Of a DNA stretch of 64,000 nucleotides, positions 1 to 64,000 are shown in pieces. Under the pieces are notes generated by a model that made no database searches, was not told the origin of the DNA, and was given only the letters and a program-made list of their open reading frames with translations. The position numbers and the translations under genes were made by a program. This DNA is from Allosalinactinospora lopnorensis (GTDB lineage Bacteria > Actinomycetota > Actinomycetes > Streptosporangiales > Streptosporangiaceae): NCBI RefSeq assembly GCF_000981225.1, contig NZ_LAJC01000001.1, forward strand, positions 124,001 through 188,000. The letters run 5' to 3'. Within the stretch, counting starts at the first letter, position 1. Each line of letters starts with the position of its first letter.

Positions 1-363
1 CTACAACACGAATGGGCGGAAACCTTCGAGAGGTACGCCGACGTGGTAGGGCGCGGCGTCCGCTATGGGGAGGAACCCTCTCATGTGGTGATGCACGACG
101 GCGCGAACGAAAGGTGGCTCCTCGCCGGCCGGACCGAGACACGCGTGATCGAGGAGGAGAGCCAGGCCGGAGTCAGCAGAGCAGCCGGCGACAGCCTGCA
201 GAACCTCTCGCGCTTGATCACTCAGCACGAGCACAGGCGGTGTGCGGATGATAACCGCGCCGACATCGCTCGCGCGGAAGCCGAGATCCAGTGGACACTG
301 CGAAGCTTCCAGGATGGTTTTGCGAGCCTGGTCCGAGCACTACGCGGAAGGTATGGTGGCTAG
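1..363 (+). CDS. C-terminal part of a hypothetical protein
   Basis: The frame is open from the first base and stops with TAG at 361-363, so the start lies left of the window and about 120 residues are visible. The visible part is hydrophilic, rich in Glu and Arg, and probably largely helical near its end. I recognise no domain. The next gene starts immediately after the stop, so the two are probably co-transcribed and translationally coupled. A start at the GTG at 43 is possible, but the frame continues sensibly upstream of it. Confidence 0.5.
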   Translation, partial: LQHEWAETFERYADVVGRGVRYGEEPSHVVMHDGANERWLLAGRTETRVIEEESQAGVSRAAGDSLQNLSRLITQHEHRRCADDNRADIARAEAEIQWTLRSFQDGFASLVRALRGRYGG

Positions 364-615
364 GTGGTGAACTTCCTGCTGGTCTATGACCGCACGCGAG
401 GCGAGATCCTCCGTGAGGAGGAGTTCAGCGATGCCCGCGAGGCGATGGAAGCGCGCTTCGCCGCCGAAGCGGACCACCAGGGCCGTGATGTCGAGGTCAT
501 CGTGCTCGGTGCCCGGTCCCGCGACGATCTCCTCCGCACCCACGGACGGTACTTCTACACGATGGATCAGCTCATCGACCGGTTCTCCGCGTCGGTACGC
601 GCCGCGACCGCCTGA
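364..615 (+). CDS. small hypothetical protein, 83 aa
   Basis: This short soluble protein starts at the GTG directly after the upstream stop codon; a second in-frame GTG follows at 367. The sequence opens with a hydrophobic strand (VNFLLVYDRTRGEI), then an acidic helix, then a strand around EVIVLGARS and a final helix. This looks like a small alpha/beta fold with balanced charge. No family is recognised. The zero spacing to the upstream gene suggests a two-gene unit of linked function. A perfect 10-bp hairpin 24 bases downstream closes it. Confidence 0.55.
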   Translation: MVNFLLVYDRTRGEILREEEFSDAREAMEARFAAEADHQGRDVEVIVLGARSRDDLLRTHGRYFYTMDQLIDRFSASVRAATA

Positions 616-639
616 AAGGCGCAGGCCGCGTTCAGTCGT

Positions 640-669
640 TGGTGGGTGGTCTGGCCAGCCCACCCACCA
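640..669 (+). terminator. hairpin after the first two-gene operon
   Basis: The 10-base arms TGGTGGGTGG (640-649) and CCACCCACCA (660-669) are perfectly complementary around a 10-base loop. No T-run follows, as is common for actinomycete terminators. Confidence 0.5.
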
Positions 670-746
670 GAAAGCGCATCCAACCGAAACCAGGCCGCGC
701 CCGCTGTTTGAGACGTACCAGCGCCGACCGTGCGGATCCCGGGCAC

Positions 747-783
747 ACACCCCACCGACTGATGTAGAAGCGTTAACGGGTGT
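747..783. repeat. 37-nt hairpin repeat, copy 1 of family 2
   Basis: The element begins ACACCC and ends GGGTGT, so its ends pair. Its interior carries ACCGACTGATGTAGAAGCGT. A second copy at 3145-3180 has different but also self-complementary ends and nearly the same interior. This copy lies 7 bases beyond the stop codon of the DUF397 gene on the minus strand, so it may act as a 3' structure or terminator. Confidence 0.5.
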
Positions 784-790
784 CTCTCGG

Positions 791-1042
791 CTACAGCCGG
801 TCGGTTTTCACATCAGCGAGGAACGCCGCCCACGCCGGCACCGCGAAGCCCAAGTGCCCCAACTCCCGATGCTGCGTGTCCCGTACCAGCACCGAGCGCG
901 AAGCCTCGGCGATCTCGACGTAGGCCCCGGCGTTGCCGCCGCTGTAGCTGGACGTGCGCCAGGTCTCAGCGACCTCGACACAGGCCCCGCCGGTGTCGTT
1001 ACTGTAGCTGGACGTGCGCCAGATCAGCTCATGGGCGATCAT
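791..1042 (-). CDS. DUF397 domain protein with duplicated N-terminal motif
   Basis: This 83-residue protein belongs to the DUF397 family, small actinobacterial proteins that accompany XRE/DUF5753 regulators and are treated as partner or toxin-like components of Scr1/Scr2- or WhiJ-type pairs. The diagnostic W-R-T-S-S-Y-S motif occurs twice, near residues 8-14 and 27-33. The usual VLVRDTQHRELGHL segment and W-x-x-F end follow. The start codon overlaps the stop of the upstream DUF397 gene by four bases (ATGA at 1039-1042), which decides the start and implies translational coupling. The duplication is also visible in the DNA as a repeated 20-base block. Function is inferred from the family only. 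Confidence 0.8.
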   Translation of the reverse strand: MIAHELIWRTSSYSNDTGGACVEVAETWRTSSYSGGNAGAYVEIAEASRSVLVRDTQHRELGHLGFAVPAWAAFLADVKTDRL

Positions 1043-1227
1043 GAGAATTCTCCGGCCTTGATCGCCTTGATGAAGGCTTTCCATTCCGCAACCGAAACCG
1101 ACAGGCGCCCCAACTCCCGGTTCTGGGTATCTCGGACTTCCACGGCCTGGGGAGACTCCGCGGTCTCCAGGCAGTTCTGGTGGGTTGCTCCGCTGTAACT
1201 CGACTTCCGCCAGACCTGCTCACCCAT
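1039..1227 (-). CDS. DUF397 domain protein, single-motif copy
   Basis: This 62-residue DUF397 protein has one W-R-K-S-S-Y-S motif near residues 6-12, then VEVRDTQNRELGRL and a C-terminal W-K-A-F. It starts with ATG at 1227, overlapping the 3' end of the XRE regulator gene by 8 bases, and its stop overlaps the next DUF397 start. The three genes therefore form one tightly coupled operon. Family knowledge says DUF397 proteins act together with the XRE/DUF5753 regulator; the biochemical role is not established. Being shorter and single-motif, it is the canonical member, and the downstream gene is the enlarged paralogue. Confidence 0.8.
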   Translation of the reverse strand: MGEQVWRKSSYSGATHQNCLETAESPQAVEVRDTQNRELGRLSVSVAEWKAFIKAIKAGEFS

Positions 1228-2029
1228 GGTTCAACCTCTCCGTCTCTTCCCGGATCAGCTGCAGTGAGTCTTCGGGCGACAAAGCCACGGCGCGTAGATC
1301 ACTCAACAGCACCCGGAACTTTTGCACCTGGTCCGGATCGTCGATGATCCGCCCAGCGTACGCAGACTCCGCATACACGACATCTGGTGCCCCTGCGGAC
1401 GATAGCAGCATAAATGGGCCTATTAACCCGGGATGACACCAGGGTCGAACTACCTGAACATCGATGCGCTCCCTCTCAGCCAACCCTGCGACGTGTTCCA
1501 GTTGTTTGGTGAGCAGCTCGGGCCTTCCGTGGTGGTAGGTCACGACGCTCGCAGGGATGACCAGTCGGTACACCGGAGCGTGAGAATCCGCGAACCGCTG
1601 TGCGCGTACAAGTCTGGTCTTGACCGTTTCCTCTATTTCGTTGGGAGCAGCCCAAGGAGTCGTGGTCCGGGCCACCGCCCGGGCGTAGTCCTCGGTCTGG
1701 ATGAGGGCGGGGAACAGAACCGTATGCGTCTCCATGATCGAGGTGGCGCGGCGCTCCACTTCTTCCAGGTCGTCGAGCCAGACCGGTTCTCCGTCACCGG
1801 TCAGGGTCGCCCATAGCCGCTCTAGGCGTCCCTCTGCGCGTAGGACCCGGTCCAGGTCGGCGACCAACCGAAGGTCCGGCGTGCGCTTCCCGTTCTCGAC
1901 GTTTCCTATATGTCCGTGGCTGACTCCCACTTCTTTTGCGACTCGGGCTTGCGTGTATCGGGCTATGCGCCGCAGCCGACTCATCTCACGGCCGAAGCGC
2001 ACATTGATTTCCTGTTGCTGGTGACCCAT
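1220..2029 (-). CDS. XRE-family regulator with DUF5753 (Scr1/WhiJ-like)
   Basis: This 269-residue regulator has an N-terminal helix-turn-helix at about residues 15-70 (REMSRLRRIARYTQ...VGVSHGHIGNVENGKRTPD) and a C-terminal DUF5753 domain from about residue 90. The latter shows the typical segments LFPALIQTEDYAR and DVVYAES. Such proteins control development or act as antitoxin-like partners of DUF397 proteins. ATG at 2029 is preferred over an in-frame TTG at 2047. The 3' end overlaps the DUF397 start. The gene is visibly less GC-rich than its neighbours, which hints at lateral transfer. It is divergent from the microprotein/HATPase pair, so an operator is expected between 2030 and 2207. Confidence 0.85.
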   Translation of the reverse strand: MGHQQQEINVRFGREMSRLRRIARYTQARVAKEVGVSHGHIGNVENGKRTPDLRLVADLDRVLRAEGRLERLWATLTGDGEPVWLDDLEEVERRATSIMETHTVLFPALIQTEDYARAVARTTTPWAAPNEIEETVKTRLVRAQRFADSHAPVYRLVIPASVVTYHHGRPELLTKQLEHVAGLAERERIDVQVVRPWCHPGLIGPFMLLSSAGAPDVVYAESAYAGRIIDDPDQVQKFRVLLSDLRAVALSPEDSLQLIREETERLNHG

Positions 2030-2130
2030 GCCGTCATGAGACCACAAAACACGTCAAGCGCAGTCGGTTTTCCCCAAGATATCTCGCCAGCCATACAGAC
2101 ACGTTTTTCTGACCTGTTAGCCGTCATTCT

Positions 2131-2173
2131 GGGGAGAGTTAGCAAGACCCCGGCGAGTGCGCTAACACTCCCG
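2131..2173. promoter_or_regulatory. imperfect inverted repeat in divergent promoter region
   Basis: GGGGAGAGTTAGC (2131-2143) and GCTAACACTCCCG (2161-2173) pair with one internal mismatch and a mispaired end base. It lies between the XRE gene and the microprotein gene and overlaps the conserved leader element. It could be an operator for the XRE protein or part of an RNA fold; the sequence alone does not decide. Confidence 0.35.
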
Positions 2174-2186
2174 GGGCGTGGCCACC
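2144..2186 (+). promoter_or_regulatory. conserved structured leader element, locus A
   Basis: The block AAGACCCCGGCGA, then 12 variable bases, then TCCCGGGGCGTGGCCACC is repeated almost exactly at 39192-39236 in front of the second XRE/DUF397 locus. CCCCGG and CCGGGG can pair to form a hairpin whose loop varies between copies. It sits 21 bases upstream of the microprotein start. A role as a 5' UTR structure or attenuator is inferred. Confidence 0.5.
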
Positions 2187-2207
2187 GACTGACAAGGAGT
2201 CGATGAC

Positions 2208-2306
2208 ATGGCAAACCCTATCGGGGCGGACCCCCGGTTCCGGCGCCCTGGCCCCTCTCGGGTGCGGCCCTATGTGCTGCGGCCCGTATCGGGGGTGGCC
2301 CGGTGA
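2208..2306 (+). CDS. RPYVL-motif microprotein, 32 aa
   Basis: This short frame has AAGGAG at 2194-2199, eight bases before ATG 2208. That spacing favours it over the ATG at 2203 in another frame. The peptide is basic and proline-rich, with the segment RVRPYVLRPV near residues 19-28. Its TGA overlaps the GTG of the HATPase gene (GTGA at 2303-2306), so translation is probably coupled. A 17-base stretch covering the RPYVL codons is identical in the microprotein frame at the second XRE/DUF397 locus. No known domain is seen; function is unknown. Confidence 0.5.
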   Translation: MANPIGADPRFRRPGPSRVRPYVLRPVSGVAR

Positions 2307-2758
2307 GCGTGGCGTTTACCTCTTTCCCCGGGGTTCTGGAAAACGTCTCGGCCGCGCGGCGGTTCGTGGCCGGGGCGTTGCGCATCGCCCCCGCCGTCAC
2401 GGTGCCCGCTGAGGTGGTGGAGAAGGCCGAGGTGATCGCCTCCGAGCTGTGCACCAACGCCATCGTGCACACCCGCAGCGGCGATCCGGGTCGCACCTTC
2501 CACCTGCGCGTCCAGGTGGACACCCACGGCGTGCGGGGCGAGGTCCGCACCCGGCTGCCGCGGCGGCTGTCCTCGGTGCCCCGCCTGGTGGCGGCCGCCC
2601 CCTGGGCGGAGTCCGGGCGCGGCCTGCACCTGGTGGACGCGCTGGCCACCACATGGGGCACCCTCACCCCCGTGGAAGAGGGCACCTTCTTCCTCCTGCA
2701 GTGGCTACCCGAACAGCAGACCACACCCCACCGCGCCAAACCCCTCGGCGCGGTGTAA
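2303..2758 (+). CDS. ATP-binding anti-sigma-like protein (HATPase_c_2)
   Basis: This 151-residue protein resembles the RsbW/SpoIIAB-like GHKL ATPases that abound in actinomycetes. The N-box is visible as ASELCTNAIVHT (about residues 48-59), and the glycine box as ESGRGLHLVDALATTWG (about residues 103-119). The usual acidic G1 motif between them is replaced by EVRTRLPRRL, so ATP binding may be altered. The GTG start overlaps the microprotein stop. Pairing with a divergent XRE/DUF5753-DUF397 operon is the classic AbaA/WhiJ-type arrangement. A kinase or anti-sigma activity is inferred, not shown. Confidence 0.75.
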   Translation: MSVAFTSFPGVLENVSAARRFVAGALRIAPAVTVPAEVVEKAEVIASELCTNAIVHTRSGDPGRTFHLRVQVDTHGVRGEVRTRLPRRLSSVPRLVAAAPWAESGRGLHLVDALATTWGTLTPVEEGTFFLLQWLPEQQTTPHRAKPLGAV

Positions 2759-2769
2759 CAGAGAGGTCC

Positions 2770-2839
2770 ACCCGTCGATCTTGACGAAAACGTTCCCTCA
2801 AATGCGAATGAAGGAACCAAATCCTCAAGATCGGCGGGG
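2770..2839. repeat. 70-bp palindromic-ended repeat, copy 1
   Basis: The right arm CTCAAGATCGGCGGGG (2824-2839) is the reverse complement of the left arm ACCCGTCGATCTTGAC (2770-2785) at 13 of 16 positions. A copy of exactly the same length lies at 40815-40884 with an identical right arm. Both sit between convergent genes. It may be a bidirectional terminator, a REP-like sequence or a small non-autonomous element. Confidence 0.5.
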
Positions 2840-3144
2840 AAATCCCCACGAATCGGACACACTGACGACCACGCCCCCACGCCCCCACACCAGCCACGAG
2901 CGGCGGCGAGGGTGGACGGATCTGGTCACGCAGAGCGCATCGCGGCGGGAGACCGGGGGCCGACAAGCTTGATGGGCGCGGTGCGGGCCCTTGGGCTCCA
3001 CCGCGTTTTTCCTGCACCCGGCCCCCGGTCTTAGGGACCCGCCGCGAGGAGCGAACGTGGACAGATCCGGCACGCCCGCCCCACCACCACACACCCAAAC
3101 CCCGCGAGCGGACACGACCAACCACCAAACAAGGCCCCCACCAC
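2840..3144. other. intergenic stretch without a recognisable gene
   Basis: About 300 bases between the 70-bp repeat and the second hairpin repeat hold C-rich, low-complexity sequence. No frame has a ribosome binding site with plausible protein composition. I see nothing further. Confidence 0.5.
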
Positions 3145-3180
3145 GACCCCACCCACTGACATAGAAACGTCGGCGGGGTC
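3145..3180. repeat. 36-nt hairpin repeat, copy 2 of family 2
   Basis: GACCCC at the left end pairs with GGGGTC at the right end. The interior ACCCACTGACATAGAAACGT matches copy 1 (747-783) at most positions, while the ends differ yet still pair. It begins 15 bases beyond the ddl stop on the minus strand, comparable to the position of copy 1 after its gene. Confidence 0.5.
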
Positions 3181-3195
3181 CTGGCGGCGGGACTC

Positions 3196-4311
3196 CTAGC
3201 GCAGGCCCGGTTCGCGGCGCAGGGCGGTCTGGATCAGCCGCTCCACCAGGTCGCCGTACTCGATCCCCGTGGCGGCCCACATCTGCGGGAAGGCCGAGCT
3301 TGGGGTGAAGCCGGGAAGCGTGTTGATCTCGTTGACGTAGATCTCCCCGTCGGCGCCGTAGAAGAAGTCCACGCGGGCCAACCCCTCGCATCCCAGGGCG
3401 TCGAACGTGTGGCCGGCCAGCCGGTGGATCTCGGCGACCACATCCGTGGACAGCTCCGCCGGGATGGTGAGGCTGCTGGTCGAGAGGTACTTGGCCTCGA
3501 AGTCGTAGAAGTCGAACCCGTCGGCCACGTGGATCTCCGCGGGCAGCGACACATCGGGGGGACCGCCGTCCACCGCCTCCAGAACCCCGCACTCGATCTC
3601 GCGGCCCTCGATCCCGGATTCGACGAGGACCTTCGGGTCGTGCTCGCGCGCCGCCTCCACCGCGGCGACGACCGCGTCGGTGTCGCACGCGTCGGCCACC
3701 TTGGTGATGCCGACGCTGCTGCCGGCGCGCGCCGGCTTCACGAACACCACGCCGCCCAGCGCCTCGATGTCGTCGAGGACCCGCTTGCGCTCCCGCCGCC
3801 ACTGGCGGTCGGTGACCGGCACGTAGCTGCCGGTCCTGATGCCGTTCCCCGCCAGGAGCGCCTTCATGAAGACCTTGTCCATGGAGGCGGCGCTCGCGAA
3901 GACCCCCGCTCCGGCGTAGCGGGCGCCCATCATCTCGAACAGCCCCTGGATGGTGCCGTCCTCGCCGAAGGGGCCGTGCAGCAGCGGCAGGATGACATCC
4001 ACCTCGCCGAGTCGCCGCGGGATCTCGCCGGGCTCGACCACCAGCAGGTTGGCGGCGGCGTCGAACGGCAGCGCGAGTTCGGCGCCCGTCTCCTGCACGG
4101 TGGGCAGCTCCCCGTCGGTGATCGCCAGGCGCTCGGGGTCCCCGGAGGTGAGCACCCACCTGCTGTCCCGGGTGATCCCGATGGGCACGATCTCATAGCG
4201 GTCGGTGTCGATCACGGAGAGCACGCTGCCCGCGGTGACACAGGAGATCTCGTGTTCGGAACTGCGTCCGCCGAAGACCACGGCGACTCGAATCTTTCGC
4301 TGCTCGGCCAT
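3196..4311 (-). CDS. ddl: D-alanine--D-alanine ligase
   Basis: This ATP-grasp enzyme joins two D-alanines in the cytoplasm for the peptidoglycan stem peptide. The 371 residues match the usual size. Visible signatures are VVFGGRSSEHEIS near residues 12-24, LLHGPFGEDGTIQG near 109-122, VKPARAGSSVGI near 192-203 (ATP-binding lysine) and NEINTLPGFTPSSAFP near 324-339 (metal- and substrate-binding). It lies downstream of gpsA and plsC on the same strand, a common actinobacterial cluster of envelope genes, with 88 bases between it and gpsA. A family-2 hairpin repeat follows its stop. Confidence 0.96.
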   Translation of the reverse strand: MAEQRKIRVAVVFGGRSSEHEISCVTAGSVLSVIDTDRYEIVPIGITRDSRWVLTSGDPERLAITDGELPTVQETGAELALPFDAAANLLVVEPGEIPRRLGEVDVILPLLHGPFGEDGTIQGLFEMMGARYAGAGVFASAASMDKVFMKALLAGNGIRTGSYVPVTDRQWRRERKRVLDDIEALGGVVFVKPARAGSSVGITKVADACDTDAVVAAVEAAREHDPKVLVESGIEGREIECGVLEAVDGGPPDVSLPAEIHVADGFDFYDFEAKYLSTSSLTIPAELSTDVVAEIHRLAGHTFDALGCEGLARVDFFYGADGEIYVNEINTLPGFTPSSAFPQMWAATGIEYGDLVERLIQTALRREPGLR

Positions 4312-4399
4312 GCTGCCCGACCCTATCTCGCCTCCGCCCGGTTTTCGGCCCCGGACAGGCGCGTCCGGTGCGATCCGGACGTTTACCGATCAAACCGGG

Positions 4400-5410
4400 T
4401 CAGACCCCGTACCGCTCCGGCTTGGCGGTGCGGGACATGAACGCCAGCAGCGCCTCGGCCGGGGAGAGGTCATGGTGCATCATGGCGACCACGGCCTCGG
4501 TGATGGGCATGTCCACGTCGTTCGCCTGCGCCAGAGCCAGGACCGACTCCGAGGACTTCACCCCTTCGGCGGTCTGCCGCGTCTCGGTGATGACCTCATC
4601 CACCGTCATGCCGGACCCCAGCTTCTCGCCGAACGTGCGGTTCCGCGACAGCCCGGAAGTGCAGGTGGCCACGAGGTCGCCCATGCCCGCCAGACCGGCC
4701 AGGGTGTGCTCGTCCGCGCCGAGCGCCACGGCCAGCCGGACCGTCTCGGCGAGTCCGCGTGTGATCAGCGACGCTTTGGCGTTGTCCCCGAAGCCCATGC
4801 CGACCGCGACCCCCACCGCGAGCGCGATGACGTTCTTGACCGCGCCGCCCAGCTCGACGCCCACCAGGTCGGTGGTGGTGTACGGGCGGAAGTAGGCCGA
4901 CTTGCAGATGTGCTGCAACCGCACCGCTGTGGGTTCGTGCGGGCAGGCCACCACGGCGGTCGCGGGCTGGCGCTCGACGATCTCGCGGGCGAGGTTCGGC
5001 CCTGAGACCACCGCGACCTGCTCGGCGGGCAGTCCCAGCACCTCGGAGATGACCTCGCTCATCCGGCGGGACGTGCCGAGCTCGATCCCCTTCATCAGGC
5101 TGACGGCGACCGCGTCGCGGGGGATGAGCCCCGCCCAGGCGGCGAGGTTCTCGCGCAGGGTCTGGGAGGGAACGGCGATGACCACGAACTCCGCGTTCTG
5201 CAGGACCTTCGCCGCGTCCGTCGTCGCGCTCAGCGCCGGGTTCAGCTCGATGCCCGGGAAGTAGTCCGGGTTCTCGTGCCGCTGGTTGACGGCGTCGACC
5301 ACCTCGGCGCGGCGGCCCCACAGTTCGACGTCCGCGCCGCCGGCGTCGGCCACTACGTTGGCGAACGCGGTCCCCCACGAGCCGCAGCCCAGTACCGCGA
5401 CCTTCGTCAT
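4400..5410 (-). CDS. gpsA: NAD(P)-dependent glycerol-3-phosphate dehydrogenase
   Basis: GpsA reduces dihydroxyacetone phosphate to sn-glycerol-3-phosphate for phospholipid synthesis. The 336-residue product starts MTKVAVLGCGSWGTAFANVV with the Rossmann GxGxxG loop. It then has SLMKGIE, SGPNLAREI, GGAVKNVIALAVG (catalytic lysine) and NAKASLITRGLAE. ATG at 5410 was chosen because a Rossmann strand starts right after it, although the frame is open further upstream. The preceding plsC frame runs into this gene without a stop, as described under plsC. The cluster plsC-gpsA-ddl suggests coordinated envelope synthesis. Confidence 0.95.
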   Translation of the reverse strand: MTKVAVLGCGSWGTAFANVVADAGGADVELWGRRAEVVDAVNQRHENPDYFPGIELNPALSATTDAAKVLQNAEFVVIAVPSQTLRENLAAWAGLIPRDAVAVSLMKGIELGTSRRMSEVISEVLGLPAEQVAVVSGPNLAREIVERQPATAVVACPHEPTAVRLQHICKSAYFRPYTTTDLVGVELGGAVKNVIALAVGVAVGMGFGDNAKASLITRGLAETVRLAVALGADEHTLAGLAGMGDLVATCTSGLSRNRTFGEKLGSGMTVDEVITETRQTAEGVKSSESVLALAQANDVDMPITEAVVAMMHHDLSPAEALLAFMSRTAKPERYGV

Positions 5411-5439
5411 CTCGCCCCCATCCTCGCTTTCCTGCCCGT

Positions 5440-6245
5440 TCAGGCTGTACTGCGGCCGTGCCGTCCTCGCCCCCGCCGGCGTCCTTGCCCTGAGGGCCGC
5501 TCCCGCCCTCATCGGATCGCTCCGCGCGCTCCAGCCGGGCCCGCTTGGGATCGTAGGGAGTGGCGGGCGGCTCCTCGCCGCGGATCTGCGCCTGCAGCTG
5601 TGTGATGGCCCGCATGATGTCGGTGGTCGCTTCCTTGAGCAGGGTCGCGGACAACGGGCGGTCGCGGTACTTCGACAGGTCCACGGGCGGCCCCGCCCTG
5701 AACTGCACGTGCTTGCGCGGGAACGGGCGCAGTCTCATGGTGCCGTAGCGCAGCAGGTGCTGCTCGCCCCAGTGGGCCACCGGGACGACGGGCACCCCGG
5801 TGGTCAGCGCCAGCCGCGCGACACCGGTCTTGGCGACCATCGGCCACAGGCCGGGGTCGCGGGTGCAGGTGCCCTCCGGGTAGAAGATGACCGACGCCTG
5901 GTCCTCAGTCAGCGCCTTCTCCGCCTCTTTCAACGCTTTGATCGCGTCCGTGCTGCCCCGTTTCACCGGGATCTGGCCGGTGCTGTTGGCCACCGCCTTC
6001 ACCACCGGGATGCGGAAGACGCTCTCCTTCGCGGTGAACGTGGGCCACCGGCGGCCGGCGACGTAGAGGTAGTGCGCGATCGTCAGCGGGTCCGCCATGG
6101 AGAGGTGGTTCGCCGCGATGATCACGCCGCCCTCGCGGGGGATGTTCTCCTGCCCTCGCCACTCGGTTTTCGTCACGGCCGACAGGATCGGGCGGACGAT
6201 GGCGGCCACGACGGCTTTCACCCATCGCGATTCACGTTGTTTCAC
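5440..6245 (-). CDS. plsC: 1-acyl-sn-glycerol-3-phosphate acyltransferase (probable frameshift near its end)
   Basis: PlsC acylates lysophosphatidic acid at the membrane. The GTG start at 6245 gives VKQRESRWVKAVV, then the NHLSMADP motif (H-x4-D, near residues 47-54), VFRIPVVKAV, FYPEGTCTRD and VVPVAHWG. The acyltransferase domain is complete by about residue 215. As written, the frame has no stop until 4596 and would cover most of gpsA. One extra base between about 5445 and 5510 would end it at TGA 5440-5442, 29 bases before gpsA. The coordinates assume this; a missing G in a G-rich run is the likely cause. The next gene, gpsA, makes the pathway's glycerol-3-phosphate. Confidence 0.8.
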
Positions 6246-6470
6246 CGCGGACTCCTTACGATCTCGACGCCGGCCGAGGCGCGTGCACCGATCTGCCGCG
6301 TGCGGGCGGTACCGGCCGTGCACAACCGGTCCAGTCTAGGACGGAGTCGCGCTCGCCCTTGTCCATGCCCCAGGAGAGGGACTCTCACCCGCGGCCTCAG
6401 CGCCCGCGCGTCCGGCCACGACATAGTCTTTTCTACGTCCTGGCCGTAATCGAGTCGAGAGGTGGCCCCG

Positions 6471-7118
6471 GTGCCCGCTGCCCAGGCGGCCCTCCGATGG
6501 TCGCTGGTGATCCCGGTGAAGCGACTGGCGAGCGCGAAGTCCCGCCTCGCCGCCCTCGCGGGCCCGCACCGAGCAGACCTCGCGTTGGCCATGGCCTGCG
6601 ACACGGTCATGGCCGCCGTGCAGTGTCCGCGCACCCGGTCGGTGCTCGTCGTCACCGACGACGCCCGGGCCGCGGACGCCGTGCGCGGGGTGGGCGCGCA
6701 CGTCGTTCCGGACGAGCCCGCTCTCGGACTCAACCCGGCGCTTCTGCACGGAGCCGCCGAGGCGGTGCGGCGCCACCCCGAGGCGGGGGTGTGCGCACTG
6801 TCGGCGGACCTTCCCGCGTTGCGCCCCGGCGAACTCGATCGGGTCCTGCGCGAGGCCGGGCACCGCGAGCGCTCCTTCCTCGCCGACGCTCCGGGGGTCG
6901 GCACGACCCTCTACACCGCAGCGCCGGGCGCGGAGTTCGCCCCCGCGTTCGAAGGGGCGTCACGCCGCCGGCACCGCCGCAACGGCGCGTCCGAGCTCGT
7001 GCTCGGCGACGTGGCCGGCGTGCGCCGCGATGTCGACACCCTTGAGGACCTGCGCGCGGCGGCCGCGCTCGGTGTGGGGCCTCACACGGCCAAGCTCCTG
7101 GGCCGGCTGGGGCTTTGA
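6471..7118 (+). CDS. cofC: 2-phospholactate/phosphoenolpyruvate guanylyltransferase (CofC/FbiD)
   Basis: This enzyme activates 2-phospholactate or phosphoenolpyruvate with GTP, an early step in coenzyme F420 synthesis. It shows SLVIPVKRLASAKSRL near the N-terminus (nucleotide-binding loop), then VVTDD, ALGLNPALLHG and CALSADLPALRPGEL. GAGAGG at 6457-6462 lies eight bases before the GTG at 6471 and overlaps the GTG at 6462, which favours 6471 (215 residues). It is divergent from plsC-gpsA-ddl. The TnpB element begins a few bases after the stop, leaving the gene intact. Confidence 0.88.
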   Translation: MPAAQAALRWSLVIPVKRLASAKSRLAALAGPHRADLALAMACDTVMAAVQCPRTRSVLVVTDDARAADAVRGVGAHVVPDEPALGLNPALLHGAAEAVRRHPEAGVCALSADLPALRPGELDRVLREAGHRERSFLADAPGVGTTLYTAAPGAEFAPAFEGASRRRHRRNGASELVLGDVAGVRRDVDTLEDLRAAAALGVGPHTAKLLGRLGL

Positions 7119-7122
7119 CTGC

Positions 7123-7300
7123 TCCCCCGCCTGAAGGCGGGAGATTCCCGCCCGGCCTTGCGGCCGGTCGCCGCTAACGCGGCACCTCCATGGCGTACGT
7201 GGGGATTCATGGCTCAGGCCGCCAAACGAGGCAGCGCCCCGTCTGGTCTTCCACCCTCAACACCATCCGGGGCCAGACCAGCCCGGACCAGCATCACACG
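7123..7300 (-). ncRNA. probable omega (reRNA) guide RNA of the TnpB element
   Basis: In this superfamily the RNA guide covers the 3' end of tnpB plus the right end, and the guide is the flanking DNA. On the minus strand beyond the tnpB stop three stable hairpins follow: GCCGC-GTTA-GCGGC, CCGGCC-GCAA-GGCCGG and CCCGCC-TTCA-GGCGGG. The guide would then read GCAGTCAAAGCCCCAGCCGG, the junction with the cofC 3' end. The 5' boundary inside tnpB is a guess. Confidence 0.4.
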
Positions 7301-8413
7301 CGCGGAGTTCTTATCCCTCGGGGATACGACCCCGCACACGGTGCAGGCATACGTTCTCTCGGAAAGAGGTAGTGCGTGCTTGGTTCTCGCTCCGCACCAT
7401 GCGCAATCCATCGTGGTGTGCGCCGGATGCACCAGGCGCGCACCACGCCCGTGCTTGCGTCCCATCTCCACCAAGGCCGCCTTAGTCGCACTGATCGCCC
7501 CGTCAGCGGCTTTACGCGCCATAGTCGACTTGGCCAGAAACCTGGGACGGAAGTCCTCCACCGCCAGGCCGTCATGATCGCGCACAACGGCCTTGGCCCA
7601 CTTACGGGCGGTGTCCTGGCGCTGCCGGGCGACCTTCTTGTGCAGCTTCGCCGCCATGCGTTGGGCCTTGCGGTACCCCCGACTCTGCGCCTTGCCCCTA
7701 GGTTGACGGCGCCGCGCCATCATCCGCTGATACCGGGCCAGCTTCGCGGCGGCGTTCTTCCCGTACTCGGGGTGGGCAAGGTCGTGGTCCTCGCTGGTGG
7801 TGGTCGCCAACTCTTTCACACCCCAGTCGATACCGATCACCCGCCCCGTAGGGGCCATCGGATCACCCTTGGCGGAGACGACGAACGAGGCGTACCAGTG
7901 GCCCAGCGCGTCGCGGTACACCCGAACCGACGACGCTTCACCCAGAAGGTCGCGCGACCACACCACCCGCACACTGATGCCCCCGGCCAGGTGTAACCGC
8001 CCCTCTTTCAACCGGAAGCCGCGCCGCGAGTAGTTCAGCGTCGGATCCGCAAGGTCCTTCTTCTTGAACCGGGGCATCCCCGCGCGCTGCCGCATGGGCA
8101 ACCTGGCCTTGATGTCCTTGAGCGCCTTGGCGCGGGATTTAGCGAAATCCCGGATGGTGTGCTGCTGGGGGACACTGGCGCCCTTGGCCAGCCAGCACTT
8201 ACCGGCGCGCCAGCCGGTCAGCATCGTGTCGAGCCGGGCTGGGCCGCACTTCTCTTTGGCCTTGTGCGCCGTCCTGGACTCGGCGACGCATTGGTTCCAC
8301 ACCCACCGGCACCGGCCCCATTCGGCCAGCAGCGCCCGACGCGCGGTAGCAGACAGGCGAAGACGGTAGGTGTACCGGGCGGAACCGGTGTCCTGAGTCG
8401 TCTTCGTGGGCAT
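7214..8413 (-). CDS. tnpB: RNA-guided endonuclease TnpB family protein
   Basis: TnpB proteins are RuvC-type RNA-guided nucleases of IS200/IS605 elements. This 399-residue copy has an N-terminal OrfB_IS605-type domain with RWVWNQCV. The RuvC aspartate lies in GIDWGVKELAT, the catalytic glutamate in LAVEDFRPRFLAKS, a CxxC...CxxC zinc ribbon in DCAWCGARTK...CTVCG, and the last aspartate in RDKNSARVM. All catalytic positions look intact, so it may be active. ATG 8413 was chosen over a TTG three codons upstream. Right-end hairpins follow the stop. A homing or transposition-supporting role is inferred from the family. Confidence 0.9.
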   Translation of the reverse strand: MPTKTTQDTGSARYTYRLRLSATARRALLAEWGRCRWVWNQCVAESRTAHKAKEKCGPARLDTMLTGWRAGKCWLAKGASVPQQHTIRDFAKSRAKALKDIKARLPMRQRAGMPRFKKKDLADPTLNYSRRGFRLKEGRLHLAGGISVRVVWSRDLLGEASSVRVYRDALGHWYASFVVSAKGDPMAPTGRVIGIDWGVKELATTTSEDHDLAHPEYGKNAAAKLARYQRMMARRRQPRGKAQSRGYRKAQRMAAKLHKKVARQRQDTARKWAKAVVRDHDGLAVEDFRPRFLAKSTMARKAADGAISATKAALVEMGRKHGRGARLVHPAHTTMDCAWCGARTKHALPLSERTYACTVCGVVSPRDKNSARVMLVRAGLAPDGVEGGRPDGALPRLAA

Positions 8414-8572
8414 GGCGGCCAATCTATGCAGAAGGTGCGACAGTTGCGGAACCGCTGTGGTTCGGCGCTTCTTGTCCCGCTACGCGAGGAACCAGATTCC
8501 TCCCCCGCCTGAAGGCGGGAGCATCCTCCAGAAGGTTCGGTGACCCGGCGGCGCCGGACCGCCGCACATGCC

Positions 8573-8602
8573 GCTGCCCGGGCCCCGAAGGGCCCGGGCA
8601 GC
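8573..8602 (-). terminator. terminator hairpin after the HU gene
   Basis: GCTGCCCGGGCC (8573-8584) and GGCCCGGGCAGC (8591-8602) are perfect 12-base arms around six bases. The hairpin lies 37 bases beyond the HU stop on the minus strand. No T-run follows. Confidence 0.6.
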
Positions 8603-8639
8603 CACCCGAGCGGAGCGCTCGGTCATGGGACGTGCTTTC

Positions 8640-8918
8640 TTACCTTTCGCCGTTCACCAGAGCCTTGAAATCGGCCCCCGCACGGAACTTCGGAACGTAC
8701 TGCGCGGGAACGTTGATCTGGGCCCCGGTGGCCGGGTTGCGGGCCGTACGGGCGGCGCGCTCGGACTTCTCGAAAACTCCGAATCCGGTGATGGCCACTT
8801 TGTCGCCAGAGGCGACGGTGTGCTGAATGGTCTCCAACAAGGCGTTCACCGCCTCGGTGGCGGTCTTCTTGTCCCCCAGCCGGTCGGAGATCGCGTCAAT
8901 CAGGTCACGCTTGTTCAT
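8640..8918 (-). CDS. hup: HU-family DNA-binding protein
   Basis: This is a 92-residue nucleoid protein that bends DNA as a dimer. The sequence is a full HU: MNKRDLIDAISDRLG, then VAITGFGVFEKSERAARTARNPATGA with the beta-arm and the RNPATG turn, then VPKFRAGADFKALVN. It lacks the long lysine/alanine-rich C-terminal tail found in the second actinobacterial HU type (HupS), so it is the short HupA-like form. It follows a small unknown gene and the leuCD genes on the same strand, an order seen in related genomes, and ends in a hairpin. Confidence 0.95.
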   Translation of the reverse strand: MNKRDLIDAISDRLGDKKTATEAVNALLETIQHTVASGDKVAITGFGVFEKSERAARTARNPATGAQINVPAQYVPKFRAGADFKALVNGER

Positions 8919-8996
8919 TGCTTCCTCCGGTTCCCCCTTGCTCGCACGAAATTAGGGGACGTGAGGCCCTGAGCACAAACACAAACGCCTGGGAAA

Positions 8997-9245
8997 TCAG
9001 CGTGTCGGGGGGTCATCGACCTGGGGTGGGAGCTCTTCGAGCATCCGATCGAGCCGCTCTGAGGCGCGTACGGGGTCCCTTTTGACCGCCTCCGTAACGG
9101 TCAAAAGCCTACGAATCACCGGAATTCGGACGCCTTCCGGGAGTGCGTGGGCCCGGCGATGAGCCTCTCTGAGGCGCTCTGCCAAATCAAGGTAAAATTC
9201 CTCGTCCGCCGGGTCTTCGCTCCCTACTGGGTTACTGGGAGCCAC
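8997..9245 (-). CDS. small hypothetical protein between leuD and hup
   Basis: The product is an 82-residue, highly charged and helical protein ([43 protein letters not shown]) with no recognisable domain. Its start overlaps the end of leuD by 22 bases, so it is probably translated from the leuCD message. It is soluble and lacks signal or membrane segments. Acidic-basic periodicity suggests a helical hairpin or a small dimeric bundle. Function unknown. Confidence 0.7.
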
Positions 9246-9814
9246 GACTTGCGCCGGGTTTCGTAGTCGTCGATCGCCTCCGTCTCGCGGAGGGTCAAGG
9301 CGATGTCATCCAGTCCTGCGAGCAGCCGCCAGCGCGTGTAGTCGTCCAGCTCGAACGGCTCCGAGACCCCCGGTGCCCGCACCTCGCGCTCCTGCAGGTC
9401 CACCGTGACCTCGGTGGCGGGGTCGGCCTCGACCATGTCCCACAGCCGTTCGATGACCTGCTGCGGCAGCACGACGGTGAGCAGCCCGCCCTTCAGCGAG
9501 TTGCCGCGGAAGATGTCGGCGAAGCGCGGGGCCACTACGGCCTTGAATCCGTGGTCCTGCAGCGCCCACACGGCGTGTTCGCGCGAGGACCCGGTCCCGA
9601 AGTCGGAACCGGCGATCAGCACGGTCCCGTCCTTGTACTGCGGCTGGTTCAGCACGAACTCGGGGTCGTTGGCCCGCCACGCGGCGAACAGCCCGTCCTC
9701 GAAGCCGGTCCGGCTGACCCGCTTGAGGTAGACAGCGGGGATGATCTGGTCGGTGTCCACATTGCTGTAGCGCAGCGGAACGGCGCGGCCGGTGTGGACG
9801 GTGAACTTCTCCAT
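9224..9814 (-). CDS. leuD: 3-isopropylmalate dehydratase small subunit
   Basis: LeuD pairs with LeuC to isomerise 2-isopropylmalate to 3-isopropylmalate in leucine synthesis, and may also serve citraconate conversion in the citramalate pathway started by CimA. The 196-residue product has the usual size and motifs: [17 protein letters not shown] near the N-terminus, [18 protein letters not shown] around residues 67-84 and GNSLKGGLL. It starts 41 bases after leuC on the same strand and overlaps the next small gene, indicating a leuC-leuD operon under the divergent NdgR-type regulator. Confidence 0.96.
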
Positions 9815-9855
9815 GTCGCTACTTCAATCCCTAGGTCGTGTGGTGCCGGCCGTGG

Positions 9856-11253
9856 TCACAGGTCATCGGGGGAGGAGAGGGTGCCCCGGACAGCGGTCGC
9901 GGCGGCGACCAGCGGGGAGACCAGGTGGGTACGTCCTCCCTTGCCCTGGCGCCCTTCGAAGTTCCGGTTGGACGTCGAAGCGCTGCGCTCCCCCGGCTTG
10001 AGCTGGTCGGGGTTCATCCCCAGGCACATCGAGCAGCCCGCCTCGCGCCATTCGGCGCCGGCCTCGGTGAAGACCTCACCGAGCCCTTCGGCGTTCGCCT
10101 GCTCCTTGACCCGCATGGAGCCGGGAACGACCAGCATGCGGACGCCGTCGGCGACCCGGCGCCCGCGTATGATCTCCGCGGCCGCCCGCAGGTCCTCGAT
10201 CCGGCCGTTGGTGCAGGAGCCCAGGAAGACCGTTTCGACCCCGACCTCGCGCAGCGGGGTCCCCGGGGTGAGGTCCATGTATTCCAGGGCCTTCTCCGCT
10301 GCGGCACGCGCCGCCGGATCCTCGAAGGAGGCGGGGTCGGGCACGGCATCGTTCAGCGGCGCCCCCTGGCCCGGGTTGGTTCCCCAGGTGACGAAGGGGC
10401 TGAGTTCCTCGGCGTCGAGCACGACCTCCATGTCGAACTCGGCGTCGTCGTCGGTCCGCAGACTGCGCCAGTGCCGCACCGCGGCGTCCCACTGGGCGCC
10501 CTCGGGGGCGTGCGGGCGGCCCTTGATGTAGGAGAACGTGGTCTCGTCCGGCGCGATCATCCCGGCCCGGGCGCCGGCCTCGATCGACATGTTGCAGACG
10601 GTCATCCGGGCCTCCATCGACAGCGCCCGGATGGCCTCGCCGCGGTATTCGATGACGTAGCCCTGGCCGCCGCCGGTACCGATCTTGGCGATGACGGCGA
10701 GGATGATGTCCTTGGAGGTCACACCGGGCTTGAGTGTGCCGTTGACGGTGACCGCCATCGTCTTGAACGGGGTCATCGGCAGCGTCTGCGTGGCCAAGAC
10801 GTGCTCCACCTGGCTGGTGCCGATACCGAACGCCAGTGCGCCGAAAGCGCCGTGGGTGCTGGTGTGGCTGTCGCCGCAGACGATGGTCATGCCCGGCTGG
10901 GTGAGTCCGAGCTGCGGGCCGACGACGTGCACGATGCCCTGGTCGAGGTCGCCCATGGGGAACAGCCGCACGCCGAAGTCGGAGGCGTTCTTGCGCAGTG
11001 TCTCGATCTGGGTGCGCGACACCTTGTCGGCGATGGGGCCGAGAATGTTCTCGGTGGGAACGTTGTGGTCCTCGGTCGCCAGCGTCAGGTCCGGACGGCG
11101 GACCGGACGGCCGGCGAGGCGCAGGCCCTCGAACGCCTGGGGACTGGTGACCTCGTGCACCAGGTGCAGGTCGATGTAGAGCAGGTCGGGCTCCCCCTCG
11201 GCACGCCGTGCGACGTGCTCCTCCCAGACCTTCTCGGCCATTGTGCGAGCCAT
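9856..11253 (-). CDS. leuC: 3-isopropylmalate dehydratase large subunit
   Basis: LeuC is the aconitase-like 4Fe-4S subunit. The three cluster cysteines are visible: Cys347 in GSCTNGR, and Cys407 and Cys410 in [10 protein letters not shown]. Other family marks are [20 protein letters not shown] and [11 protein letters not shown]-like [17 protein letters not shown]. At 465 residues it matches bacterial LeuC. GAGGAG eight bases before the ATG at 11253 supports the start; an ATG four codons downstream is also possible. It is the first gene of leuCD and is divergent from the IclR regulator gene, the classic NdgR arrangement. Confidence 0.97.
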
Positions 11254-11411
11254 TGCGACTCCTCGCGTCTCGACGTTTCGTTTGGCGCGCCTCTCGCCGG
11301 TGCGCTCCGCCCGTGAGGACGGCCCCGGGGGTCTCCCGTGGTCGCAATGCCCGCGACGCGGAGTTTTCGAGCGGACTTGCTTTCCAAATAGCGAGACGGC
11401 AATATCAAGCT
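11254..11411. promoter_or_regulatory. divergent leuC / ndgR control region
   Basis: This 158-base region must hold promoters for leuCD and the IclR gene. Read towards leuC it contains CCGTCTCGCTATTTGGAAAG, which shares CGTCTC and a TATT core with a palindrome upstream of ilvB (49404-49418). NdgR-type regulators autoregulate and control leuCD, so this is the expected operator zone. No leader peptide rich in Leu codons is evident here. Confidence 0.5.
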
Positions 11412-12146
11412 ATGGACAACTCTAGCCCATCCAGCGGCGTCGGTGTCCTGGACAAGACCATGTCTGTTCTCGACGCCCTGGAGTCCGGCCCGGCGTCACT
11501 GGCCCGGCTCGTACGGCTCACCGGGCTGGCGCGGCCGACCGCGCACCGCCTGGCCGTCGCTCTGGAGCGCCATCGCATGGTCACCCGGGACGGCCAGGGC
11601 CGCTTCGTGCTCGGCCCCCGCCTCGGTGAACTCTCCATCTCCACCGGTGAGGACCGGCTGCTGGCCGTTGCCAATCCCGTGCTCGCCCAGTTGCGCGACC
11701 TCACCGGTGAAAGTGCTCAACTCTACCGCCGCCAGGGCGACGTTCGCGTGTGCGTGGCCGCGGCCGAACGCACCAGCGGGCTGCGCGACACGGTCCCGGT
11801 GGGCAGCGAACTCCCCATGAACGCGGGATCGGCGGCCCAGATCCTGCTGGCGTGGGAGGACACCGAGCGCATCCGCCGATCCCTCCGGGGCGCGCGCTTC
11901 ACCGCGGCCAGCCTCACCCAGGTCCGCCGGCGTCGGTGGTCGCAGAGCGTCGGCGAGCGCGAGCACGGGGTCGCCTCGGTCTCCGCCCCCGTCTCCGGAC
12001 CCGGCGGCCGCGTCATCGCCGCCATCTCGGTCTCCGGGCCGATCGAGCGCCTCACCCGTTCCCCCGGCCGGCTGCACGCCCAGGCCGTGACCGCCGCCGC
12101 CGAGAAGATCACCGAGGCGCTGCACAGCCACGAGTCCGCCCCCTGA
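11412..12146 (+). CDS. ndgR: IclR-family regulator, NdgR-like
   Basis: This 244-residue regulator has a winged helix-turn-helix at about residues 9-70 (VGVLDKTMSVLDAL...SLARLVRLTGLARPTAHRL) and an IclR ligand-binding domain ending HAQAVTAAAEKITEAL. NdgR-type members sit opposite leuCD in actinomycetes and control leucine and other amino-acid genes. The start ATG 11412 was chosen from homology to the family N-terminus. The longer open frame upstream has Arg-rich shadow composition. No convincing ribosome binding site is seen, so the message may be leaderless. Confidence 0.88.
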   Translation: MDNSSPSSGVGVLDKTMSVLDALESGPASLARLVRLTGLARPTAHRLAVALERHRMVTRDGQGRFVLGPRLGELSISTGEDRLLAVANPVLAQLRDLTGESAQLYRRQGDVRVCVAAAERTSGLRDTVPVGSELPMNAGSAAQILLAWEDTERIRRSLRGARFTAASLTQVRRRRWSQSVGEREHGVASVSAPVSGPGGRVIAAISVSGPIERLTRSPGRLHAQAVTAAAEKITEALHSHESAP

Positions 12147-12168
12147 TCTCCCCGCCGCTTCCGGTAAA

Positions 12169-12198
12169 GGCGCGCACCGGCTCCGGCCGGTGCGCGCC
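12169..12198. terminator. bidirectional hairpin between convergent genes
   Basis: GGCGCGCACCGG (12169-12180) and CCGGTGCGCGCC (12187-12198) are perfect 12-base arms with a six-base loop. It lies 22 bases after the ndgR stop and 35 bases from the convergent dehydrogenase gene, so it can serve both. Confidence 0.65.
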
Positions 12199-12233
12199 CT
12201 CCGCGGGAGCGCCACGGTGCGCTCTACGCCGGA

Positions 12234-13364
12234 TCAGTCCTGCAGGGGGACGCGCAGAATGCGGTCGTCTCCCTCGCCGGGGTCACCGCGCACGTCGTGG
12301 TTGCTCGTGCTGATCCAGAGCTCGCCGCCGTCGGGGGTGACCGCCACGTGCCGCAGCCGCCCGTACTCGCCGACGAAGTGCTCCCGCGGCTCACCCACCG
12401 GGTCGCCGGCGTCACCGGTCAGCGGGACCTGCCAGAGACGCTCCCCGCGCAGGGCCGCGACCCACAGCGATCCGCCGGCGATCACCCCGCCGCTGGGCGA
12501 GGCCTCAGCGGGGTCCCAGACGACGACGGGGTCGATGTAGTCGTCCCCACCGCCGGTGCCCGTGACCTCGGGCCAGCCGTAGTTGCCGCCCGCCTCGATC
12601 ATGTTGATCTCGTCATCGGAGTCGGGGCCGAACTCGACGCCGAACAGCCGGTCCTCGTCGTCCCAGGCCAGACCCTGCACGTTGCGGTGGCCGTAGCTGT
12701 AGACCTCGTTGCCGAAGGGGTTGCCCTCCGGGACGCCCCCGTCCGGGGTCAGCCGCAGGATCTTACCCGCGAGGGAATCGGTGTCCTGGGCCGACTCGGC
12801 CTCCTGTGCGTCGCCGCCCCCGGCATAAAGCATGCCGTCCGGCCCGAAGGCGATGCGGCCTCCGTTGTGCACGGGGGACTTGGGGAGGCCGTCGAGGAGC
12901 ACCTCGGGATCGCCGAGGTCGCCGTCGTCGAAGGGCATCCGCACGATCCGGTTGTCGGATCCGGAGGTGAAATAGACGTAGACATAGGGCGCGGATTCGA
13001 AGTCGGGCGGCAGCGCCATCCCGAGCAGCCCGCCCTCGGTCCCCGGGTCGACGCCCTGGACCGTTCCCACTTCACTGACCTCACCCTCGGGGGTCACGCG
13101 CAGGATCCGGGCGCTGTCCCGCTCGGTCACCAGCGCGTCGCCGTCGGGCAGGAACTCGAAGTCCCACGGCAGCTCCAGGTCGGTGGCGACGTCGGAGGGG
13201 TCCCCCGGCGCGGCGCCGCGCTCCTCCGGGGCGTTGGCCTGCCCGTTGCCTCCCGGCTCGCCGCCCGTTCCGTCATCGGCCGCGCAGGCCGACAGCAGGA
13301 GGACCGTTCCGAGGATCGCGCCGCCCTTGAGGCGGACGCGCGTGCGATTGAGCTGTGTACGCAT
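12234..13364 (-). CDS. PQQ-dependent sugar dehydrogenase family lipoprotein (GSDH)
   Basis: The 376-residue product has a lipoprotein signal peptide with lipobox LLSAC (Cys27), so it should be anchored outside the membrane. The body is a six-bladed propeller of the soluble aldose/glucose-sorbosone dehydrogenase family (GSDH, YliI-like). It contains LELPWDFEFLPDG, GLLGMALPPDF, GGRIAFGPDGMLY, YGHRNVQGLAWD and GGNYGWPEV. The predicted role is periplasm-side oxidation of aldoses with PQQ, though many actinobacterial members are uncharacterised. The start was set at the ATG before the signal peptide (13364); an upstream frame extension is Arg-rich and unlikely. It is monocistronic by appearance. 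Confidence 0.85.
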   Translation of the reverse strand: MRTQLNRTRVRLKGGAILGTVLLLSACAADDGTGGEPGGNGQANAPEERGAAPGDPSDVATDLELPWDFEFLPDGDALVTERDSARILRVTPEGEVSEVGTVQGVDPGTEGGLLGMALPPDFESAPYVYVYFTSGSDNRIVRMPFDDGDLGDPEVLLDGLPKSPVHNGGRIAFGPDGMLYAGGGDAQEAESAQDTDSLAGKILRLTPDGGVPEGNPFGNEVYSYGHRNVQGLAWDDEDRLFGVEFGPDSDDEINMIEAGGNYGWPEVTGTGGGDDYIDPVVVWDPAEASPSGGVIAGGSLWVAALRGERLWQVPLTGDAGDPVGEPREHFVGEYGRLRHVAVTPDGGELWISTSNHDVRGDPGEGDDRILRVPLQD

Positions 13365-13477
13365 GCCCCTGTTCCTGCCCAACGACACCCGCGAGAGCGC
13401 CGGGACACGTGGAACGCGCCGGTGCGCCCGCATTGTCCGCACAGCTTAGGCGACCGCCGGGCGGCGGCATGCCGCGG

Positions 13478-13987
13478 TTAACCTGCGCCGCCCCGTTGCG
13501 GCCGCGCAGGTCGGGCGAGCCGGTTGGCGGCCCGGCGGGTCTCGCGGGTGACCGGCCTCGTCCCAAGGGCCGTCCCGAGCCCCCTCCGCGGAAGGTCCAG
13601 ATAGATCGCCTCGTAGCCCCGGCCGTCCCCGGACTGCGGGGCGCCGATCTCGTAGGTCTCGTGCCATATGCCGGCCGACCCGTCCAGGCGGCGGTAGGCC
13701 TCCTGCCAGGCATTGCTGTGCCTGTCAGCGTGCGCGTAGCTCATCAACGCCTCCGTGCTCTCCCAGTACTGCACCGAGGTGACCCCGCGGGTCCCGACCA
13801 GCGTGCTGCTGTGCAGCAGTCCGCACCGGGGGTCGGCCAGCAGTTCGGCCTCCATCTCCCGGAAGGCCCTGGTGACCCACCACCAGCGATGCGGTTTGAG
13901 TAGGGCGTTCACCCGGAACCCGATCAGGAACACGGTGAGGGTCTCGCGCGGTTCGGTCGTGCGGCGCCCGTTCTCGATCTCGGCCAC
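13478..13987 (-). CDS. DUF4188 family protein
   Basis: This 169-residue protein carries the DUF4188 pattern: TVFLIGFRVNALLKPHRWW, then LLHSSTLVG, VQYWESTEALMSYAHADRHS, WHETYEI and YEAIYLDLP. Members fold like ferredoxin-type monooxygenase domains, but no reaction is established. The C-terminal 35 residues are Arg/Ala-rich and probably disordered. It is divergent from a MerR-family gene with strong dyads between them. This is the usual layout of a MerR protein controlling its neighbour, and the DUF4188 protein may be induced by whatever ligand the regulator senses. Confidence 0.8.
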   Translation of the reverse strand: MAEIENGRRTTEPRETLTVFLIGFRVNALLKPHRWWWVTRAFREMEAELLADPRCGLLHSSTLVGTRGVTSVQYWESTEALMSYAHADRHSNAWQEAYRRLDGSAGIWHETYEIGAPQSGDGRGYEAIYLDLPRRGLGTALGTRPVTRETRRAANRLARPARPQRGGAG

Positions 13988-14011
13988 GGCTCTCCCAAAC
14001 CAGATAGCACC

Positions 14012-14046
14012 ACTCTCTAGTTTTGGAGAGTAGTACTATCCAAAAC
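14012..14046. promoter_or_regulatory. overlapping dyads between DUF4188 and merR-family genes
   Basis: Two interlocked inverted repeats are seen. One is ACTCTC-N8-GAGAGT (14012-14031). The other is GTTTTGGA (14020-14027) with TCCAAAAC (14039-14046). A TAGTACTA palindrome sits between the arms of the second. This is a strong operator candidate for the MerR protein encoded 20 bases downstream. Confidence 0.6.
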
Positions 14047-14066
14047 AGAAGGGAAGGGATTTACGG

Positions 14067-14705
14067 TTGCGCATCTCCGAACTGAGCCGGCGCAGCGGTG
14101 TGCCGGTCGCGACGATCAAGTACTACCTGCGTGAAGAGCTGCTCCCCAAGGGCGAGGCCACGTCCGCGACGCAGGCCGTCTACTCCGACGCCCACCTGCG
14201 GCGGCTGCGGCTCATCCGGGCGCTGGTGGAAGGGGCCGAGGCTCCACTGGCGAAGATCCGCACCATCCTGGAGGCCATCGACGACACCGGTATCGACCTG
14301 CACCGCCTGCTGGGCACCGTGCAGTACGCGCTCACCCCCGACACTCCGCACAACGACGGGCCCGAATGGCGCGAGGCCGAGCGGAGCACCGACGAGCTCC
14401 TCGCCCGGCTCGGATGGCGGGTGAGCCCCCTCTCCCCCGCGCGGCACCAGCTCACCAGGACGATCGTCACCCTGGCCCGGGTCGGGTACCAGGTCGACCC
14501 CCAGACCCTGGACCTCTACGCGGAGGCCGTGCACACAGCGGCGGAGCACGACGTCGGCCGGGTCGACCCCGCCGCGCCACGCGAGCAGGTGGTCGAGTAC
14601 GTGGCGGCCATGACCGCCCTCATGGACCAGGCTCTGGTGTCGCTGCACCGGCTCGCCCAGGAGGACGTATCGGCCCGGCGCCTCCGAGGCGGCGCCGACT
14701 GCTGA
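14067..14705 (+). CDS. MerR-family transcriptional regulator
   Basis: The TTG start at 14067 follows a GAAGGGA ribosome site. The protein (212 residues) begins with a canonical MerR helix-turn-helix and wing: LRISELSRRSGVPVATIKYYLREELLPKG...YSDAHLRRLRLI. A dimerisation helix follows, then a larger C-terminal domain without visible metal-binding cysteines, apart from a terminal Cys. It therefore probably senses an organic ligand, not a metal. The divergent DUF4188 gene is the likely target, through the dyads at 14012-14046. Ligand unknown. Confidence 0.88.
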   Translation: MRISELSRRSGVPVATIKYYLREELLPKGEATSATQAVYSDAHLRRLRLIRALVEGAEAPLAKIRTILEAIDDTGIDLHRLLGTVQYALTPDTPHNDGPEWREAERSTDELLARLGWRVSPLSPARHQLTRTIVTLARVGYQVDPQTLDLYAEAVHTAAEHDVGRVDPAAPREQVVEYVAAMTALMDQALVSLHRLAQEDVSARRLRGGADC

Positions 14706-14755
14706 TCCGCTCCTCGTTCCGGTGCGGAACGCCCGGGTGGAGCACGGCCCGCGCC

Positions 14756-15097
14756 TCAGCCGCCTCCCTGACCGCCGGGCCGGAAGACGACCGTGACCTC
14801 GCCGTCGTCGATGGACTCAACGGCGGCGGTGTACTCGCCCAGTCGTGCGATCTCCCCCTCGCCGAGCTCCGCGGTCTCCTCGTTCCCGAAGGATCCCGCC
14901 GAGACCGTGACCGTCTCACCCGCGTCGATCTCCTCGACCGCGTAGCGGTCCCCGTTGGGGAACTCGTCCTCGTAGGGAGAGTTGGTCGTCAGCGTGCAGA
15001 TGTTGTTCTCGCACGACTTCTGGTGGTACTCGCACCCCGCCAGGGCGAGCGCGGCAGCCGCGACCACAGCGGCGCGGGAGAGGAACGGGGGGGTCAT
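14756..15097 (-). CDS. small lipoprotein
   Basis: This 113-residue product begins with MTPPFLSRAAVVAAAALALAGC, a lipoprotein signal with the lipidated Cys at 22. It is followed by two further cysteines (CENNIC) that may form a disulfide. The rest is acidic with beta-rich composition (ETVTVSAGSFGNEETAELGEGEIARLG; GEVTVVFRP). An AAGGAG ribosome site supports the ATG at 15097. It is exported and membrane-anchored. No family is recognised, and the end converges closely with the MerR gene. Confidence 0.7.
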   Translation of the reverse strand: MTPPFLSRAAVVAAAALALAGCEYHQKSCENNICTLTTNSPYEDEFPNGDRYAVEEIDAGETVTVSAGSFGNEETAELGEGEIARLGEYTAAVESIDDGEVTVVFRPGGQGGG

Positions 15098-15222
15098 CGG
15101 CGGCTCCTTCGGCCCCTCGGGGAACGCGGGCACCCCGTCCGACGCCCGCCCCGTACCGGGCCGTTCCACCATGCGCGCTTCCCGCGAGCGCCCTGACACG
15201 AACGGGTAAGGGCCCACGCTGG

Positions 15223-15295
15223 TACCCCCGAGCGGATTCGAACCGCCGTTACCGCCTTGAGAGGGCGGCGTCCTAGGCCACTAGACGACGGGGGC
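15223..15295 (-). tRNA. tRNA-Glu (CTC)
   Basis: The minus strand folds into a 73-nt cloverleaf from GCCCCCG to CGGGGGT plus a discriminator A. The anticodon stem CCGCC/GGCGG carries loop CTCTCAA, giving anticodon CTC. CCA is not encoded. An identical copy lies at 15433-15505. Confidence 0.95.
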
Positions 15296-15390
15296 CTGCG
15301 CAAACCGGGGCACGCCCTGCCGGGGGCCGGTTTCCCGCCGCCCCGGAGGAGTCGTGCGTCCCGGTACCGACCGGATCACTCCGATCGGCA

Positions 15391-15420
15391 GAAAAAGAGC
15401 CCCCACCGAACGTGGGAGCC
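15391..15420 (-). terminator. Rho-independent terminator between the two tRNA-Glu genes
   Basis: On the minus strand GGCTCCCAC-GTTCG-GTGGGGGCT is followed by TCTTTTTC, a rare clear U-run for this genome. It ends the transcript carrying tRNA-Gln and the upstream tRNA-Glu, so the tRNA-Glu at 15223 needs its own promoter or read-through. Confidence 0.8.
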
Positions 15421-15432
15421 TTTCCCAGTGCG

Positions 15433-15505
15433 TACCCCCGAGCGGATTCGAACCGCCGTTACCGCCTTGAGAGGGCGGCGTCCTAGGCCACTAGACGACG
15501 GGGGC
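15433..15505 (-). tRNA. tRNA-Glu (CTC), second copy
   Basis: This is a 73-nt cloverleaf identical to the copy at 15223-15295, with anticodon CTC in loop CTCTCAA and no encoded CCA. It lies between tRNA-Gln and the terminator on the same strand. Confidence 0.95.
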
Positions 15506-15567
15506 CTATGGCCGCTGGCTTTCGCGGCCGGGCTGGTTCGCGACAACGGTCCGAACCGGCGCCATCG

Positions 15568-15639
15568 CTGGGGTACCAGGACTCGAACCTAGACTAACTG
15601 AACCAGAATCAGTCGTGCTGCCGATTACACCATACCCCA
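15568..15639 (-). tRNA. tRNA-Gln (CTG)
   Basis: This 72-nt cloverleaf on the minus strand has acceptor TGGGGTA/TACCCCA and discriminator G. Anticodon stem ACTGA/TCAGT encloses loop TTCTGGT, anticodon CTG. In organisms with GatCAB, as here, this tRNA is charged with Glu by GluRS and then amidated. Confidence 0.95.
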
Positions 15640-15769
15640 GTGCTACTCAGAGGTCGGTCCCTGTCGGGCTCCGCTCCCTTCGGCGCAGCCATTACTGTAG
15701 CGGAGATCGGGAGTGCTCGCGAACCGGATCGGACGGCCCGGCGCAGCCCCGAGCACCCGCGTGCGGGTG

Positions 15770-17212
15770 TCACGCGCTCGCCGAAGCGTCCCTCTCCAGC
15801 TTGGCCAGTGCGGCGCGCAGCCGCTCCCGCACGCGCTCGCGGCCCAGCAGCTCCAGGGACTCGAACAGGGGCAGCCCCACTGTGCGGCCGGTGACCGCCA
15901 CACGCACCGGCGCCTGCGCCTTTCCGAGTTTCAAACCGAGCGACGCGCCGATCTCCTCCAGCGCGCCCTTGAGCGTTCCCGCCTCCCACGGCAGAGCGGG
16001 ATCGGCGAACCTCTCCAGCGCGGCTGCAAGCATCTCGCGACCGGCCCCGGGCTTCATCGCCTTGGACCAGCTCTTCTCGTCCTCGACCGGCTCGTCCAGG
16101 AACAGGAAATCGACGTTGGGCACGATCTCGCTGAGCACGGCGACCCGGCTCTGCGCGAGCGGGGCGATGGCCGCGAATACGTCCTCGTCGAAGTTCTCCT
16201 CGGGCCAGGGCACGCGCTCCGGGGCCAGCCACGGCCGGCACCGCTCGACGAACTCGTCCGCGTTCAGCGCGCGGATGTACTCGCCGTTGAACGCCCGCAG
16301 CTTCTGCTCGTCGAAGAAGGCGCTGGAACTGTTCACGTCGGAGACCGCGAACAGCGGTTCCATCTCGGACCAGGGCATGATCTCCCGGTCGCCGCCGGGC
16401 GACCAGCCGAGCAGCATCAGGTAGTTGACCATCGCCTCCGGGAGGTAGCCCTCCTCCTGGTAGGACTCCAGGGCCACCTTGTCGCGGCGCTTGGACAGCT
16501 TCTGCCGCTTCTCGTTGACGATGACGGGCAGGTGCGCCCACACCGGCGGGGTCCGGCCCAGCGCCTGCCACAGCAACTGCTGCTTCGGTGTGTTGGACAG
16601 GTGCTCCTCACCCCGGACGACGTGGGTGATCTCCATCTCGACGTCGTCGACCACATTGGCCAGCACGAACAGTGGGGAACCGTCGGCGCGCGCGATGACG
16701 AAGTCCTCAATGGAGGCGTGCTCGAACTCCACCCGGCCGCGGATCCGGTCGTCGACGACCGTCGGTCCGCCGTCAGGCACCCGGAACCGCAGCGCCCGCC
16801 CCGGACCGGCCTCCAGCCCGCGGTCGCGGCAGAAACCGTCGTAGCCGAGATGCGGGTTGCCGCGGCGCTCCTGCACCTGTTCGCGGGTGCAGTCGCAATA
16901 GTAGGCCCGCCCCTCCTTGAAGAGGGCCTCGGCGGCCTCGCGGTGCTTGTCGGCATAGGCCGACTGGAAGTAGGGCCCCTCGAAGTGCGGGTCCTCCTCG
17001 TGGATTCCCAGCCAGGCCAGGGCGCTGATGATGCCCTCGGTCCACTCCGGCTTGTTGCGCGCGGCGTCTGTGTCCTCGACGCGCAGCACGAACCTGCCGT
17101 CGGGGCGCTGCCGGGCGAGCGCCCAGTTGAACAGCGCGGAGCGCGCGCCGCCGACATGGAACATGCCCGTGGGTGACGGGGCGAAGCGGGTGCGGATCGG
17201 CGTCTCAGTCAC
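15770..17212 (-). CDS. gltX: glutamyl-tRNA synthetase
   Basis: This class I synthetase (480 residues) attaches glutamate to tRNA-Glu and, in GatCAB organisms, probably also to tRNA-Gln. The HIGH box appears as HVGGA (residues 19-23) after RFAPSPTG, and the KMSKS loop as KLSKRRDKV near residue 260. [12 protein letters not shown] in the middle fits the zinc-binding insertion with reduced cysteines. ATG 17212 is the natural start. tRNA-Gln and two tRNA-Glu genes lie immediately downstream on the same strand, which is functionally apt. Confidence 0.97.
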
Positions 17213-17275
17213 GGCCCCAGCCTACTGGCGTGCGCCGGACGGCAAGAACCAGCAGGCCAGGACGGAGCACTGCCG

Positions 17276-18076
17276 TCACTCCCGGGCGACGACCCGGTTG
17301 CTCAGCTCGCCGACCTTCTCGACGGCGATCGTCATCTGCTGGCCGACCTCGACCGGGCCCACGCCCGCCGGGGTGCCGGTGAGGACGACGTCCCCGGGCA
17401 GCAGGGACATGAAGGAGGTGATGTAGGAGATCATCGCCGGTATGTCGTGGATGAAGCTCGACGTGCGGCCGTCTTGGCGCACCTCGCCGTCGACGGTGGT
17501 GGTGACCCGCAGGTCGCCGGCCTCCTCCAGGCTCAGGCCGGTCTCGACCCACGGACCGAGGGGGCAGAAGGAGTCGAAGCCCTTCGCCCGGGTCCACTGC
17601 TTGTCCGTCTGCTGCAGGTCACGTGCCGTCACATCGTTGGCGCAGGTGTAGCCGAAGACGACGTCCTTCACGCGCTCTCGCGGGACTTCGCGGCACACCC
17701 GGCCGATGACGATGGCCAGCTCCCCCTCGAAGTCCACCCGCTCGGAGATGGGAGGGTAGAACACAGGGTCGCCGGGGCCGGTGACCGCGGTGGAGGGCTT
17801 GAGGAAGACCGCAGGGTCGTCGGTGGGCTCTCCGGTGACGTCGGCGATCTCGGCGATGTGATCGGCGTAGTTCTTGCCGATGCAGACCACCTTGCTCGGC
17901 AGCACCGGTGAGAGGAGCCGGACGTCCTCAAGCTTGGCGCGCTCCCCCGTGAGCTGGATGTTCCCGAGCAGGGGGTGCCCGCTCATCCGGGCAACGTACT
18001 CCTGCCCGCTGTCCTGTTCCGCCTCGATCAGGCCGAAACCGACGTCCTCGCCGGATGAGAATCTCGCGATGCGCAA
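17276..18076 (-). CDS. fumarylacetoacetate hydrolase family protein
   Basis: This 266-residue FAH-fold enzyme cleaves or tautomerises beta-dicarbonyl-type substrates using a divalent metal. The fold is seen in KVVCIGKNYADHIAE, VFLKPSTAVTGPGDPV, VDFEGELAIVIGR (metal-binding Glu residues), GYTCANDVTARDLQ, FDSFCPLGPW and DVVLTGTPAGVGPV. The TTG at 18076 was chosen because GTAGGAG stands before it and family members start MRIARFS; the frame extends five codons upstream. It precedes gltX with 63 bases between. The substrate cannot be told from the sequence; 2-hydroxyhepta-2,4-diene-1,7-dioate-type or oxaloacetate-type activity are both possible. Confidence 0.85.
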   Translation of the reverse strand: MRIARFSSGEDVGFGLIEAEQDSGQEYVARMSGHPLLGNIQLTGERAKLEDVRLLSPVLPSKVVCIGKNYADHIAEIADVTGEPTDDPAVFLKPSTAVTGPGDPVFYPPISERVDFEGELAIVIGRVCREVPRERVKDVVFGYTCANDVTARDLQQTDKQWTRAKGFDSFCPLGPWVETGLSLEEAGDLRVTTTVDGEVRQDGRTSSFIHDIPAMISYITSFMSLLPGDVVLTGTPAGVGPVEVGQQMTIAVEKVGELSNRVVARE

Positions 18077-18258
18077 GGGTCTCCTACTCAACGTTCACCT
18101 GCTGCGTCCAAGACCAAGATTATCGAGGCCGCCGCGCCTCGGCACGCGGAACAGGCCCCGCTCCGGCGGGCAGTCCGGTACGCGGCCCACGTCCCCGGTC
18201 AGCCGGTGTTCGGGCGCCCTACCGCCCGGCCACCGAAGAAGCGGCGGAGATGCGTCAA

Positions 18259-18292
18259 GGGCGGGCCCTCAGCGGACGCTGAGGGCCCGCCC
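18259..18292 (-). terminator. terminator hairpin after the ABC transporter operon
   Basis: GGGCGGGCCCTCAGC (18259-18273) and GCTGAGGGCCCGCCC (18278-18292) are perfect 15-base arms around GGAC. It lies 76 bases beyond the last permease gene. No T-run is present. Confidence 0.65.
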
Positions 18293-18368
18293 AGGGCCCG
18301 GGACAGAGCCCCCGAGACGGGGCGGCGCGGCTGCTCCGTCCGTACAGTCGCGTCGCCCCGTGCCCCCG

Positions 18369-19289
18369 CTACTTCGTGGAGCCGGCGAACATGCCTTGTA
18401 CGAAGTAGCGCTGGAAGGCGAAGAACACCAGCAGCGGGACCAGCATCGACAGGAACGCTCCCGAGGCCAGCAGGTCGATGTTCGTGCCGAACTGGCGCAG
18501 CTGGGCACGCAGCGCCACGGTGATCGGCGCCGCGTCCGGGTCCGCGAAGACCAGGGCCACCAGCATGTCGTTCCAGACCCACAGGAACTGGAAGACGGTC
18601 AGCGAAGCCAGGGCCGGGCGTGCGACGGGGAGCACGACCTTGCGGAAGATCAGCCACTCGCTGCCGCCGTCCATCCGCGCCGCCTCCAGCAGGTCGCGCG
18701 GGATTCCGGCGAAGAAGTTGCGCAGCAGGAAGATGGCGAACGGCAGTCCGAAGGCGACGTGGAACAGGATGACGCCGATGATGTGGCCGTATACGTCCAG
18801 CGCGCCGTAGAGCTTGGCGATGGGGATCAGCGCTGCCTGGATGGGCAGCACCAGCAGGGCCACCACGCCGATCATCAGCCAGTCCCGGCCCGGGAACTCC
18901 ATCCACACCAGCGCGTAGGCGGCCAGGGCGGCGATCACCACCACCAGAACGGTGGCGGGCACCGAGATGTAGAAGGTGTTCAGGAAGGCTTTCAGGATCG
19001 CCTCGTTACGGGCCAGGTCCCCGTAGTTGCCGAGGGTCAGCTCGGCGGGTTTGAGGAAGATGGTCCACCAGCCGCTCGCGGTGTTGTCGGCTTCGGACCG
19101 CAACGACACGACCAGCAGTCCGATGACCGGCAGCATCCAGAAGAGGGCCACCACCACAAGGAAGAACTGCACTGTACCGGTGCCGAGCTTGCCGACCAGT
19201 CGCGCCGCGACGCCGCGACGAGGCGAGCCGGATACGGACACCTCCACTTCGGCCACAGAGGGGCCGGTGGTTTTCGTCGGGGTGGTCAC
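18369..19289 (-). CDS. sugar ABC transporter permease, MalG type
   Basis: This 306-residue membrane protein has about six transmembrane segments, starting around VQFFLVVVALFWMLPVIGLLVV. The cytoplasmic EAA loop that contacts the ATPase is present as RDLLEAARMDGGSEWLIFRKVVLP. It is the second permease of a carbohydrate importer (CUT1 family). The GTG start overlaps the stop of the first permease gene by four bases (GTGA at 19286-19289), giving coupled translation. The ATPase, the binding lipoprotein and both permeases lie in one operon. The substrate is probably an oligosaccharide such as an alpha-glucoside, judged from the GH15 neighbour only. Confidence 0.9.
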   Translation of the reverse strand: MTTPTKTTGPSVAEVEVSVSGSPRRGVAARLVGKLGTGTVQFFLVVVALFWMLPVIGLLVVSLRSEADNTASGWWTIFLKPAELTLGNYGDLARNEAILKAFLNTFYISVPATVLVVVIAALAAYALVWMEFPGRDWLMIGVVALLVLPIQAALIPIAKLYGALDVYGHIIGVILFHVAFGLPFAIFLLRNFFAGIPRDLLEAARMDGGSEWLIFRKVVLPVARPALASLTVFQFLWVWNDMLVALVFADPDAAPITVALRAQLRQFGTNIDLLASGAFLSMLVPLLVFFAFQRYFVQGMFAGSTK

Positions 19290-20635
19290 GAGCGCTCCCG
19301 TCGGAATCGGCGGATGTTGAACAGCATGATCGGCAGCACCAGCAGCAGGAGCAGTACGACGAGGGCGCTTCCCAGCCCCTGGTTCCCTCCCGCGCCGAAC
19401 GACACCTGCCACATCTGCAGGGCGATGACGTTGGCCTCGGCCTGCACCGAGCCGGGGGCGATCACGAACACCAGGTCGAAGATCTTCAGCACGTTGATCA
19501 TGAGCGTGACGAAGACGACGAGCAGCAGGGGTCCCAGCAGCGGCACGGTGACCTTTCGGAACACCTGCCATTCGGTGGCGCCGTCCACCCGTGCGGCTTC
19601 GAGCGCCTCGCGCGGTATCGCCGAGAGCCCCGCCGCGATGAAGGTGATCGCGAACCCGGTCATGATCCAGATCCAGGAGGAGATGATCACCGGGGTGATC
19701 AGGGACGATCCGAGCCAGGTCAGTCCGCGGAAGGGCGCCTCGAAGTCGCTTTCGGCCAGCCGGAGCCGGTACTCGCCGGCTCCCAGGTCGGGCAGGGTGA
19801 ACCGGCCGTCGTTGCCCGCGGACGTGGTGGCGACGACCTGTCCGTCGCGCACGGCTTCGACGGTGACCCGGGGCATCCCGTTCTCGCCGGGATCGATCCG
19901 GTTCTCCGCGCCGCCGAACGACGCGTCCAGCCACACCGTGCCGCGCAGTTCGTTGCCGGCCGGCTCGGGGACGGCGGCCGCCTCGGCCTGGCTTGGCAGG
20001 TCGCCGGGTTTGAAGCCCACCAGCGGCAGTTCGACCACGTCGCCCTGCTCGTAGGTCGCGGAGGTCGTGTACCCGCCCTCCGTGACCTCCAGCGTGTCAT
20101 CGTCGCGGGGAAGGGCCTCGGGGTATTCGGCGGAGGAGGTGAACATGTCGTGCACGCTGACGACCGCCGCGTTCACGATGCCGCGTTCGGGGTCCTCCTC
20201 GTAGACGAGGCGGAAGATGATCCCGGAGGCGAAGAGCGAGATCGCCATCGGCATGAACAGCAGCAGCCGGAACGCGGTCGCCCACCTGATGCGCTCGGTG
20301 AGCACGGCGAAGACCAGACCAAGCCCGGTGACCAGCGCCGGGGCGACCAGCACCCAGATACCGGTGTTCCTGATCGCGGTCAGGGTCCGGGCGTCGGTGA
20401 ACATGCTGACGTAGTTGCCCAGCCCGACGAACTCGTCGCCCGAGGCGTCGAAGAAGCTGCGCACGAACGAGTAGATGGTCGGGTAGACCAGGAAGACCGC
20501 GAACAGCAGCGCCGCGGGGAGCAGGAAGAGCAGCGCCGTGCGGGAGGGTTCCCCGAAGCGCGCGCCGTCCTGCGGTCCGCGGGCGCTCGTGGGATCTCCG
20601 GCGGTACGGGATGGGGAGGGGAGACGGAACTTCAT
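19286..20635 (-). CDS. sugar ABC transporter permease, MalF type, with a large extracellular insertion
   Basis: At 449 residues it is about 140 longer than usual CUT1 MalF-type permeases. Transmembrane segments lie near residues 32-56, 92-112, 122-144 and, after the insert, from about 310 on. The EAA loop is PREALEAARVDGATEWQVFRKVTVP. Residues about 165-303 form an insert between membrane segments, predicted outside the cell. Its second half (GTVWLDASFGG, then EAVRDGQVVATTSAGNDGRF, then AGEYRLRL) looks like an SdrD B-like or carboxypeptidase-regulatory beta-sandwich. This recalls the E. coli MalF P2 loop, which touches the binding protein, but the fold is different. Confidence 0.88.
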   Translation of the reverse strand: MKFRLPSPSRTAGDPTSARGPQDGARFGEPSRTALLFLLPAALLFAVFLVYPTIYSFVRSFFDASGDEFVGLGNYVSMFTDARTLTAIRNTGIWVLVAPALVTGLGLVFAVLTERIRWATAFRLLLFMPMAISLFASGIIFRLVYEEDPERGIVNAAVVSVHDMFTSSAEYPEALPRDDDTLEVTEGGYTTSATYEQGDVVELPLVGFKPGDLPSQAEAAAVPEPAGNELRGTVWLDASFGGAENRIDPGENGMPRVTVEAVRDGQVVATTSAGNDGRFTLPDLGAGEYRLRLAESDFEAPFRGLTWLGSSLITPVIISSWIWIMTGFAITFIAAGLSAIPREALEAARVDGATEWQVFRKVTVPLLGPLLLVVFVTLMINVLKIFDLVFVIAPGSVQAEANVIALQMWQVSFGAGGNQGLGSALVVLLLLLVLPIMLFNIRRFRRERS

Positions 20636-20650
20636 GTGCGATCGCCTTGT

Positions 20651-21952
20651 CTACGTGTCGTACGCCTTGGCGGCGTCCGCCTCGAGTCGTTCCATGGCAC
20701 CGTCGACGTCGTCGGGGTCGGCGAGAAAGTCCTGAAGGGTCTTCCACATACCGGCTCCGTTGGTCGCCCCGAATGCGGCGGGCACCTGGTCGGAGAGATC
20801 GAACCGCACACCGTCGCCCGCGCCGATCAGGTGCTTGGCGATCCCTCGGGTGGTCTCGTCCGGGTAGGCGTCGAACGAGACGTTCTGGTTGGGGGAGAGG
20901 AAACCGCCGAGTTCGGCCCACTCCTCGCCCGCCTCAGGCGAGGCGAGGAACTTCAGCAGTTCCCGGGTGGGCTTGTCGTCTTTCATGGCCACCGCGGCAT
21001 CCCCGGCGACGACCAGCGAGTCGCCGCTGCCTCCGATCGACGGGAACGGGAACGTCCGCGCGGTGTCGCCCACGTCGGCGTTCGTGCTCTCCGAAACGAC
21101 GGTTCCCACGAAGTCCGCGCCGGTCAGCATGGCGGCCTCCGGCTCCTCCCCGAAGACGTTGATCACGGAATCCGGGAAGTCCGTCTGCAGCGCCGTTCCA
21201 CCGCCGCCCGCGATCAGCCTGTCCTCGCCGAACAGCTCCGCCATGACCTCCAAGGCCTCGCGGACCGAGGGATCCGTCCACGGGATCTCGTGCCGGCTGA
21301 GCTTCTCGTACATCTCAGGACCGGCGGTGCGCAGGTAGATGTTCTCGAACCAGTCGGTGAGCACCCAGCCGTCGGCGGCGCCGATGGACTGCGGCTCGAC
21401 CCCCATGTCGGCCAGGCCGTTGGAGATCTCCAGGAACTCCTCCCACGTGTGGGGCGAGGCCGCGCCGGTCTCGGTGAACGTCGCGTCGTTGTACCAGACC
21501 AGCGACTTGTTCGCCGCTTTGAAGTAGAGGCCGTACGGGGTGCCGTCCACCTCTCCGAACTCCCGCCACGCCCCGGCCATGTGCTCGTCGAGGACCTCCA
21601 GGACGTCCGGGGCCAGCGGTTTAAGCGCGTCGCTGTCGGCCAACTGCCGGATGAGGCCGGGCTGGGCCACGATCGCCACATTGGGGACGGTGTCCCCCTG
21701 CACGCGGGTCTGCAGCACGGTCGGCAGCTCGTCGCCGGCGCTGGTGTAATCGACGGTGGCGCCGGTCCGCTCCTCGAAGGCGCTCAGCACCCGCTCGAAC
21801 TGCTGCTGCTCGTCACCACTCCACGGAGCGACGACCTCGATGGTGTGGCCGGCCAGTTCGCCGTCGCCGCCACCTTCGTTATCACTGCACGATGCCAAGC
21901 TGACACCGAGGGTGACCGCGATCAGTGCCGCGGTCCACGGGGGGTATCTCAT
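20651..21952 (-). CDS. sugar ABC transporter substrate-binding lipoprotein
   Basis: This 433-residue extracellular binding protein of CUT1 type has a signal peptide with lipobox SLASC, lipidated at Cys22. Typical family segments follow: IEVVAPWSGDEQQQFERVLSAFEERTG, PNVAIVAQPGLIRQLADSDALKPL, LYFKAANKSLVWYND and a C-terminal FLSPNQNV region. It delivers a sugar to the MalF/MalG pair encoded 15 bases downstream. Acidic and aromatic residues dominate, compatible with an alpha-glucoside, but specificity is not readable. It is the second gene of the operon. Confidence 0.92.
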   Translation of the reverse strand: MRYPPWTAALIAVTLGVSLASCSDNEGGGDGELAGHTIEVVAPWSGDEQQQFERVLSAFEERTGATVDYTSAGDELPTVLQTRVQGDTVPNVAIVAQPGLIRQLADSDALKPLAPDVLEVLDEHMAGAWREFGEVDGTPYGLYFKAANKSLVWYNDATFTETGAASPHTWEEFLEISNGLADMGVEPQSIGAADGWVLTDWFENIYLRTAGPEMYEKLSRHEIPWTDPSVREALEVMAELFGEDRLIAGGGGTALQTDFPDSVINVFGEEPEAAMLTGADFVGTVVSESTNADVGDTARTFPFPSIGGSGDSLVVAGDAAVAMKDDKPTRELLKFLASPEAGEEWAELGGFLSPNQNVSFDAYPDETTRGIAKHLIGAGDGVRFDLSDQVPAAFGATNGAGMWKTLQDFLADPDDVDGAMERLEADAAKAYDT

Positions 21953-21974
21953 CGGGACTCCTCAGTCGTCGAAG

Positions 21975-23177
21975 TCAGTCGTCGAAGATCGACATTCCGC
22001 TGGTCCGGTCGAAGAACTGCAGCCGCGCGGTGTCGACGGCCACCGTGATCGGCTGCCCTTCGAAGACGTGGGTGCGCGGGCTGAACCGGCCGACCAGTAC
22101 CGGCTTCTTCTCCGCTCCGGTGAAGCCGGCGTCGGTGGCGCCGGAGTCTCGGGCGAGTTCCTTGGTGTCCTCGGTGACGACCGGGGCGGCGTCCATCGGG
22201 AAGTGCACCAGGACGTCGGACCCCATCGCCTCCACCAGGTCCGCGACCGACTCCAGGGTCGCGCCCCGGGTGGCGCCGACGATCTCGGCGTCCTCCATGT
22301 CCTCCGGGCGGATCCCCAGCACGACCTCCTGCCCGGCGTAGGCGCGGAGGGCGGGCCGCTGGTGCAGCAGGCTCTCGGGAAGTTCCAGCGCCTGAGAGCC
22401 GATGCGAGCCCGGTACCGGCCGTCGTCATCGCGCTCCAGCTCCGCGGAGAGCAGGTTCATGCCGGGCGAACCGATGAACCCCGCCACGAAGAGGTTGCGC
22501 GGGTGGTCGTAGAGCTCCTGGGGCGGCCCGACCTGCTGCAGCACGCCCCGCTTCATCACGGCCACCCGGTCGCCGAGCGTCATCGCCTCCGTCTGGTCGT
22601 GCGTGACGTAGACGGTGGTGACACCCAGGTCACGCTGGATGCGAGCGATCTGCGCGCGCATCTGCACCCGGAGCTTCGCGTCCAGGTTGGACAGGGGCTC
22701 GTCCATCAGGAACGCCTGGGGCTCCCGGACGATCGCGCGGCCCATCGCCACACGCTGCCGCTGACCACCGGAGAGTTGGCCCGGCTTGCGTTTGAGGTGC
22801 TCCTCCAGTTCCAGAACGCCCGCCACCTCGCGTACGCGCTTGTCGATCTGGTCCTTGCCGATCTTGCGCAGGCGAAGTCCGAACGCGATGTTCTCGAAGA
22901 CGTTCAGGTGGGGATAGAGGGCGTACGACTGGAACACCATCGCCACGTCCCGGTCCCGGGCGGGCACGGCGTTGATGACGCGCTCCCCAATACTGAGTGT
23001 GCCTTCGCTGATCTGCTCCAGTCCGGCGATCATCCGCAGAGCGGTGGTCTTGCCACACCCCGAAGGGCCGACGAGCACCAGGAACTCGCCGTCCTGGATC
23101 TCCAGATCGAGGTCGTTGACGGCCCGGGTGCCATCCGGGTACACCTTGGCCATCTCGTTGATCAGAATTTGTGCCAC
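21975..23177 (-). CDS. sugar ABC transporter ATP-binding protein (MsiK/UgpC-like)
   Basis: This 400-residue ATPase energises carbohydrate import. The Walker A motif is GPSGCGKTT, the Q-loop lies in FQSYALYPH, the signature is LSGGQRQRVAMGRA, Walker B is FLMDEPLSNLDA and the H-loop is YVTHDQTEA. A C-terminal TOBE/OB region follows (VLGIRPEDM). Many actinomycetes share one MsiK for several importers. Here the ATPase leads its own operon with binding protein and permeases, so it may be dedicated. Its promoter region carries TTAAGG-like boxes at 11-bp intervals facing a divergent two-component system. Confidence 0.95.
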   Translation of the reverse strand: MAQILINEMAKVYPDGTRAVNDLDLEIQDGEFLVLVGPSGCGKTTALRMIAGLEQISEGTLSIGERVINAVPARDRDVAMVFQSYALYPHLNVFENIAFGLRLRKIGKDQIDKRVREVAGVLELEEHLKRKPGQLSGGQRQRVAMGRAIVREPQAFLMDEPLSNLDAKLRVQMRAQIARIQRDLGVTTVYVTHDQTEAMTLGDRVAVMKRGVLQQVGPPQELYDHPRNLFVAGFIGSPGMNLLSAELERDDDGRYRARIGSQALELPESLLHQRPALRAYAGQEVVLGIRPEDMEDAEIVGATRGATLESVADLVEAMGSDVLVHFPMDAAPVVTEDTKELARDSGATDAGFTGAEKKPVLVGRFSPRTHVFEGQPITVAVDTARLQFFDRTSGMSIFDD

Positions 23178-23277
23178 GACATCTCCTCACAGCAGGCCGG
23201 CGTGGTTCCGGCCTCGCACCGTTTGTGACGGGCGCCACTAGCGTCCCGGCGTGAACGTGACGTTAATTGCAGTCGCC

Positions 23278-23327
23278 CTAAAACAGCCTTAAGGCGGAAT
23301 GTCGGTCCTTTTAAAGATCCCTTACCA
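23278..23327. promoter_or_regulatory. 11-bp-periodic TTAAGG-like boxes, transporter / regulator promoter
   Basis: TTAAGG-like hexamers start at 23278 (CTAAAA), 23289 (TTAAGG), 23311 (TTAAAG) and 23322 (TTACCA). All are in phase at multiples of 11 bp, with one weak position at 23300. Such direct repeats are typical of OmpR-type response regulators, and one is encoded from 23427. A matching array lies at 28165-28203. Confidence 0.5.
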
Positions 23328-23426
23328 GGCGAATTCGCCCGGATTGGGCGGTATCACAGTGGTTGGCACAGCAGACAGTGAGGACTTCGGTCCTCTTCGG
23401 TCGTGATCTTGGTTACGGTTTCCTTC

Positions 23427-24125
23427 ATGGCGACGGTGTTACTGGTCGAGGACGACCAAACGGTGCGGGCGGCTCTGGTCCGCGCGCTGAGCGACCTCGG
23501 CCACGTTGTTCACCCGGTCGGTACAGCTCTGGACGCGCTCCGCACGGCGACGGAGCAGCAGCCGCACCTGGTCATCCTGGACCTGGGGCTCCCCGACCTC
23601 GACGGCGCGGCCGCCCTGCGGATGCTCCGCGGGGTCAGCGACGTGCCGGTGATCGTGGCGACCGCGCGCGGCGACGAGGGGTCCGTGGTGCGGCTGCTCA
23701 ACGACGGGGCGGACGACTACGTGGTGAAGCCGTTCTCCAGCGTGCAAATGGCCGCGCGGATCAACGCGCTGTTGCGCCGGAGCGGGCCGGCCAAGGGAGA
23801 GGACGGCGACACCGGCCAGAAACTGACCGTCAAAGAGCTGAGCATCGACCTGGCTCGCCGGCAGGCCTCTCTCGGCGACCAGCCCTTGGAGCTCACCCGG
23901 CTCGAATTCGATCTGCTGGCCTACCTGGCGGAGCGGGTCGGCCGGGTCGTCACCCGGCGCGAGCTCGCCGAATCGGTCTGGCGGCAGCACCCGTTCGGCG
24001 GGCACGACCAGACCATCGACGTACACGTGTCCTGGTTGCGCCGCAAGCTCGGCGAGACCGCGGCCAAGCCGAGATTCCTGCACACAGTGCGCGGCGTGGG
24101 ACTGAAACTGGTGGAACCGGAGTGA
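23427..24125 (+). CDS. OmpR-family response regulator
   Basis: This 232-residue regulator has a receiver domain at residues 1-115, with acidic pocket Asp9/Asp10, phosphoryl-acceptor Asp52 in LDLGLPD and Lys101 in VVKPF. A winged-helix DNA-binding domain of OmpR/PhoB type follows (ELTRLEFDLLAYL...DVHVSWLRRKLGE...TVRGVGLKLV). ATG 23427 was chosen because the receiver strand starts at once. Its stop overlaps the kinase start (GTGA). It is divergent from the sugar transporter operon and probably controls that operon through the 11-bp repeats between them. Confidence 0.94.
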   Translation: MATVLLVEDDQTVRAALVRALSDLGHVVHPVGTALDALRTATEQQPHLVILDLGLPDLDGAAALRMLRGVSDVPVIVATARGDEGSVVRLLNDGADDYVVKPFSSVQMAARINALLRRSGPAKGEDGDTGQKLTVKELSIDLARRQASLGDQPLELTRLEFDLLAYLAERVGRVVTRRELAESVWRQHPFGGHDQTIDVHVSWLRRKLGETAAKPRFLHTVRGVGLKLVEPE

Positions 24126-25465
24126 GGCGGCTGCTGGCACGATCCGCCGCGCTGACCGCCATGCTGGTGGCCCTGGTCCTGGTCGCGGCGATCACTGTGG
24201 TCGTGTGGCAAGGGGAACTCGAGCGAGCCGACAACGAGGCGCTCCTGCAGGCGTCGACCGTTGCCGCCGTCGCCGCGGCCGACACCGATGACGACGTGCT
24301 GCGCCATGTGATCGCCAGTACCCCGGCCGGGGCGGAGGGGCGGCTCGCCGTGCACCTGCCCAATGGGGCGACGATCGGGGCGAGCCGCGCCGACACCGAC
24401 GACGTGCAGTGGACCGCGGCGCGAAACACGGAGCTGGACGTCGAGGCCGACGGCGGAACCCTGCACCTGCGGCCGGTGCGCACGGCCGAGGCGGAGACCG
24501 CCGTCGTGGAGATCCATCGCCCCCGTTCCGGACCGACGGGCACCGCCCTCGCCACGATCGCGCTGGTCCTCCTGCTGGCCGCCGCTGCGGTGGCCGGCGC
24601 GGTCCTGCTCGCCGACCGCCTCACCTCCTCCCTGCGCGGGGCCATGGACGTCCTCGCGACCACCGCCGCGGCGATCGGGCGCGGTGATCTGAAGACCCGG
24701 ATCAGGCTGAGCGGCCCCGAGGAGCTGACCACGCTCGCCGCATCCGTCAACACCATCGGCGACCGGGTGCAGGAACTGCTGGAAAGGGAGCGGGAGATGG
24801 CCGCCGATGTCTCACACCAGCTACGCACCCCGCTGACCGCGCTGCGGCTGGACGCCGAGGCCGGGACGGGCCCGGTGGCCGAACGGATCCGCAGCGCGGT
24901 GGCCACCCTGGAGCACGGGGTGGACGACATCATCCGTACCGCCCGGAGCACCGCCGATCACGCCGCGCCCGACCACGATCCCGACGGCTGCGACATCGTG
25001 GAGCTCCTCCGGGAGCGACTGGAGTTCTGGGGCATGCTCGCCAGGGACCAGAAGCGCTCGTGCGGGATCGATCTCCCGGAAGCCCCGCTGCGCATCGCCC
25101 TCACCGGAAGCGAGCTCACCGCGGTGATCGACGCCCTGTTCACCAACGTCTTCCGGTACACGCCCCCCGGAACGCCGCTCGCGGTCGCGCTGGTCGCCCA
25201 CGCCGGGTGGGTCACCCTGGTGGTGGAGGACGGCGGCACGGGGATCGCCGACCCGGCGGCCGCGCTGCGCCGCGGCGCCAGCGGGGGCGGTTCCACCGGA
25301 CTGGGCCTGGACATCGCCCGGTCCGCGGTGGAGGGCACGGGCGGCACGGTGCACATCGAACGCGGCAGGCTCGGCGGCGCCCGGATCCGGCTGCGGTTCG
25401 CCGAAGCGGGGGCGCACCCCGAGTCGGAGGGACCTCGGGCCTGGCGGCTCCGGAACAACGGGTAG
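24122..25465 (+). CDS. membrane sensor histidine kinase
   Basis: This 447-residue kinase has two membrane segments (about residues 9-29 and 141-164) flanking a roughly 110-residue extracellular sensor, then a HAMP-like linker. The dimerisation domain holds His232 in DVSHQLRTPLTAL. The catalytic domain has Asn342 in TNVFRYTP (N-box), VVEDGGTGI (Asp370) and STGLGLDIAR. It is translationally coupled to the response regulator (overlap 24122-24125). The signal is unknown; its placement between a sugar importer and a GH15 enzyme suggests carbohydrate or envelope sensing. The C-terminal 25 residues are low-complexity. Confidence 0.92.
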   Translation: MRRLLARSAALTAMLVALVLVAAITVVVWQGELERADNEALLQASTVAAVAAADTDDDVLRHVIASTPAGAEGRLAVHLPNGATIGASRADTDDVQWTAARNTELDVEADGGTLHLRPVRTAEAETAVVEIHRPRSGPTGTALATIALVLLLAAAAVAGAVLLADRLTSSLRGAMDVLATTAAAIGRGDLKTRIRLSGPEELTTLAASVNTIGDRVQELLEREREMAADVSHQLRTPLTALRLDAEAGTGPVAERIRSAVATLEHGVDDIIRTARSTADHAAPDHDPDGCDIVELLRERLEFWGMLARDQKRSCGIDLPEAPLRIALTGSELTAVIDALFTNVFRYTPPGTPLAVALVAHAGWVTLVVEDGGTGIADPAAALRRGASGGGSTGLGLDIARSAVEGTGGTVHIERGRLGGARIRLRFAEAGAHPESEGPRAWRLRNNG

Positions 25466-25532
25466 GCGGACTGCGCCTCCCCTGCCACGCGCCCGGCACC
25501 ATGACGGCACACACCGCCCGGAGCGAGGGAGG

Positions 25533-25567
25533 GGCGCCCCCAGAAGGGGAGGGGATCTGGGGGCGCC
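25533..25567. terminator. bidirectional terminator between kinase and GH15 genes
   Basis: GGCGCCCCCAGA (25533-25544) and TCTGGGGGCGCC (25556-25567) pair perfectly over 12 bases. The hairpin lies between two convergent genes and can end both transcripts. Confidence 0.65.
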
Positions 25568-25658
25568 AGGACCGGCCGCATCCGCCGGGATGGGAGTGAT
25601 AGCGGGAGCGGCCGGGGGTAAGCGCGGCTTGTGCGGACAACGGCGCAACAGGCCGGAT

Positions 25659-28094
25659 TCACATGCCGTCGAGCAACCGGGCGCAGCGAATCAGCCCCAT
25701 GTGCGAGTACGCCTGGGGGTGGTTGCCCAGCGAACGTTCACTCACTGGGTCGTACTCCTCGGGAAGCAGCCCTGTGGGACCGACGCAGGCTACCAACTGC
25801 TTGAACAGCTCCTCCGCTTCAGTGCGCCGTCCCGTGAGCAAGTACGCCTCGATCAACCAGGCCGCGCAGAGGTGGAAACCGCCCTCACCGCCGGGCAGGC
25901 CGTCGTCGCGCCGGTACCGGTAGACGGCCGGGCCGCTGCGCAGCTCCTCCTCGATGGCCGTCACCGTCGCCTGGAAGCGCTCATCGCTGGGCTCGATAAG
26001 CCCGGCCAGTCCGATGTGCAGGGAGGCGGCGTCGAGGTCGGTTCCGTCGTAGGCGGTGGTGAACGCCTGCACCTCGTCGTTCCATCCCCGTTCCAGTACA
26101 TCGGCGGCGATGGTCGCGCGCAGCTCCTCCAAGGAGTCCGGCAGCTCGCGACCGTGCCGCCGCGCCAACCGGATCGCGCGGTCGATCGTGAGCCAGCACA
26201 TCACCCGGGAGTACACGTGGTGCCGGGGTTCCAGGCGCTCCTCCCAGATCCCGTGATCGGGTTCGTGCCAGCGCCGCGCCACGGCCTCGGTCATCGCGAC
26301 GACAAGGTCCCAGTCGCCGTCAGGAAGCCGACCTCGCGCCTCGGCGAGCTGGGCGACAAGCTCCACGACCGGGCCGAACACGTCCAGCTGCACCTGCCGG
26401 TCCGCCAGGTTGCCGATCCGCACCGGTCTGGACCCGGCGTAGCCGGGCAGGGCTTCGATCACCGATTCCGGCCCCAGGTCGTCGCCGCGCAGTGTGTACA
26501 GCGGGCGCAGCAGTTCCGGGCCGGGCAGGCTCTCCAGCACTCTGTGCACCCACCCGAGGAACGCCTCCGCCTCTGCGGTGGAGCCGAGTGACACCAGCGC
26601 CTGCGCGCTCAGCGCCGCGTCGCGCACCCAGCAGTACCGGTAGTCCCAGTTGCGCACCCCGCCGATCTCCTCGGGCAGTGAGGTCGTCGCCGCCGCCAGG
26701 ACGGCACCGTCCGGCCGGCACAATCCGCGCAGCGTCAGGGCGGAGCGCGCGACCAGCTCCCGGTCGGTCTCCGGAAGCCGCAATCCCGCCAGCCAGTCCG
26801 ACCAGCACGACCCGGCGTGTTCCCGGCGCTGCGGCTCGGAGGCGGCGGGAGGCGACAGCGCGTCGGTACCGCACCGCAGTTCGAGCAGCACGGGACGCCC
26901 AGGCGCCGGACGGGCCACGCCCCGCGCCACATCATTGGCGCCGTCAGAGCTGATCTCCCACTCCACCCCCGGCGAGTACAGCACCATCGACTCCGCGGCC
27001 CCCAGGATCCGGAGCCCTTTGCCCTCACGGACCAGCCGCACCGGAACCCGGCCGAACTCGGGGCGCGGCGCGAACTCCACGACCGCGGGCGCGGATCCGG
27101 AGATCACCCTGACGATATCCGTGCGGTGCGGCGCGGTGTCGTGCGCGAGGTAATCCGTGACCAGCAGGCGCGACCACCGGGTCTGCACGGTCATCGTGCC
27201 CGGCAGGTAGCGCTGGCCGAGCGGCCGGCCGCTGTGGTCAGGACGGATGGCGAAGTGCCCGCCCTCGCGCCCGCCGAGCAGTTCGGCGAACACCGCACCG
27301 GAGTCCGGGTCCGGACGGCAGAACCACATGAGGCGCGCGTCCGGGCCGAGCAGCGCGATCGACCACTGGTTCGACAGCATCGACAGCCGCTCGATCGGCG
27401 GCGCGGGGGCACCGAACGACCACAGGCGGCGTTCCTCCGCCAGCAGTTCCAGCAGCAGCACAGCGGTGCGGGCATCGCCGATCCGGTGCGCGGGTGCCGC
27501 CTCTTCCCGCCCCGCCCGGCTCTCCGCCTCCGAACGGAGGAGCCGTGCGGCCACGTCGCCCCCCGGCTCCCCGCTGAGGGAGAGTGTCGCGGTCGCGCCG
27601 GTCTGGGTGCGCAGCACGTCCAGAGCATCGCCCTCCTCACCGGGCTGAAAGGCTTCTCCCGCGCTCTCCGCCGCGGGGACGGGGAAACGGGGGTCGGTCT
27701 CGGCGCCATCGCGGCCCACCAGGTGCACCTCCGCCGGCAGCCGGGAGGCCATCGCCAGGTCCGGCAGGGCCCGGCCCGAGATCACCGCGCACGAGGTCGC
27801 GGGCAGCCCGGCAAGGGAGCGCAGTGCGTGCACCGCTTCCGGCAGCGGGCACGCCGACACCCCGTTCAGGCCGGACGCCACGATCTTGTCGTAGTCGCAC
27901 GTGATGAGCAGCCTCGGGGTACGCGCCAGTTCGGCGATCGCGCGGCGCAACTCGACAGGCAGGCCAGCCGCCACCGCCGTTGGTGTGGCCCGCTGCCCGG
28001 GCGACGCGAAGGGCGGCCCGGACGTGGACCGGCTCCGGAACTCCAGCAACCCAGGGGGGTAGTCACGTTCGTTTCCTCCGACAGCGGGGGTCAC
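25659..28094 (-). CDS. GH15 glucoamylase/trehalase-type enzyme fused to a degenerate trehalose-phosphatase-like domain
   Basis: The 811-residue protein has two parts. Residues about 45-225 resemble a HAD-type trehalose-6-phosphate phosphatase: LLITCDYDKIV retains the D-x-D pair (Asp67, Asp69) but lacks the following GT, AVISGRAL gives the SGR motif, and the last HAD acidic motif is reduced to RIGDART. From about residue 235 a GH15 domain follows (SNQWSIALLGPDARLMWFCRP...GGVRNWDYRYCWVRDAAL...YSHMGLI), as in actinobacterial trehalases and glucoamylases. The phosphatase part is probably inactive or regulatory. The GTG start at 28094 lacks a good ribosome site. An 11-bp box array lies upstream. 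Substrate trehalose or alpha-glucan is inferred. Confidence 0.88.
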   Translation of the reverse strand: MTPAVGGNERDYPPGLLEFRSRSTSGPPFASPGQRATPTAVAAGLPVELRRAIAELARTPRLLITCDYDKIVASGLNGVSACPLPEAVHALRSLAGLPATSCAVISGRALPDLAMASRLPAEVHLVGRDGAETDPRFPVPAAESAGEAFQPGEEGDALDVLRTQTGATATLSLSGEPGGDVAARLLRSEAESRAGREEAAPAHRIGDARTAVLLLELLAEERRLWSFGAPAPPIERLSMLSNQWSIALLGPDARLMWFCRPDPDSGAVFAELLGGREGGHFAIRPDHSGRPLGQRYLPGTMTVQTRWSRLLVTDYLAHDTAPHRTDIVRVISGSAPAVVEFAPRPEFGRVPVRLVREGKGLRILGAAESMVLYSPGVEWEISSDGANDVARGVARPAPGRPVLLELRCGTDALSPPAASEPQRREHAGSCWSDWLAGLRLPETDRELVARSALTLRGLCRPDGAVLAAATTSLPEEIGGVRNWDYRYCWVRDAALSAQALVSLGSTAEAEAFLGWVHRVLESLPGPELLRPLYTLRGDDLGPESVIEALPGYAGSRPVRIGNLADRQVQLDVFGPVVELVAQLAEARGRLPDGDWDLVVAMTEAVARRWHEPDHGIWEERLEPRHHVYSRVMCWLTIDRAIRLARRHGRELPDSLEELRATIAADVLERGWNDEVQAFTTAYDGTDLDAASLHIGLAGLIEPSDERFQATVTAIEEELRSGPAVYRYRRDDGLPGGEGGFHLCAAWLIEAYLLTGRRTEAEELFKQLVACVGPTGLLPEEYDPVSERSLGNHPQAYSHMGLIRCARLLDGM

Positions 28095-28164
28095 ATGAAA
28101 CCGGTCACATCACCGCGACCGGTACAAGGACGCTAGGGTCGCCGTCGGCCACGCCAACATGCCT

Positions 28165-28203
28165 CTAACTAGGCGTTAGGCCGTGCTTAAGGAACTTTTA
28201 AGG
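28165..28203 (-). promoter_or_regulatory. 11-bp-periodic TTAAGG-like boxes upstream of the GH15 gene
   Basis: Hexamers TCTAAC (28165), GTTAGG (28176), TTAAGG (28187) and TTAAGG (28198) are spaced exactly 11 bp apart. The first two also form the palindrome CTAAC-TAGGC-GTTAG. The array mirrors that at 23278-23327 and marks this gene as a likely target of the same response regulator. Confidence 0.5.
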
Positions 28204-28629
28204 CCCGGCCCGCGGAGGGGAGAACGCCCGCCTCTCCGGGAAGGAACCCGGCTCCGGACCGTGCTGCCGCGGTTACCGAGCTGATCGCGACCTGTTCGCC
28301 GGAACCGCCCTTCCCCGCGCGGCGGAAACAGGGACCGAGGGAGGATCCCACGGCTCCGACAACGGGTAAAAAGCGGCCCAACCGAGAAACACCGCCCCTG
28401 CCGCGGCCGCGGCACCATAGCCGGACCCCTCAGCGGTTTCCGCGCTCCGCCCCTTTGAGCCAATTTCCGTTAAACAGCCCACCCGGGTTCGATATCTGTT
28501 CCGCCATATGTAGGATAATGCGTTGACCAGGGTAGACGTGCGTTCAGGAGGCGGCAGGAGGAAGGGGAGCGCTCTCCTTCGGCTCCCGTCTCCATCGATA
28601 TCCGCAACACGAATACGGAAGTGATCAGC
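28204..28629. other. intergenic stretch, no convincing gene
   Basis: This divergent region holds promoters for the GH15 and PRC-barrel genes. TAGGATAAT near 28512 is a plausible -10 element for the latter. A minus-strand frame with one hydrophobic segment crosses it but has no ribosome site and shadow-like composition, so it is not called. Confidence 0.4.
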
Positions 28630-29364
28630 ATGCGACCGCAGGAGCTGATCGGTCATCACCTGCTGGACTCCAGCGGTGAGAACATCGGCAAGATCGGGCA
28701 CGTGTTCTACGACGACGCCTCGCAGGAGGCGAAGTGGGTCACAGTGCGCACCGGCCTGTTCGGCACGCGGGAGTGCTTCGTTCCCGTGCAGGGAGCGCGC
28801 CCCGTTCAGGAGGACCTCCAGGTGCCCTTCGACAAGCAGACGGTGAAGGACGCCCCTCACTTCGAGGCGGACACGCCCATATCGTCCGACGAGGAACGCG
28901 ATCTCTACGAACACTACGGCCTCGATATCAGGGGCGGGCGCGGCTCGATGGAGGAGGAGCGGCGTAGGAGTCCTCAGCAGAGCGACGCCTCCTATGTCAC
29001 CCGCTCGGAGGAACGGGCCGACATCGGGGTCGAACGCCGCGAGGCCGGAAAGGCGAGGGTACGCAAGACGGTCGAAAGCGAGGAGTTCAGCGAGACCGTC
29101 CCCGTGACCCACGAGGAGCTGCGGGTAGAGCGTGAGCCCGTGACGGAGGCCGACGCTCCCGGGCCCCAGGCGATGGAGCCCCAGGAGGAGGAGATCACCC
29201 TCCATGCGGAGCGTCCCGTCGTGTCCAAACGGACGGAGTCCGTGGAGAGGATCAAGGTCTCCAAGGAAGAGGTGACCGAGGACGCGCAGGTCCGCGGCGA
29301 GGTGCGCAAGGAGCGCGTCGAACTGGAGGAAGAGGAGGGCGAAGGGCCCGACCGCCCGGCGTAG
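28630..29364 (+). CDS. PRC-barrel and DUF2382 (YsnF/AvaK) protein
   Basis: This soluble 244-residue protein has an N-terminal PRC-barrel (about residues 1-70: PQELIGHHLLDSSGENIGKI...VFYDDASQEAKWVTVRTG). A hydrophilic linker leads to a DUF2382 domain (about residues 120-235: SEERADIGVERREAGKARVRK, then EELRVEREPV, EEITLHAERPVVSKR, VRKERVEL). Such proteins are stress-induced in many bacteria, with no known activity. ATG 28630 is preferred because GGAAG lies nine bases upstream; a GTG at 28621 is in frame. It stands alone with its own promoter. Confidence 0.88.
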   Translation: MRPQELIGHHLLDSSGENIGKIGHVFYDDASQEAKWVTVRTGLFGTRECFVPVQGARPVQEDLQVPFDKQTVKDAPHFEADTPISSDEERDLYEHYGLDIRGGRGSMEEERRRSPQQSDASYVTRSEERADIGVERREAGKARVRKTVESEEFSETVPVTHEELRVEREPVTEADAPGPQAMEPQEEEITLHAERPVVSKRTESVERIKVSKEEVTEDAQVRGEVRKERVELEEEEGEGPDRPA

Positions 29365-29606
29365 CGCCTCCGGTACGAGCGAAGGGGATCGCGGGCCCCG
29401 CCCCGGCGCGCGTCCGCCTGACGGCTCCGGAGCGTTCGGGGCAGGATTCGGAGGCGTTCGGGCGGCCGCCGCGGTCCCGTACGGGTGTCCGCACCTTCAG
29501 CGGTGTTTCGCCGTACCGGTCCGGCCGGACCGGACACCCCAGCGCACATGGCCGCGCCGGCGTGCTCCGCCGTCCGCGGAGCGGGCCGGGACCACGCGGA
29601 CCCGGC

Positions 29607-30790
29607 CTATCCGGTGCGCCACAGGGCCGGGGCGAGGGCCAGGCAGGCGGCGGCCGCCAGGGCGAAGAGCGGGGCCGGCCCCACCCAGACGGACCCCAGC
29701 GCGTACGCGGCGAACACCAGAATCGCGACCACCTCCGCACCGAGGCTCGCCATCGACGTCACGGTCGCCCGCGCCCGGTCCGAAACGCGGTCCTGCAGCC
29801 GCGCCTCGGCGGCGGCCATCGCCCACTCGAGGATCCCGAACGCGGCGGCCACGAGCACCATGCCCGCGGGGTGCCCGCTGAGCGCCCCGGCGGCCAGGCA
29901 CCCGGCGGCGACCGCCAGCGCCGGCGCCGCCCACCGCGTTCCCCGCCCCGCCAGCCAGCCGCCGACCGCCATCCCCGCCATGACCAGCAGCACCAGGGAC
30001 GGGACGGCGGGAACGCCGACTCCGGTCGACTGCGCGAGCAGCGGGACGTACTCCTCCAACGCCCCGGCGATCCCCGCGAGCACCGCGACGAGCAGCACCG
30101 CGCCCCGGACCCGCGGCGCCCGCCGCATCTCGCGGCGGCCCCGCCGCGCAGCACCTCGGTGAAGCCCTCGCCTCGTTCCGCCTCGCCGCGGGACTCCGGC
30201 ATCGACCACCCCACGGGCACCCTGAGCAGGGTCACCAGCACGCTGGCGCATCCCACCGCCAGGTAGCCGCCCGCTGCCAGAACCGGCGCGGCCAGAGCGG
30301 TCGCGGCCATGGCCGCGGTCGTGCCGAGCGCGCGTGCCCGGCCGATGAGGCGCGGGTAGGCGGCGCTACCGCCCCGCGCATCCCGTCGCCCGCGGCTCCC
30401 CGCCCGCGCGAGCTCCTCGTATACCAGTGCCTCCAGCGCGCCCGAGCTCAGGGCGCCGCCGGCGCCCCACAGCACGAAGCCCAGCGCGAACGAGGGATAG
30501 GAGGGGGCGAACGTCCACAACGCGTATCCGGCACCGGTGAGGACCGGCGCGAGCGTCACCAGGTACCTGCGGGAGAAGACGTCGGCCCACAGACCTGACG
30601 GCACCTCAAGCGCGAAGGCCGTGACGGACCAGATGATGAAGAGCGAGGAGATCTCGGCGGCCGAGAGACCGGTCTCGGCGAACAGCAGCGCGTAGACCGG
30701 GTAGAGCAGGACGAGGTCCTCAAGGAACGCGTAGGCGTAGAGCCTGCGCGCGATCCGGGATTCAGTCGGGTATCAATGTCGTCGGCTCAT
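29607..30790 (-). pseudogene. MFS transporter, disrupted by a frameshift and an early in-frame stop
   Basis: Two overlapping frames together encode a full major facilitator. The N-terminal half has RLYAYAFLEDLVLLYPVYALLF, then GLWADVFSRRYL (the loop 2-3 motif) and ALEALVYEELA. It joins the C-terminal half (RVRGAVLLVAVLAGIAGALEEYVPLL to LWRTG) near 30131, where one added G restores GGAAAEMRRAP. In addition ATG 30790, preceded by GGAAGGAG, runs into TGA at 30773-30775 after five codons, before the first membrane helix. No later start would save helix 1. It is either a decaying gene or a site of sequence errors. Substrate unknown. Confidence 0.7.
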
Positions 30791-30887
30791 GTCCGCGAGC
30801 TTACTCCTTCCCGGTGAGCGGGGAAAGGCAGCGGATCACCGGCCGGGCCCCGCCGGGCCCACCGCCGGTCCGGCTCGTAAAAAAGTA

Positions 30888-32615
30888 ATGACCATGCTGG
30901 TCAAGGATTCCCCTCGACTGTTTGGATCAGAGCTACCGATGGACGCGCACGACTTCTGGCTCTTCGCGGCGGTTCTCGCGGTCGCCGCGGTCGCCGGGCT
31001 GCTCTCCACCTTCCTGCGCCAGCCGCTGATCGTCGCCTTCATCGGGGTGGGGATCCTCGTCGGGCCGGTCGGGTTCGGCTGGGTGGTCGGTGAGGGCGAA
31101 ATGGAGCTGCTCGCCCGCCTGGGCATCGCGATCCTGCTGTTCCTAGTGGGCCTGCGGCTGGACCTGCACCTGATCCGCACCACCGGTCCCATCGCGCTGG
31201 CCACCGGACTCGGCCAGGTCGTCTTCACATCGGGAATCGGGTACCTCATCGCGCGCGGCCTGGGAATGGATCCGGTGACCGCCGTCTACGTGGCGATCGC
31301 GCTCACCTTCTCCTCCACGATCATCATCGTGAAGCTGCTCTCGGACAAGCGGGAACTCGACCAGTTGCACGGGCGCATCGCCGTGGGCTTCCTCATCGTG
31401 CAGGACATCGTCGTGGTCCTGGTGATGATCGGCCTCACGGCTTTCGGCAGGCAGACCGGGGACAACAACATGGCCCTGGAGATCGGGACGGTCCTCGGCA
31501 CGGGGATCGGCCTGCTGGCCGGCATCGCCGTTCTCACCCGCTACGTGCTGCCGTGGCTGCTGCCCTACATCGCCCGCTCACAGGAGCTGCTGGTGCTGTT
31601 CGGCGTGGCCTATGCCGTCTCCATCGCCGCGCTCAGCGAGTGGTTCGGCTTCAGCTCCGAGGTCGGCGCCTTCCTCGCCGGCGTCTCGCTGGCCACCACC
31701 TCCTACCGGGACGCCCTGGGTGCCCGCCTGATCAGCCTGCGCGACTTCCTGCTGCTGTTCTTCTTCCTCAACCTCGGCGCGCAGCTGGAGTTCACCGACG
31801 CCGCCCGCCAGTTCACCGAGGCCGCGGTGCTCTCGGTGTTCGTCCTGGTCGGCAATCCGATCATCGTCCTGCTGATCATGGTGGCGATGCGCTACCCGGT
31901 GCGGGTGGGTTTCCTGGCCGGGCTCACCGTCGCCCAGATCAGCGAGTTCTCCCTGATCCTGGCCGCGCTCGGGTTCAGTCTCGGCCACATCGGCACCGAG
32001 ACGGTCAGCCTCATCACGGTGGTCGGGCTGATCACGATCGGCGGCTCGACCTATCTGATCCTCTACTCGCACACGATCTACCGGTACCTGCAGCGATGGC
32101 TGACACCACTCGACCGCAGCAAGAGCCGAGCCGCCGACATCGCCGGCCCGGAGACCGACGCCGACGTGATCCAGTACGGGCTCGGCCGCTTCGGCGGCCG
32201 CCTCGCCGACCGCCTCGCCGCAAGCGGATACCGCATGCTCGTGGTGGACTTCGACCCCCAGCGGGTGAGCGCCAACAACCGCGAGGGGATCACCGCTGTC
32301 TTCGGCAGCGCCGAGGACCTCGACTTCCTGGAGACGCTGCCGCTGAACCGGGCGCGCCTGGTGGTCAGCACGATCCCCGTCGTCGAGACGAACCGGACGC
32401 TGCTCCACGCGCTCCGCCACCACGACTACCAGGGGCGGGTCGCGCTGACCGCGCACACCGCACGCGATGCGGCGCAGCTGCGCGCCGCCGGGGCCGACAT
32501 CGTCCTCGAACCGTTCTCCTCCGCGGCCGCCGAGACCCTGACGATGATCTCCGACGAGGTCGGCCCCGCACCGGCCGCGGACGGCGAGCGTGAACGAAAG
32601 AACCCCAAGCAGTAA
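30888..32615 (+). CDS. CPA2-family cation:proton antiporter with TrkA-N domain
   Basis: This 575-residue protein has an N-terminal Na+/H+ exchanger domain with about 12 membrane helices (residues 15-390: FWLFAAVLAVAAVAGLLSTF, then LRQPLIVAFIGVGILVGP, SSTIIIVKLLSDK, EVGAFLAGVSLA). A C-terminal cytosolic TrkA-N/RCK nucleotide-binding domain follows (GLGRFGGRLADRLAASGY...VVDFDP). It resembles KefB/KefC-type potassium or sodium efflux systems. Starts at 30888, 30894 and 30939 are all possible, and none has a clear ribosome site. The longest frame would overlap the divergent MFS start. Role in pH and ion homeostasis is inferred. Confidence 0.88.
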   Translation: MTMLVKDSPRLFGSELPMDAHDFWLFAAVLAVAAVAGLLSTFLRQPLIVAFIGVGILVGPVGFGWVVGEGEMELLARLGIAILLFLVGLRLDLHLIRTTGPIALATGLGQVVFTSGIGYLIARGLGMDPVTAVYVAIALTFSSTIIIVKLLSDKRELDQLHGRIAVGFLIVQDIVVVLVMIGLTAFGRQTGDNNMALEIGTVLGTGIGLLAGIAVLTRYVLPWLLPYIARSQELLVLFGVAYAVSIAALSEWFGFSSEVGAFLAGVSLATTSYRDALGARLISLRDFLLLFFFLNLGAQLEFTDAARQFTEAAVLSVFVLVGNPIIVLLIMVAMRYPVRVGFLAGLTVAQISEFSLILAALGFSLGHIGTETVSLITVVGLITIGGSTYLILYSHTIYRYLQRWLTPLDRSKSRAADIAGPETDADVIQYGLGRFGGRLADRLAASGYRMLVVDFDPQRVSANNREGITAVFGSAEDLDFLETLPLNRARLVVSTIPVVETNRTLLHALRHHDYQGRVALTAHTARDAAQLRAAGADIVLEPFSSAAAETLTMISDEVGPAPAADGERERKNPKQ

Positions 32616-32775
32616 CTTTACGCAATATTATTGCTACCGATCGTGCATACGTGCCGCGTGCGCGGAGAGACGCGTGACAGAATCACAGAACCGCCGCACT
32701 ACGTCCGGACCGAAAGGTGCAGCAGACTGGAACGCACACGATCGAGACGAAACCGCGACGGTTGAGAGGTTCCTT

Positions 32776-33126
32776 GTGGGCAGTGTGGTGAAGTTCAACG
32801 TACTGACCGTCCCGGAGGACTCCCGGGCGACACTGGAGGAGCGGTTCGCCAACCGTGCGGGACTGGTCGAGGGCCAGCCCGGCTTCGAGGAGTTCCAGTT
32901 GCTCCGTCCAGTGGAAGGCACCGACCGCTACCTCGTCTACACGCGCTGGCGCTCCGAGGAGGACTTCCGGAACTGGGTGGAGAGCCGCGCGTTCCAGCAG
33001 GGGCACGCCAAGGCCGCGGCCGAAGCCGAGCAGGCCGGGCACGGGCACGGGCGCGGCGGTCCGGCGGCGACCGACAGCGAACTATGGGGGTACGAAGTGG
33101 TGCAGCATGTCAAAACCGATGGGTGA
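32776..33126 (+). CDS. antibiotic biosynthesis monooxygenase (ABM) family protein
   Basis: This 116-residue protein holds one ABM domain (residues about 5-80: VVKFNVLTVPEDSRATLEERF, then GLVEGQPGFEEFQLLRP, RYLVYTRWRSEEDFRNWVES). It has the pattern of actinobacterial heme-degrading or quinol-type small monooxygenases. A His/Gly-rich stretch GHGHGRGG follows. The GTG at 32776 has GAGAGG six bases upstream, which decides the start over the long upstream extension. It is soluble, probably dimeric. A palindromic hairpin follows the stop. Confidence 0.85.
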   Translation: MGSVVKFNVLTVPEDSRATLEERFANRAGLVEGQPGFEEFQLLRPVEGTDRYLVYTRWRSEEDFRNWVESRAFQQGHAKAAAEAEQAGHGHGRGGPAATDSELWGYEVVQHVKTDG

Positions 33127-33131
33127 ACCGT

Positions 33132-33149
33132 GCGCCCCGGCCGGGGCGC
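33132..33149. terminator. GC-rich palindrome after the ABM gene
   Basis: GCGCCCCGGCCGGGGCGC is a perfect 18-base palindrome six bases beyond the stop. The half sequence recurs at 33155-33167, so a larger fold is possible. Terminator role is inferred. Confidence 0.45.
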
Positions 33150-33259
33150 GTGCGCGCCCCGGCCGGTGCTGTGGGCAGCGGGGCGGCTCCGCGGACCGCC
33201 TCACCTCACTGGGACGCCGGGCAACCGCCCCGTATCGGCGCTGAAAGGTTTCCGCCCCC

Positions 33260-34075
33260 GTGTCAACTCCCGATCCGGGCACCCTCCTCGACGAGAACGC
33301 CGCGCACCGCGGCTCCGCCCGCCGCCGCCCGAAGCACCGGCGCAGCCGGCGATACCCCCTGCTCCTCATCAGCGGCCTCGCTACGATCACTGCCGGAGCG
33401 GGCGTCCTGGTCATCGGCCTTCCGACGGCCGAGGAGAACGCGGGCACCGACACCGACCGCTCCCTGTCGGCCCCCGGCGCCTCCTCCGAGCCCCCGGCCG
33501 GTCCGGCCGAGGAAAAGGAGCCGGTGCTGATGCGCTCCGTCGTGGACGAGGTCACCAGCGGCAGCGGGGAAATGCAGGTGGTCAAGGGGGAGAGTGGGGT
33601 CGCGGGCGAGGGGGCCACGATGCGCTACCTCGTCGAGGTCGAGGAGGACCTGCCGGGCGAGGCCGAGGATTTCGCCGCGGCCGTCGAGGTGATCCTCGGC
33701 GACGAACGCGGCTGGATCGGCGACGGCGACCGCTCGTTCCAGCGCGTGGACTCCCAGGACGAGGCGGACTTCCGCATCACACTGGCCGCACCGGACACCG
33801 TGGACGCCCTGTGCGCGCCGCTCCGCACCGACGGCCGCGTCTCCTGCAGCAACGGAGACCGGGCGGTCATCAACCAGAACCGCTGGGTCAGCGGGGTCGA
33901 CCACTTCGACGGCGACCTGGAGACCTACCGCATCTACGTCGTCAACCACGAGGTCGGCCACGTCCTCGGGCACGGCCACGTCGACTGCGACACCGACGGC
34001 GGACCCGCGCCGGTCATGCAGCAGCAGACGTTCGGGCTCAAGGGCTGCGAACCCAACGGCTGGGTGCACCCCTGA
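33260..34075 (+). CDS. DUF3152 family protein, membrane-anchored, metzincin-like
   Basis: The 271-residue product has a basic N-terminus and one membrane segment (about residues 34-53: LLLISGLATITAGAGVLVIG). A low-complexity linker and an extracellular DUF3152 domain follow. That domain includes VVNHEVGHVLGHGHVDC, an HExxHxxGxxH-type zinc-binding motif as in metzincin proteases, and VMQQQTFGLKGCEPN after it. Two Cys pairs probably form disulfides. The GTG start at 33260 is 16 bases past GAAAGG. Protease activity is plausible but unproven for the family. It appears monocistronic and converges with cimA. Confidence 0.85.
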   Translation: MSTPDPGTLLDENAAHRGSARRRPKHRRSRRYPLLLISGLATITAGAGVLVIGLPTAEENAGTDTDRSLSAPGASSEPPAGPAEEKEPVLMRSVVDEVTSGSGEMQVVKGESGVAGEGATMRYLVEVEEDLPGEAEDFAAAVEVILGDERGWIGDGDRSFQRVDSQDEADFRITLAAPDTVDALCAPLRTDGRVSCSNGDRAVINQNRWVSGVDHFDGDLETYRIYVVNHEVGHVLGHGHVDCDTDGGPAPVMQQQTFGLKGCEPNGWVHP

Positions 34076-34121
34076 CCCGCGCACGGCCGCGGCACCGGAG
34101 GCGGCGCGTCCGCCCGCCGGC

Positions 34122-35762
34122 TCAGGGCACCGGGTAGCCCTGCTGGAGCAGGCCGTAGCAGACCGCCTGCTCCAGCGCGATCCACGAGGCGTCGATGACG
34201 TTCTCCCCGACACCGACCGTGGTCCACTCCGAGCGGCCGTCGCTGAAGGTCACCAGGATGCGGGTGATGGCCGCGGTCCCCGAAGCGCCTTCGAGGATGC
34301 GGACCTTGTAGTCGGTGAGCTCCAGGCCGGCCAGCGCCGTGTACACGCCCTCCACCGCGCTGCGCAGCGCGCGGTCCAGCGCGTTGACCGGGCCGTTGCC
34401 CTCCGCGGTCGCTATCACGCGCTCGCCCTTGACGTGCAGCTTGACCGTCGCCTCGCTGACAGCGGTGCCGGCCGCCGGCGCGAGCGGGGCGGCGCCCTCG
34501 GAGACGCCAGGCGTCGCGGCACTTTCCGTTGCCGTCCGCTCCGCGATCACCCGCCACGACTCCGTCTCGAAGTAGCGCACCTTCCGGCCCAGCTCCTCCC
34601 GCAGCAGGAGCTCCAGCGAGGCGTCGGCCGCCTCGAAGCTGTACCCGGCCTGCTCCAGCGTCTTCACCCGCTCGACCACGCGGCCCAGCATCTCGCGGTC
34701 GCCGCCGAGGTCGAGCCCGAGCTCCTTGGCCTTGAGTTCGACGGAGGCCCGCCCGGCCATGTCGGAGACCAGCATCCGCATGTCATTGCCCACGAGAGTG
34801 GGGTCCATGTGCTGGTACAGGTCGGGGTCGACCTTGATCGCCGAGGCGTGCAGGCCCGCCTTGTGCGCGAACGCCGAGATCCCGACATAGGGCTGGTGGG
34901 TGGCCGGGGCGATGTTGACGAGCTCGGCGATGGCCAGGGAGACCCGCGTCATCTCCTGCAGGCAGCCGTCGGGCAGCACCGGGCGGCCGTGCTTGAGGGC
35001 GAGGGCGGGGACCACGGAGAAGAGGTTCGCGTTGCCCACCCGCTCGCCGTAGCCGTTGGCGGTGCACTGCACGTGGCTGACACCCGCGTCGACGGCGGCC
35101 AGCGTGTTGGCCACGGCGCAGCCGGTGTCGTCCTGGGCGTGGATGCCCAGCCTGGCCCCGGTGGCCTCCTGGACCTCCGTGACGACCCGGGTGATGTCGC
35201 TGGGCAGCATGCCGCCGTTCGTGTCGCACAGGACGACGACGTCGGTGCCCGCCTCCGCGGCGGTGCGCACCACCCGGACCGCGTAGTCGGGATCGTAGTG
35301 GTACCCGTCGAAGAAGTGCTCGCAGTCGAGGAACACCCGCTGCCCGCTGTCCCGCAGGTGGGCGACGGTGTCGGCGATCATGGCCAGGTTCTCGTCGAGG
35401 GTGGTGCGCAGGGCGCGCTCGACATGGCGGACGTCGCTCTTGGCCACCAGGGTGACGACCGGCGCCCCGGAGTCGCGCAAGGCGGCCACCTGAGGGTCGT
35501 CGGCGGCCTGCGCACCGGCCCGGCGGGTCGCGCCGAAGGCGGTGAGTTGCGCGTGTCTCAGCGGGAGCTCTCGTGAAGCCCGCTGGAAGAACTCCGTGTC
35601 CTTGGGGTTGGCTCCCGGCCAGCCGCCCTCGATGAACCCCACGCCGAACTCGTCGAGCAGCTTCGCGATCGCGAGCTTGTCGGCGACGGTGAGGTTGACG
35701 CCCTCACGCTGGGCGCCGTCGCGCAGGGTCGTGTCGAAGACGTGGAAACTGTCGTCTGGCAT
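34122..35762 (-). CDS. cimA: citramalate synthase
   Basis: CimA condenses pyruvate and acetyl-CoA to citramalate, giving a threonine-independent route to isoleucine. The 546-residue product has the DRE-TIM barrel: FDTTLRDGAQREGVNLT (metal-binding Asp), FIEGGWPGANPKD, DCEHFFDGYHYD, CDTNGGMLPSDI, GIHAQDDTGCAVANTL and QCTANGYGERVGNANL. The C-terminal regulatory LeuA domain begins near residue 430. ATG 35762 fits homologues (MPDDSFHVFDTTLRDG). A leader-peptide attenuator lies 53-136 bases upstream. Downstream isomerisation and oxidation would use LeuCD and LeuB from this window. Confidence 0.94.
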   Translation of the reverse strand: MPDDSFHVFDTTLRDGAQREGVNLTVADKLAIAKLLDEFGVGFIEGGWPGANPKDTEFFQRASRELPLRHAQLTAFGATRRAGAQAADDPQVAALRDSGAPVVTLVAKSDVRHVERALRTTLDENLAMIADTVAHLRDSGQRVFLDCEHFFDGYHYDPDYAVRVVRTAAEAGTDVVVLCDTNGGMLPSDITRVVTEVQEATGARLGIHAQDDTGCAVANTLAAVDAGVSHVQCTANGYGERVGNANLFSVVPALALKHGRPVLPDGCLQEMTRVSLAIAELVNIAPATHQPYVGISAFAHKAGLHASAIKVDPDLYQHMDPTLVGNDMRMLVSDMAGRASVELKAKELGLDLGGDREMLGRVVERVKTLEQAGYSFEAADASLELLLREELGRKVRYFETESWRVIAERTATESAATPGVSEGAAPLAPAAGTAVSEATVKLHVKGERVIATAEGNGPVNALDRALRSAVEGVYTALAGLELTDYKVRILEGASGTAAITRILVTFSDGRSEWTTVGVGENVIDASWIALEQAVCYGLLQQGYPVP

Positions 35763-35814
35763 GGGGAGCTCCCGGGTCGAACGCGTCGTGTGGTGATGGG
35801 GGCCTCGCCAGCCC

Positions 35815-35882
35815 AATAAAAAGACCTCTCGTGGACACGAGAGGTCGGCGCGCTGGCGAGGTCCGGTTTCAGCCAGCGCGCC
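35815..35882 (-). promoter_or_regulatory. transcription attenuator of cimA
   Basis: On the minus strand a perfect 11-bp hairpin, GGCGCGCTGGC with GCCAGCGCGCC (35847-35882), overlaps the leader peptide end. It is followed at once by a second perfect hairpin, GACCTCTCGTG-TC-CACGAGAGGTC (35823-35846), and TTTTTATT. GACCTC in the first loop can pair with GAGGTC of the terminator, and CCTCGCCAGC can pair with GCTGGCGAGG beyond it, giving an alternative fold. Confidence 0.75.
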
Positions 35883-35898
35883 TCACGATAATGATCAC
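35869..35898 (-). CDS. cimA leader peptide (VIIIVRRAG)
   Basis: A GTG at 35898 opens a nine-codon frame of Val-Ile-Ile-Ile-Val-Arg-Arg-Ala-Gly and stop. The three consecutive isoleucine codons, flanked by Val, are what an isoleucine-sensing attenuator needs. The frame could begin four codons earlier at GTG 35910. Its end overlaps the first arm of the hairpin, so stalling on Ile codons would change the fold. It resembles the ilvB leader at 49300-49350 (ILVLGRRAAS). Confidence 0.7.
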   Translation of the reverse strand: MIIIVRRAG

Positions 35899-36127
35899 CT
35901 GAGACGGCACGGGCCCCAGTATGCCACACGAGTCGCTGGGCCGGTGGAGGACCATGCGTTCCCCGGGCGGTCGCCCTCACCCGCGGCGGCCTTCGTGAAG
36001 TCAATGCCACCCGCGGAGGGGGCAAGCGGGATTAACTTCACGACCGTCTCCACCGCCCGGCAAGACTCCCTATTTTCCTCAGATTTTCCCTATTGTGTCC
36101 CTCGACAGAGAAGTTTAGAGTACTTTC

Positions 36128-36559
36128 GTGAATGATCGCTTCTACTCCGTGGAACAGGTCGCCGAACGCCTGGGGCTGCATGTGCGCACCATCCGCAACT
36201 ACGTGCGCGAAGGGCGGCTCAGCGCGGTCCGCATCGGCAAGCAGTACCGGATCGCGCACGAGGATCTGGAAGCCTTCACCGGCCGTTCGGCGCCCGCGTC
36301 CCCGCGCGACACGGCCAGGCGGCAGCGGCATACCGAGGTGTCGGGCATCGTCGAGATCGACGCGGTCAGCCCCGAAACGGCCGACCGCCTGACCACCCTG
36401 CTGATGGGCTCGGCCGCCAACCGCGGCCCGGGTGAGCAGCCGTTGCGGATCGAGACGGCCTACGACGAGGAGAGGGCCCGGATGAAGATCATCGTCCTGG
36501 GCGGCCTGGGCGACACCGCCCGGCTGTTCGACTACATCGAGGCGGTTCTCGCATCATGA
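36128..36559 (+). CDS. helix-turn-helix (MerR/excisionase-type) DNA-binding protein
   Basis: The GTG-initiated 143-residue protein begins with a MerR-like/excisionase helix-turn-helix (residues 5-55: FYSVEQVAERLGLHVRTIRNYVREGRL, then AVRIGKQYRI, HEDLEAFTG). A small alpha/beta C-terminal domain follows (residues 68-140), with VSGIVEIDAVSPETADRLTTLLMGSA and MKIIVLGGLGDTARLFDYIE, possibly a ligand-binding or dimerising part. The stop overlaps the next start (ATGA at 36556-36559), so it heads a coupled operon with a hydrolase. It is divergent from the cimA leader. Ligand unknown. Confidence 0.8.
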   Translation: MNDRFYSVEQVAERLGLHVRTIRNYVREGRLSAVRIGKQYRIAHEDLEAFTGRSAPASPRDTARRQRHTEVSGIVEIDAVSPETADRLTTLLMGSAANRGPGEQPLRIETAYDEERARMKIIVLGGLGDTARLFDYIEAVLAS

Positions 36560-37395
36560 GCACGATCTACAGGTCCGAGGCCGGCGCGGACGAGATCCGG
36601 CGGCGTTACCGGGAGGTGCTGCGCACCTGGCCGGTGGCCGCCGAACATGTGCGGGTACCGACCCGCGAGGGCGAGACCTTCGTCCTCGTCTGCGGCCCGA
36701 AGGACGCGCCGCCCGTGCTGCTGCTGCACGGCTCGGGGACGAACACCACGATGTGGCGAAACGACATCACCTCCTGGGCGCGGCACTTTCGTGTCCACGC
36801 CCTCGACCTCATCGGCGAGCCGGGCCTGAGCACGCCGTCCCGCCCGCCCCTGGCCTCCGAGGCCTATGCGCTGTGGCTGGACGATGTGCTGGAGGGCCTC
36901 GGCATCACGAGCACCTCGATCGTCGGGGCCTCCCTGGACGGCTGGCTGGCGCTGGACTACGCCGCCCGCCGGCCGCAGCGGGTGACACGCCTGGCCCTGC
37001 TGTGCCCCGGCGGCCTGGGCAGACAGAAAACGGGCTGGATGGCCAAGGCCCTGCTCCTGCGCCCCTTCGGGCGCTGGGGGCTGCGCCGGTCGGCACGAAT
37101 CGTCACGGGCCTGGACGCCCCGCAAGCCCGGCCCGTCCTCGACCACCTGGTGCTGACCTTCACGCACTTCAAGCCGCGCACGCAGCGCCTGCCCGTGTTC
37201 ACCGACGACGCGCTGCGCCGCCTGACCATGCCCGTGCTGGTGATCATCGGTGGCCGCGACGCCATGCTCGACTCCGAGGACACCGCCCGGCGCATGCGCC
37301 AGTGTGTGCCGCACGCGACCGTCGCCCTCCTGCCCGAGGTCGGGCACTCGATCCTCGACCAGACCGATTCCGTCCTGGCGTTCCTGCGCGGCTGA
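36556..37395 (+). CDS. alpha/beta hydrolase
   Basis: This 279-residue alpha/beta-hydrolase-fold protein has the oxyanion segment LLLHGSGTNTTMW, the nucleophile elbow GASLDGW (Ser in G-x-S-x-D, with Asp instead of the usual Gly), an acid in VIIGGRDAMLD and the catalytic His in EVGHSILDQ. It is probably cytoplasmic since no signal peptide is seen. ATGA overlap with the HTH gene indicates coupled expression. The substrate is not predictable. The unusual elbow may bias the fold towards non-ester chemistry, but this is speculation. Confidence 0.85.
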   Translation: MSTIYRSEAGADEIRRRYREVLRTWPVAAEHVRVPTREGETFVLVCGPKDAPPVLLLHGSGTNTTMWRNDITSWARHFRVHALDLIGEPGLSTPSRPPLASEAYALWLDDVLEGLGITSTSIVGASLDGWLALDYAARRPQRVTRLALLCPGGLGRQKTGWMAKALLLRPFGRWGLRRSARIVTGLDAPQARPVLDHLVLTFTHFKPRTQRLPVFTDDALRRLTMPVLVIIGGRDAMLDSEDTARRMRQCVPHATVALLPEVGHSILDQTDSVLAFLRG

Positions 37396-37496
37396 CCCGC
37401 CACTGCGATCCGTTCACGACCGGGGAAGGCGGCGGTCGCCCCGGTTCCCGCCGGCCACGGCCGGACCGACCTGACCGTCACGAGGAGCAGTACCGT

Positions 37497-37604
37497 ATGG
37501 CGATCGTGAGACCGGGCGGCGTCGCCGCCGACGTGCCGCACCCGCTCGAAGCCGTGCTCACCGGCAGCCCCGGCGTGAACCTCCGGGAGGTCGGCCGTGC
37601 CTGA
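37497..37604 (+). CDS. microprotein of 35 aa in front of the DUF4180 gene
   Basis: ATG 37497 follows GAGGAG by nine bases, a strong ribosome site. The peptide reads MAIVRPGGVAADVPHPLEAV and ends LREVGRA, with no membrane segment. Its stop overlaps the DUF4180 start by 8 bases, so it is likely translated with it. No family recognised; it may be a true small protein or a translation-coupling leader. Confidence 0.5.
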   Translation: MAIVRPGGVAADVPHPLEAVLTGSPGVNLREVGRA

Positions 37605-37968
37605 CGTGATACGGGAGCGGGCCGGGGTGCCGGTGCTGGTGTGCGACCCGGCCGGGCCCCAGGTGGCCACGGCGCAGGACGCGCTGGACCTGATCGGCGC
37701 GGCCTACATCGGCGCCGAGGTGGTAGCCGTTCCCGCGGACCGCCTGGACGAGCGCTTCTTCTCTCTGGACACCCGCTTCGCCGGCGAGGTCATGCAGAAG
37801 TTCCGCAACTACCGGATGCGCCTGGCCGTCATCGGCGACATCTCCCGGCATCTGGCGGCCAGCTCGGCCCTGCGCGCCCTCGTCCACGAGTCGAACCGGG
37901 CCGACCACGTGTGGTTCCTCCCCGACCTCGACGCGCTCGACGCCCGGCTGCGCGGCCTACCCCGCTGA
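37597..37968 (+). CDS. DUF4180 family protein
   Basis: This 123-residue soluble protein has DUF4180 features: VPVLVCDPAGPQVATAQDALDLIGAAYIGAEVVAVPADRLDERFF, then LDTRFAGEVMQKFRNYRMRLAVIGDIS and HVWFLPDLDAL. It probably forms a small alpha/beta (SpoIIAA/STAS-like) fold. The GTG at 37597 overlaps the end of the 35-residue microprotein. It is the last gene of the HTH-hydrolase group. Function is unknown for the family. Confidence 0.75.
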   Translation: MPDVIRERAGVPVLVCDPAGPQVATAQDALDLIGAAYIGAEVVAVPADRLDERFFSLDTRFAGEVMQKFRNYRMRLAVIGDISRHLAASSALRALVHESNRADHVWFLPDLDALDARLRGLPR

Positions 37969-38030
37969 CTTCGACGGGGATGGCCTCTCACCAGTACCGA
38001 GCACCCTCGATCCGGTCGGGGTAAACGGAG

Positions 38031-38270
38031 TCACACCTCGTCACGGCGCACGGCGGTCAGGAAGCGGGTCCACGCGGCGGCGCTGAAGTCCAGGTGCCCC
38101 ACCCGCCGATGCCGCGTGTCCCGGACCAGCACCCGTTCATGCTCCGTACGGCACTCAACGCAGTTGGCACTGCCACCGGTGCTGTAGCTCGACTTGCGCC
38201 AGGGGACAGCCACCTCGACGCAGTTGCCACCGGAGTTCTGGCTGTAACTGGACTTGCGCCATGCCCTCAT
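38031..38270 (-). CDS. DUF397 domain protein with duplicated motif, locus B
   Basis: This 79-residue DUF397 protein carries W-R-K-S-S-Y-S twice (about residues 4-10 and 24-30), followed by VLVRDTRHRRVGHL and W-T-R-F. The same doubled architecture occurs in the protein encoded at 791-1042, whereas common DUF397 members have one motif. The start overlaps the XRE gene stop (ATGA at 38267-38270), so the pair is coupled. The role as partner of the XRE/DUF5753 regulator is family knowledge. Confidence 0.8.
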   Translation of the reverse strand: MRAWRKSSYSQNSGGNCVEVAVPWRKSSYSTGGSANCVECRTEHERVLVRDTRHRRVGHLDFSAAAWTRFLTAVRRDEV

Positions 38271-39073
38271 GTGAGATCACCTTGCATCCTCGTAATGCGT
38301 TCAATAGAGGAGGAAGGTGGAAGAGCTTCCGCTTGAAGCTGTCCAAACAAGGTCATCATCTCCTCGACGTGCTCTGAGGCGTCGTAGGTCTCGCCTCCCA
38401 GCGGGTGCTCGAAGTAGATGACGGACTGAGGCGTGCTGAGGGTACTGATCCGGAAGTGAGAGCAGAGCCCAGCAGTGACCCGACTGGGAGGGAGCATCTG
38501 AACCTGAACGATGCCTTCTTCCGCAAGTGTAGTGATGTGTCCCAATTGCTCCTTCATGACCTTCTCGCTGCCTACCACATGGGCGAACGCGGTCTCCCTG
38601 ATGACGAACAGCAGCAGGGGGCGCTCTTTCCGGATCGTCGGCAGGCGGCTCGTACGGGTCTCAACGAGTTCTTCGATCTCCTCCTGGCTCTTCCTGGTGT
38701 GCCGCGCGCCGATCATTGTCCGAGCGTAGTCAGGTGTCTGGAGCAAACCGGGGATAACGGTGGGCTCGTATTCACGGATCACGCGGGATCTCTGCTCCAG
38801 AAGCAGAACGTCCTTAAACCATTCGGGGACCTTGCGCTGATTGGTGATCTCTTGCCACAGCCGGGCGAGAACCCCGTCCGTAGACAGCGCTGTATCGAGG
38901 GCTTCTGCTTGGCGCTGTTTGGGGGCTCTCGTCCCTCTCTCGATGGCGCTCATCGTCGCTTTTGCCATGAGCGCACTACGCCCAAGGTCAGTTTGAGTTC
39001 CCCCAGATAGTTCACGTAGTCGCCGGACCTCAGCTCCGAATCTTTCCCACGCAGGATCTCGTGTCTCAGCCAT
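38267..39073 (-). CDS. XRE-family regulator with DUF5753, locus B
   Basis: This 268-residue regulator has a helix-turn-helix at about residues 12-70 (FGAEVRRLRELSGGTQTDLGRSALMAKATMSAIERGTRAPK) and a DUF5753 domain from about residue 100 (EYEPTVIPGLLQTPDYARTMI...PQSVIYFEHPLGGETYD). It is paired with a DUF397 gene, as at 1220-2029. The GC content is clearly below that of the surroundings, again suggesting transfer. It is divergent from a microprotein frame with a conserved structured leader, so the two loci share a layout although the proteins are only distant relatives. Confidence 0.87.
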   Translation of the reverse strand: MAETRDPAWERFGAEVRRLRELSGGTQTDLGRSALMAKATMSAIERGTRAPKQRQAEALDTALSTDGVLARLWQEITNQRKVPEWFKDVLLLEQRSRVIREYEPTVIPGLLQTPDYARTMIGARHTRKSQEEIEELVETRTSRLPTIRKERPLLLFVIRETAFAHVVGSEKVMKEQLGHITTLAEEGIVQVQMLPPSRVTAGLCSHFRISTLSTPQSVIYFEHPLGGETYDASEHVEEMMTLFGQLQAEALPPSSSIERITRMQGDLT

Positions 39074-39191
39074 GACTACATGGTTCCACCGTGATTCCCG
39101 TCGTGTCTCATAAATCTATGATTCTCCACGGAACTGTGGAAAACATGGCAGGCCAGAATACAAATTGGCACTGTAGACCTTCGAACACAAG

Positions 39192-39236
39192 AAGACCCCG
39201 GCGACGGCTGTGACCCGTCCCGGGGCATGGCCCACC
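39192..39236 (+). promoter_or_regulatory. conserved structured leader element, locus B
   Basis: AAGACCCCGGCGA, 13 variable bases and TCCCGGGGCATGGCCCACC repeat the locus A element (2144-2186) almost exactly. The CCCCGG/CCGGGG stem is conserved while the loop differs. It ends 12 bases before the microprotein ATG, next to the GGAGG ribosome site. Confidence 0.5.
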
Positions 39237-39248
39237 TGGAGGTGCCAG

Positions 39249-39361
39249 ATGAGCGGGAACAGACTACCGGCCGCGCGGCCGGTGCGGGCGTATCGGAGTC
39301 AGCGGGGCCGGATGCGGCCCTATGTGCTGGTCTGCCTGACTCACGCTCGGGGGTACGGTGA
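39249..39361 (+). CDS. RPYVL-motif microprotein, locus B (probable frameshift)
   Basis: ATG 39249 lies six bases after GGAGG. The peptide is basic and carries GRMRPYVLVCLTHARGYG, with the RPYVL codons inside a 17-base stretch identical to locus A. As written the frame does not stop but continues to 39716 through the next gene. One extra G near 39357 would give TGA at 39359-39361 overlapping the next GTG, exactly as in locus A. The coordinates assume that repair. Function unknown. Confidence 0.4.
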
Positions 39362-39708
39362 TAGCCCCGCCCGCGTCCGGTCCCGATGCGACCGCGCCGC
39401 TCGCGGTGCGGGTCGATCCCGAGGGCCGCAACGTGGCCTTCTCTCTCGACGGCCGGGAGTACGTGTTCTCCGCCGGGACCGCCGACGTCTCGGCCCGGGT
39501 GGAGCTGCTGGAGCTGCTGGAGCGCTGGGCGGCCGCCTGCCACTTGGCCGCCGCCGCGCTGCACCGCTGCCATACCCGGCTCCAGGCCGAACAGCGCATG
39601 CAGGCCGAGATCGCCAATGTCCGCGGCGCCATGCGCTTCTGCTCGCTGTGCGGTTCGGCCAACGCCGCGCCCCGCACCGCCTGCCACTGGTGCGGCAACC
39701 CCACTTGA
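39358..39708 (+). CDS. hypothetical protein with C-terminal zinc ribbon
   Basis: This 116-residue product starts with GTG at 39358. It has an N-terminal beta-rich part (PLAVRVDPEGRNVAFSLDG), a central helical region (VELLELLERWAAACHL...TRLQAEQRMQAEIANVRG) and a C-terminal C-x2-C...C-x2-C zinc ribbon (CSLCGSAN...CHWCGNPT). It occupies the place that the HATPase gene has in locus A. No family name can be given; a nucleic-acid or protein-binding role is possible. Confidence 0.65.
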   Translation: MIAPPASGPDATAPLAVRVDPEGRNVAFSLDGREYVFSAGTADVSARVELLELLERWAAACHLAAAALHRCHTRLQAEQRMQAEIANVRGAMRFCSLCGSANAAPRTACHWCGNPT

Positions 39709-39724
39709 CTCACTGATAGGAAAC

Positions 39725-39752
39725 CGGGCCTGCCCGGCGCTGGGCAGGCCCG
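39725..39752 (+). terminator. terminator hairpin after the zinc-ribbon gene
   Basis: CGGGCCTGCCC and GGGCAGGCCCG are perfect 11-base arms with a six-base loop, starting 16 bases past the stop. Confidence 0.65.
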
Positions 39753-39833
39753 ATTCCGTCGAGAAGCGTCAGCGGGATGACGGGTCGTACCCGCTGTCCG
39801 TTGACGGGGCGGGGACGGGGGAAGAGACACATC

Positions 39834-40829
39834 ATGGACAGGATCCTGATACTCGGCGGGTACGGCGCGGTGGGCCGCGAGGCGGCGGCGGCGCTGGTGC
39901 GGCTCCTCCCCGAGGCCGCCGTCGTCGTGGCCGGGCGCGACCCGGACACCGCGCGGCCCGTCCCCGGCGCGACCGCGATGCGGGTGGACGCGGCGGACGA
40001 GGCCGACCTGGCCCGCGCGCTGGACGGCGTCGACGCGGTCCTCATGTGCGCGGAGCTGGACAACGCCCGGATCGCCCGCGCCTGCCTGGAACGGGGCACC
40101 GGCTACCTCGACGTCTCGGCCACGCACCGGCTGCTCGCCGGGATCGGGGAACTCGACGGCCTGGCCCGCGAGCACGGCGCGACGGCCGTGCTCAGTGTGG
40201 GCCTGGCACCCGGCGTGACGAACCTGCTGGCGGCGTCCTGCGCCGAGCGCTCAGGGGCGGCGGAGGTGGAGATCGGGGTGCTCATCGGCTCCGGGGAGCG
40301 GCACGGACCCGCAGCGCTGGCCTGGACCCTGGACGGTCTGGGCCGGCTGGAGGGATCGTGGCGGATGCGCTTCCCGGGCCCCTTCGGGGAACGCACGGTC
40401 TACCGATTCCCCTTCTCCGACCAGTACACCCTGCCGGAGAGCCTCGGGGTCGAGCGGGTGCGGACCGGCCTGTGCCTGGACTCCCGCGCCACGACCACCC
40501 TGCTGGTCGCCGCGCGGCACCCCGCGGTCTCGCGCCTGCTGCGCCGCCCGCGGGTGCACGACCTGCTGCTGGACACGCTGTCCCGGTTCCACCTCGGCGG
40601 CGACGGCTTCGCGGTGACCGCCCGCTCGGGCACGGCCCGGGCGAGTTTCGGCGGGCGCCGACAGAGCCGCGCGACCGGTCTCACCGCCGCACTGCTCCTC
40701 CGGCGGCTGCCCGATCTGCCCGCGGGCGTCCACCACATCGAGCGGCTCGTCGACCCCGCCGAATTCCTCACCGAACTGGCGTCCCACGGCTTCGCGCTCG
40801 ACCTCGGCGCCCCTCCCCGCCGATCCTGA
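39834..40829 (+). CDS. saccharopine dehydrogenase-like NAD(P)-binding protein
   Basis: The 331-residue protein starts MDRILILGGYGAVGREAA, a Rossmann GxGxxG fold with VVVAGRDPD after strand 2 and VDAVLMCAELDN after the cofactor site. The saccharopine-dehydrogenase-type substrate region follows (SVGLAPGVTNLLAASCAE). The substrate is unknown; close relatives are annotated only as saccharopine dehydrogenase NADP-binding domain proteins. ATG 39834 follows a GGGGGAAGAG site. The stop codon lies inside the left arm of a 70-bp palindromic repeat. Confidence 0.8.
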   Translation: MDRILILGGYGAVGREAAAALVRLLPEAAVVVAGRDPDTARPVPGATAMRVDAADEADLARALDGVDAVLMCAELDNARIARACLERGTGYLDVSATHRLLAGIGELDGLAREHGATAVLSVGLAPGVTNLLAASCAERSGAAEVEIGVLIGSGERHGPAALAWTLDGLGRLEGSWRMRFPGPFGERTVYRFPFSDQYTLPESLGVERVRTGLCLDSRATTTLLVAARHPAVSRLLRRPRVHDLLLDTLSRFHLGGDGFAVTARSGTARASFGGRRQSRATGLTAALLLRRLPDLPAGVHHIERLVDPAEFLTELASHGFALDLGAPPRRS

Positions 40830-40884
40830 GCTGAGCGTTCCTTCCGAGCACGTTGAAGCGACCGTGTGCTCAAGATCGGCGGGG
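40815..40884. repeat. 70-bp palindromic-ended repeat, copy 2
   Basis: CCCCGCCGATCCTGAG (40815-40830) pairs with CTCAAGATCGGCGGGG (40869-40884) at 15 of 16 positions. The right arm is identical to that of copy 1 at 2770-2839 and the total length is the same. It overlaps the stop codon of the upstream gene and ends 13 bases before the convergent ilvE stop. Confidence 0.55.
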
Positions 40885-40897
40885 TGGGGACGGCCTC

Positions 40898-42016
40898 TTA
40901 ACCCACCTTGCGGACCCAGCCGTGGGTGTCGGGGCGGGTGCCGTACTGCAGGGCCACGAGCTCCTCGCGCAGGCGCATGGTGAGCGGGCCGGGCGTGCCG
41001 TCGGAGATCGAGAACTCGCCGCCGGAGCCCTTGACGTGGCCGACCGGCGTGATGACCGCCGCGGTACCGCAGGCGAAGACCTCGGTGAGCTCGCCGCTCT
41101 GCGCCGCCGCGCGCCACTGCTCGGTGGAGATCCGCCCCTCCTCGGCGGCGATGCCGAGTTCGGAGGAGAGTTTGAGCAGCGAGTCGCGTGTGATGCCGGG
41201 AAGCAGCGTCCCGGTGAGCTCGGGGGTGAGGAGCCGGACGTCGTCACCGGAACCGAAGACGAAGAACAGGTTCATCCCGCCCATCTCCTCGACCCAGCGG
41301 TGCTCCAGGGCGTCGAGCCAGACGACCTGGTCGCACCCCTTCTCGACCGCCTGGGCCTGGGCCAGGAAGCTCGCGGCGTAGTTGCCCGCGAACTTCGCCT
41401 CGCCGGTGCCGCCGGGCGCGGCGCGGGTGTAGTCCTCGCTGAGCCAGACCGTGACCGGTTTGATCCCGCCCGAGAAGTAGGGGCCGGACGGCGAGGCGAT
41501 CAGCACGAACAGGTAGCTGCGGGAGGGGTTGTTCACCCCGAGCCCGACGTCGGTCGCGAACATGTAGGGACGCAGGTAGAGGCTGCTGTTCTCCTGCGTG
41601 GGGACCCACTCCCCGTCGTGCTGGATGAGTGTCTCGATGGCTCCGATGAAGAGCTCCTCCGGGAGCTCGGGCATGGCCATGCGCCGGGCGCTGCGGTTGA
41701 ACCGCGCCGCGTTGGCCTCGGGCCGGAAACAGGCGATCGTGCCGTCCGGGTGCCGGTAGGCCTTCAGTCCTTCGAAGATCTCCTGGGCGTAGTGCAGGGC
41801 CGCGGTGGCCGGGTCGAGGATCAGCGGCCCGTACGGCTCCAGTTGGGCGTCGTGCCAACCCCTGCTCTCCGTGTAGCGGACGGTGACCATGTGGTCGGTG
41901 AATACGTTGCCGAACCCGGGATTCTCCAGGAGGGCCGCTCGTTCCTGCGGGGTCTTCCGCTGGGGCGAGAGCCGCACCTCGAACGCCAACCCGCTTGTGG
42001 TGGTGCTGCTGTTCAT
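40898..42016 (-). CDS. ilvE: branched-chain amino acid aminotransferase
   Basis: IlvE catalyses the last step to Ile, Leu and Val with PLP. The 372-residue product is the longer BCAT type (fold IV). GEAKFAGNYAAS carries the PLP lysine near residue 212, with GLKAYRHPDGTI, RPYMFATD and FACGTAAVITPVG as other marks. ATG 42016 is a natural start. It is separated from leuB by 272 bases with a terminator, so it has its own promoter. It converges with the saccharopine-dehydrogenase-like gene at a 70-bp repeat. Confidence 0.96.
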   Translation of the reverse strand: MNSSTTTSGLAFEVRLSPQRKTPQERAALLENPGFGNVFTDHMVTVRYTESRGWHDAQLEPYGPLILDPATAALHYAQEIFEGLKAYRHPDGTIACFRPEANAARFNRSARRMAMPELPEELFIGAIETLIQHDGEWVPTQENSSLYLRPYMFATDVGLGVNNPSRSYLFVLIASPSGPYFSGGIKPVTVWLSEDYTRAAPGGTGEAKFAGNYAASFLAQAQAVEKGCDQVVWLDALEHRWVEEMGGMNLFFVFGSGDDVRLLTPELTGTLLPGITRDSLLKLSSELGIAAEEGRISTEQWRAAAQSGELTEVFACGTAAVITPVGHVKGSGGEFSISDGTPGPLTMRLREELVALQYGTRPDTHGWVRKVG

Positions 42017-42190
42017 GAGTGATTAGGTCCTCTCGGGTACACCAGACCGGCAACACTGCCGGCCCAGGATCAAGTGTGACGGAAAAGACGCACCCGGGCC
42101 ATACCGCGGCCCCCTGCCGGGTCGGGGCGCGTCGAAGGGCGGCACGCGGGCCGGACATGGCTGTTGCGGGGTGGCGCGCGCCCGAAACGC

Positions 42191-42221
42191 CCAGCGGGCG
42201 TGCCGTTGGCACGCCCGCTGG
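42191..42221 (-). terminator. terminator hairpin after leuB
   Basis: CCAGCGGGCGTGCC (42191-42204) and GGCACGCCCGCTGG (42208-42221) pair perfectly over 14 bases with a 3-base loop, 67 bases beyond the leuB stop. No T-run. Confidence 0.65.
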
Positions 42222-42288
42222 CTACCGGGGTTCCGCGTCCGCCTCGGCCGTGCCGCCTGCCCGATGTGCAGGGCCGAGGCGGGTGGCC

Positions 42289-43353
42289 TCAGCCCTGCTC
42301 GGTTACTCGCCGGGCGATGTCGTCGCCGATCTGGGTGGTGGACCGCTCGCTGGCGTCCTTCGCCCGGGCGTGCAGGTCCTCGGCCACCGCGCGCTCGACC
42401 TGGCGGGCGGCCGTGTCGAGGCCGAGGTGCTCCAGCATGATGGCCGACGACAGGATCGTGGCGGTGGGGTCGGCCTTCCCTTGGCCGGCGATGTCGGGGG
42501 CGGAGCCGTGCACCGGCTCGAACATGCTGGGGAAGTCGTTCTCCGGGTTGATGTTGCCGCTCGCGGCCAGGCCGATGCCGCCGGCGACGGCCGCGCCGAG
42601 GTCGGTGAGAATGTCACCGAACAGGTTGTCGGTGACGACGACGTCGAAGCGCCCCGGCTGCGACACGAAGAACATGGTGGCGGCGTCGACGTGGCAGTAG
42701 TCCACCGAGACCTGCGGGTACTCGGCGCCGACCTCGCGGACGACGCGCTGCCAGAGCTCCCCCGCGAAGGTCAGGACGTTGTCCTTGTGCACGAGGGTGA
42801 GCTTCTTGCGCGGGCGGGCGGCGGCCTTCTCGAACGCGTAGCGCACGACGCGTTCCACGCCGAGACGCGTGTTGACGCTGTCCTGGGTGGCGATCTCGCC
42901 CGGGGTCCCCTTGCGCATCACCCCGCCCATGCCCGCGTAGGGGCCCTCGGTGCCCTCGCGGACGACGAGCATGTCGATGTCGTCGGACGCGGTGGAGGCC
43001 AGGGGGGTGGACACGCCCGGGTAGAGCCGGACCGGGCGCAGGTTCACGTAGTGCGAGAACGCGAACCGCAGGCGGAGCAGCAGACCCCGCTCCAGGACGC
43101 CGCTGGGCACCGAGGGGTCGCCGACGGCCCCCAGGAAGATGGCCTCGTGGCCGCGGAGCTCCTCCTCCACCGAATCGGGGAGCGTCTCCCCGGTGGCGTG
43201 CCATCTCTTGGCACCGAGCTCGTACTCGGTGGTATCCAGCGCGAAGTCGTGTTTCGGGGCGACGGCGGAGAGGACCTTCAGTCCCTCCGCCACCACCTCG
43301 GACCCGATTCCGTCACCGGGGATGACGGCCAACTTAACGGTGCGAGCAGCCAT
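42289..43353 (-). CDS. leuB: 3-isopropylmalate dehydrogenase
   Basis: LeuB oxidises and decarboxylates 3-isopropylmalate (and 3-methylmalate in the citramalate route) with NAD. The 354-residue enzyme has [14 protein letters not shown] at the N-terminus, [16 protein letters not shown] for substrate contact, [10 protein letters not shown] with the catalytic Lys, [33 protein letters not shown] and [18 protein letters not shown]. It is the shorter actinobacterial type. A 35-residue frame lies just upstream on the same strand. GTCTCAT occurs in the upstream region, as near ilvB and leuC. Confidence 0.96.
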
Positions 43354-43472
43354 GGAACAGCCCAGCCTCTACTTCAACAATGGTCTCGGCACTCACGGGT
43401 GTCGGCGCCCCTGCGGACGCCGACAACCGGTTTCTCGGTATTGAGATGAGCGAAAGCGGTGATGAGACAAGC

Positions 43473-43580
43473 CTAGCGACCCGCGGAGCCGCCGTTGTCA
43501 CGACGGTCCAACGCGGTCTGCACGGCCCGGGTGGCCTCGTCTTCCGCTTCGGCCGGAGCCTCCTGGGTCATCTCGTACAT
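43473..43580 (-). CDS. small protein of 35 aa upstream of leuB
   Basis: ATG 43580 has a strong GAGGAG site eight bases upstream. The peptide is MYEMTQEAPAEAEDEATRAV followed by QTALDRRDNGGSAGR, acidic and helical, with codon use like real genes. It ends 119 bases before leuB on the same strand. It has no run of Leu, Ile or Val codons, so it is not an attenuator leader of the usual type. No homologue is recognised. Confidence 0.5.
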   Translation of the reverse strand: MYEMTQEAPAEAEDEATRAVQTALDRRDNGGSAGR

Positions 43581-43906
43581 GGCGATCCTCCTCGCGGGGC
43601 AGATCCGAGTCCGGCGGCCCGGACAGGGCCGGATCAGGGTGGACACTGTGGAGAACCCGGCTCACGCGCACGCGTGGTCGTCCCCCGGTCGTTCCGGGGT
43701 CGCGTGCGGGCACGGGTGAACCGCGCGGATTCCGGTGGGATCGCCTGCCCGGGAAGAGCCGCCGCTCTCGCCAGATCGATGTGGGGACGGCGGTCGTTCG
43801 CGCGGAGTGCCGGCATCATTACCGGCGCACCAACTCGTTGGAAGACAGACTATCGGAAGGCCAACTATCCGGCCACTCCGACGGGAAGGAGTGTTCACCG
43901 AAAACG
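43581..43906. other. intergenic stretch, nothing convincing
   Basis: These 326 bases lie between the 35-residue gene and the serA terminator. Frames crossing them are rich in Arg, Pro and Gly with no ribosome sites. I see no gene, repeat or clear promoter here except the expected promoter of the small gene. Confidence 0.5.
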
Positions 43907-43949
43907 CTGAAGGGCTGTCCGCGCATCGTTCCGGCGGACAGCCCTTCAG
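43907..43949 (-). terminator. terminator hairpin after serA
   Basis: CTGAAGGGCTGTCCGC (43907-43922) and GCGGACAGCCCTTCAG (43934-43949) are perfect 16-base arms. On the minus strand CGTTTTC follows. It starts 18 bases after the serA stop. Confidence 0.75.
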
Positions 43950-43967
43950 TATGTGCGGAGCCCGGGA

Positions 43968-45554
43968 TCAGTCCAGGTCGACCTGCCGGGTCGAGACCGA
44001 CTTGATCTCCTTGGAGATCTCCTCAAGGGTGTCGTCCGGAATAGCGGAGTCGACGGTCAGCGTGATGAGCGCCTTGCCGCCCTGCTGGTCCCGGCTCACC
44101 TGCATGCCGGCGATGTTGATCTGGGCCTCGCCGAGCAGCGCGCCGACCTTCCCGACGATGCCGGGGCGGTCGTCGTAGGAGAAGAAGGCCATGTGCTCGC
44201 TGAGCCCGATCTCCATGTCGTAGCCGTTGATCTCGACGAGCTTCTCGTAGTGGCGCGGCCCGGTGAGCGTGCCCGACACCGAGACCCGCTGGCCGTCGGG
44301 CAGGATCCCGCGGACCGTGACGAGGTTGCGCCAGTCGGAGTTGTCATCGCTGGTGGTCATGGTGACCTCGACGCCCCGCTCCTTGGCCAAAAGCGGGGCG
44401 TTCACGAACGTGACCGTCTCCTCGGTGACGTCAAGGAACACGCCCTTGAGCGCCGCCAGTTCCAGCACCTTGACGTCGTGCGCGACGATCTCGCCCCGGA
44501 CCTCGACCTCGACCCGGCTGGCCACACCGCGGGCGAGCGATGTGAAGATCCGGCCGAGCTTCTCGGTGAGCGGGAGGGCCGGCTTGACGTCCTCGGCCAC
44601 GGCACCGCCCTGGACATTGACCGCGTCGGGAACGAACTCGCCGGACAGCGCCAGCTTGACCGACCGGGCCACCTGGGTGCCCGCTTTCTCCTGGGCCTCC
44701 TCGGTGCTGGCGCCCAGGTGCGGGGCGACCACCACGCTCTCGAACTCGAACAGCGGGCTGTCGGTGCACGGCTCCTTGGCCCAGACGTCGATACCGGCGC
44801 CCCCGACGCGCCCCTCCTTCAGTGCCCGGTACAGCGCGTCCTCGTCGAGGATGCCGCCCCGGGCGGCGTTGATGACGCGCACGTTCGGCTTGACCTTCCG
44901 CAGCGCCTCGTCGCCGATCAGCCCGACCGTGTCCTTGTTCTTCGGCAGGTGGATGCTGATGAAGTCGCTGCTCCGCAGCAGCTCGTCCAGGCTGACCATC
45001 TCCACGCCCATCTGCGCGGCACGCGAGGGCTGCACGAAGGGGTCGTAGGCGATGATCCGGGTCTCGAAGGCCGCGAGCCGCTGGGCGACCAGGGCGCCGA
45101 TCCGCCCGAGGCCGACGATGCCCACGGTCTTGTCGTAGAGCTCCACACCGGTGTACTTGGAACGCTTCCACTCCCCCTTGATGAGCGCGTTGTGCGCGGG
45201 GGCGGTGTTCCGCGACGACGCGAGCAGCAGGTTGATGGCCTGCTCGGCGGCGCTCACGATGTTGGACGTGGGCGCGTTCACCACGAGCACGCCGGCCTTC
45301 GTCGCCGCGTCGACGTCGACGTTGTCCAGACCCACGCCCGCACGCGCCACCACCTGCAGATTGGAAGCCGCGGCCAGCGCCTCGGCGTCGACCTTGGTCG
45401 CGCTGCGCACGATCAGGGCGTCGACTCCGGCGAGGGCGGGCAGCAGCTGGGAGCGGTCTGCGCCGTCGACACGGCGGACCTCGAAATCCTCCTCCAACAG
45501 CGCGATTCCGGCGGGCGAGAGTTCTTCCGCGACGAGAACGGAGGGCTTGGGCAC
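43968..45554 (-). CDS. serA: D-3-phosphoglycerate dehydrogenase
   Basis: SerA commits 3-phosphoglycerate to serine. The 528 residues match the long actinobacterial type with catalytic and NAD domains (KTVGIVGLGRIGALVAQRL, then NAARGGILDEDAL, GIDVWAKEP), an intervening domain (about residues 320-450) and a C-terminal ACT domain (PGIVGKVGALLGEAQINIAGMQVSRD). The GTG at 45554 was chosen because AAGGA stands before it and homologues start at PKPVVLVAEELSP. It lies between ilvC and leuB on the same strand, the common actinobacterial order, with its own upstream region of 231 bases. Confidence 0.95.
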   Translation of the reverse strand: MPKPSVLVAEELSPAGIALLEEDFEVRRVDGADRSQLLPALAGVDALIVRSATKVDAEALAAASNLQVVARAGVGLDNVDVDAATKAGVLVVNAPTSNIVSAAEQAINLLLASSRNTAPAHNALIKGEWKRSKYTGVELYDKTVGIVGLGRIGALVAQRLAAFETRIIAYDPFVQPSRAAQMGVEMVSLDELLRSSDFISIHLPKNKDTVGLIGDEALRKVKPNVRVINAARGGILDEDALYRALKEGRVGGAGIDVWAKEPCTDSPLFEFESVVVAPHLGASTEEAQEKAGTQVARSVKLALSGEFVPDAVNVQGGAVAEDVKPALPLTEKLGRIFTSLARGVASRVEVEVRGEIVAHDVKVLELAALKGVFLDVTEETVTFVNAPLLAKERGVEVTMTTSDDNSDWRNLVTVRGILPDGQRVSVSGTLTGPRHYEKLVEINGYDMEIGLSEHMAFFSYDDRPGIVGKVGALLGEAQINIAGMQVSRDQQGGKALITLTVDSAIPDDTLEEISKEIKSVSTRQVDLD

Positions 45555-45740
45555 AGCTAAATCCTTATGTGGGTTGCGACGTGGCCACTGTTCGCAGCGG
45601 CCTTGGACGAACTCCATAACTTACTCTTCGGCCGCACGGCCGATAAAAAGTCTACTGTGCCGGTGGGTTACGGGAAGGAGGTAGGGGGCGGAAACTCCCA
45701 GGAAGCACACTATCGCCGCAGGTCAGCGGGGTGACGCCGG

Positions 45741-45772
45741 GGCGGCCCGGACGGCGCGTCCGCCGGGCCGCC
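45741..45772 (-). terminator. terminator hairpin after ilvC
   Basis: GGCGGCCCGG (45741-45750) pairs with CCGGGCCGCC (45763-45772), with an extra short internal pairing in the loop. It lies 13 bases beyond the ilvC stop. No T-run. Confidence 0.55.
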
Positions 45773-45785
45773 GTGTCGCGCGGTT

Positions 45786-46781
45786 TCAGCCCTTGAGCCA
45801 GCTCATGAGCGGGCGCAGCTCGGCGCCCACCTTCTCGATCGGCTCGCTCTGCTCGGACTCGCGGCGCTTGAGGAAGTTCGGCCGGCCGGCGTCGAACTCG
45901 TTGACGAGCTCGCGCGCGTAGCTGCCGTCCTGGACCTCGGACAGGATCCGGCGCATCTCCTCGCGTGTCTGCTCGTTGACGACGCGCGGCCCGCGGGTGT
46001 ACCCGCCGTACTCGGCGTTGTCGGAGACCGACCAGTACATCTTGGAGATGCCGCCCTCGTACATGAGGTCGACGATGAGCTTCACCTCGTGCAGGCACTC
46101 GAAGTAGGCGACCTCGGGCTGGTACCCGGCCTCGGTGAGCGTGGTGAACCCGGCCTTGATCAGCTCGGAGAGCCCCCCGCAGAGCACCGCCTGCTCACCG
46201 AACAGGTCGGTCTCGGTCTCCTCGGTGAAGGTGGTCTTCAGCGCACCGGCGCGGGTGCCGCCGACGCCCTTGGCATAGGAGAGCACGAGGTCCCACGCCT
46301 TGCCCGAGGGGTTCTGCTCGACGGCGACGAGCACGGGAACGCCGCGGCCCGCCTCGAACTGGCGGCGGACGAGATGCCCGGGCCCCTTGGGCGCGACCAT
46401 GGCGACGTCCACATCGGCCGGAGGCTGGATCAGGCCGTAGCGGATGCTGAACCCGTGGCCGAAGAAGAGCGCGTCGCCCGACTTGAGGTGGGGGGCGATC
46501 TCGTTGGCGTAGAGGTCCCGGTGGATGTGGTCCGGCACCAGGATCATGATCAGGTCGGCCTCCTGGGCCGCCTGTGCGGGCGTCACGACGCGCAGGCCGT
46601 GCTCCTCGGCCTTGGCGCGGCTGGCGGAGCCCTGCGCGAGCCCGACCCGTACGTCGGCACCGGAATCCCGCAGCGACAGCGCGTGCGCATGCCCCTGGCT
46701 GCCGTAGCCGATGACGGCGACCTTGCGCTCCTGGACGAAGCTCAGGTCCGCGGCGTCGTCGTAGTACATCTCTGCTGCCAC
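45786..46781 (-). CDS. ilvC: ketol-acid reductoisomerase
   Basis: IlvC converts acetolactate and acetohydroxybutyrate with NADPH and Mg2+. The 331-residue class I enzyme has [20 protein letters not shown] (Rossmann), [48 protein letters not shown] with the metal-binding acids, and SDNAEYGG near the end. The GTG at 46781 follows AAGGAG by eight bases. It is the third gene of ilvB-ilvN-ilvC, 116 bases after ilvN, and ends in a hairpin. Confidence 0.97.
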
Positions 46782-46897
46782 TTCGGCTTACTCCTTAGTC
46801 CTTGCTGCTCGGCACCGCCGCGGGCCGGTGCGGCCGGGCGGTGCGGATGACGGGTTCCCGGCGCCCGCGCCTGGCCGACCGCGCGTCCGGGGGTGGT

Positions 46898-47422
46898 TCA
46901 CGCGCTGCGCTCGACTGCGCGGAGCGACCGATCGGTGATCGACCTCGGTCCCCGCCCCAGTGCGACCAGTCCGGACTTCACCAGCTCCTTGATGCCGAAC
47001 GGTTCCAGGTTCCGGACCAGCGAGTCGAGTTTCTCGGGTCGGCCCGTGGCCTCGACCACGACGACGTCCGGGTGGACGTCGACCACGTTGGCCCGGAAGA
47101 GTTCGGCCGTCTGGATGACCTGGGAACGGGTGCCGGCGTCGGCTTTGACCTTCGCCAGCAGGAGTTCCCTGCGCACCGATGCGTCGTTGTCCATCTCGAC
47201 GATCTTGATGACGTTCACCAGCTTGTTGAGCTGCTTGGTCACCTGCTCCAAGGGGTGGCGGTCGCAGTTGACCACGATCGTCATGCGGGACAGCCCCTCG
47301 TATTCGGTCGTGCTGACGCTGAGGGAGTGGATGTTGAATCCGCGGCGGGAGAACAGCGCCGATGCTCTCGCCAGTATGCCCGGCGTGTCCTCCACGAGGA
47401 CGGAAAGCGTGTGCTGGCTCAT
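46898..47422 (-). CDS. ilvN: acetolactate synthase small (regulatory) subunit
   Basis: IlvN binds valine and regulates IlvB. The 174-residue protein starts MSQHTLSVLVEDTPGILARASALFSRRGFNIHSLSV, an ACT domain with the valine-binding turn, and has the second IlvN-type C-terminal domain (about residues 80-165). ATG 47422 was chosen from this start. It follows ilvB by 19 bases, consistent with a coupled ilvBN message under the leader-peptide attenuator upstream of ilvB. Confidence 0.96.
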   Translation of the reverse strand: MSQHTLSVLVEDTPGILARASALFSRRGFNIHSLSVSTTEYEGLSRMTIVVNCDRHPLEQVTKQLNKLVNVIKIVEMDNDASVRRELLLAKVKADAGTRSQVIQTAELFRANVVDVHPDVVVVEATGRPEKLDSLVRNLEPFGIKELVKSGLVALGRGPRSITDRSLRAVERSA

Positions 47423-47441
47423 CGTGAAACGTTGCCCTTCC

Positions 47442-49200
47442 CTAGTCCTCGTCGTCCCATTCGGGCGCCATGTCACGCGCGTACTGGATGTTGTCGTTGC
47501 TCACTCCGGGCCCCACCATCGGCCAGACCATGGCGTCGTGGTTGACGGAGAAGTCGATCACGACCGGGGCGTCGTTGATGGCCATGGCCTTCTCGATCGT
47601 GGCGTCGACGTCCTCGGGGCGCTCGCACCGCAGTCCGACACAACCGTACGCCTCCGAGAGCCGGACGAAGTCGGGGATGCGCACCTTCTCGTCCTTGGGC
47701 GCGGTCTGCAGGTCGGTGTTGGAGTACCGGCCGTCGTAGAACAGGGTCTGCCACTGCCGCACCATGCCCAGGTTCCCGTTGTTGACGACCGCGACCTTGA
47801 TGGGGATGTTCTCCACCGCGCAGGTCGCGAGCTCCTGGTTGGTCATCTGGAAGCAGCCGTCGCCGTCGATCGCCCAGACGGTCTGGCCGGGGCTGGCGAC
47901 CTGGGCTCCGAGCGCGGCGGGGACGGCGAACCCCATCGTCCCGAGGCCACCGGAGTTGATGAACGTCCCGGGCTTCTCGTACCCGATGAACTGGGAGGCC
48001 CACATCTGGTGCTGGCCGACCCCGGTGACGTAGGCGGCGTCCGGGCCAACGATCTCGCCCAGGCGCTTGATGACGTGCTGCGGGGACAGTCCGCCCTCGT
48101 GGCTCTCCTCGTACCCCAGCGGGTAGACGCTGCGCAGCCGCTCGATCTGGGCCCACCAGCCGGCGTAGTCGCCCTGGCGCCCGTTGGTCTGGTCGTTGCG
48201 GACGGCCACCACCAGGTCGGCGATGACCTCGCGGCAGTCACCGACGATCGGGACGTCGGCGTGCCGGTTCTTGGAGATCTCGGCCGGGTCGATGTCGGCG
48301 TGCACGATCTTGGCGTCGGGGGCGAAACTGTCGAGCTTGCCGGTGACGCGGTCGTCGAAGCGGGCGCCCAGCGCGACGATCAGGTCGGCCTTCTGCAGCG
48401 ATCCCACGGCGGCGACGGTCCCGTGCATGCCCGGCATCCCCAGGTGCTGCGGATGGCTGTCCGGGAAGACCCCGCGCGCCATCAGCGTGGTGACCACCGG
48501 AAGCCCGGTGAGCTCGGCCAGGATCCGCAGCTCCTGCGAGGCCCCGGCTTTGAACACACCGCCGCGACGTAGAGGACCGGCCGCTTGGCTTCGGCGATCA
48601 TCCGCGCCGCTTCGCGGACCTGCTTTCCGTGCGGCTTGGTCACGGGCCGGTAGCCGGGCATGTCCAGGCGCTGCGGCCAGGAGAAGGCGGTCTGCGCCTG
48701 CAGGGCGTCCTTGGCGATGTCGACCAGGACCGGCCCGGGCCGGCCGGTGGAGGCGACGTGGAACGCCTCCGCGATCGTCCGCGGGATCTGAGCGGCGTCC
48801 CGGACCAGGTAGTTGTGCTTGGTGATGGGCATCGTGATGCCGCAGATGTCGGCTTCCTGGAAGGCGTCGGTGCCGATCGCCGGGGAGGCCACCTGACCCG
48901 TGATGGCCACGACCGGAACGGAGTCCATATGCGCGTCGGCCAGCGGTGTGACGAGGTTGGTGGCCCCGGGTCCGCTGGTCGCGATGCAGACCCCGGGGCG
49001 GCCGGTGGCGTAGGCGTAGCTTCCGCCGCGTGGCCGGCGCCCTGCTCATGCCGCATGAGGATGTGGCGTACCCGGGCGGAGTCGAAAAGGGGGTCGTAGG
49101 CGGGGAGGATCGCCCCGCCGGGGATCCCGAACGCCACGTCGACGCCGACATGCTCCAGCGACCTGACGAGCGATTGGGCTCCGGTCATCTGCTCGGTCAT
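47442..49200 (-). CDS. ilvB: acetolactate synthase large subunit, interrupted by two single-base frameshifts
   Basis: IlvB is the ThDP- and FAD-dependent catalytic subunit. The 5' frame gives [35 protein letters not shown] and [12 protein letters not shown]. The middle frame gives [26 protein letters not shown]. The last frame gives [22 protein letters not shown] and the ThDP motif [19 protein letters not shown]. The joins are near 49020 (GAAGCTAC, where GAAGGCTAC gives [12 protein letters not shown]) and near 48565 (GTCGCGGCGGT, where GTCGGCGGCGGT gives YVGGGVFKAG). Each needs one added G, so these look like sequence errors in an essential gene. ATG 49200 or GTG 49203 is the start. Confidence 0.9.
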
Positions 49201-49246
49201 CACAAGATCCTTCGGAGAGGGCTCGGAAACTAGGTGTGCCTGGCAA

Positions 49247-49281
49247 CAAAAAACCCCCCACCGCGATGCGGTTGAGGGGGG
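49247..49281 (-). terminator. attenuator terminator of ilvBNC
   Basis: On the minus strand CCCCCCTCAACCGCATCGCGGTGGGGGG folds into a stem with a small bulge and runs into TTTTTTGTT. It lies between the leader peptide and ilvB, so it ends transcription when branched-chain amino acids are plentiful. GGCGCGCGGC and GCTGCGCGCC upstream (49281-49316) can form the preceding hairpin. Confidence 0.8.
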
Positions 49282-49299
49282 CGCGCAGCAGAAACTCGG

Positions 49300-49350
49300 T
49301 CAGCTCGCCGCGCGCCGACCAAGTACGAGAATGTGGAAGTTGCTCTGCAC
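49300..49350 (-). CDS. ilvB leader peptide (ends HILVLGRRAAS)
   Basis: GTG 49350 opens a 16-residue frame MQSNFHILVLGRRAAS that contains Ile, Leu, Val and Leu codons in a row and ends at TGA 49300-49302, 19 bases before the terminator stem. This is the classic layout of transcription attenuation for ilv operons. The cimA leader (35869-35898) has a similar core. Confidence 0.8.
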   Translation of the reverse strand: MQSNFHILVLGRRAAS

Positions 49351-49403
49351 GGTGTTAACGATGGCCGAGCCGGTGGCACTCCGTCAACTCAGACACGGTT
49401 TTA

Positions 49404-49418
49404 TCTCAATATATGAGA
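49404..49418. promoter_or_regulatory. palindrome upstream of the ilvB leader
   Basis: TCTCAATATATGAGA reads TCTCA-TATAT-TGAGA on the other strand, a perfect 5-base-arm dyad, about 55 bases upstream of the leader peptide start and next to TTGACGG. It shares CGTCTC-TATT features with the leuC/ndgR region. It is a candidate operator, possibly for NdgR. Confidence 0.4.
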
Positions 49419-49579
49419 CGACACGATCAGCATGCGGGTCTACGCAGGACACGGCGACCTGCGAAGACCGGGTTTTCCAGACCGAAAAACGGTGTCGCAC
49501 CGGAGACATATGGTGAGACGGATCTCGTTCCCGTCCCGTGAGGCGCTCTCCCCGGTAGCGGATCCAGCGGGCACCCGCC

Positions 49580-52285
49580 CTACAGCGGTATCCCCGCTTC
49601 GCCCCCCACCAGCGCCTCCACGCCCTCGGCGATCATGGGCCGCGCCACCAGGAAGCCCTGGCCGTGGCCGCACCCCATCGAGCGCAACTGCTCCAATTGC
49701 TCCGGGCTCTCGATCCCTTCGGCGATGACCTGCATGCCGAGGTCCTGGCCCAGCCGGATGATCGTATGGGTAAGCAGCGTGACGGTGCCGTCGGATCCCA
49801 GATCCCGGACGAACGAGGGATCGATCTTGATCGCATCGACCCGGAGCTCCCGCAGATGCGCCAGCGACGCGTACCCCATCCCGAAGTCGTCGATGGCCAG
49901 GCGCACCCCCAGCTGGCGCAGCTCGGACAGCCGCTCGACGGCCTCCCCCGGGTTCTCCAGCAGGACCTCTTCGTCGACCTCCATGGTCAGGACCTCGGCC
50001 GGCAGCCCGCTCTCGGCGAGCACCCCGGCCACCGTTTCGACGAACCGCGGCGACAGGATCTGCTTGACCGACAGGTTCACCGACAGCCCGATGTCCCACT
50101 CCGAAGCGCGCCACAGCGCGACCTTCTCGCAGGCCTCGCGCAGGATCCACTCCCCCAGCGGAGCGATCAGGCCCGACTCCTCGGCCGGCCCGATGAACTC
50201 GCTCGGGGGGACCAGTTCGTCGCCGTGCTGCCAGCGCACGAGCGCCTCCACGGCGGTGACCCGCGAACTCGCCAGGTCCACCACGGGCTGGTACTCGAGC
50301 ACGAACTCGCGGTCGGCCAGGGCCTGGCGCAGCTCGGTCTGGAGTTCCAGCCGCGACACCACCTTGGCGTGCATGTGGGCGGCATAGATCTCCAGCCGCC
50401 CGGCACCGCCGTGCTCCTTGGCCCGGGCCATGGCCATGTCGGCGTTGCGCAGCAGCTCGCCGCTGTCCATCCCCTGCTCGGCGAACGCCACGCCGGCGCT
50501 CGCGGTGAGCACGACCTCGCGGTCGGCCACCTGGAACGGCTCGGCGCTGACGACCCTGGACAGCCGCTCGGCCTGGTCCACCACCTGCTGGGCGTGGGCG
50601 CTCTCCTCTATCAGCACCGCGAACTCGTCCCCGCCCCAGCGCGCGAGGGTGACGCCGGAGCCGGCGGTGCCCCGGAGCCGGCGGGCGGCCTGGGCCAGCA
50701 GGTAGTCGCCGAAGGTGTGCCCGGCGGAGTCGTTGACGGCGGTGAAACCGTCGAGGTCCAGGAAGATCGCGGCGACCTCTCCCGGCGCCTCGCCCGCACG
50801 CTCGCGGCGGGTGAGCACCTCGCGGGTGCGCTCCTCCAGGTAGGCGCGGTTGGGCAGGCCCGTGATGCCGTCGTGGAACGTCAGGTGGTTGACCTGGTCC
50901 TCCAGTGCCACCTGAGCGCTGATGTCGCGCGTGGTCACCAGCAGCCGATCGGGTTCACCCGGCTGCTCGTACAGCGAGGCCGTGGTCTCGATGTGCCGCC
51001 ACGTGCCGTCGCCCGCGCGGATCCGCACCCGCAGGTGGATCCCCTCGTTGGCGCCCCGGTTGAAGGCGGACATCGCCGCGCCCACATCGGGCAGATCCTC
51101 GGGGTGGATCATCGAGGTGACCGGCTCGGCGAGGATGTCGTCCAGCCGGTACCCGAACGTCTCGGCCGCGCCGGGACTGATGTAGAAGATCCTGCCGTCG
51201 AAGTCCAGGATCAGGATGACGTCCCCGCTGTTGCGGGCGAGTTCGTGGAAATGGCGCTCGCGTGTGAGGACCATGCGCGTCAGGGTCGCGTTCTCCTCCA
51301 GCAAGCCGATCAGCCGCACCACGAGCACCACCACCGCCGAGCCCGCCGCCAACGGCAGTACCGGCGCCACCTGTTCCAGGCGCAGCGCCGCGACGGTGAG
51401 GATGACCGTGGCGACGCACAGCGCGCCCGCCGCGGCGATCTCGGGGGCGAAGCGGTACAGGCCGCGGCCGGTGATCCGGCGCGGCTCGGCCCCGGCACGC
51501 TCCCGGATCAACCAGGGAAGGCTGCCCAGCAGGGCGAACCCGAGCAGCCGGACCGGGTACTCGATGCCTCCGGCGAGGGCGGCTCCGGTCAGACGGGTGA
51601 CCGCCCCGATGAGGTCCGCACCGCAGATGATGACGAAAGCGCCGATCGCGATCAGCACCGCGCGCCGCGTGCTGTGCGGGGAGGTGAACACCAGGGGTGC
51701 CAGCAGGCACAGCACCGCGATGTCGGCGACCGGGTAGACCAGCGCGAACCCGAGAAGGCCCGCGCTCTCCTCCAGTTCGCTGTAGAGCGGGGCGAACACC
51801 AGCAGCCACACGACGGAGAACAAGGCGGCCGCGCAGACGTAGCTGTCGGTCAGGTGCCGCAGTGCCGGGCGCAGCCCGCTCGGCAGCGGGGCGAAGCGGG
51901 TGAACCCGATGACGAACAGCGGCAGCGCGATGAGCGCGAACAGGTCGCCGAACGTCAGCGACAGAGCGGCGCTGGCACTGAGCAGGCCCGTGACCGAATA
52001 GATGATGGCGCCCGCGCACCAGGCGAGCGCGGAGAAGCCGAGATAGCGGAGCGCGCTGGCGGTGTCGGCGCCGGCGGCGTCGGCGTCCGGATCCTCGGCC
52101 GTCTCGGCGCGGTGGCGGGCCGCGTACAGCAGCGACACGGCCGCCGCTCCCGCGGCCAGGGCCACGGGCCAGCTACCGAGCCATGTGGTGAGCGATATCC
52201 CGCCGGCGTCGACCATCGTCCCCGATGCGTAGACCAGGGTGAGCAGCAGGATACCGCCGAGCCACCTGCGGGTGCCGCTCTTCAT
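49580..52285 (-). CDS. membrane PAS-GGDEF-EAL protein (cyclic di-GMP turnover)
   Basis: This 901-residue protein has about ten N-terminal membrane helices (residues 5-330), then a PAS domain (about 345-460: HFHELARNSGDVILILDFDGRIFYISPGAAETFGY). A GGDEF domain with intact WGGDEF follows, then an EAL domain (AVEALVRWQHGDEL, SVNLSVKQIL, IDDFGMGYASLAHLREL, AEGIESPEQ) with the key metal-binding segments present. It could both make and degrade cyclic di-GMP. ATG 52285 precedes the first hydrophobic segment; the frame upstream is shadow-like. It stands between the ilvB leader and gatB with no clear operon partner. Confidence 0.9.
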   Translation of the reverse strand: MKSGTRRWLGGILLLTLVYASGTMVDAGGISLTTWLGSWPVALAAGAAAVSLLYAARHRAETAEDPDADAAGADTASALRYLGFSALAWCAGAIIYSVTGLLSASAALSLTFGDLFALIALPLFVIGFTRFAPLPSGLRPALRHLTDSYVCAAALFSVVWLLVFAPLYSELEESAGLLGFALVYPVADIAVLCLLAPLVFTSPHSTRRAVLIAIGAFVIICGADLIGAVTRLTGAALAGGIEYPVRLLGFALLGSLPWLIRERAGAEPRRITGRGLYRFAPEIAAAGALCVATVILTVAALRLEQVAPVLPLAAGSAVVVLVVRLIGLLEENATLTRMVLTRERHFHELARNSGDVILILDFDGRIFYISPGAAETFGYRLDDILAEPVTSMIHPEDLPDVGAAMSAFNRGANEGIHLRVRIRAGDGTWRHIETTASLYEQPGEPDRLLVTTRDISAQVALEDQVNHLTFHDGITGLPNRAYLEERTREVLTRRERAGEAPGEVAAIFLDLDGFTAVNDSAGHTFGDYLLAQAARRLRGTAGSGVTLARWGGDEFAVLIEESAHAQQVVDQAERLSRVVSAEPFQVADREVVLTASAGVAFAEQGMDSGELLRNADMAMARAKEHGGAGRLEIYAAHMHAKVVSRLELQTELRQALADREFVLEYQPVVDLASSRVTAVEALVRWQHGDELVPPSEFIGPAEESGLIAPLGEWILREACEKVALWRASEWDIGLSVNLSVKQILSPRFVETVAGVLAESGLPAEVLTMEVDEEVLLENPGEAVERLSELRQLGVRLAIDDFGMGYASLAHLRELRVDAIKIDPSFVRDLGSDGTVTLLTHTIIRLGQDLGMQVIAEGIESPEQLEQLRSMGCGHGQGFLVARPMIAEGVEALVGGEAGIPL

Positions 52286-52619
52286 CGCGGCGCCCCGGGG
52301 TACGTGGTCCGGGCGAGGCGGGACGCATGCCTCCCCGCGACGGCCGTGAACATGGGCACCCTTCCGGTTAGTGGCAGTCTGTCGTACGGACCCCTGCGGG
52401 AGATCTCGGAATCCGCGGAACAACGCCCGGACACTGGTTCACCCCCCGCGGGTTCGCCATCGCGCCCGGAACCGCCCGCCACCCCCTCGACCGCCGATCG
52501 CCGCAGCGCACCCGAATCCTGCGTGACCAGGCTATTGATCCAATGTCACGCTCAGATAGAGGCCCGGCAGAGACAAGGCGACAACACGGTCACACTCCGT
52601 GTTCGCTGCCTTTCCCGGG
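52286..52619. other. intergenic stretch, no gene seen
   Basis: The 334 bases between the gatB stop and the GGDEF-EAL start show only Arg/Pro-rich shadow frames. The promoter of the GGDEF-EAL gene must lie here, but no clear -10/-35 pair is recognised. Confidence 0.45.
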
Positions 52620-54167
52620 TCATCCCGCGCCGAGCCGCTCAAGGATCAACTCGCGGGCACGGCCGGCGTCGGCCTGGCCACGGGTAGCCTTCATCACCGC
52701 TCCGACCAAGGCGCCCGCGGCGGCGACCTTGCCACTGCGGACCTTCTCTGCGGCATCGGGGTTGTCGGCGATGGCCGCGTCCACCGCGGCCCCCAAGGCG
52801 GAGTCGTCGCTGACGACCTTGAGGCCGCGGGCGTCCACGACTTCGTCGGGCGTCCCTTCGCCGTTGAGCACGCCGTCGACCACCTGGCGTGCCAGCTTGT
52901 TGGTGAGAGTGCCTTCGGCCACCAGCGCGATGATCCGGGCCACCTGCGCGGGGGTGATCGCCAGCGCGGACAGCGAGATCTCGGCCTCGGTGGAGCGGCG
53001 GGAGAGCTCGTTCAGCCACCACTTCCGGGCTTCGGCCGAGGGCGCGCCGGCGTCGACGGTCGCGGCGACCAGGTCGGTGGCCTCAGCGTTGACCAGGTCA
53101 CGCAGCTCCTCATCGGAGAGGCCCCACTCGGCCTGGAGCCGGGCCCGCTTGGCGGCGGGCGGCTCGGGCAGGGTCGCGCGCAGCTCCTCGATCCACTCGG
53201 CGCTCGGAGCGACCGGCACCAGGTCCGGGTCGGGGAAGTAGCGGTAGTCCTGCGCCTCCTCCTTGCTCCGCCCCGAGACCGTGGTTCCGCTGGCCTCCTG
53301 GAAGTGGCGCGTCTCCTGAACGACACGCTGCCCGGCGTCGAGGAGGCCGGCCTGCCGTTCCATCTCGTGGCGCACGGCCCGCTCGACCGAGCGGAGGGAG
53401 TTGACGTTCTTGGTCTCACTGCGGGTACCCCATTCGGTGCCGCCGCGCGGCATCAGGGACACGTTGACGTCGCAGCGCAGCGACCCCTCCTCCATGCGCA
53501 CATCGGAGATACCGAGGGAGCGGACGAGGTCGCGCAGTTCCCGGACGTAGGCGCGGGCCGCCTCCGGAGCGAACTCGCCCGTGTGCTCGATCGGCTTGGT
53601 GACGACTTCGAGCAGCGGGATGCCGGCCCGGTTGTAGTCGACGATGGAGTAGTCGGCGCCGTGGATGCGGCCGGTGGCCCCGCCGACATGCGAGGTCTTG
53701 CCGGTGTCCTCTTCCATGTGCACGCGTTCGATCCCCACCCGGAACTCACGGGGGCCGTCAGGGGTCTCGACCGCGACGTCGAGGTAGCCGTCGGTGCACA
53801 GCGGCTCGTCGTACTGCGAGATCTGGTAGTTCTTCGGCATGTCCGGATAGAAGTAGTTCTTCCGGGCGAATCGGCACCATGAGGCGATAGAGCAGTTCAG
53901 CATGAGGCCGAGCCGGATCGCGCTCTCCACCGCGGCGCCGTTGGCGACCGGGAGCGAACCGGGCAGCGCCAGGCAGACCGGGCAGACCTGGGTGTTGGGC
54001 TTGGCTCCGAACACAGTCGAGCAGGAGCAGAACATCTTCGAGGCGGTGCCCAGCTCGACGTGCGTCTCCAGCCCGAGCACGGGCTCGTACCTGCGTACAA
54101 CGTCGTCGTACGCAACCGGTGCCGGACCTCCGCTCGTGGCAGGGCTACTCGTTACCGCGCCAACCAT
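52620..54167 (-). CDS. gatB: aspartyl/glutamyl-tRNA(Asn/Gln) amidotransferase subunit B
   Basis: GatB binds the misacylated tRNA and activates Glu-tRNA-Gln for amidation. The 515-residue product has [13 protein letters not shown], then KMFCSCS...CPVCLALPG with the zinc cysteines, [44 protein letters not shown] and a C-terminal YqeY-like tail ([16 protein letters not shown]). ATG 54167 lacks a strong ribosome site. Usually gatB follows gatA directly; here a surface-protein gene on the other strand separates them, so gatB needs its own promoter. Confidence 0.96.
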
Positions 54168-54949
54168 CGCCACACAACCCGTTTCCGTATCCGAAAAGTC
54201 CCACTGTATGCACTGTATGCGCGTACCACCCGGCCAGCGGAACACATCCATCGTGACCGGCCGTGCCCTCTCCGCATGGACCGCAGCGGGCACTGCATGC
54301 AGCTTACCGATGCCTCGGGCGACGCGCGGCCATCCCGGGCGCGACCGCGGAGTCCGCCTCCCGTGGCCGGTCACTTTACCCCCGCACGGGGCTTCCGAGC
54401 GGTCCCCGTTCCCCTTCTCCCGCGGACTTCCGCGAAGCGGGAGACAGCGGCACCGAAGGCCGCACGCCGTGACCAGGCCGTGATGAGACCTCCTGTTTCC
54501 GCTGGTCATTCCTTAATTGCACCCAGAATCCCGTACCCCGGATCTGGTTTACCTGAGAACGGTAACGATCCGACATGAAATAAAGGGACTTTCGTCCCCC
54601 CGGAAAGATGAAGCGAACACGCAGGTCACGGCCTTCCGATAACAAGGGTCGAGAAACGGTCGTCAACATTCCACCGGAACGGTTGGAACCCTGGAATTGG
54701 AGCGCTAGTATCTGGCGGTGCGGTAGTCACCTTCTCGTCGCCGCGTCCCGATGCGCGCCAGCGACGATCGACGTATAGCGCCCTCACGGGCACGCTCAGT
54801 TCCCCCGTGGCCGATCACCGCACCGAGGCCCGGCGCGACGCAGGACGGAAAGGCGCGCGCCCCTTCTCGGCCGGCCACCCGCAATTCGCCCTTTGAGGTG
54901 GGCGAACGACACCATCCGGCTCCTTTTCGAGAACTAACCGGGAAAGAAC
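54168..54949. other. long intergenic region between gatB and the surface-protein gene
   Basis: About 780 bases hold no supported gene. Features seen are a 9-base tandem duplication CACTGTATG-CACTGTATG (near 54204-54221), a short hairpin GGGACTTTCGTCCC near 54584, and GGAACCC (54685) about 20 bases before TAGTATC. The last could be an ECF-type or ordinary promoter for the surface protein. Lower GC than the neighbourhood suggests regulatory or acquired DNA. Confidence 0.45.
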
Positions 54950-56157
54950 TTGAACAATACATCCCTCCCCCACCCCCCGAGACACCGCGTCCGTGGCCTG
55001 ACCGCGCTCGCCGGCACCACCGCCGCCCTTCTCGCCTTCGGCATGGCGGCCGGCCCGGCATTCGCCGAGGGCGCCAAAGGCACCTACGCCGGCAACGCCT
55101 CAACGGCCTGAAGCTCTCCACCAGCAAGGGGAACATCAAGGCCAACCTGTTCAACCTGAAGCTCGAGGACGACACGGTCCTGCAGACCTACTGCATCGAC
55201 TTCGAGACCGGCATCGTCAACGGGGCCGACTACCAGGAGGACTCCTGGTCGAACTACCCGGGCAAGGGCGACTTCGCCGAGCCGGCGAAGGTGCACTGGA
55301 TCCTGCAGAACTCCTACCCGAGTGTCGGCGCCGACGAGCTCGCCGAGGAGATCGGCGTCGACGGCCTCAACGACAAGGAGGCGATGAGCGGCACCCAGGC
55401 GGCGATCTGGCACTTCAGCAACGACGTCAGCCTTGAGGGCAGGAACCACGACAAGGTCGAGAAGGTCTACGACTACCTGGTCGAGAACGCCGAGGAACTG
55501 CCGCAGACCGGCGAGCCCGACAACTCGCTGCGGATCTCCCCCTCCTCCGCCGAAGGCGAGGCCGGCTCGACCATCGGCGAGTTCACCCTCGAAACCAGCG
55601 CCGACTCCGTCCCGCTGAACCTCGACGCGCCCGAGGGTGTCGAACTGGTCGACCTGGAGACCGGCGAGCCGGTCGAGAGTGCCGGCGACGGCGGCAAGTT
55701 CGGCGTGCAGGTTCCCGAGGACGCCGAACCGGGCGAGGCCACCGTCTCCGCCTCCGTCTCCACCAACGTGCACGCCGGCCTGCTGTTCAAGGGTGTCGAG
55801 GGCCAGGACCCGACGCAGACGCTGATCACCGCCAAGACCGGCGAGGCCACGGTGGAGAGCAGCGCCAAGGTCAGCTGGACCGAGGGCGTCCCCGAGAAGC
55901 CCGAGGAGCCCGGCGAGGAGAAGCCCGAGCCCGAACCGGAGCCGGAGCCGGAGCCGTCCGAGGAGCCGTCCCCGGAGTCGAGCGAGCCCGCCGACAAGAA
56001 GCCCGAGCCGGAGGAGGAAGAGGAGAAGGAGGGCGGCCTGCCCGTCACCGGCACCGCTCTCACCGGCCTGATCCTCGCGGCCGTCGCCGCTCTCGGTACC
56101 GGCGCCACCGCGATGTACCTGAGCCGTAAGCGCCGCAGCGCCACCTTGGAGGGCTAA
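54950..56157 (+). CDS. LPXTG-anchored thioester (TQXA) domain surface protein, frameshifted near the start
   Basis: A TTG start at 54950 gives a basic N-terminus and signal peptide (LTALAGTTAALLAFGMAAGPAFA). The frame then stops at NASTA. One added G at 55097 (AACGCC to AACGGCC) joins it to NGLNGLKL and the mature protein. That has a TQXA thioester domain (Cys in LQTYCIDFE, Gln in GTQAAIWHFS), a beta-rich middle, a long Glu/Pro repeat, and LPVTG with a membrane helix and RKRR tail for sortase anchoring. It should be covalently wall-linked and may bind surfaces by its thioester. Either sequence error or a true pseudogene. Confidence 0.82.
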
Positions 56158-56190
56158 GCGCCCCCAGCGGCTGAGGCCGCGGCTACGACG

Positions 56191-56224
56191 ACGCCCGCCG
56201 CCGTGACTCCACGGCGGCGGGCGT
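56191..56224. terminator. bidirectional terminator between surface protein and gatA
   Basis: ACGCCCGCCGCCGTG (56191-56205) and CACGGCGGCGGGCGT (56210-56224) are perfect 15-base arms around ACTC, followed on the plus strand by TCTCG. It lies 34 bases after one stop and 63 bases after the other. Confidence 0.7.
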
Positions 56225-56286
56225 TCTCGTGTGCCCGATCCCCCGCGCGGGGGAATCGCGGGCCGCGGTCGGGCCGACCGCGGCCC

Positions 56287-57789
56287 TCACACAGCGAAGG
56301 CGCTCCCGCTGAGCAGGTCCGAACCGTTCTGCCGGGCCAGGGCGGCCTCCACAGCGGCGCCGACACGGTAGGTGCGGTCGTCGGCCAGCGCCGGGGCCAT
56401 GATCTGCAGCCCCACCGGAAGCCCGTCCTCCGGCGCGAGCCCGCACGGCACCGAAAGGGCGGCGTTGCCGGCCAGGTTGCTCGGGATGGTGCACAGGTCG
56501 GCCAGGTACATCGCCATAGGGTCGTCGGCGCGCTCCCCGATGGGGAACGCCGTGGTGGGCGTGGTCGGCGAGACCAGGACGTCCACGCTGCCGAACGCGG
56601 CGTCGAAGTCGCGTTTGACGAGTGTGCGCACCTGCTGCGCCGAACCGTAGTAGGCGTCGTAGTAGCCGCTGGACAGCGCGTAGGTCCCCAGGATGATGCG
56701 GCGCTTGACCTCCGGGCCGAACCCCTCCGCCCGGGTCAGTGCCATGACCTCCTCGGCGCTGCGCGTACCGTCGTCGCCGACCCGCAGGCCGTAGCGCATG
56801 GCGTCGAAGCGCGCCAGGTTCGAGGAGCACTCGCTCGGCGCGATCAGGTAGTAGGCGGCCAGGGCGGCACCGAAGCTGGGACAGGACACCTCGGCCACCT
56901 TGGCGCCCAGTCCTTCCAGCAGTTCCACGGTCTCGTGGAAGCGCCGCAGCACCCCGGGCTGGTAGCCCTCGCCGTCGAGCTCCTTGACGACACCGACGCG
57001 CAGTCCTTCGATGTCGGCCCGCCGCGCCGCCTCGACCACCGGCGGGACCGGGGCGTCGACGGACGTGGAATCGCGCGGGTCGTGCCCGGAGAACGCCTCG
57101 TGCAGCATCGCGGCGTCCAGCACGTTGCGCGCGAAAGGCCCCGGCGTGTCCAGCGAGGAGGCGAACGCGATCAGGCCGTAGCGGGAGGAGCCCCCGTAGG
57201 TGGGCTTGGCCCCGACCAGGCCGCACACCGCCGCGGGCTGCCGGATCGATCCGCCGGTGTCGGTACCGGTGGCCAGCGGTGCCTCGTAGGCGGCGACGGC
57301 GGCGGAGGAGCCGCCGGAGGAGCCGCCGGGGATGCGGGAGAGGTCCCACGGGTTGCGCGTGGTCCCGTAGGCCGAGTTCTCCGTGGAGGACCCCATCGCG
57401 AACTCGTCCATGTTGGTCTTGCCGAGGATGACCAGCCCGGCCTCGCGCAGCCGGGTGGTGACCGTGGCGTCGTAGGGCGGACGCCACCCCTCCAGGATTT
57501 TCGACGCCGCCGTGGTGGGCATGTCCTTGGTGGTGAACACGTCCTTGTGGGCCACCGGGACACCCGCCAGCGGTCCCGGTTCCGCGCCCTCGGCCAGGCG
57601 CGCGTCGACCGCCCGGGCCTGCTCCAGCGCCGCCTCGCGGTCCACGTGCAGGAAGGCGTGCACCTCCCCGTCGACTTCGACGATCCGGTCCAGGTACGCC
57701 TCGGTGGCCGCGGCGGAGGTGGTCTCACCGGTGCGGATGGCCGCGCCGAGCTCGGAGGCGCTCATCCGGAGGAGTTCCGCCCCCATCAC
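56287..57789 (-). CDS. gatA: aspartyl/glutamyl-tRNA amidotransferase subunit A
   Basis: GatA is the amidase that releases ammonia from glutamine. The 500-residue product shows the amidase signature with the Ser-cisSer-Lys triad: Lys in [10 protein letters not shown], Ser in [58 protein letters not shown] and [15 protein letters not shown] also appear. Its GTG start at 57789 overlaps the gatC stop (ATG at 57786 is the alternative), so gatC-gatA are coupled. gatB is displaced by the divergent surface-protein gene. Confidence 0.97.
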
Positions 57790-58085
57790 GCCTCCTCCCC
57801 CAGGATCCGCGGTACGCGGAACCGCTCGTCTTCCACCGCGGGCGCGCCCGCCAGCGCCTGGTCGGGGTCGAGGCCCGGACGGGCCTCATCCGGGCGGTAC
57901 ACATTGGTCAGCGGCAGAGCGTGCGAGCTCGGCGGGATATCGCCCTGGGCGACCTCCTGCACCTTGGCCACAGCAGAGATGATCACATCAAGCTGGGCGG
58001 CGAGCTGGTCCAGCTCGTCCTCGTGCAGCGCCAGCCGCGACAACCGGGCGAGGTGAGCGACCTCATCGCGGGTAATGGCGGACAT
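57786..58085 (-). CDS. gatC: aspartyl/glutamyl-tRNA amidotransferase subunit C
   Basis: GatC is the small belt-like subunit that joins GatA and GatB. The 99-residue product has [42 protein letters not shown] and a C-terminal segment [14 protein letters not shown] typical of the family. ATG 58085 was chosen over an in-frame start three codons upstream. It is the first gene of gatCA, with overlap into gatA. Together with gltX and tRNA-Gln in the same window it supports the transamidation route. Confidence 0.95.
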
Positions 58086-58252
58086 GAATGGCAAACCGTT
58101 TCTTCGGTGGACTCGGACGTGTCCGAGCGTAGGAGCGGTGCCCCTCGCGCGCGGCCGGAACGGCCTCTGGAGCGCACGGCTCGGTCGGACTCGGACAGCT
58201 CAATCCTATGACCGCCCGGGGAGCGCGGGGAGCCCTGAGCCGACCGGCCCGG

Positions 58253-60303
58253 CTAAGCCGACCTCGTGTGCTCTTCCGCCGGCAGGGCTTTGTGCTTTCT
58301 GAGGCATTTGGTGGCCTCGGCCGCCTCCAGCGGAGGAGCGAAGTACCGCCCCTGGGCCGCGTAGCACCCCATGGAACGCACCGCCTCGGCCACCCGGGCG
58401 GTCTCCACGCCTTCGGCGACGGCGTGCATCCCGAGCGTGCCGACGAGATCGATGGCGGAACCCACGATCACCCGGCCGTCGGGGTCGTCGACGATCCGCT
58501 GGACGAAGGACTCGTCGACCTTGATCTCCTGCACCGGCAGGCCGTTCAGCCGCGCCAGGGTGAAGTAGCCGGTCCCGAAGTCGTCCAGGGCCAGGGACAC
58601 TCCAAGGTCGGCGAGGGCGAGGATCGTCGGCGTGATCGCGTCGGCGTCCGTCACCATCACGCGCTCGCTGATCTCCAGGCGCAGCACGCGGGCGGGCAGC
58701 CTGTGCCGGCGCAGACCGGCGGTAACGATGTCGGGCAGGGTGGGATCGAGCAGTTCGCGGGCCGAGAGGTTGACCGCCACCGGTGTTCGGAGGCCGTCGG
58801 CCCGCCAGCGCGCGACCTGCGACAGTGTCAGTTCCAGTACCTCGTGCGTGAAGTTGCGCATGAGGTAGGACTGCTCGACCAGCGGCACGAACTCCTCCGG
58901 CGGGAGCACACCGCGCTGGGGGTGCCGCCAGCGGACCAGCGCCTCCATACCCACCACCTGGTACTCATCCAGGTTGACCTTCGGCTGGTAGAACATCTCC
59001 AGCTCGCCCTCGACCAGCGCGCGGCGCAGGTCGCCGAACAGGCTGAGCCGGGCCGTGGAGTTGCGGTCCTTGTGCGGCGCGTAGAGGTCCACCCCCGACC
59101 GGCTCTCCTTGGCCACGTACATCGCGACGTCCGCGCGCTGCATGAGGAGCTCGAAGTCCGGGGCGTGGTTCGGGTAGAGCGCGATACCGATGCTGGCCTC
59201 CAGGTCGAAGTCCATGCCGTCGAGACGCATCGGCTCGGCCAGCGAGACCCGGAGGCGCGTGGCGACCTCGCGCGCCGAGACAGCGTCGCGCACCTGCGGC
59301 AGCAGCACGGCGAACTCGTCGCCGCCGAGCCGCGCCACCAGGTCGCCGGGCCGCACGCTGTGCGTGAGCCGGCGTGCGACGGTCTGCAGCAGGCGGTCGC
59401 CCGTGGGGTGCCCGAGGGTGTCGTTGACCTCCTTGAACCGGTCGAGGTCGAGGAGGAGCAGCCCCACACGGTGGTTGCGCTGCTGGGCTTCGCTGAGCGC
59501 CTCCTGGGTGCGCAGGATCAGCAGCTTGCGGTTGGCCAGTCCGGTGAGTTCGTCGTGGTTGACCTGGTACTCGCGCTTCACCGACAGTGTGGCGCTGATG
59601 TACAGCGCGGACAGCGGGAAGAAGAAGAGCGGCACCAGCCAGACCGAGTGTGTCATGGCGACCACGACCAGGGGCGCCAGGCTGAGCAGCACCCCGCTGA
59701 CGAACAGCCGCTGGCCGATGTCCTTGGTGAGCATGGAGCGCAGAGGGGCGCGCTCGTGCATGGCGACCGCGCATTCCACCAGGACCAGGTTGGTCAGGAA
59801 GTAGCCGCCCGCAGCGAGCGCCACCACGATGAGGTGCGCGCCTTCGGGGATCCACGGCGCGTCGGCGGTATCGGGGCCGAACAGCCGGATCACGGCGTCG
59901 GCCACGCCGAAGCTGAGGACGTACTGGGCTCCGTTGAACGCGGTCCGGTGCGCCGCGTGGCCGCGCGCGACACCGGCGATGACCGTGGCGATCACCTGGA
60001 TCAGCCCGGCCACGGGCAGGCCGTAGAAGATGATGAGCGCGAAGGAGAACGGCAGCGAGGTCGGGGACCCGTTATCGGTCGGCGCGGTCGGGGTGGCGAT
60101 GGGACGCAGCTCGCCGATGATCACCATGCCCAGCATGACCCAGATGAGCGGCTGCGCCGCGAGCAGTTGCAGGCGCTCGGAACCGAACCAGAACAGGGAG
60201 ACACCGAGAAGGACGCAGCCGGCCACTGTGTGCTCACGAGGTACAGCCACAGCGGCGTCCCGATCCGCGGGCCGACATCCCGGGTGTTGTTGGGGTCCAA
60301 CAT
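58253..60303 (-). CDS. membrane GGDEF-EAL protein, second copy (probable frameshift near the start)
   Basis: This protein has an N-terminal membrane region with about eight helices, then a GGDEF domain (HDELTGLANRKLL, LGGDEFAVLL). An EAL domain follows (GMEALVRWRHPQRG, AVNLSARELLDP, LALDDFGTGYFTLARLNGL, AEGVETARVAEAVRSMGC). Both active sites look intact. The natural N-terminus MLDPNNTRDVGPRIGTPLWL lies in another frame. One added base near 60230 (AGCACACAG to AGCACCACAG) joins it to TVAGCVLLGVSLFWF. Without that, translation could begin at the GTG there. It is not closely similar to the 49580-52285 protein in its membrane part, so the two are not recent duplicates. Confidence 0.88.
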
Positions 60304-60598
60304 ATGCGTCCTCGGGGTGATTCACGGAACGCGGCACCGGGCGGGCGGGTCCGTCGCGGTGCCGACGCTCCTCACGAGTGTTGTCTCGGCCGGGGCGGTC
60401 ACCCCTATGACCGTCACAGCCGTCGTCTGGAATGACGGGATGCACCCAGTACGCATTCAGCTTACGACGCTTCGTCACCAGGTGTCGCCGGACGAGGACT
60501 TTAGGTGAGGCGTACAGTACCTAGGCCAATCACCCGATTCGCTCCAGAATACTGCGACACGTAGCACATTGATCGCCCATTGTAGAGAGCGCCATATT

Positions 60599-63819
<3,221 letters not shown>

Positions 63820-63917
63820 GGTGCCCCAGGGTAGAGCACACCCGCCCGCAGCGGGGCCGGCGGCGCGTCACCGATGGCCCTGCGAGAGCGCCGCGCCCGG
63901 GGCGATCAGCGTCCCGG

Positions 63918-64000
63918 TCACGGCATGGGGCCGGCCACCGATTCGCCGCCGGCGCCGCGACCGGCGGCGCTCTTGCGGCGGTTCAGGTAAACACCCCCCG
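63918..64000 (-). CDS. C-terminal end of an unidentified protein (start beyond the window)
   Basis: On the minus strand a frame enters from the right edge as GGVYLNRRKSAAGRGAGGES and ends VAGPMP at TGA 63918-63920. The short hydrophobic start followed by a basic tail could be the end of a membrane-anchored protein, but 26 residues are too few to name it. A hypothetical protein upstream of the metE-like gene would fit. Confidence 0.3.
   Translation of the reverse strand, partial: GGVYLNRRKSAAGRGAGGESVAGPMP

Follow-up and report, generated by a model that had tools for sequence, protein, structure and literature searches.

The window that we analysed, a stretch of 64,000 nucleotides from Allosalinactinospora lopnorensis, carries on its minus strand the gene cimA, which the initial annotation had named as citramalate synthase, an assignment upheld by the match to TIGR00977. 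A compact leader element precedes the gene and consists of a short open reading frame (ORF), a hairpin hereafter called H1 and a terminator. The features are the following:

34122..35762, minus strand: cimA, citramalate synthase, the putative regulated gene (TIGR00977, 617.5 bits against a cut-off of 450).
35773-35769, minus strand: GGGAG ahead of cimA.
35818..35822, minus strand: U tract of the terminator, T5 (sequence).
35823..35846, minus strand: terminator hairpin, GACCTCTCGT-GTCC-ACGAGAGGTC (fold; all cells paired in 39 sequences).
35847..35857, minus strand: 3' arm of H1, flush with the terminator (fold and covariation).
35871-35858, minus strand: loop of H1.
35872..35882, minus strand: 5' arm of H1, overlapping codons AGG CGC GCT GGC (fold and covariation).
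35887..35895, minus strand: three Ile codons, ATC ATT ATC, the putative sensor codons (sequence and codon counts).
35869..35910, minus strand: leader ORF GTG CCG TCT CAG GTG ATC ATT ATC GTG AGG CGC GCT GGC TGA, giving MPSQVIIIVRRAG and a stop (conserved frame, start and stop).
35918..35923, minus strand: -10-like hexamer CATACT, within the conserved context TGTGGCANACT (sequence and comparison with relatives).

The frame GTG ATC ATT ATC GTG AGG CGC GCT GGC TGA, from which the initial annotation started, is present at 35898-35869 of the minus strand, but its start is likely GTG 35910, four codons upstream; GTG 35898 falls in the middle of the ORF. The peptide is most likely MPSQVIIIVRRAG with its start at GTG 35910, because the frame is open upstream and relatives retain ATG or GTG at that place. 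The leader ORF thus comprises 13 codons, three of them for Ile, and ends inside H1. The end of CATACT lies 7 nt from GTG 35910, upstream of which no Shine-Dalgarno-like stretch is present, and these two features make it likely that the leader is translated in leaderless fashion from this codon; transcription is expected to start at or beside it. The 11-bp perfect hairpin announced over the end of the frame was recovered as H1 (35882-35872 with 35857-35847), its 5' arm overlapping the last codons, and the terminator begins at the very next base. That a second hairpin and T5 follow H1 directly was also correct, although the stem measures 10 bp and not 11 (35846-35837 with 35832-35823, minus strand, loop GTCC). 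The cimA start codon is situated 55 nt downstream of the element on the minus strand. The fold of the leader reaches -45.9 kcal/mol, compared with -27.5 +/- 3.5 in shuffled sequences (z -5.3), and none of 200 shuffles equalled it.

After the U tract, GCTGGCGAGG (35803-35812, minus strand) is perfectly complementary, over 10 nt, to 35852-35861 in H1. The leader could thereby act on the translation of cimA or the stability of its mRNA, through pairing of 35812-35803 with 35861-35852, an explanation that we consider very unlikely: perfect in the window and partial in Nocardiopsis-like relatives, the complement is missing from many other relatives and lies away from the ribosome-binding site, while the terminator and its U tract are conserved wherever the leader occurs.

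The conservation of the element was evaluated in the same family, where a search of 343 genomes gave cimA in 332, and on a comparison set of 190 regions upstream of cimA, drawn from this family and completed with named genomes, chiefly those of Nocardiopsis relatives and of Streptomyces. The leader ORF, H1 and the terminator were found in essentially all of these 190 regions. The leader peptides fall into several types, namely MPSQVIIIVRRAG in Nocardiopsis-like genomes, MFYGLLIIGRRAG in a large middle group, VTSGRIIIGRRVGT, VLSFAMIIGSRRAGPQ in Streptomyces and MQQWLIISRGVPATG in Yinghuangia, and most relatives carry the -10-like TGTGGCANACT 6-10 nt upstream of the leader start codon. Stop codons vary in kind (TGA, TAG, TAA) and in place while the frame is maintained, which favours a coding sequence over a purely structural RNA. 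The rare Ile codon ATT occurs in 161 of 162 distinct cimA leaders, as against 1 of the 168 Ile codons in eight genes of the window, and an Ile codon stands 11-14 nt upstream of H1. Another kind of regulatory RNA in the cimA leader, whether a T-box, a riboswitch or a protein-binding RNA, would have precedents in the phylum, since ileS T-boxes and a LEU element of leuA are described in actinobacteria (PMC1262725). This reading appears highly unlikely, as neither the T-box covariance model nor any family of Rfam 15 (gathering threshold) matched the window's cimA leader, and as the whole conserved transcript amounts to one short coding frame, preserved with its Ile codons, and two hairpins.

Covariation supports both H1 and the terminator. 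When the arms of H1 were located through neighbouring sequence anchors and compared, each of ten pairs was intact in 94-96 of 96 distinct non-Streptomyces sequences, with TA replacing CG and other exchanges, and nine of the ten were formed in the 66 Streptomyces sequences, which show one constant mismatch. In an alignment of 39 sequences, 98.7% of cells are paired. Changes on both sides affect seven pairs and amount to 53 cells, where shuffles yield 14.8 +/- 4.7 and slid structures no more than 2; the two top pairs of the terminator show compensatory changes. The H1 loop ranges from a few nucleotides to more than 120 nt, and H1 is always flush with the terminator. One group of genomes (L143, L125, L150, L115, L148) has an H1 loop exceeding 100 nt with additional inverted repeats, H1 and the terminator being intact.

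A covariance model, R1, was built from the leaders of the family and of Streptomyces and run on 118 genomes sampled across the class. It matched in 70 of these 118. Among the 92 genomes that bear cimA, 60 have a match no more than 500 nt upstream of the gene (median distance 66 nt); 45 of these 60 cimA-linked matches belong to 22 families absent from the training set. Inspection of 20 cimA upstream regions lacking a match showed the same design in at least seven, for example MTAVIIII and MTQFATIISGRVG, each followed by a stop; the remaining regions either have another gene directly ahead of cimA or show no visible leader. Approximately a quarter of the cimA genes in the class sample show no leader of this kind. 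In the wider class the stop usually comes one codon past the Ile pair and touches H1, as in MTYSLIIS, MALPLIIA, MSTQVIIT and MAQALIIG, all ending at this point. An Ile codon is found just upstream of H1 in all 48 class-sample cimA leaders inspected, with two or three consecutive ones in 40. In genome G438 (L248, minus strand from 1194), a second cimA-like leader, MFTPRIII and stop with both hairpins, is located away from cimA, and a small ACT-like ORF may come after it. The conservation over a class of the frame, the Ile codons, the rare ATT, the spacing and the hairpin covariation makes it extremely unlikely that an ordinary unregulated terminator and a hairpin happen to lie beside a chance ORF. 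The comparison of cimA upstream regions proposed in the initial annotation has turned out as it anticipated, the Ile codons, H1 and the terminator being kept in the family, in Streptomyces and in most of the class; the outcome named there as a refutation, a lack of Ile runs or of terminators in orthologous leaders, was tested for and did not arise. The reading of the cimA leader as an attenuator is supported by these sequence comparisons.

We consider it very probable that the cimA element is a ribosome-mediated transcription attenuator that senses charged tRNA-Ile, with H1 as the antiterminator, and we infer that termination ahead of cimA is controlled by isoleucine or by charged tRNA-Ile. 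Transcription would begin at or beside the leader start codon, and the ribosome would load at the 5' end with no need of a Shine-Dalgarno sequence. With ample isoleucine, the ribosome would pass ATC ATT ATC and reach the stop, covering the whole 5' arm of H1; with H1 blocked in this way, the terminator would form and transcription would end ahead of cimA. If charged tRNA-Ile is scarce, the ribosome would stall at the Ile codons, its leading edge not quite reaching the 5' arm of H1; the hairpin would then form and antiterminate the flush terminator, and cimA would be transcribed. The geometry of the leader is consistent with this scheme. A ribosome reaches approximately 15 nt from its P site, and an Ile codon 11-14 nt before H1 would thus bring the front of a stalled ribosome roughly to where H1 begins. 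Since a ribosome at the stop would cover the 5' arm of H1 and a stalled one would not, H1 would form when isoleucine is scarce, and its formation under shortage would have to favour read-through for the control to be sensible.

It can be asked how H1 would prevent termination, given that H1 and the terminator coexist in the free-energy folds of every representative folded. The contiguous extension of H1 into the junction or terminator is 0 bp in 118 sequences, 1 bp in 42 and 2 bp in 2, for a total of 162, and this overlap of only 0-2 bp argues against a classical, mutually exclusive antiterminator and for a block that is probably steric or kinetic. We propose that a helix lying flush against the foot of the terminator may be unable to pass into the RNA exit channel and would in this way hinder closure of the terminator. 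Two candidate pairings were set aside: extension of H1 into the 5' arm of the terminator (AGG with CCU), which has this same contiguous limit in the 162 sequences and whose bulged version was judged by hand to be too weak, and a pseudoknot joining GGAC of the H1 loop to GUCC of the terminator loop, since several relatives lack GGAC and the loop can be as short as a few nucleotides. The initial annotation had instead noted that GACCTC of the H1 loop (35863-35858) can pair with the terminator; on this reading, its pairing with GAGGTC in the 3' arm of the terminator would be the antiterminator. This pairing is indeed possible in the window, and at least 6 bp can form in 39 of 47 Nocardiopsis-like sequences, where shuffled loops give an expectation of 11.9, but it is not conserved beyond this group. 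It does not exceed chance in the other Streptosporangiales (12 of 49, expected 10.7) or in Streptomyces (24 of 66, expected 41.9), 23 of 48 class cimA leaders allow at most 4 bp of loop pairing, some H1 loops comprise only a few nucleotides, and the terminator's own 5' arm is both nearer and longer than the loop GACCTC. We consequently regard the loop as very unlikely to be the antiterminator and retain H1 in this role.

The same hairpin platform is common to the leaders of cimA, ilvB, leuS and leuA, and the codons fit each pathway: Ile before cimA, Leu, Val and Ile before ilvB, and Leu before leuS and leuA. In the window, R1 detects a sister element ahead of ilvB (49249..49350, minus strand; 32.5 bits, E 2.4e-8), composed of MQSNFHILVLGRRAAS and its stop (49350-49300), an H1-like hairpin and a terminator, and this leader also employs the rare codons ATT, GTA and CTT. 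The ilvB gene itself (47487-49188, minus strand) is spread over three successive frames, 49188-49018, 49021-48560 and 48563-47487, with two apparent frameshifts that correspond to draft errors or to a broken gene. In other genomes R1 retrieves ilvB leaders (ILVL, LVV, IVVV), leuS leaders (LLL) and some leuA leaders (LLL), the leuS and leuA downstream genes having been confirmed by NCBIfam; a Streptomyces ilvB leader (L273) retrieved in this way is identical to the published ilvL, MRTRILVLGKRVG. Beyond the class, the model gave five weak matches before ilvB-bearing loci and one before leuA; they show the same two hairpins, with peptides that end in LVVI, LVVVT or LLLT before the stop or that contain LVLI. 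A further weak match (L284, about 1480-1720, reverse strand, E 3.4e-4), in another class of the phylum, has a peptide ending in FVAIA and stop; the ORF downstream begins like isocitrate lyase, and the match may be due to chance. It can be hypothesised more tentatively, as a proposition that we find possible but somewhat doubtful, that the attenuator is modular and phylum-wide, the codons before H1 being swapped for specificity and a flush H1 stopping termination without common base pairs.

The comparison with known attenuators situates the cimA leader. As in the trp, ilvGMEDA and leu attenuators of E. coli, the position of the ribosome on a leader peptide would choose between hairpins before a terminator, and a hairpin, 1:2 in E. 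coli, spans the end of the ORF. The E. coli systems, however, possess a separate 2:3 antiterminator and have their sensor codons inside hairpin 1, whereas the cimA leader has no separate 2:3 antiterminator, carries its sensor codons ahead of H1 and would be leaderless. The closest likeness is with the actinobacterial ilvB attenuators, namely Streptomyces ilvL, MRTRILVLGKRVG (PMC8079986), C. glutamicum ilvBNC (PMC11857589, PMC10272879) and M. tuberculosis ilvB1, which share with it a short leaderless ORF, codons for branched-chain amino acids (BCAA) just before H1 and an antiterminator hairpin adjoining the terminator. In the cimA leaders, the ORF would be leaderless to judge from the -10 spacing, an Ile codon lies 11-14 nt before H1, inside the 8-15 nt typical of this group, and H1 is flush; they differ in having Ile codons alone, not mixtures of Leu, Val and Ile, and in their location before cimA. 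The hairpin corresponding to H1 has been assigned an antiterminator role in C. glutamicum ilvBNC (PMC11857589) and in M. tuberculosis ilvB1 (PMC13236596). Mutations of the terminator raise ilvB expression in the former (PMC11857589), and changing LVVI to AAAA in the leader abolishes induction in the latter (PMC13236596); for the ilvB leader of S. coelicolor, PMC1262725 cites a report that altered codons had no effect. Antiterminator and terminator share a 3-nt boundary in C. glutamicum, compared with 0-2 nt in the cimA leaders; this boundary is claimed to be special to C. glutamicum and does not define the whole group. In Streptomyces, leuS and leuA also have leaderless leaders (MRAVRLLLSEPR, MRFGLLLLSCRGEGL; PMC8079986), and R1 matches leuS and some leuA leaders; they carry Leu codons instead, and Streptomyces leuA has no obvious terminator (PMC8079986).

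The cimA leader presents two hallmarks of a leader-peptide attenuator, a short ORF with codons for the product of the pathway and an intrinsic terminator between this ORF and the gene. The initial annotation suspected that this control is new, and the freely accessible literature searched yielded no description of a leader peptide or of attenuation for cimA or citramalate synthase. Seliverstov et al (2005; PMC1262725) report having seen no conserved structures outside the tryptophan, cysteine, leucine/ilvB and ileS cases, and a list of eight S. lividans leaders includes none for cimA (PMC8079986). The cimA leader adds a new case to the known actinobacterial BCAA attenuators.

Elsewhere in the window, three consecutive tRNA genes lie at 15220-15639 (minus strand), two for tRNA-Glu (ctc) and one for tRNA-Gln (ctg). 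The same genome (G000) holds threonine-dehydratase-like genes at L202- and L201-type loci, whose best TIGR01127 score, 261.9 bits, falls below the cut-off of 378.75; they may provide a second route to 2-oxobutyrate.

A covariance model and a consensus are now available to annotate leaders of this kind, which Rfam 15 leaves unmatched in the window. The leaders of cimA, ilvB, leuS and leuA constitute a natural series of codon swaps, in which amino-acid specificity and the antitermination step are directly testable. We propose that isoleucine-specific control may act on the citramalate route, by which many actinobacteria, antibiotic producers included, enter isoleucine synthesis.
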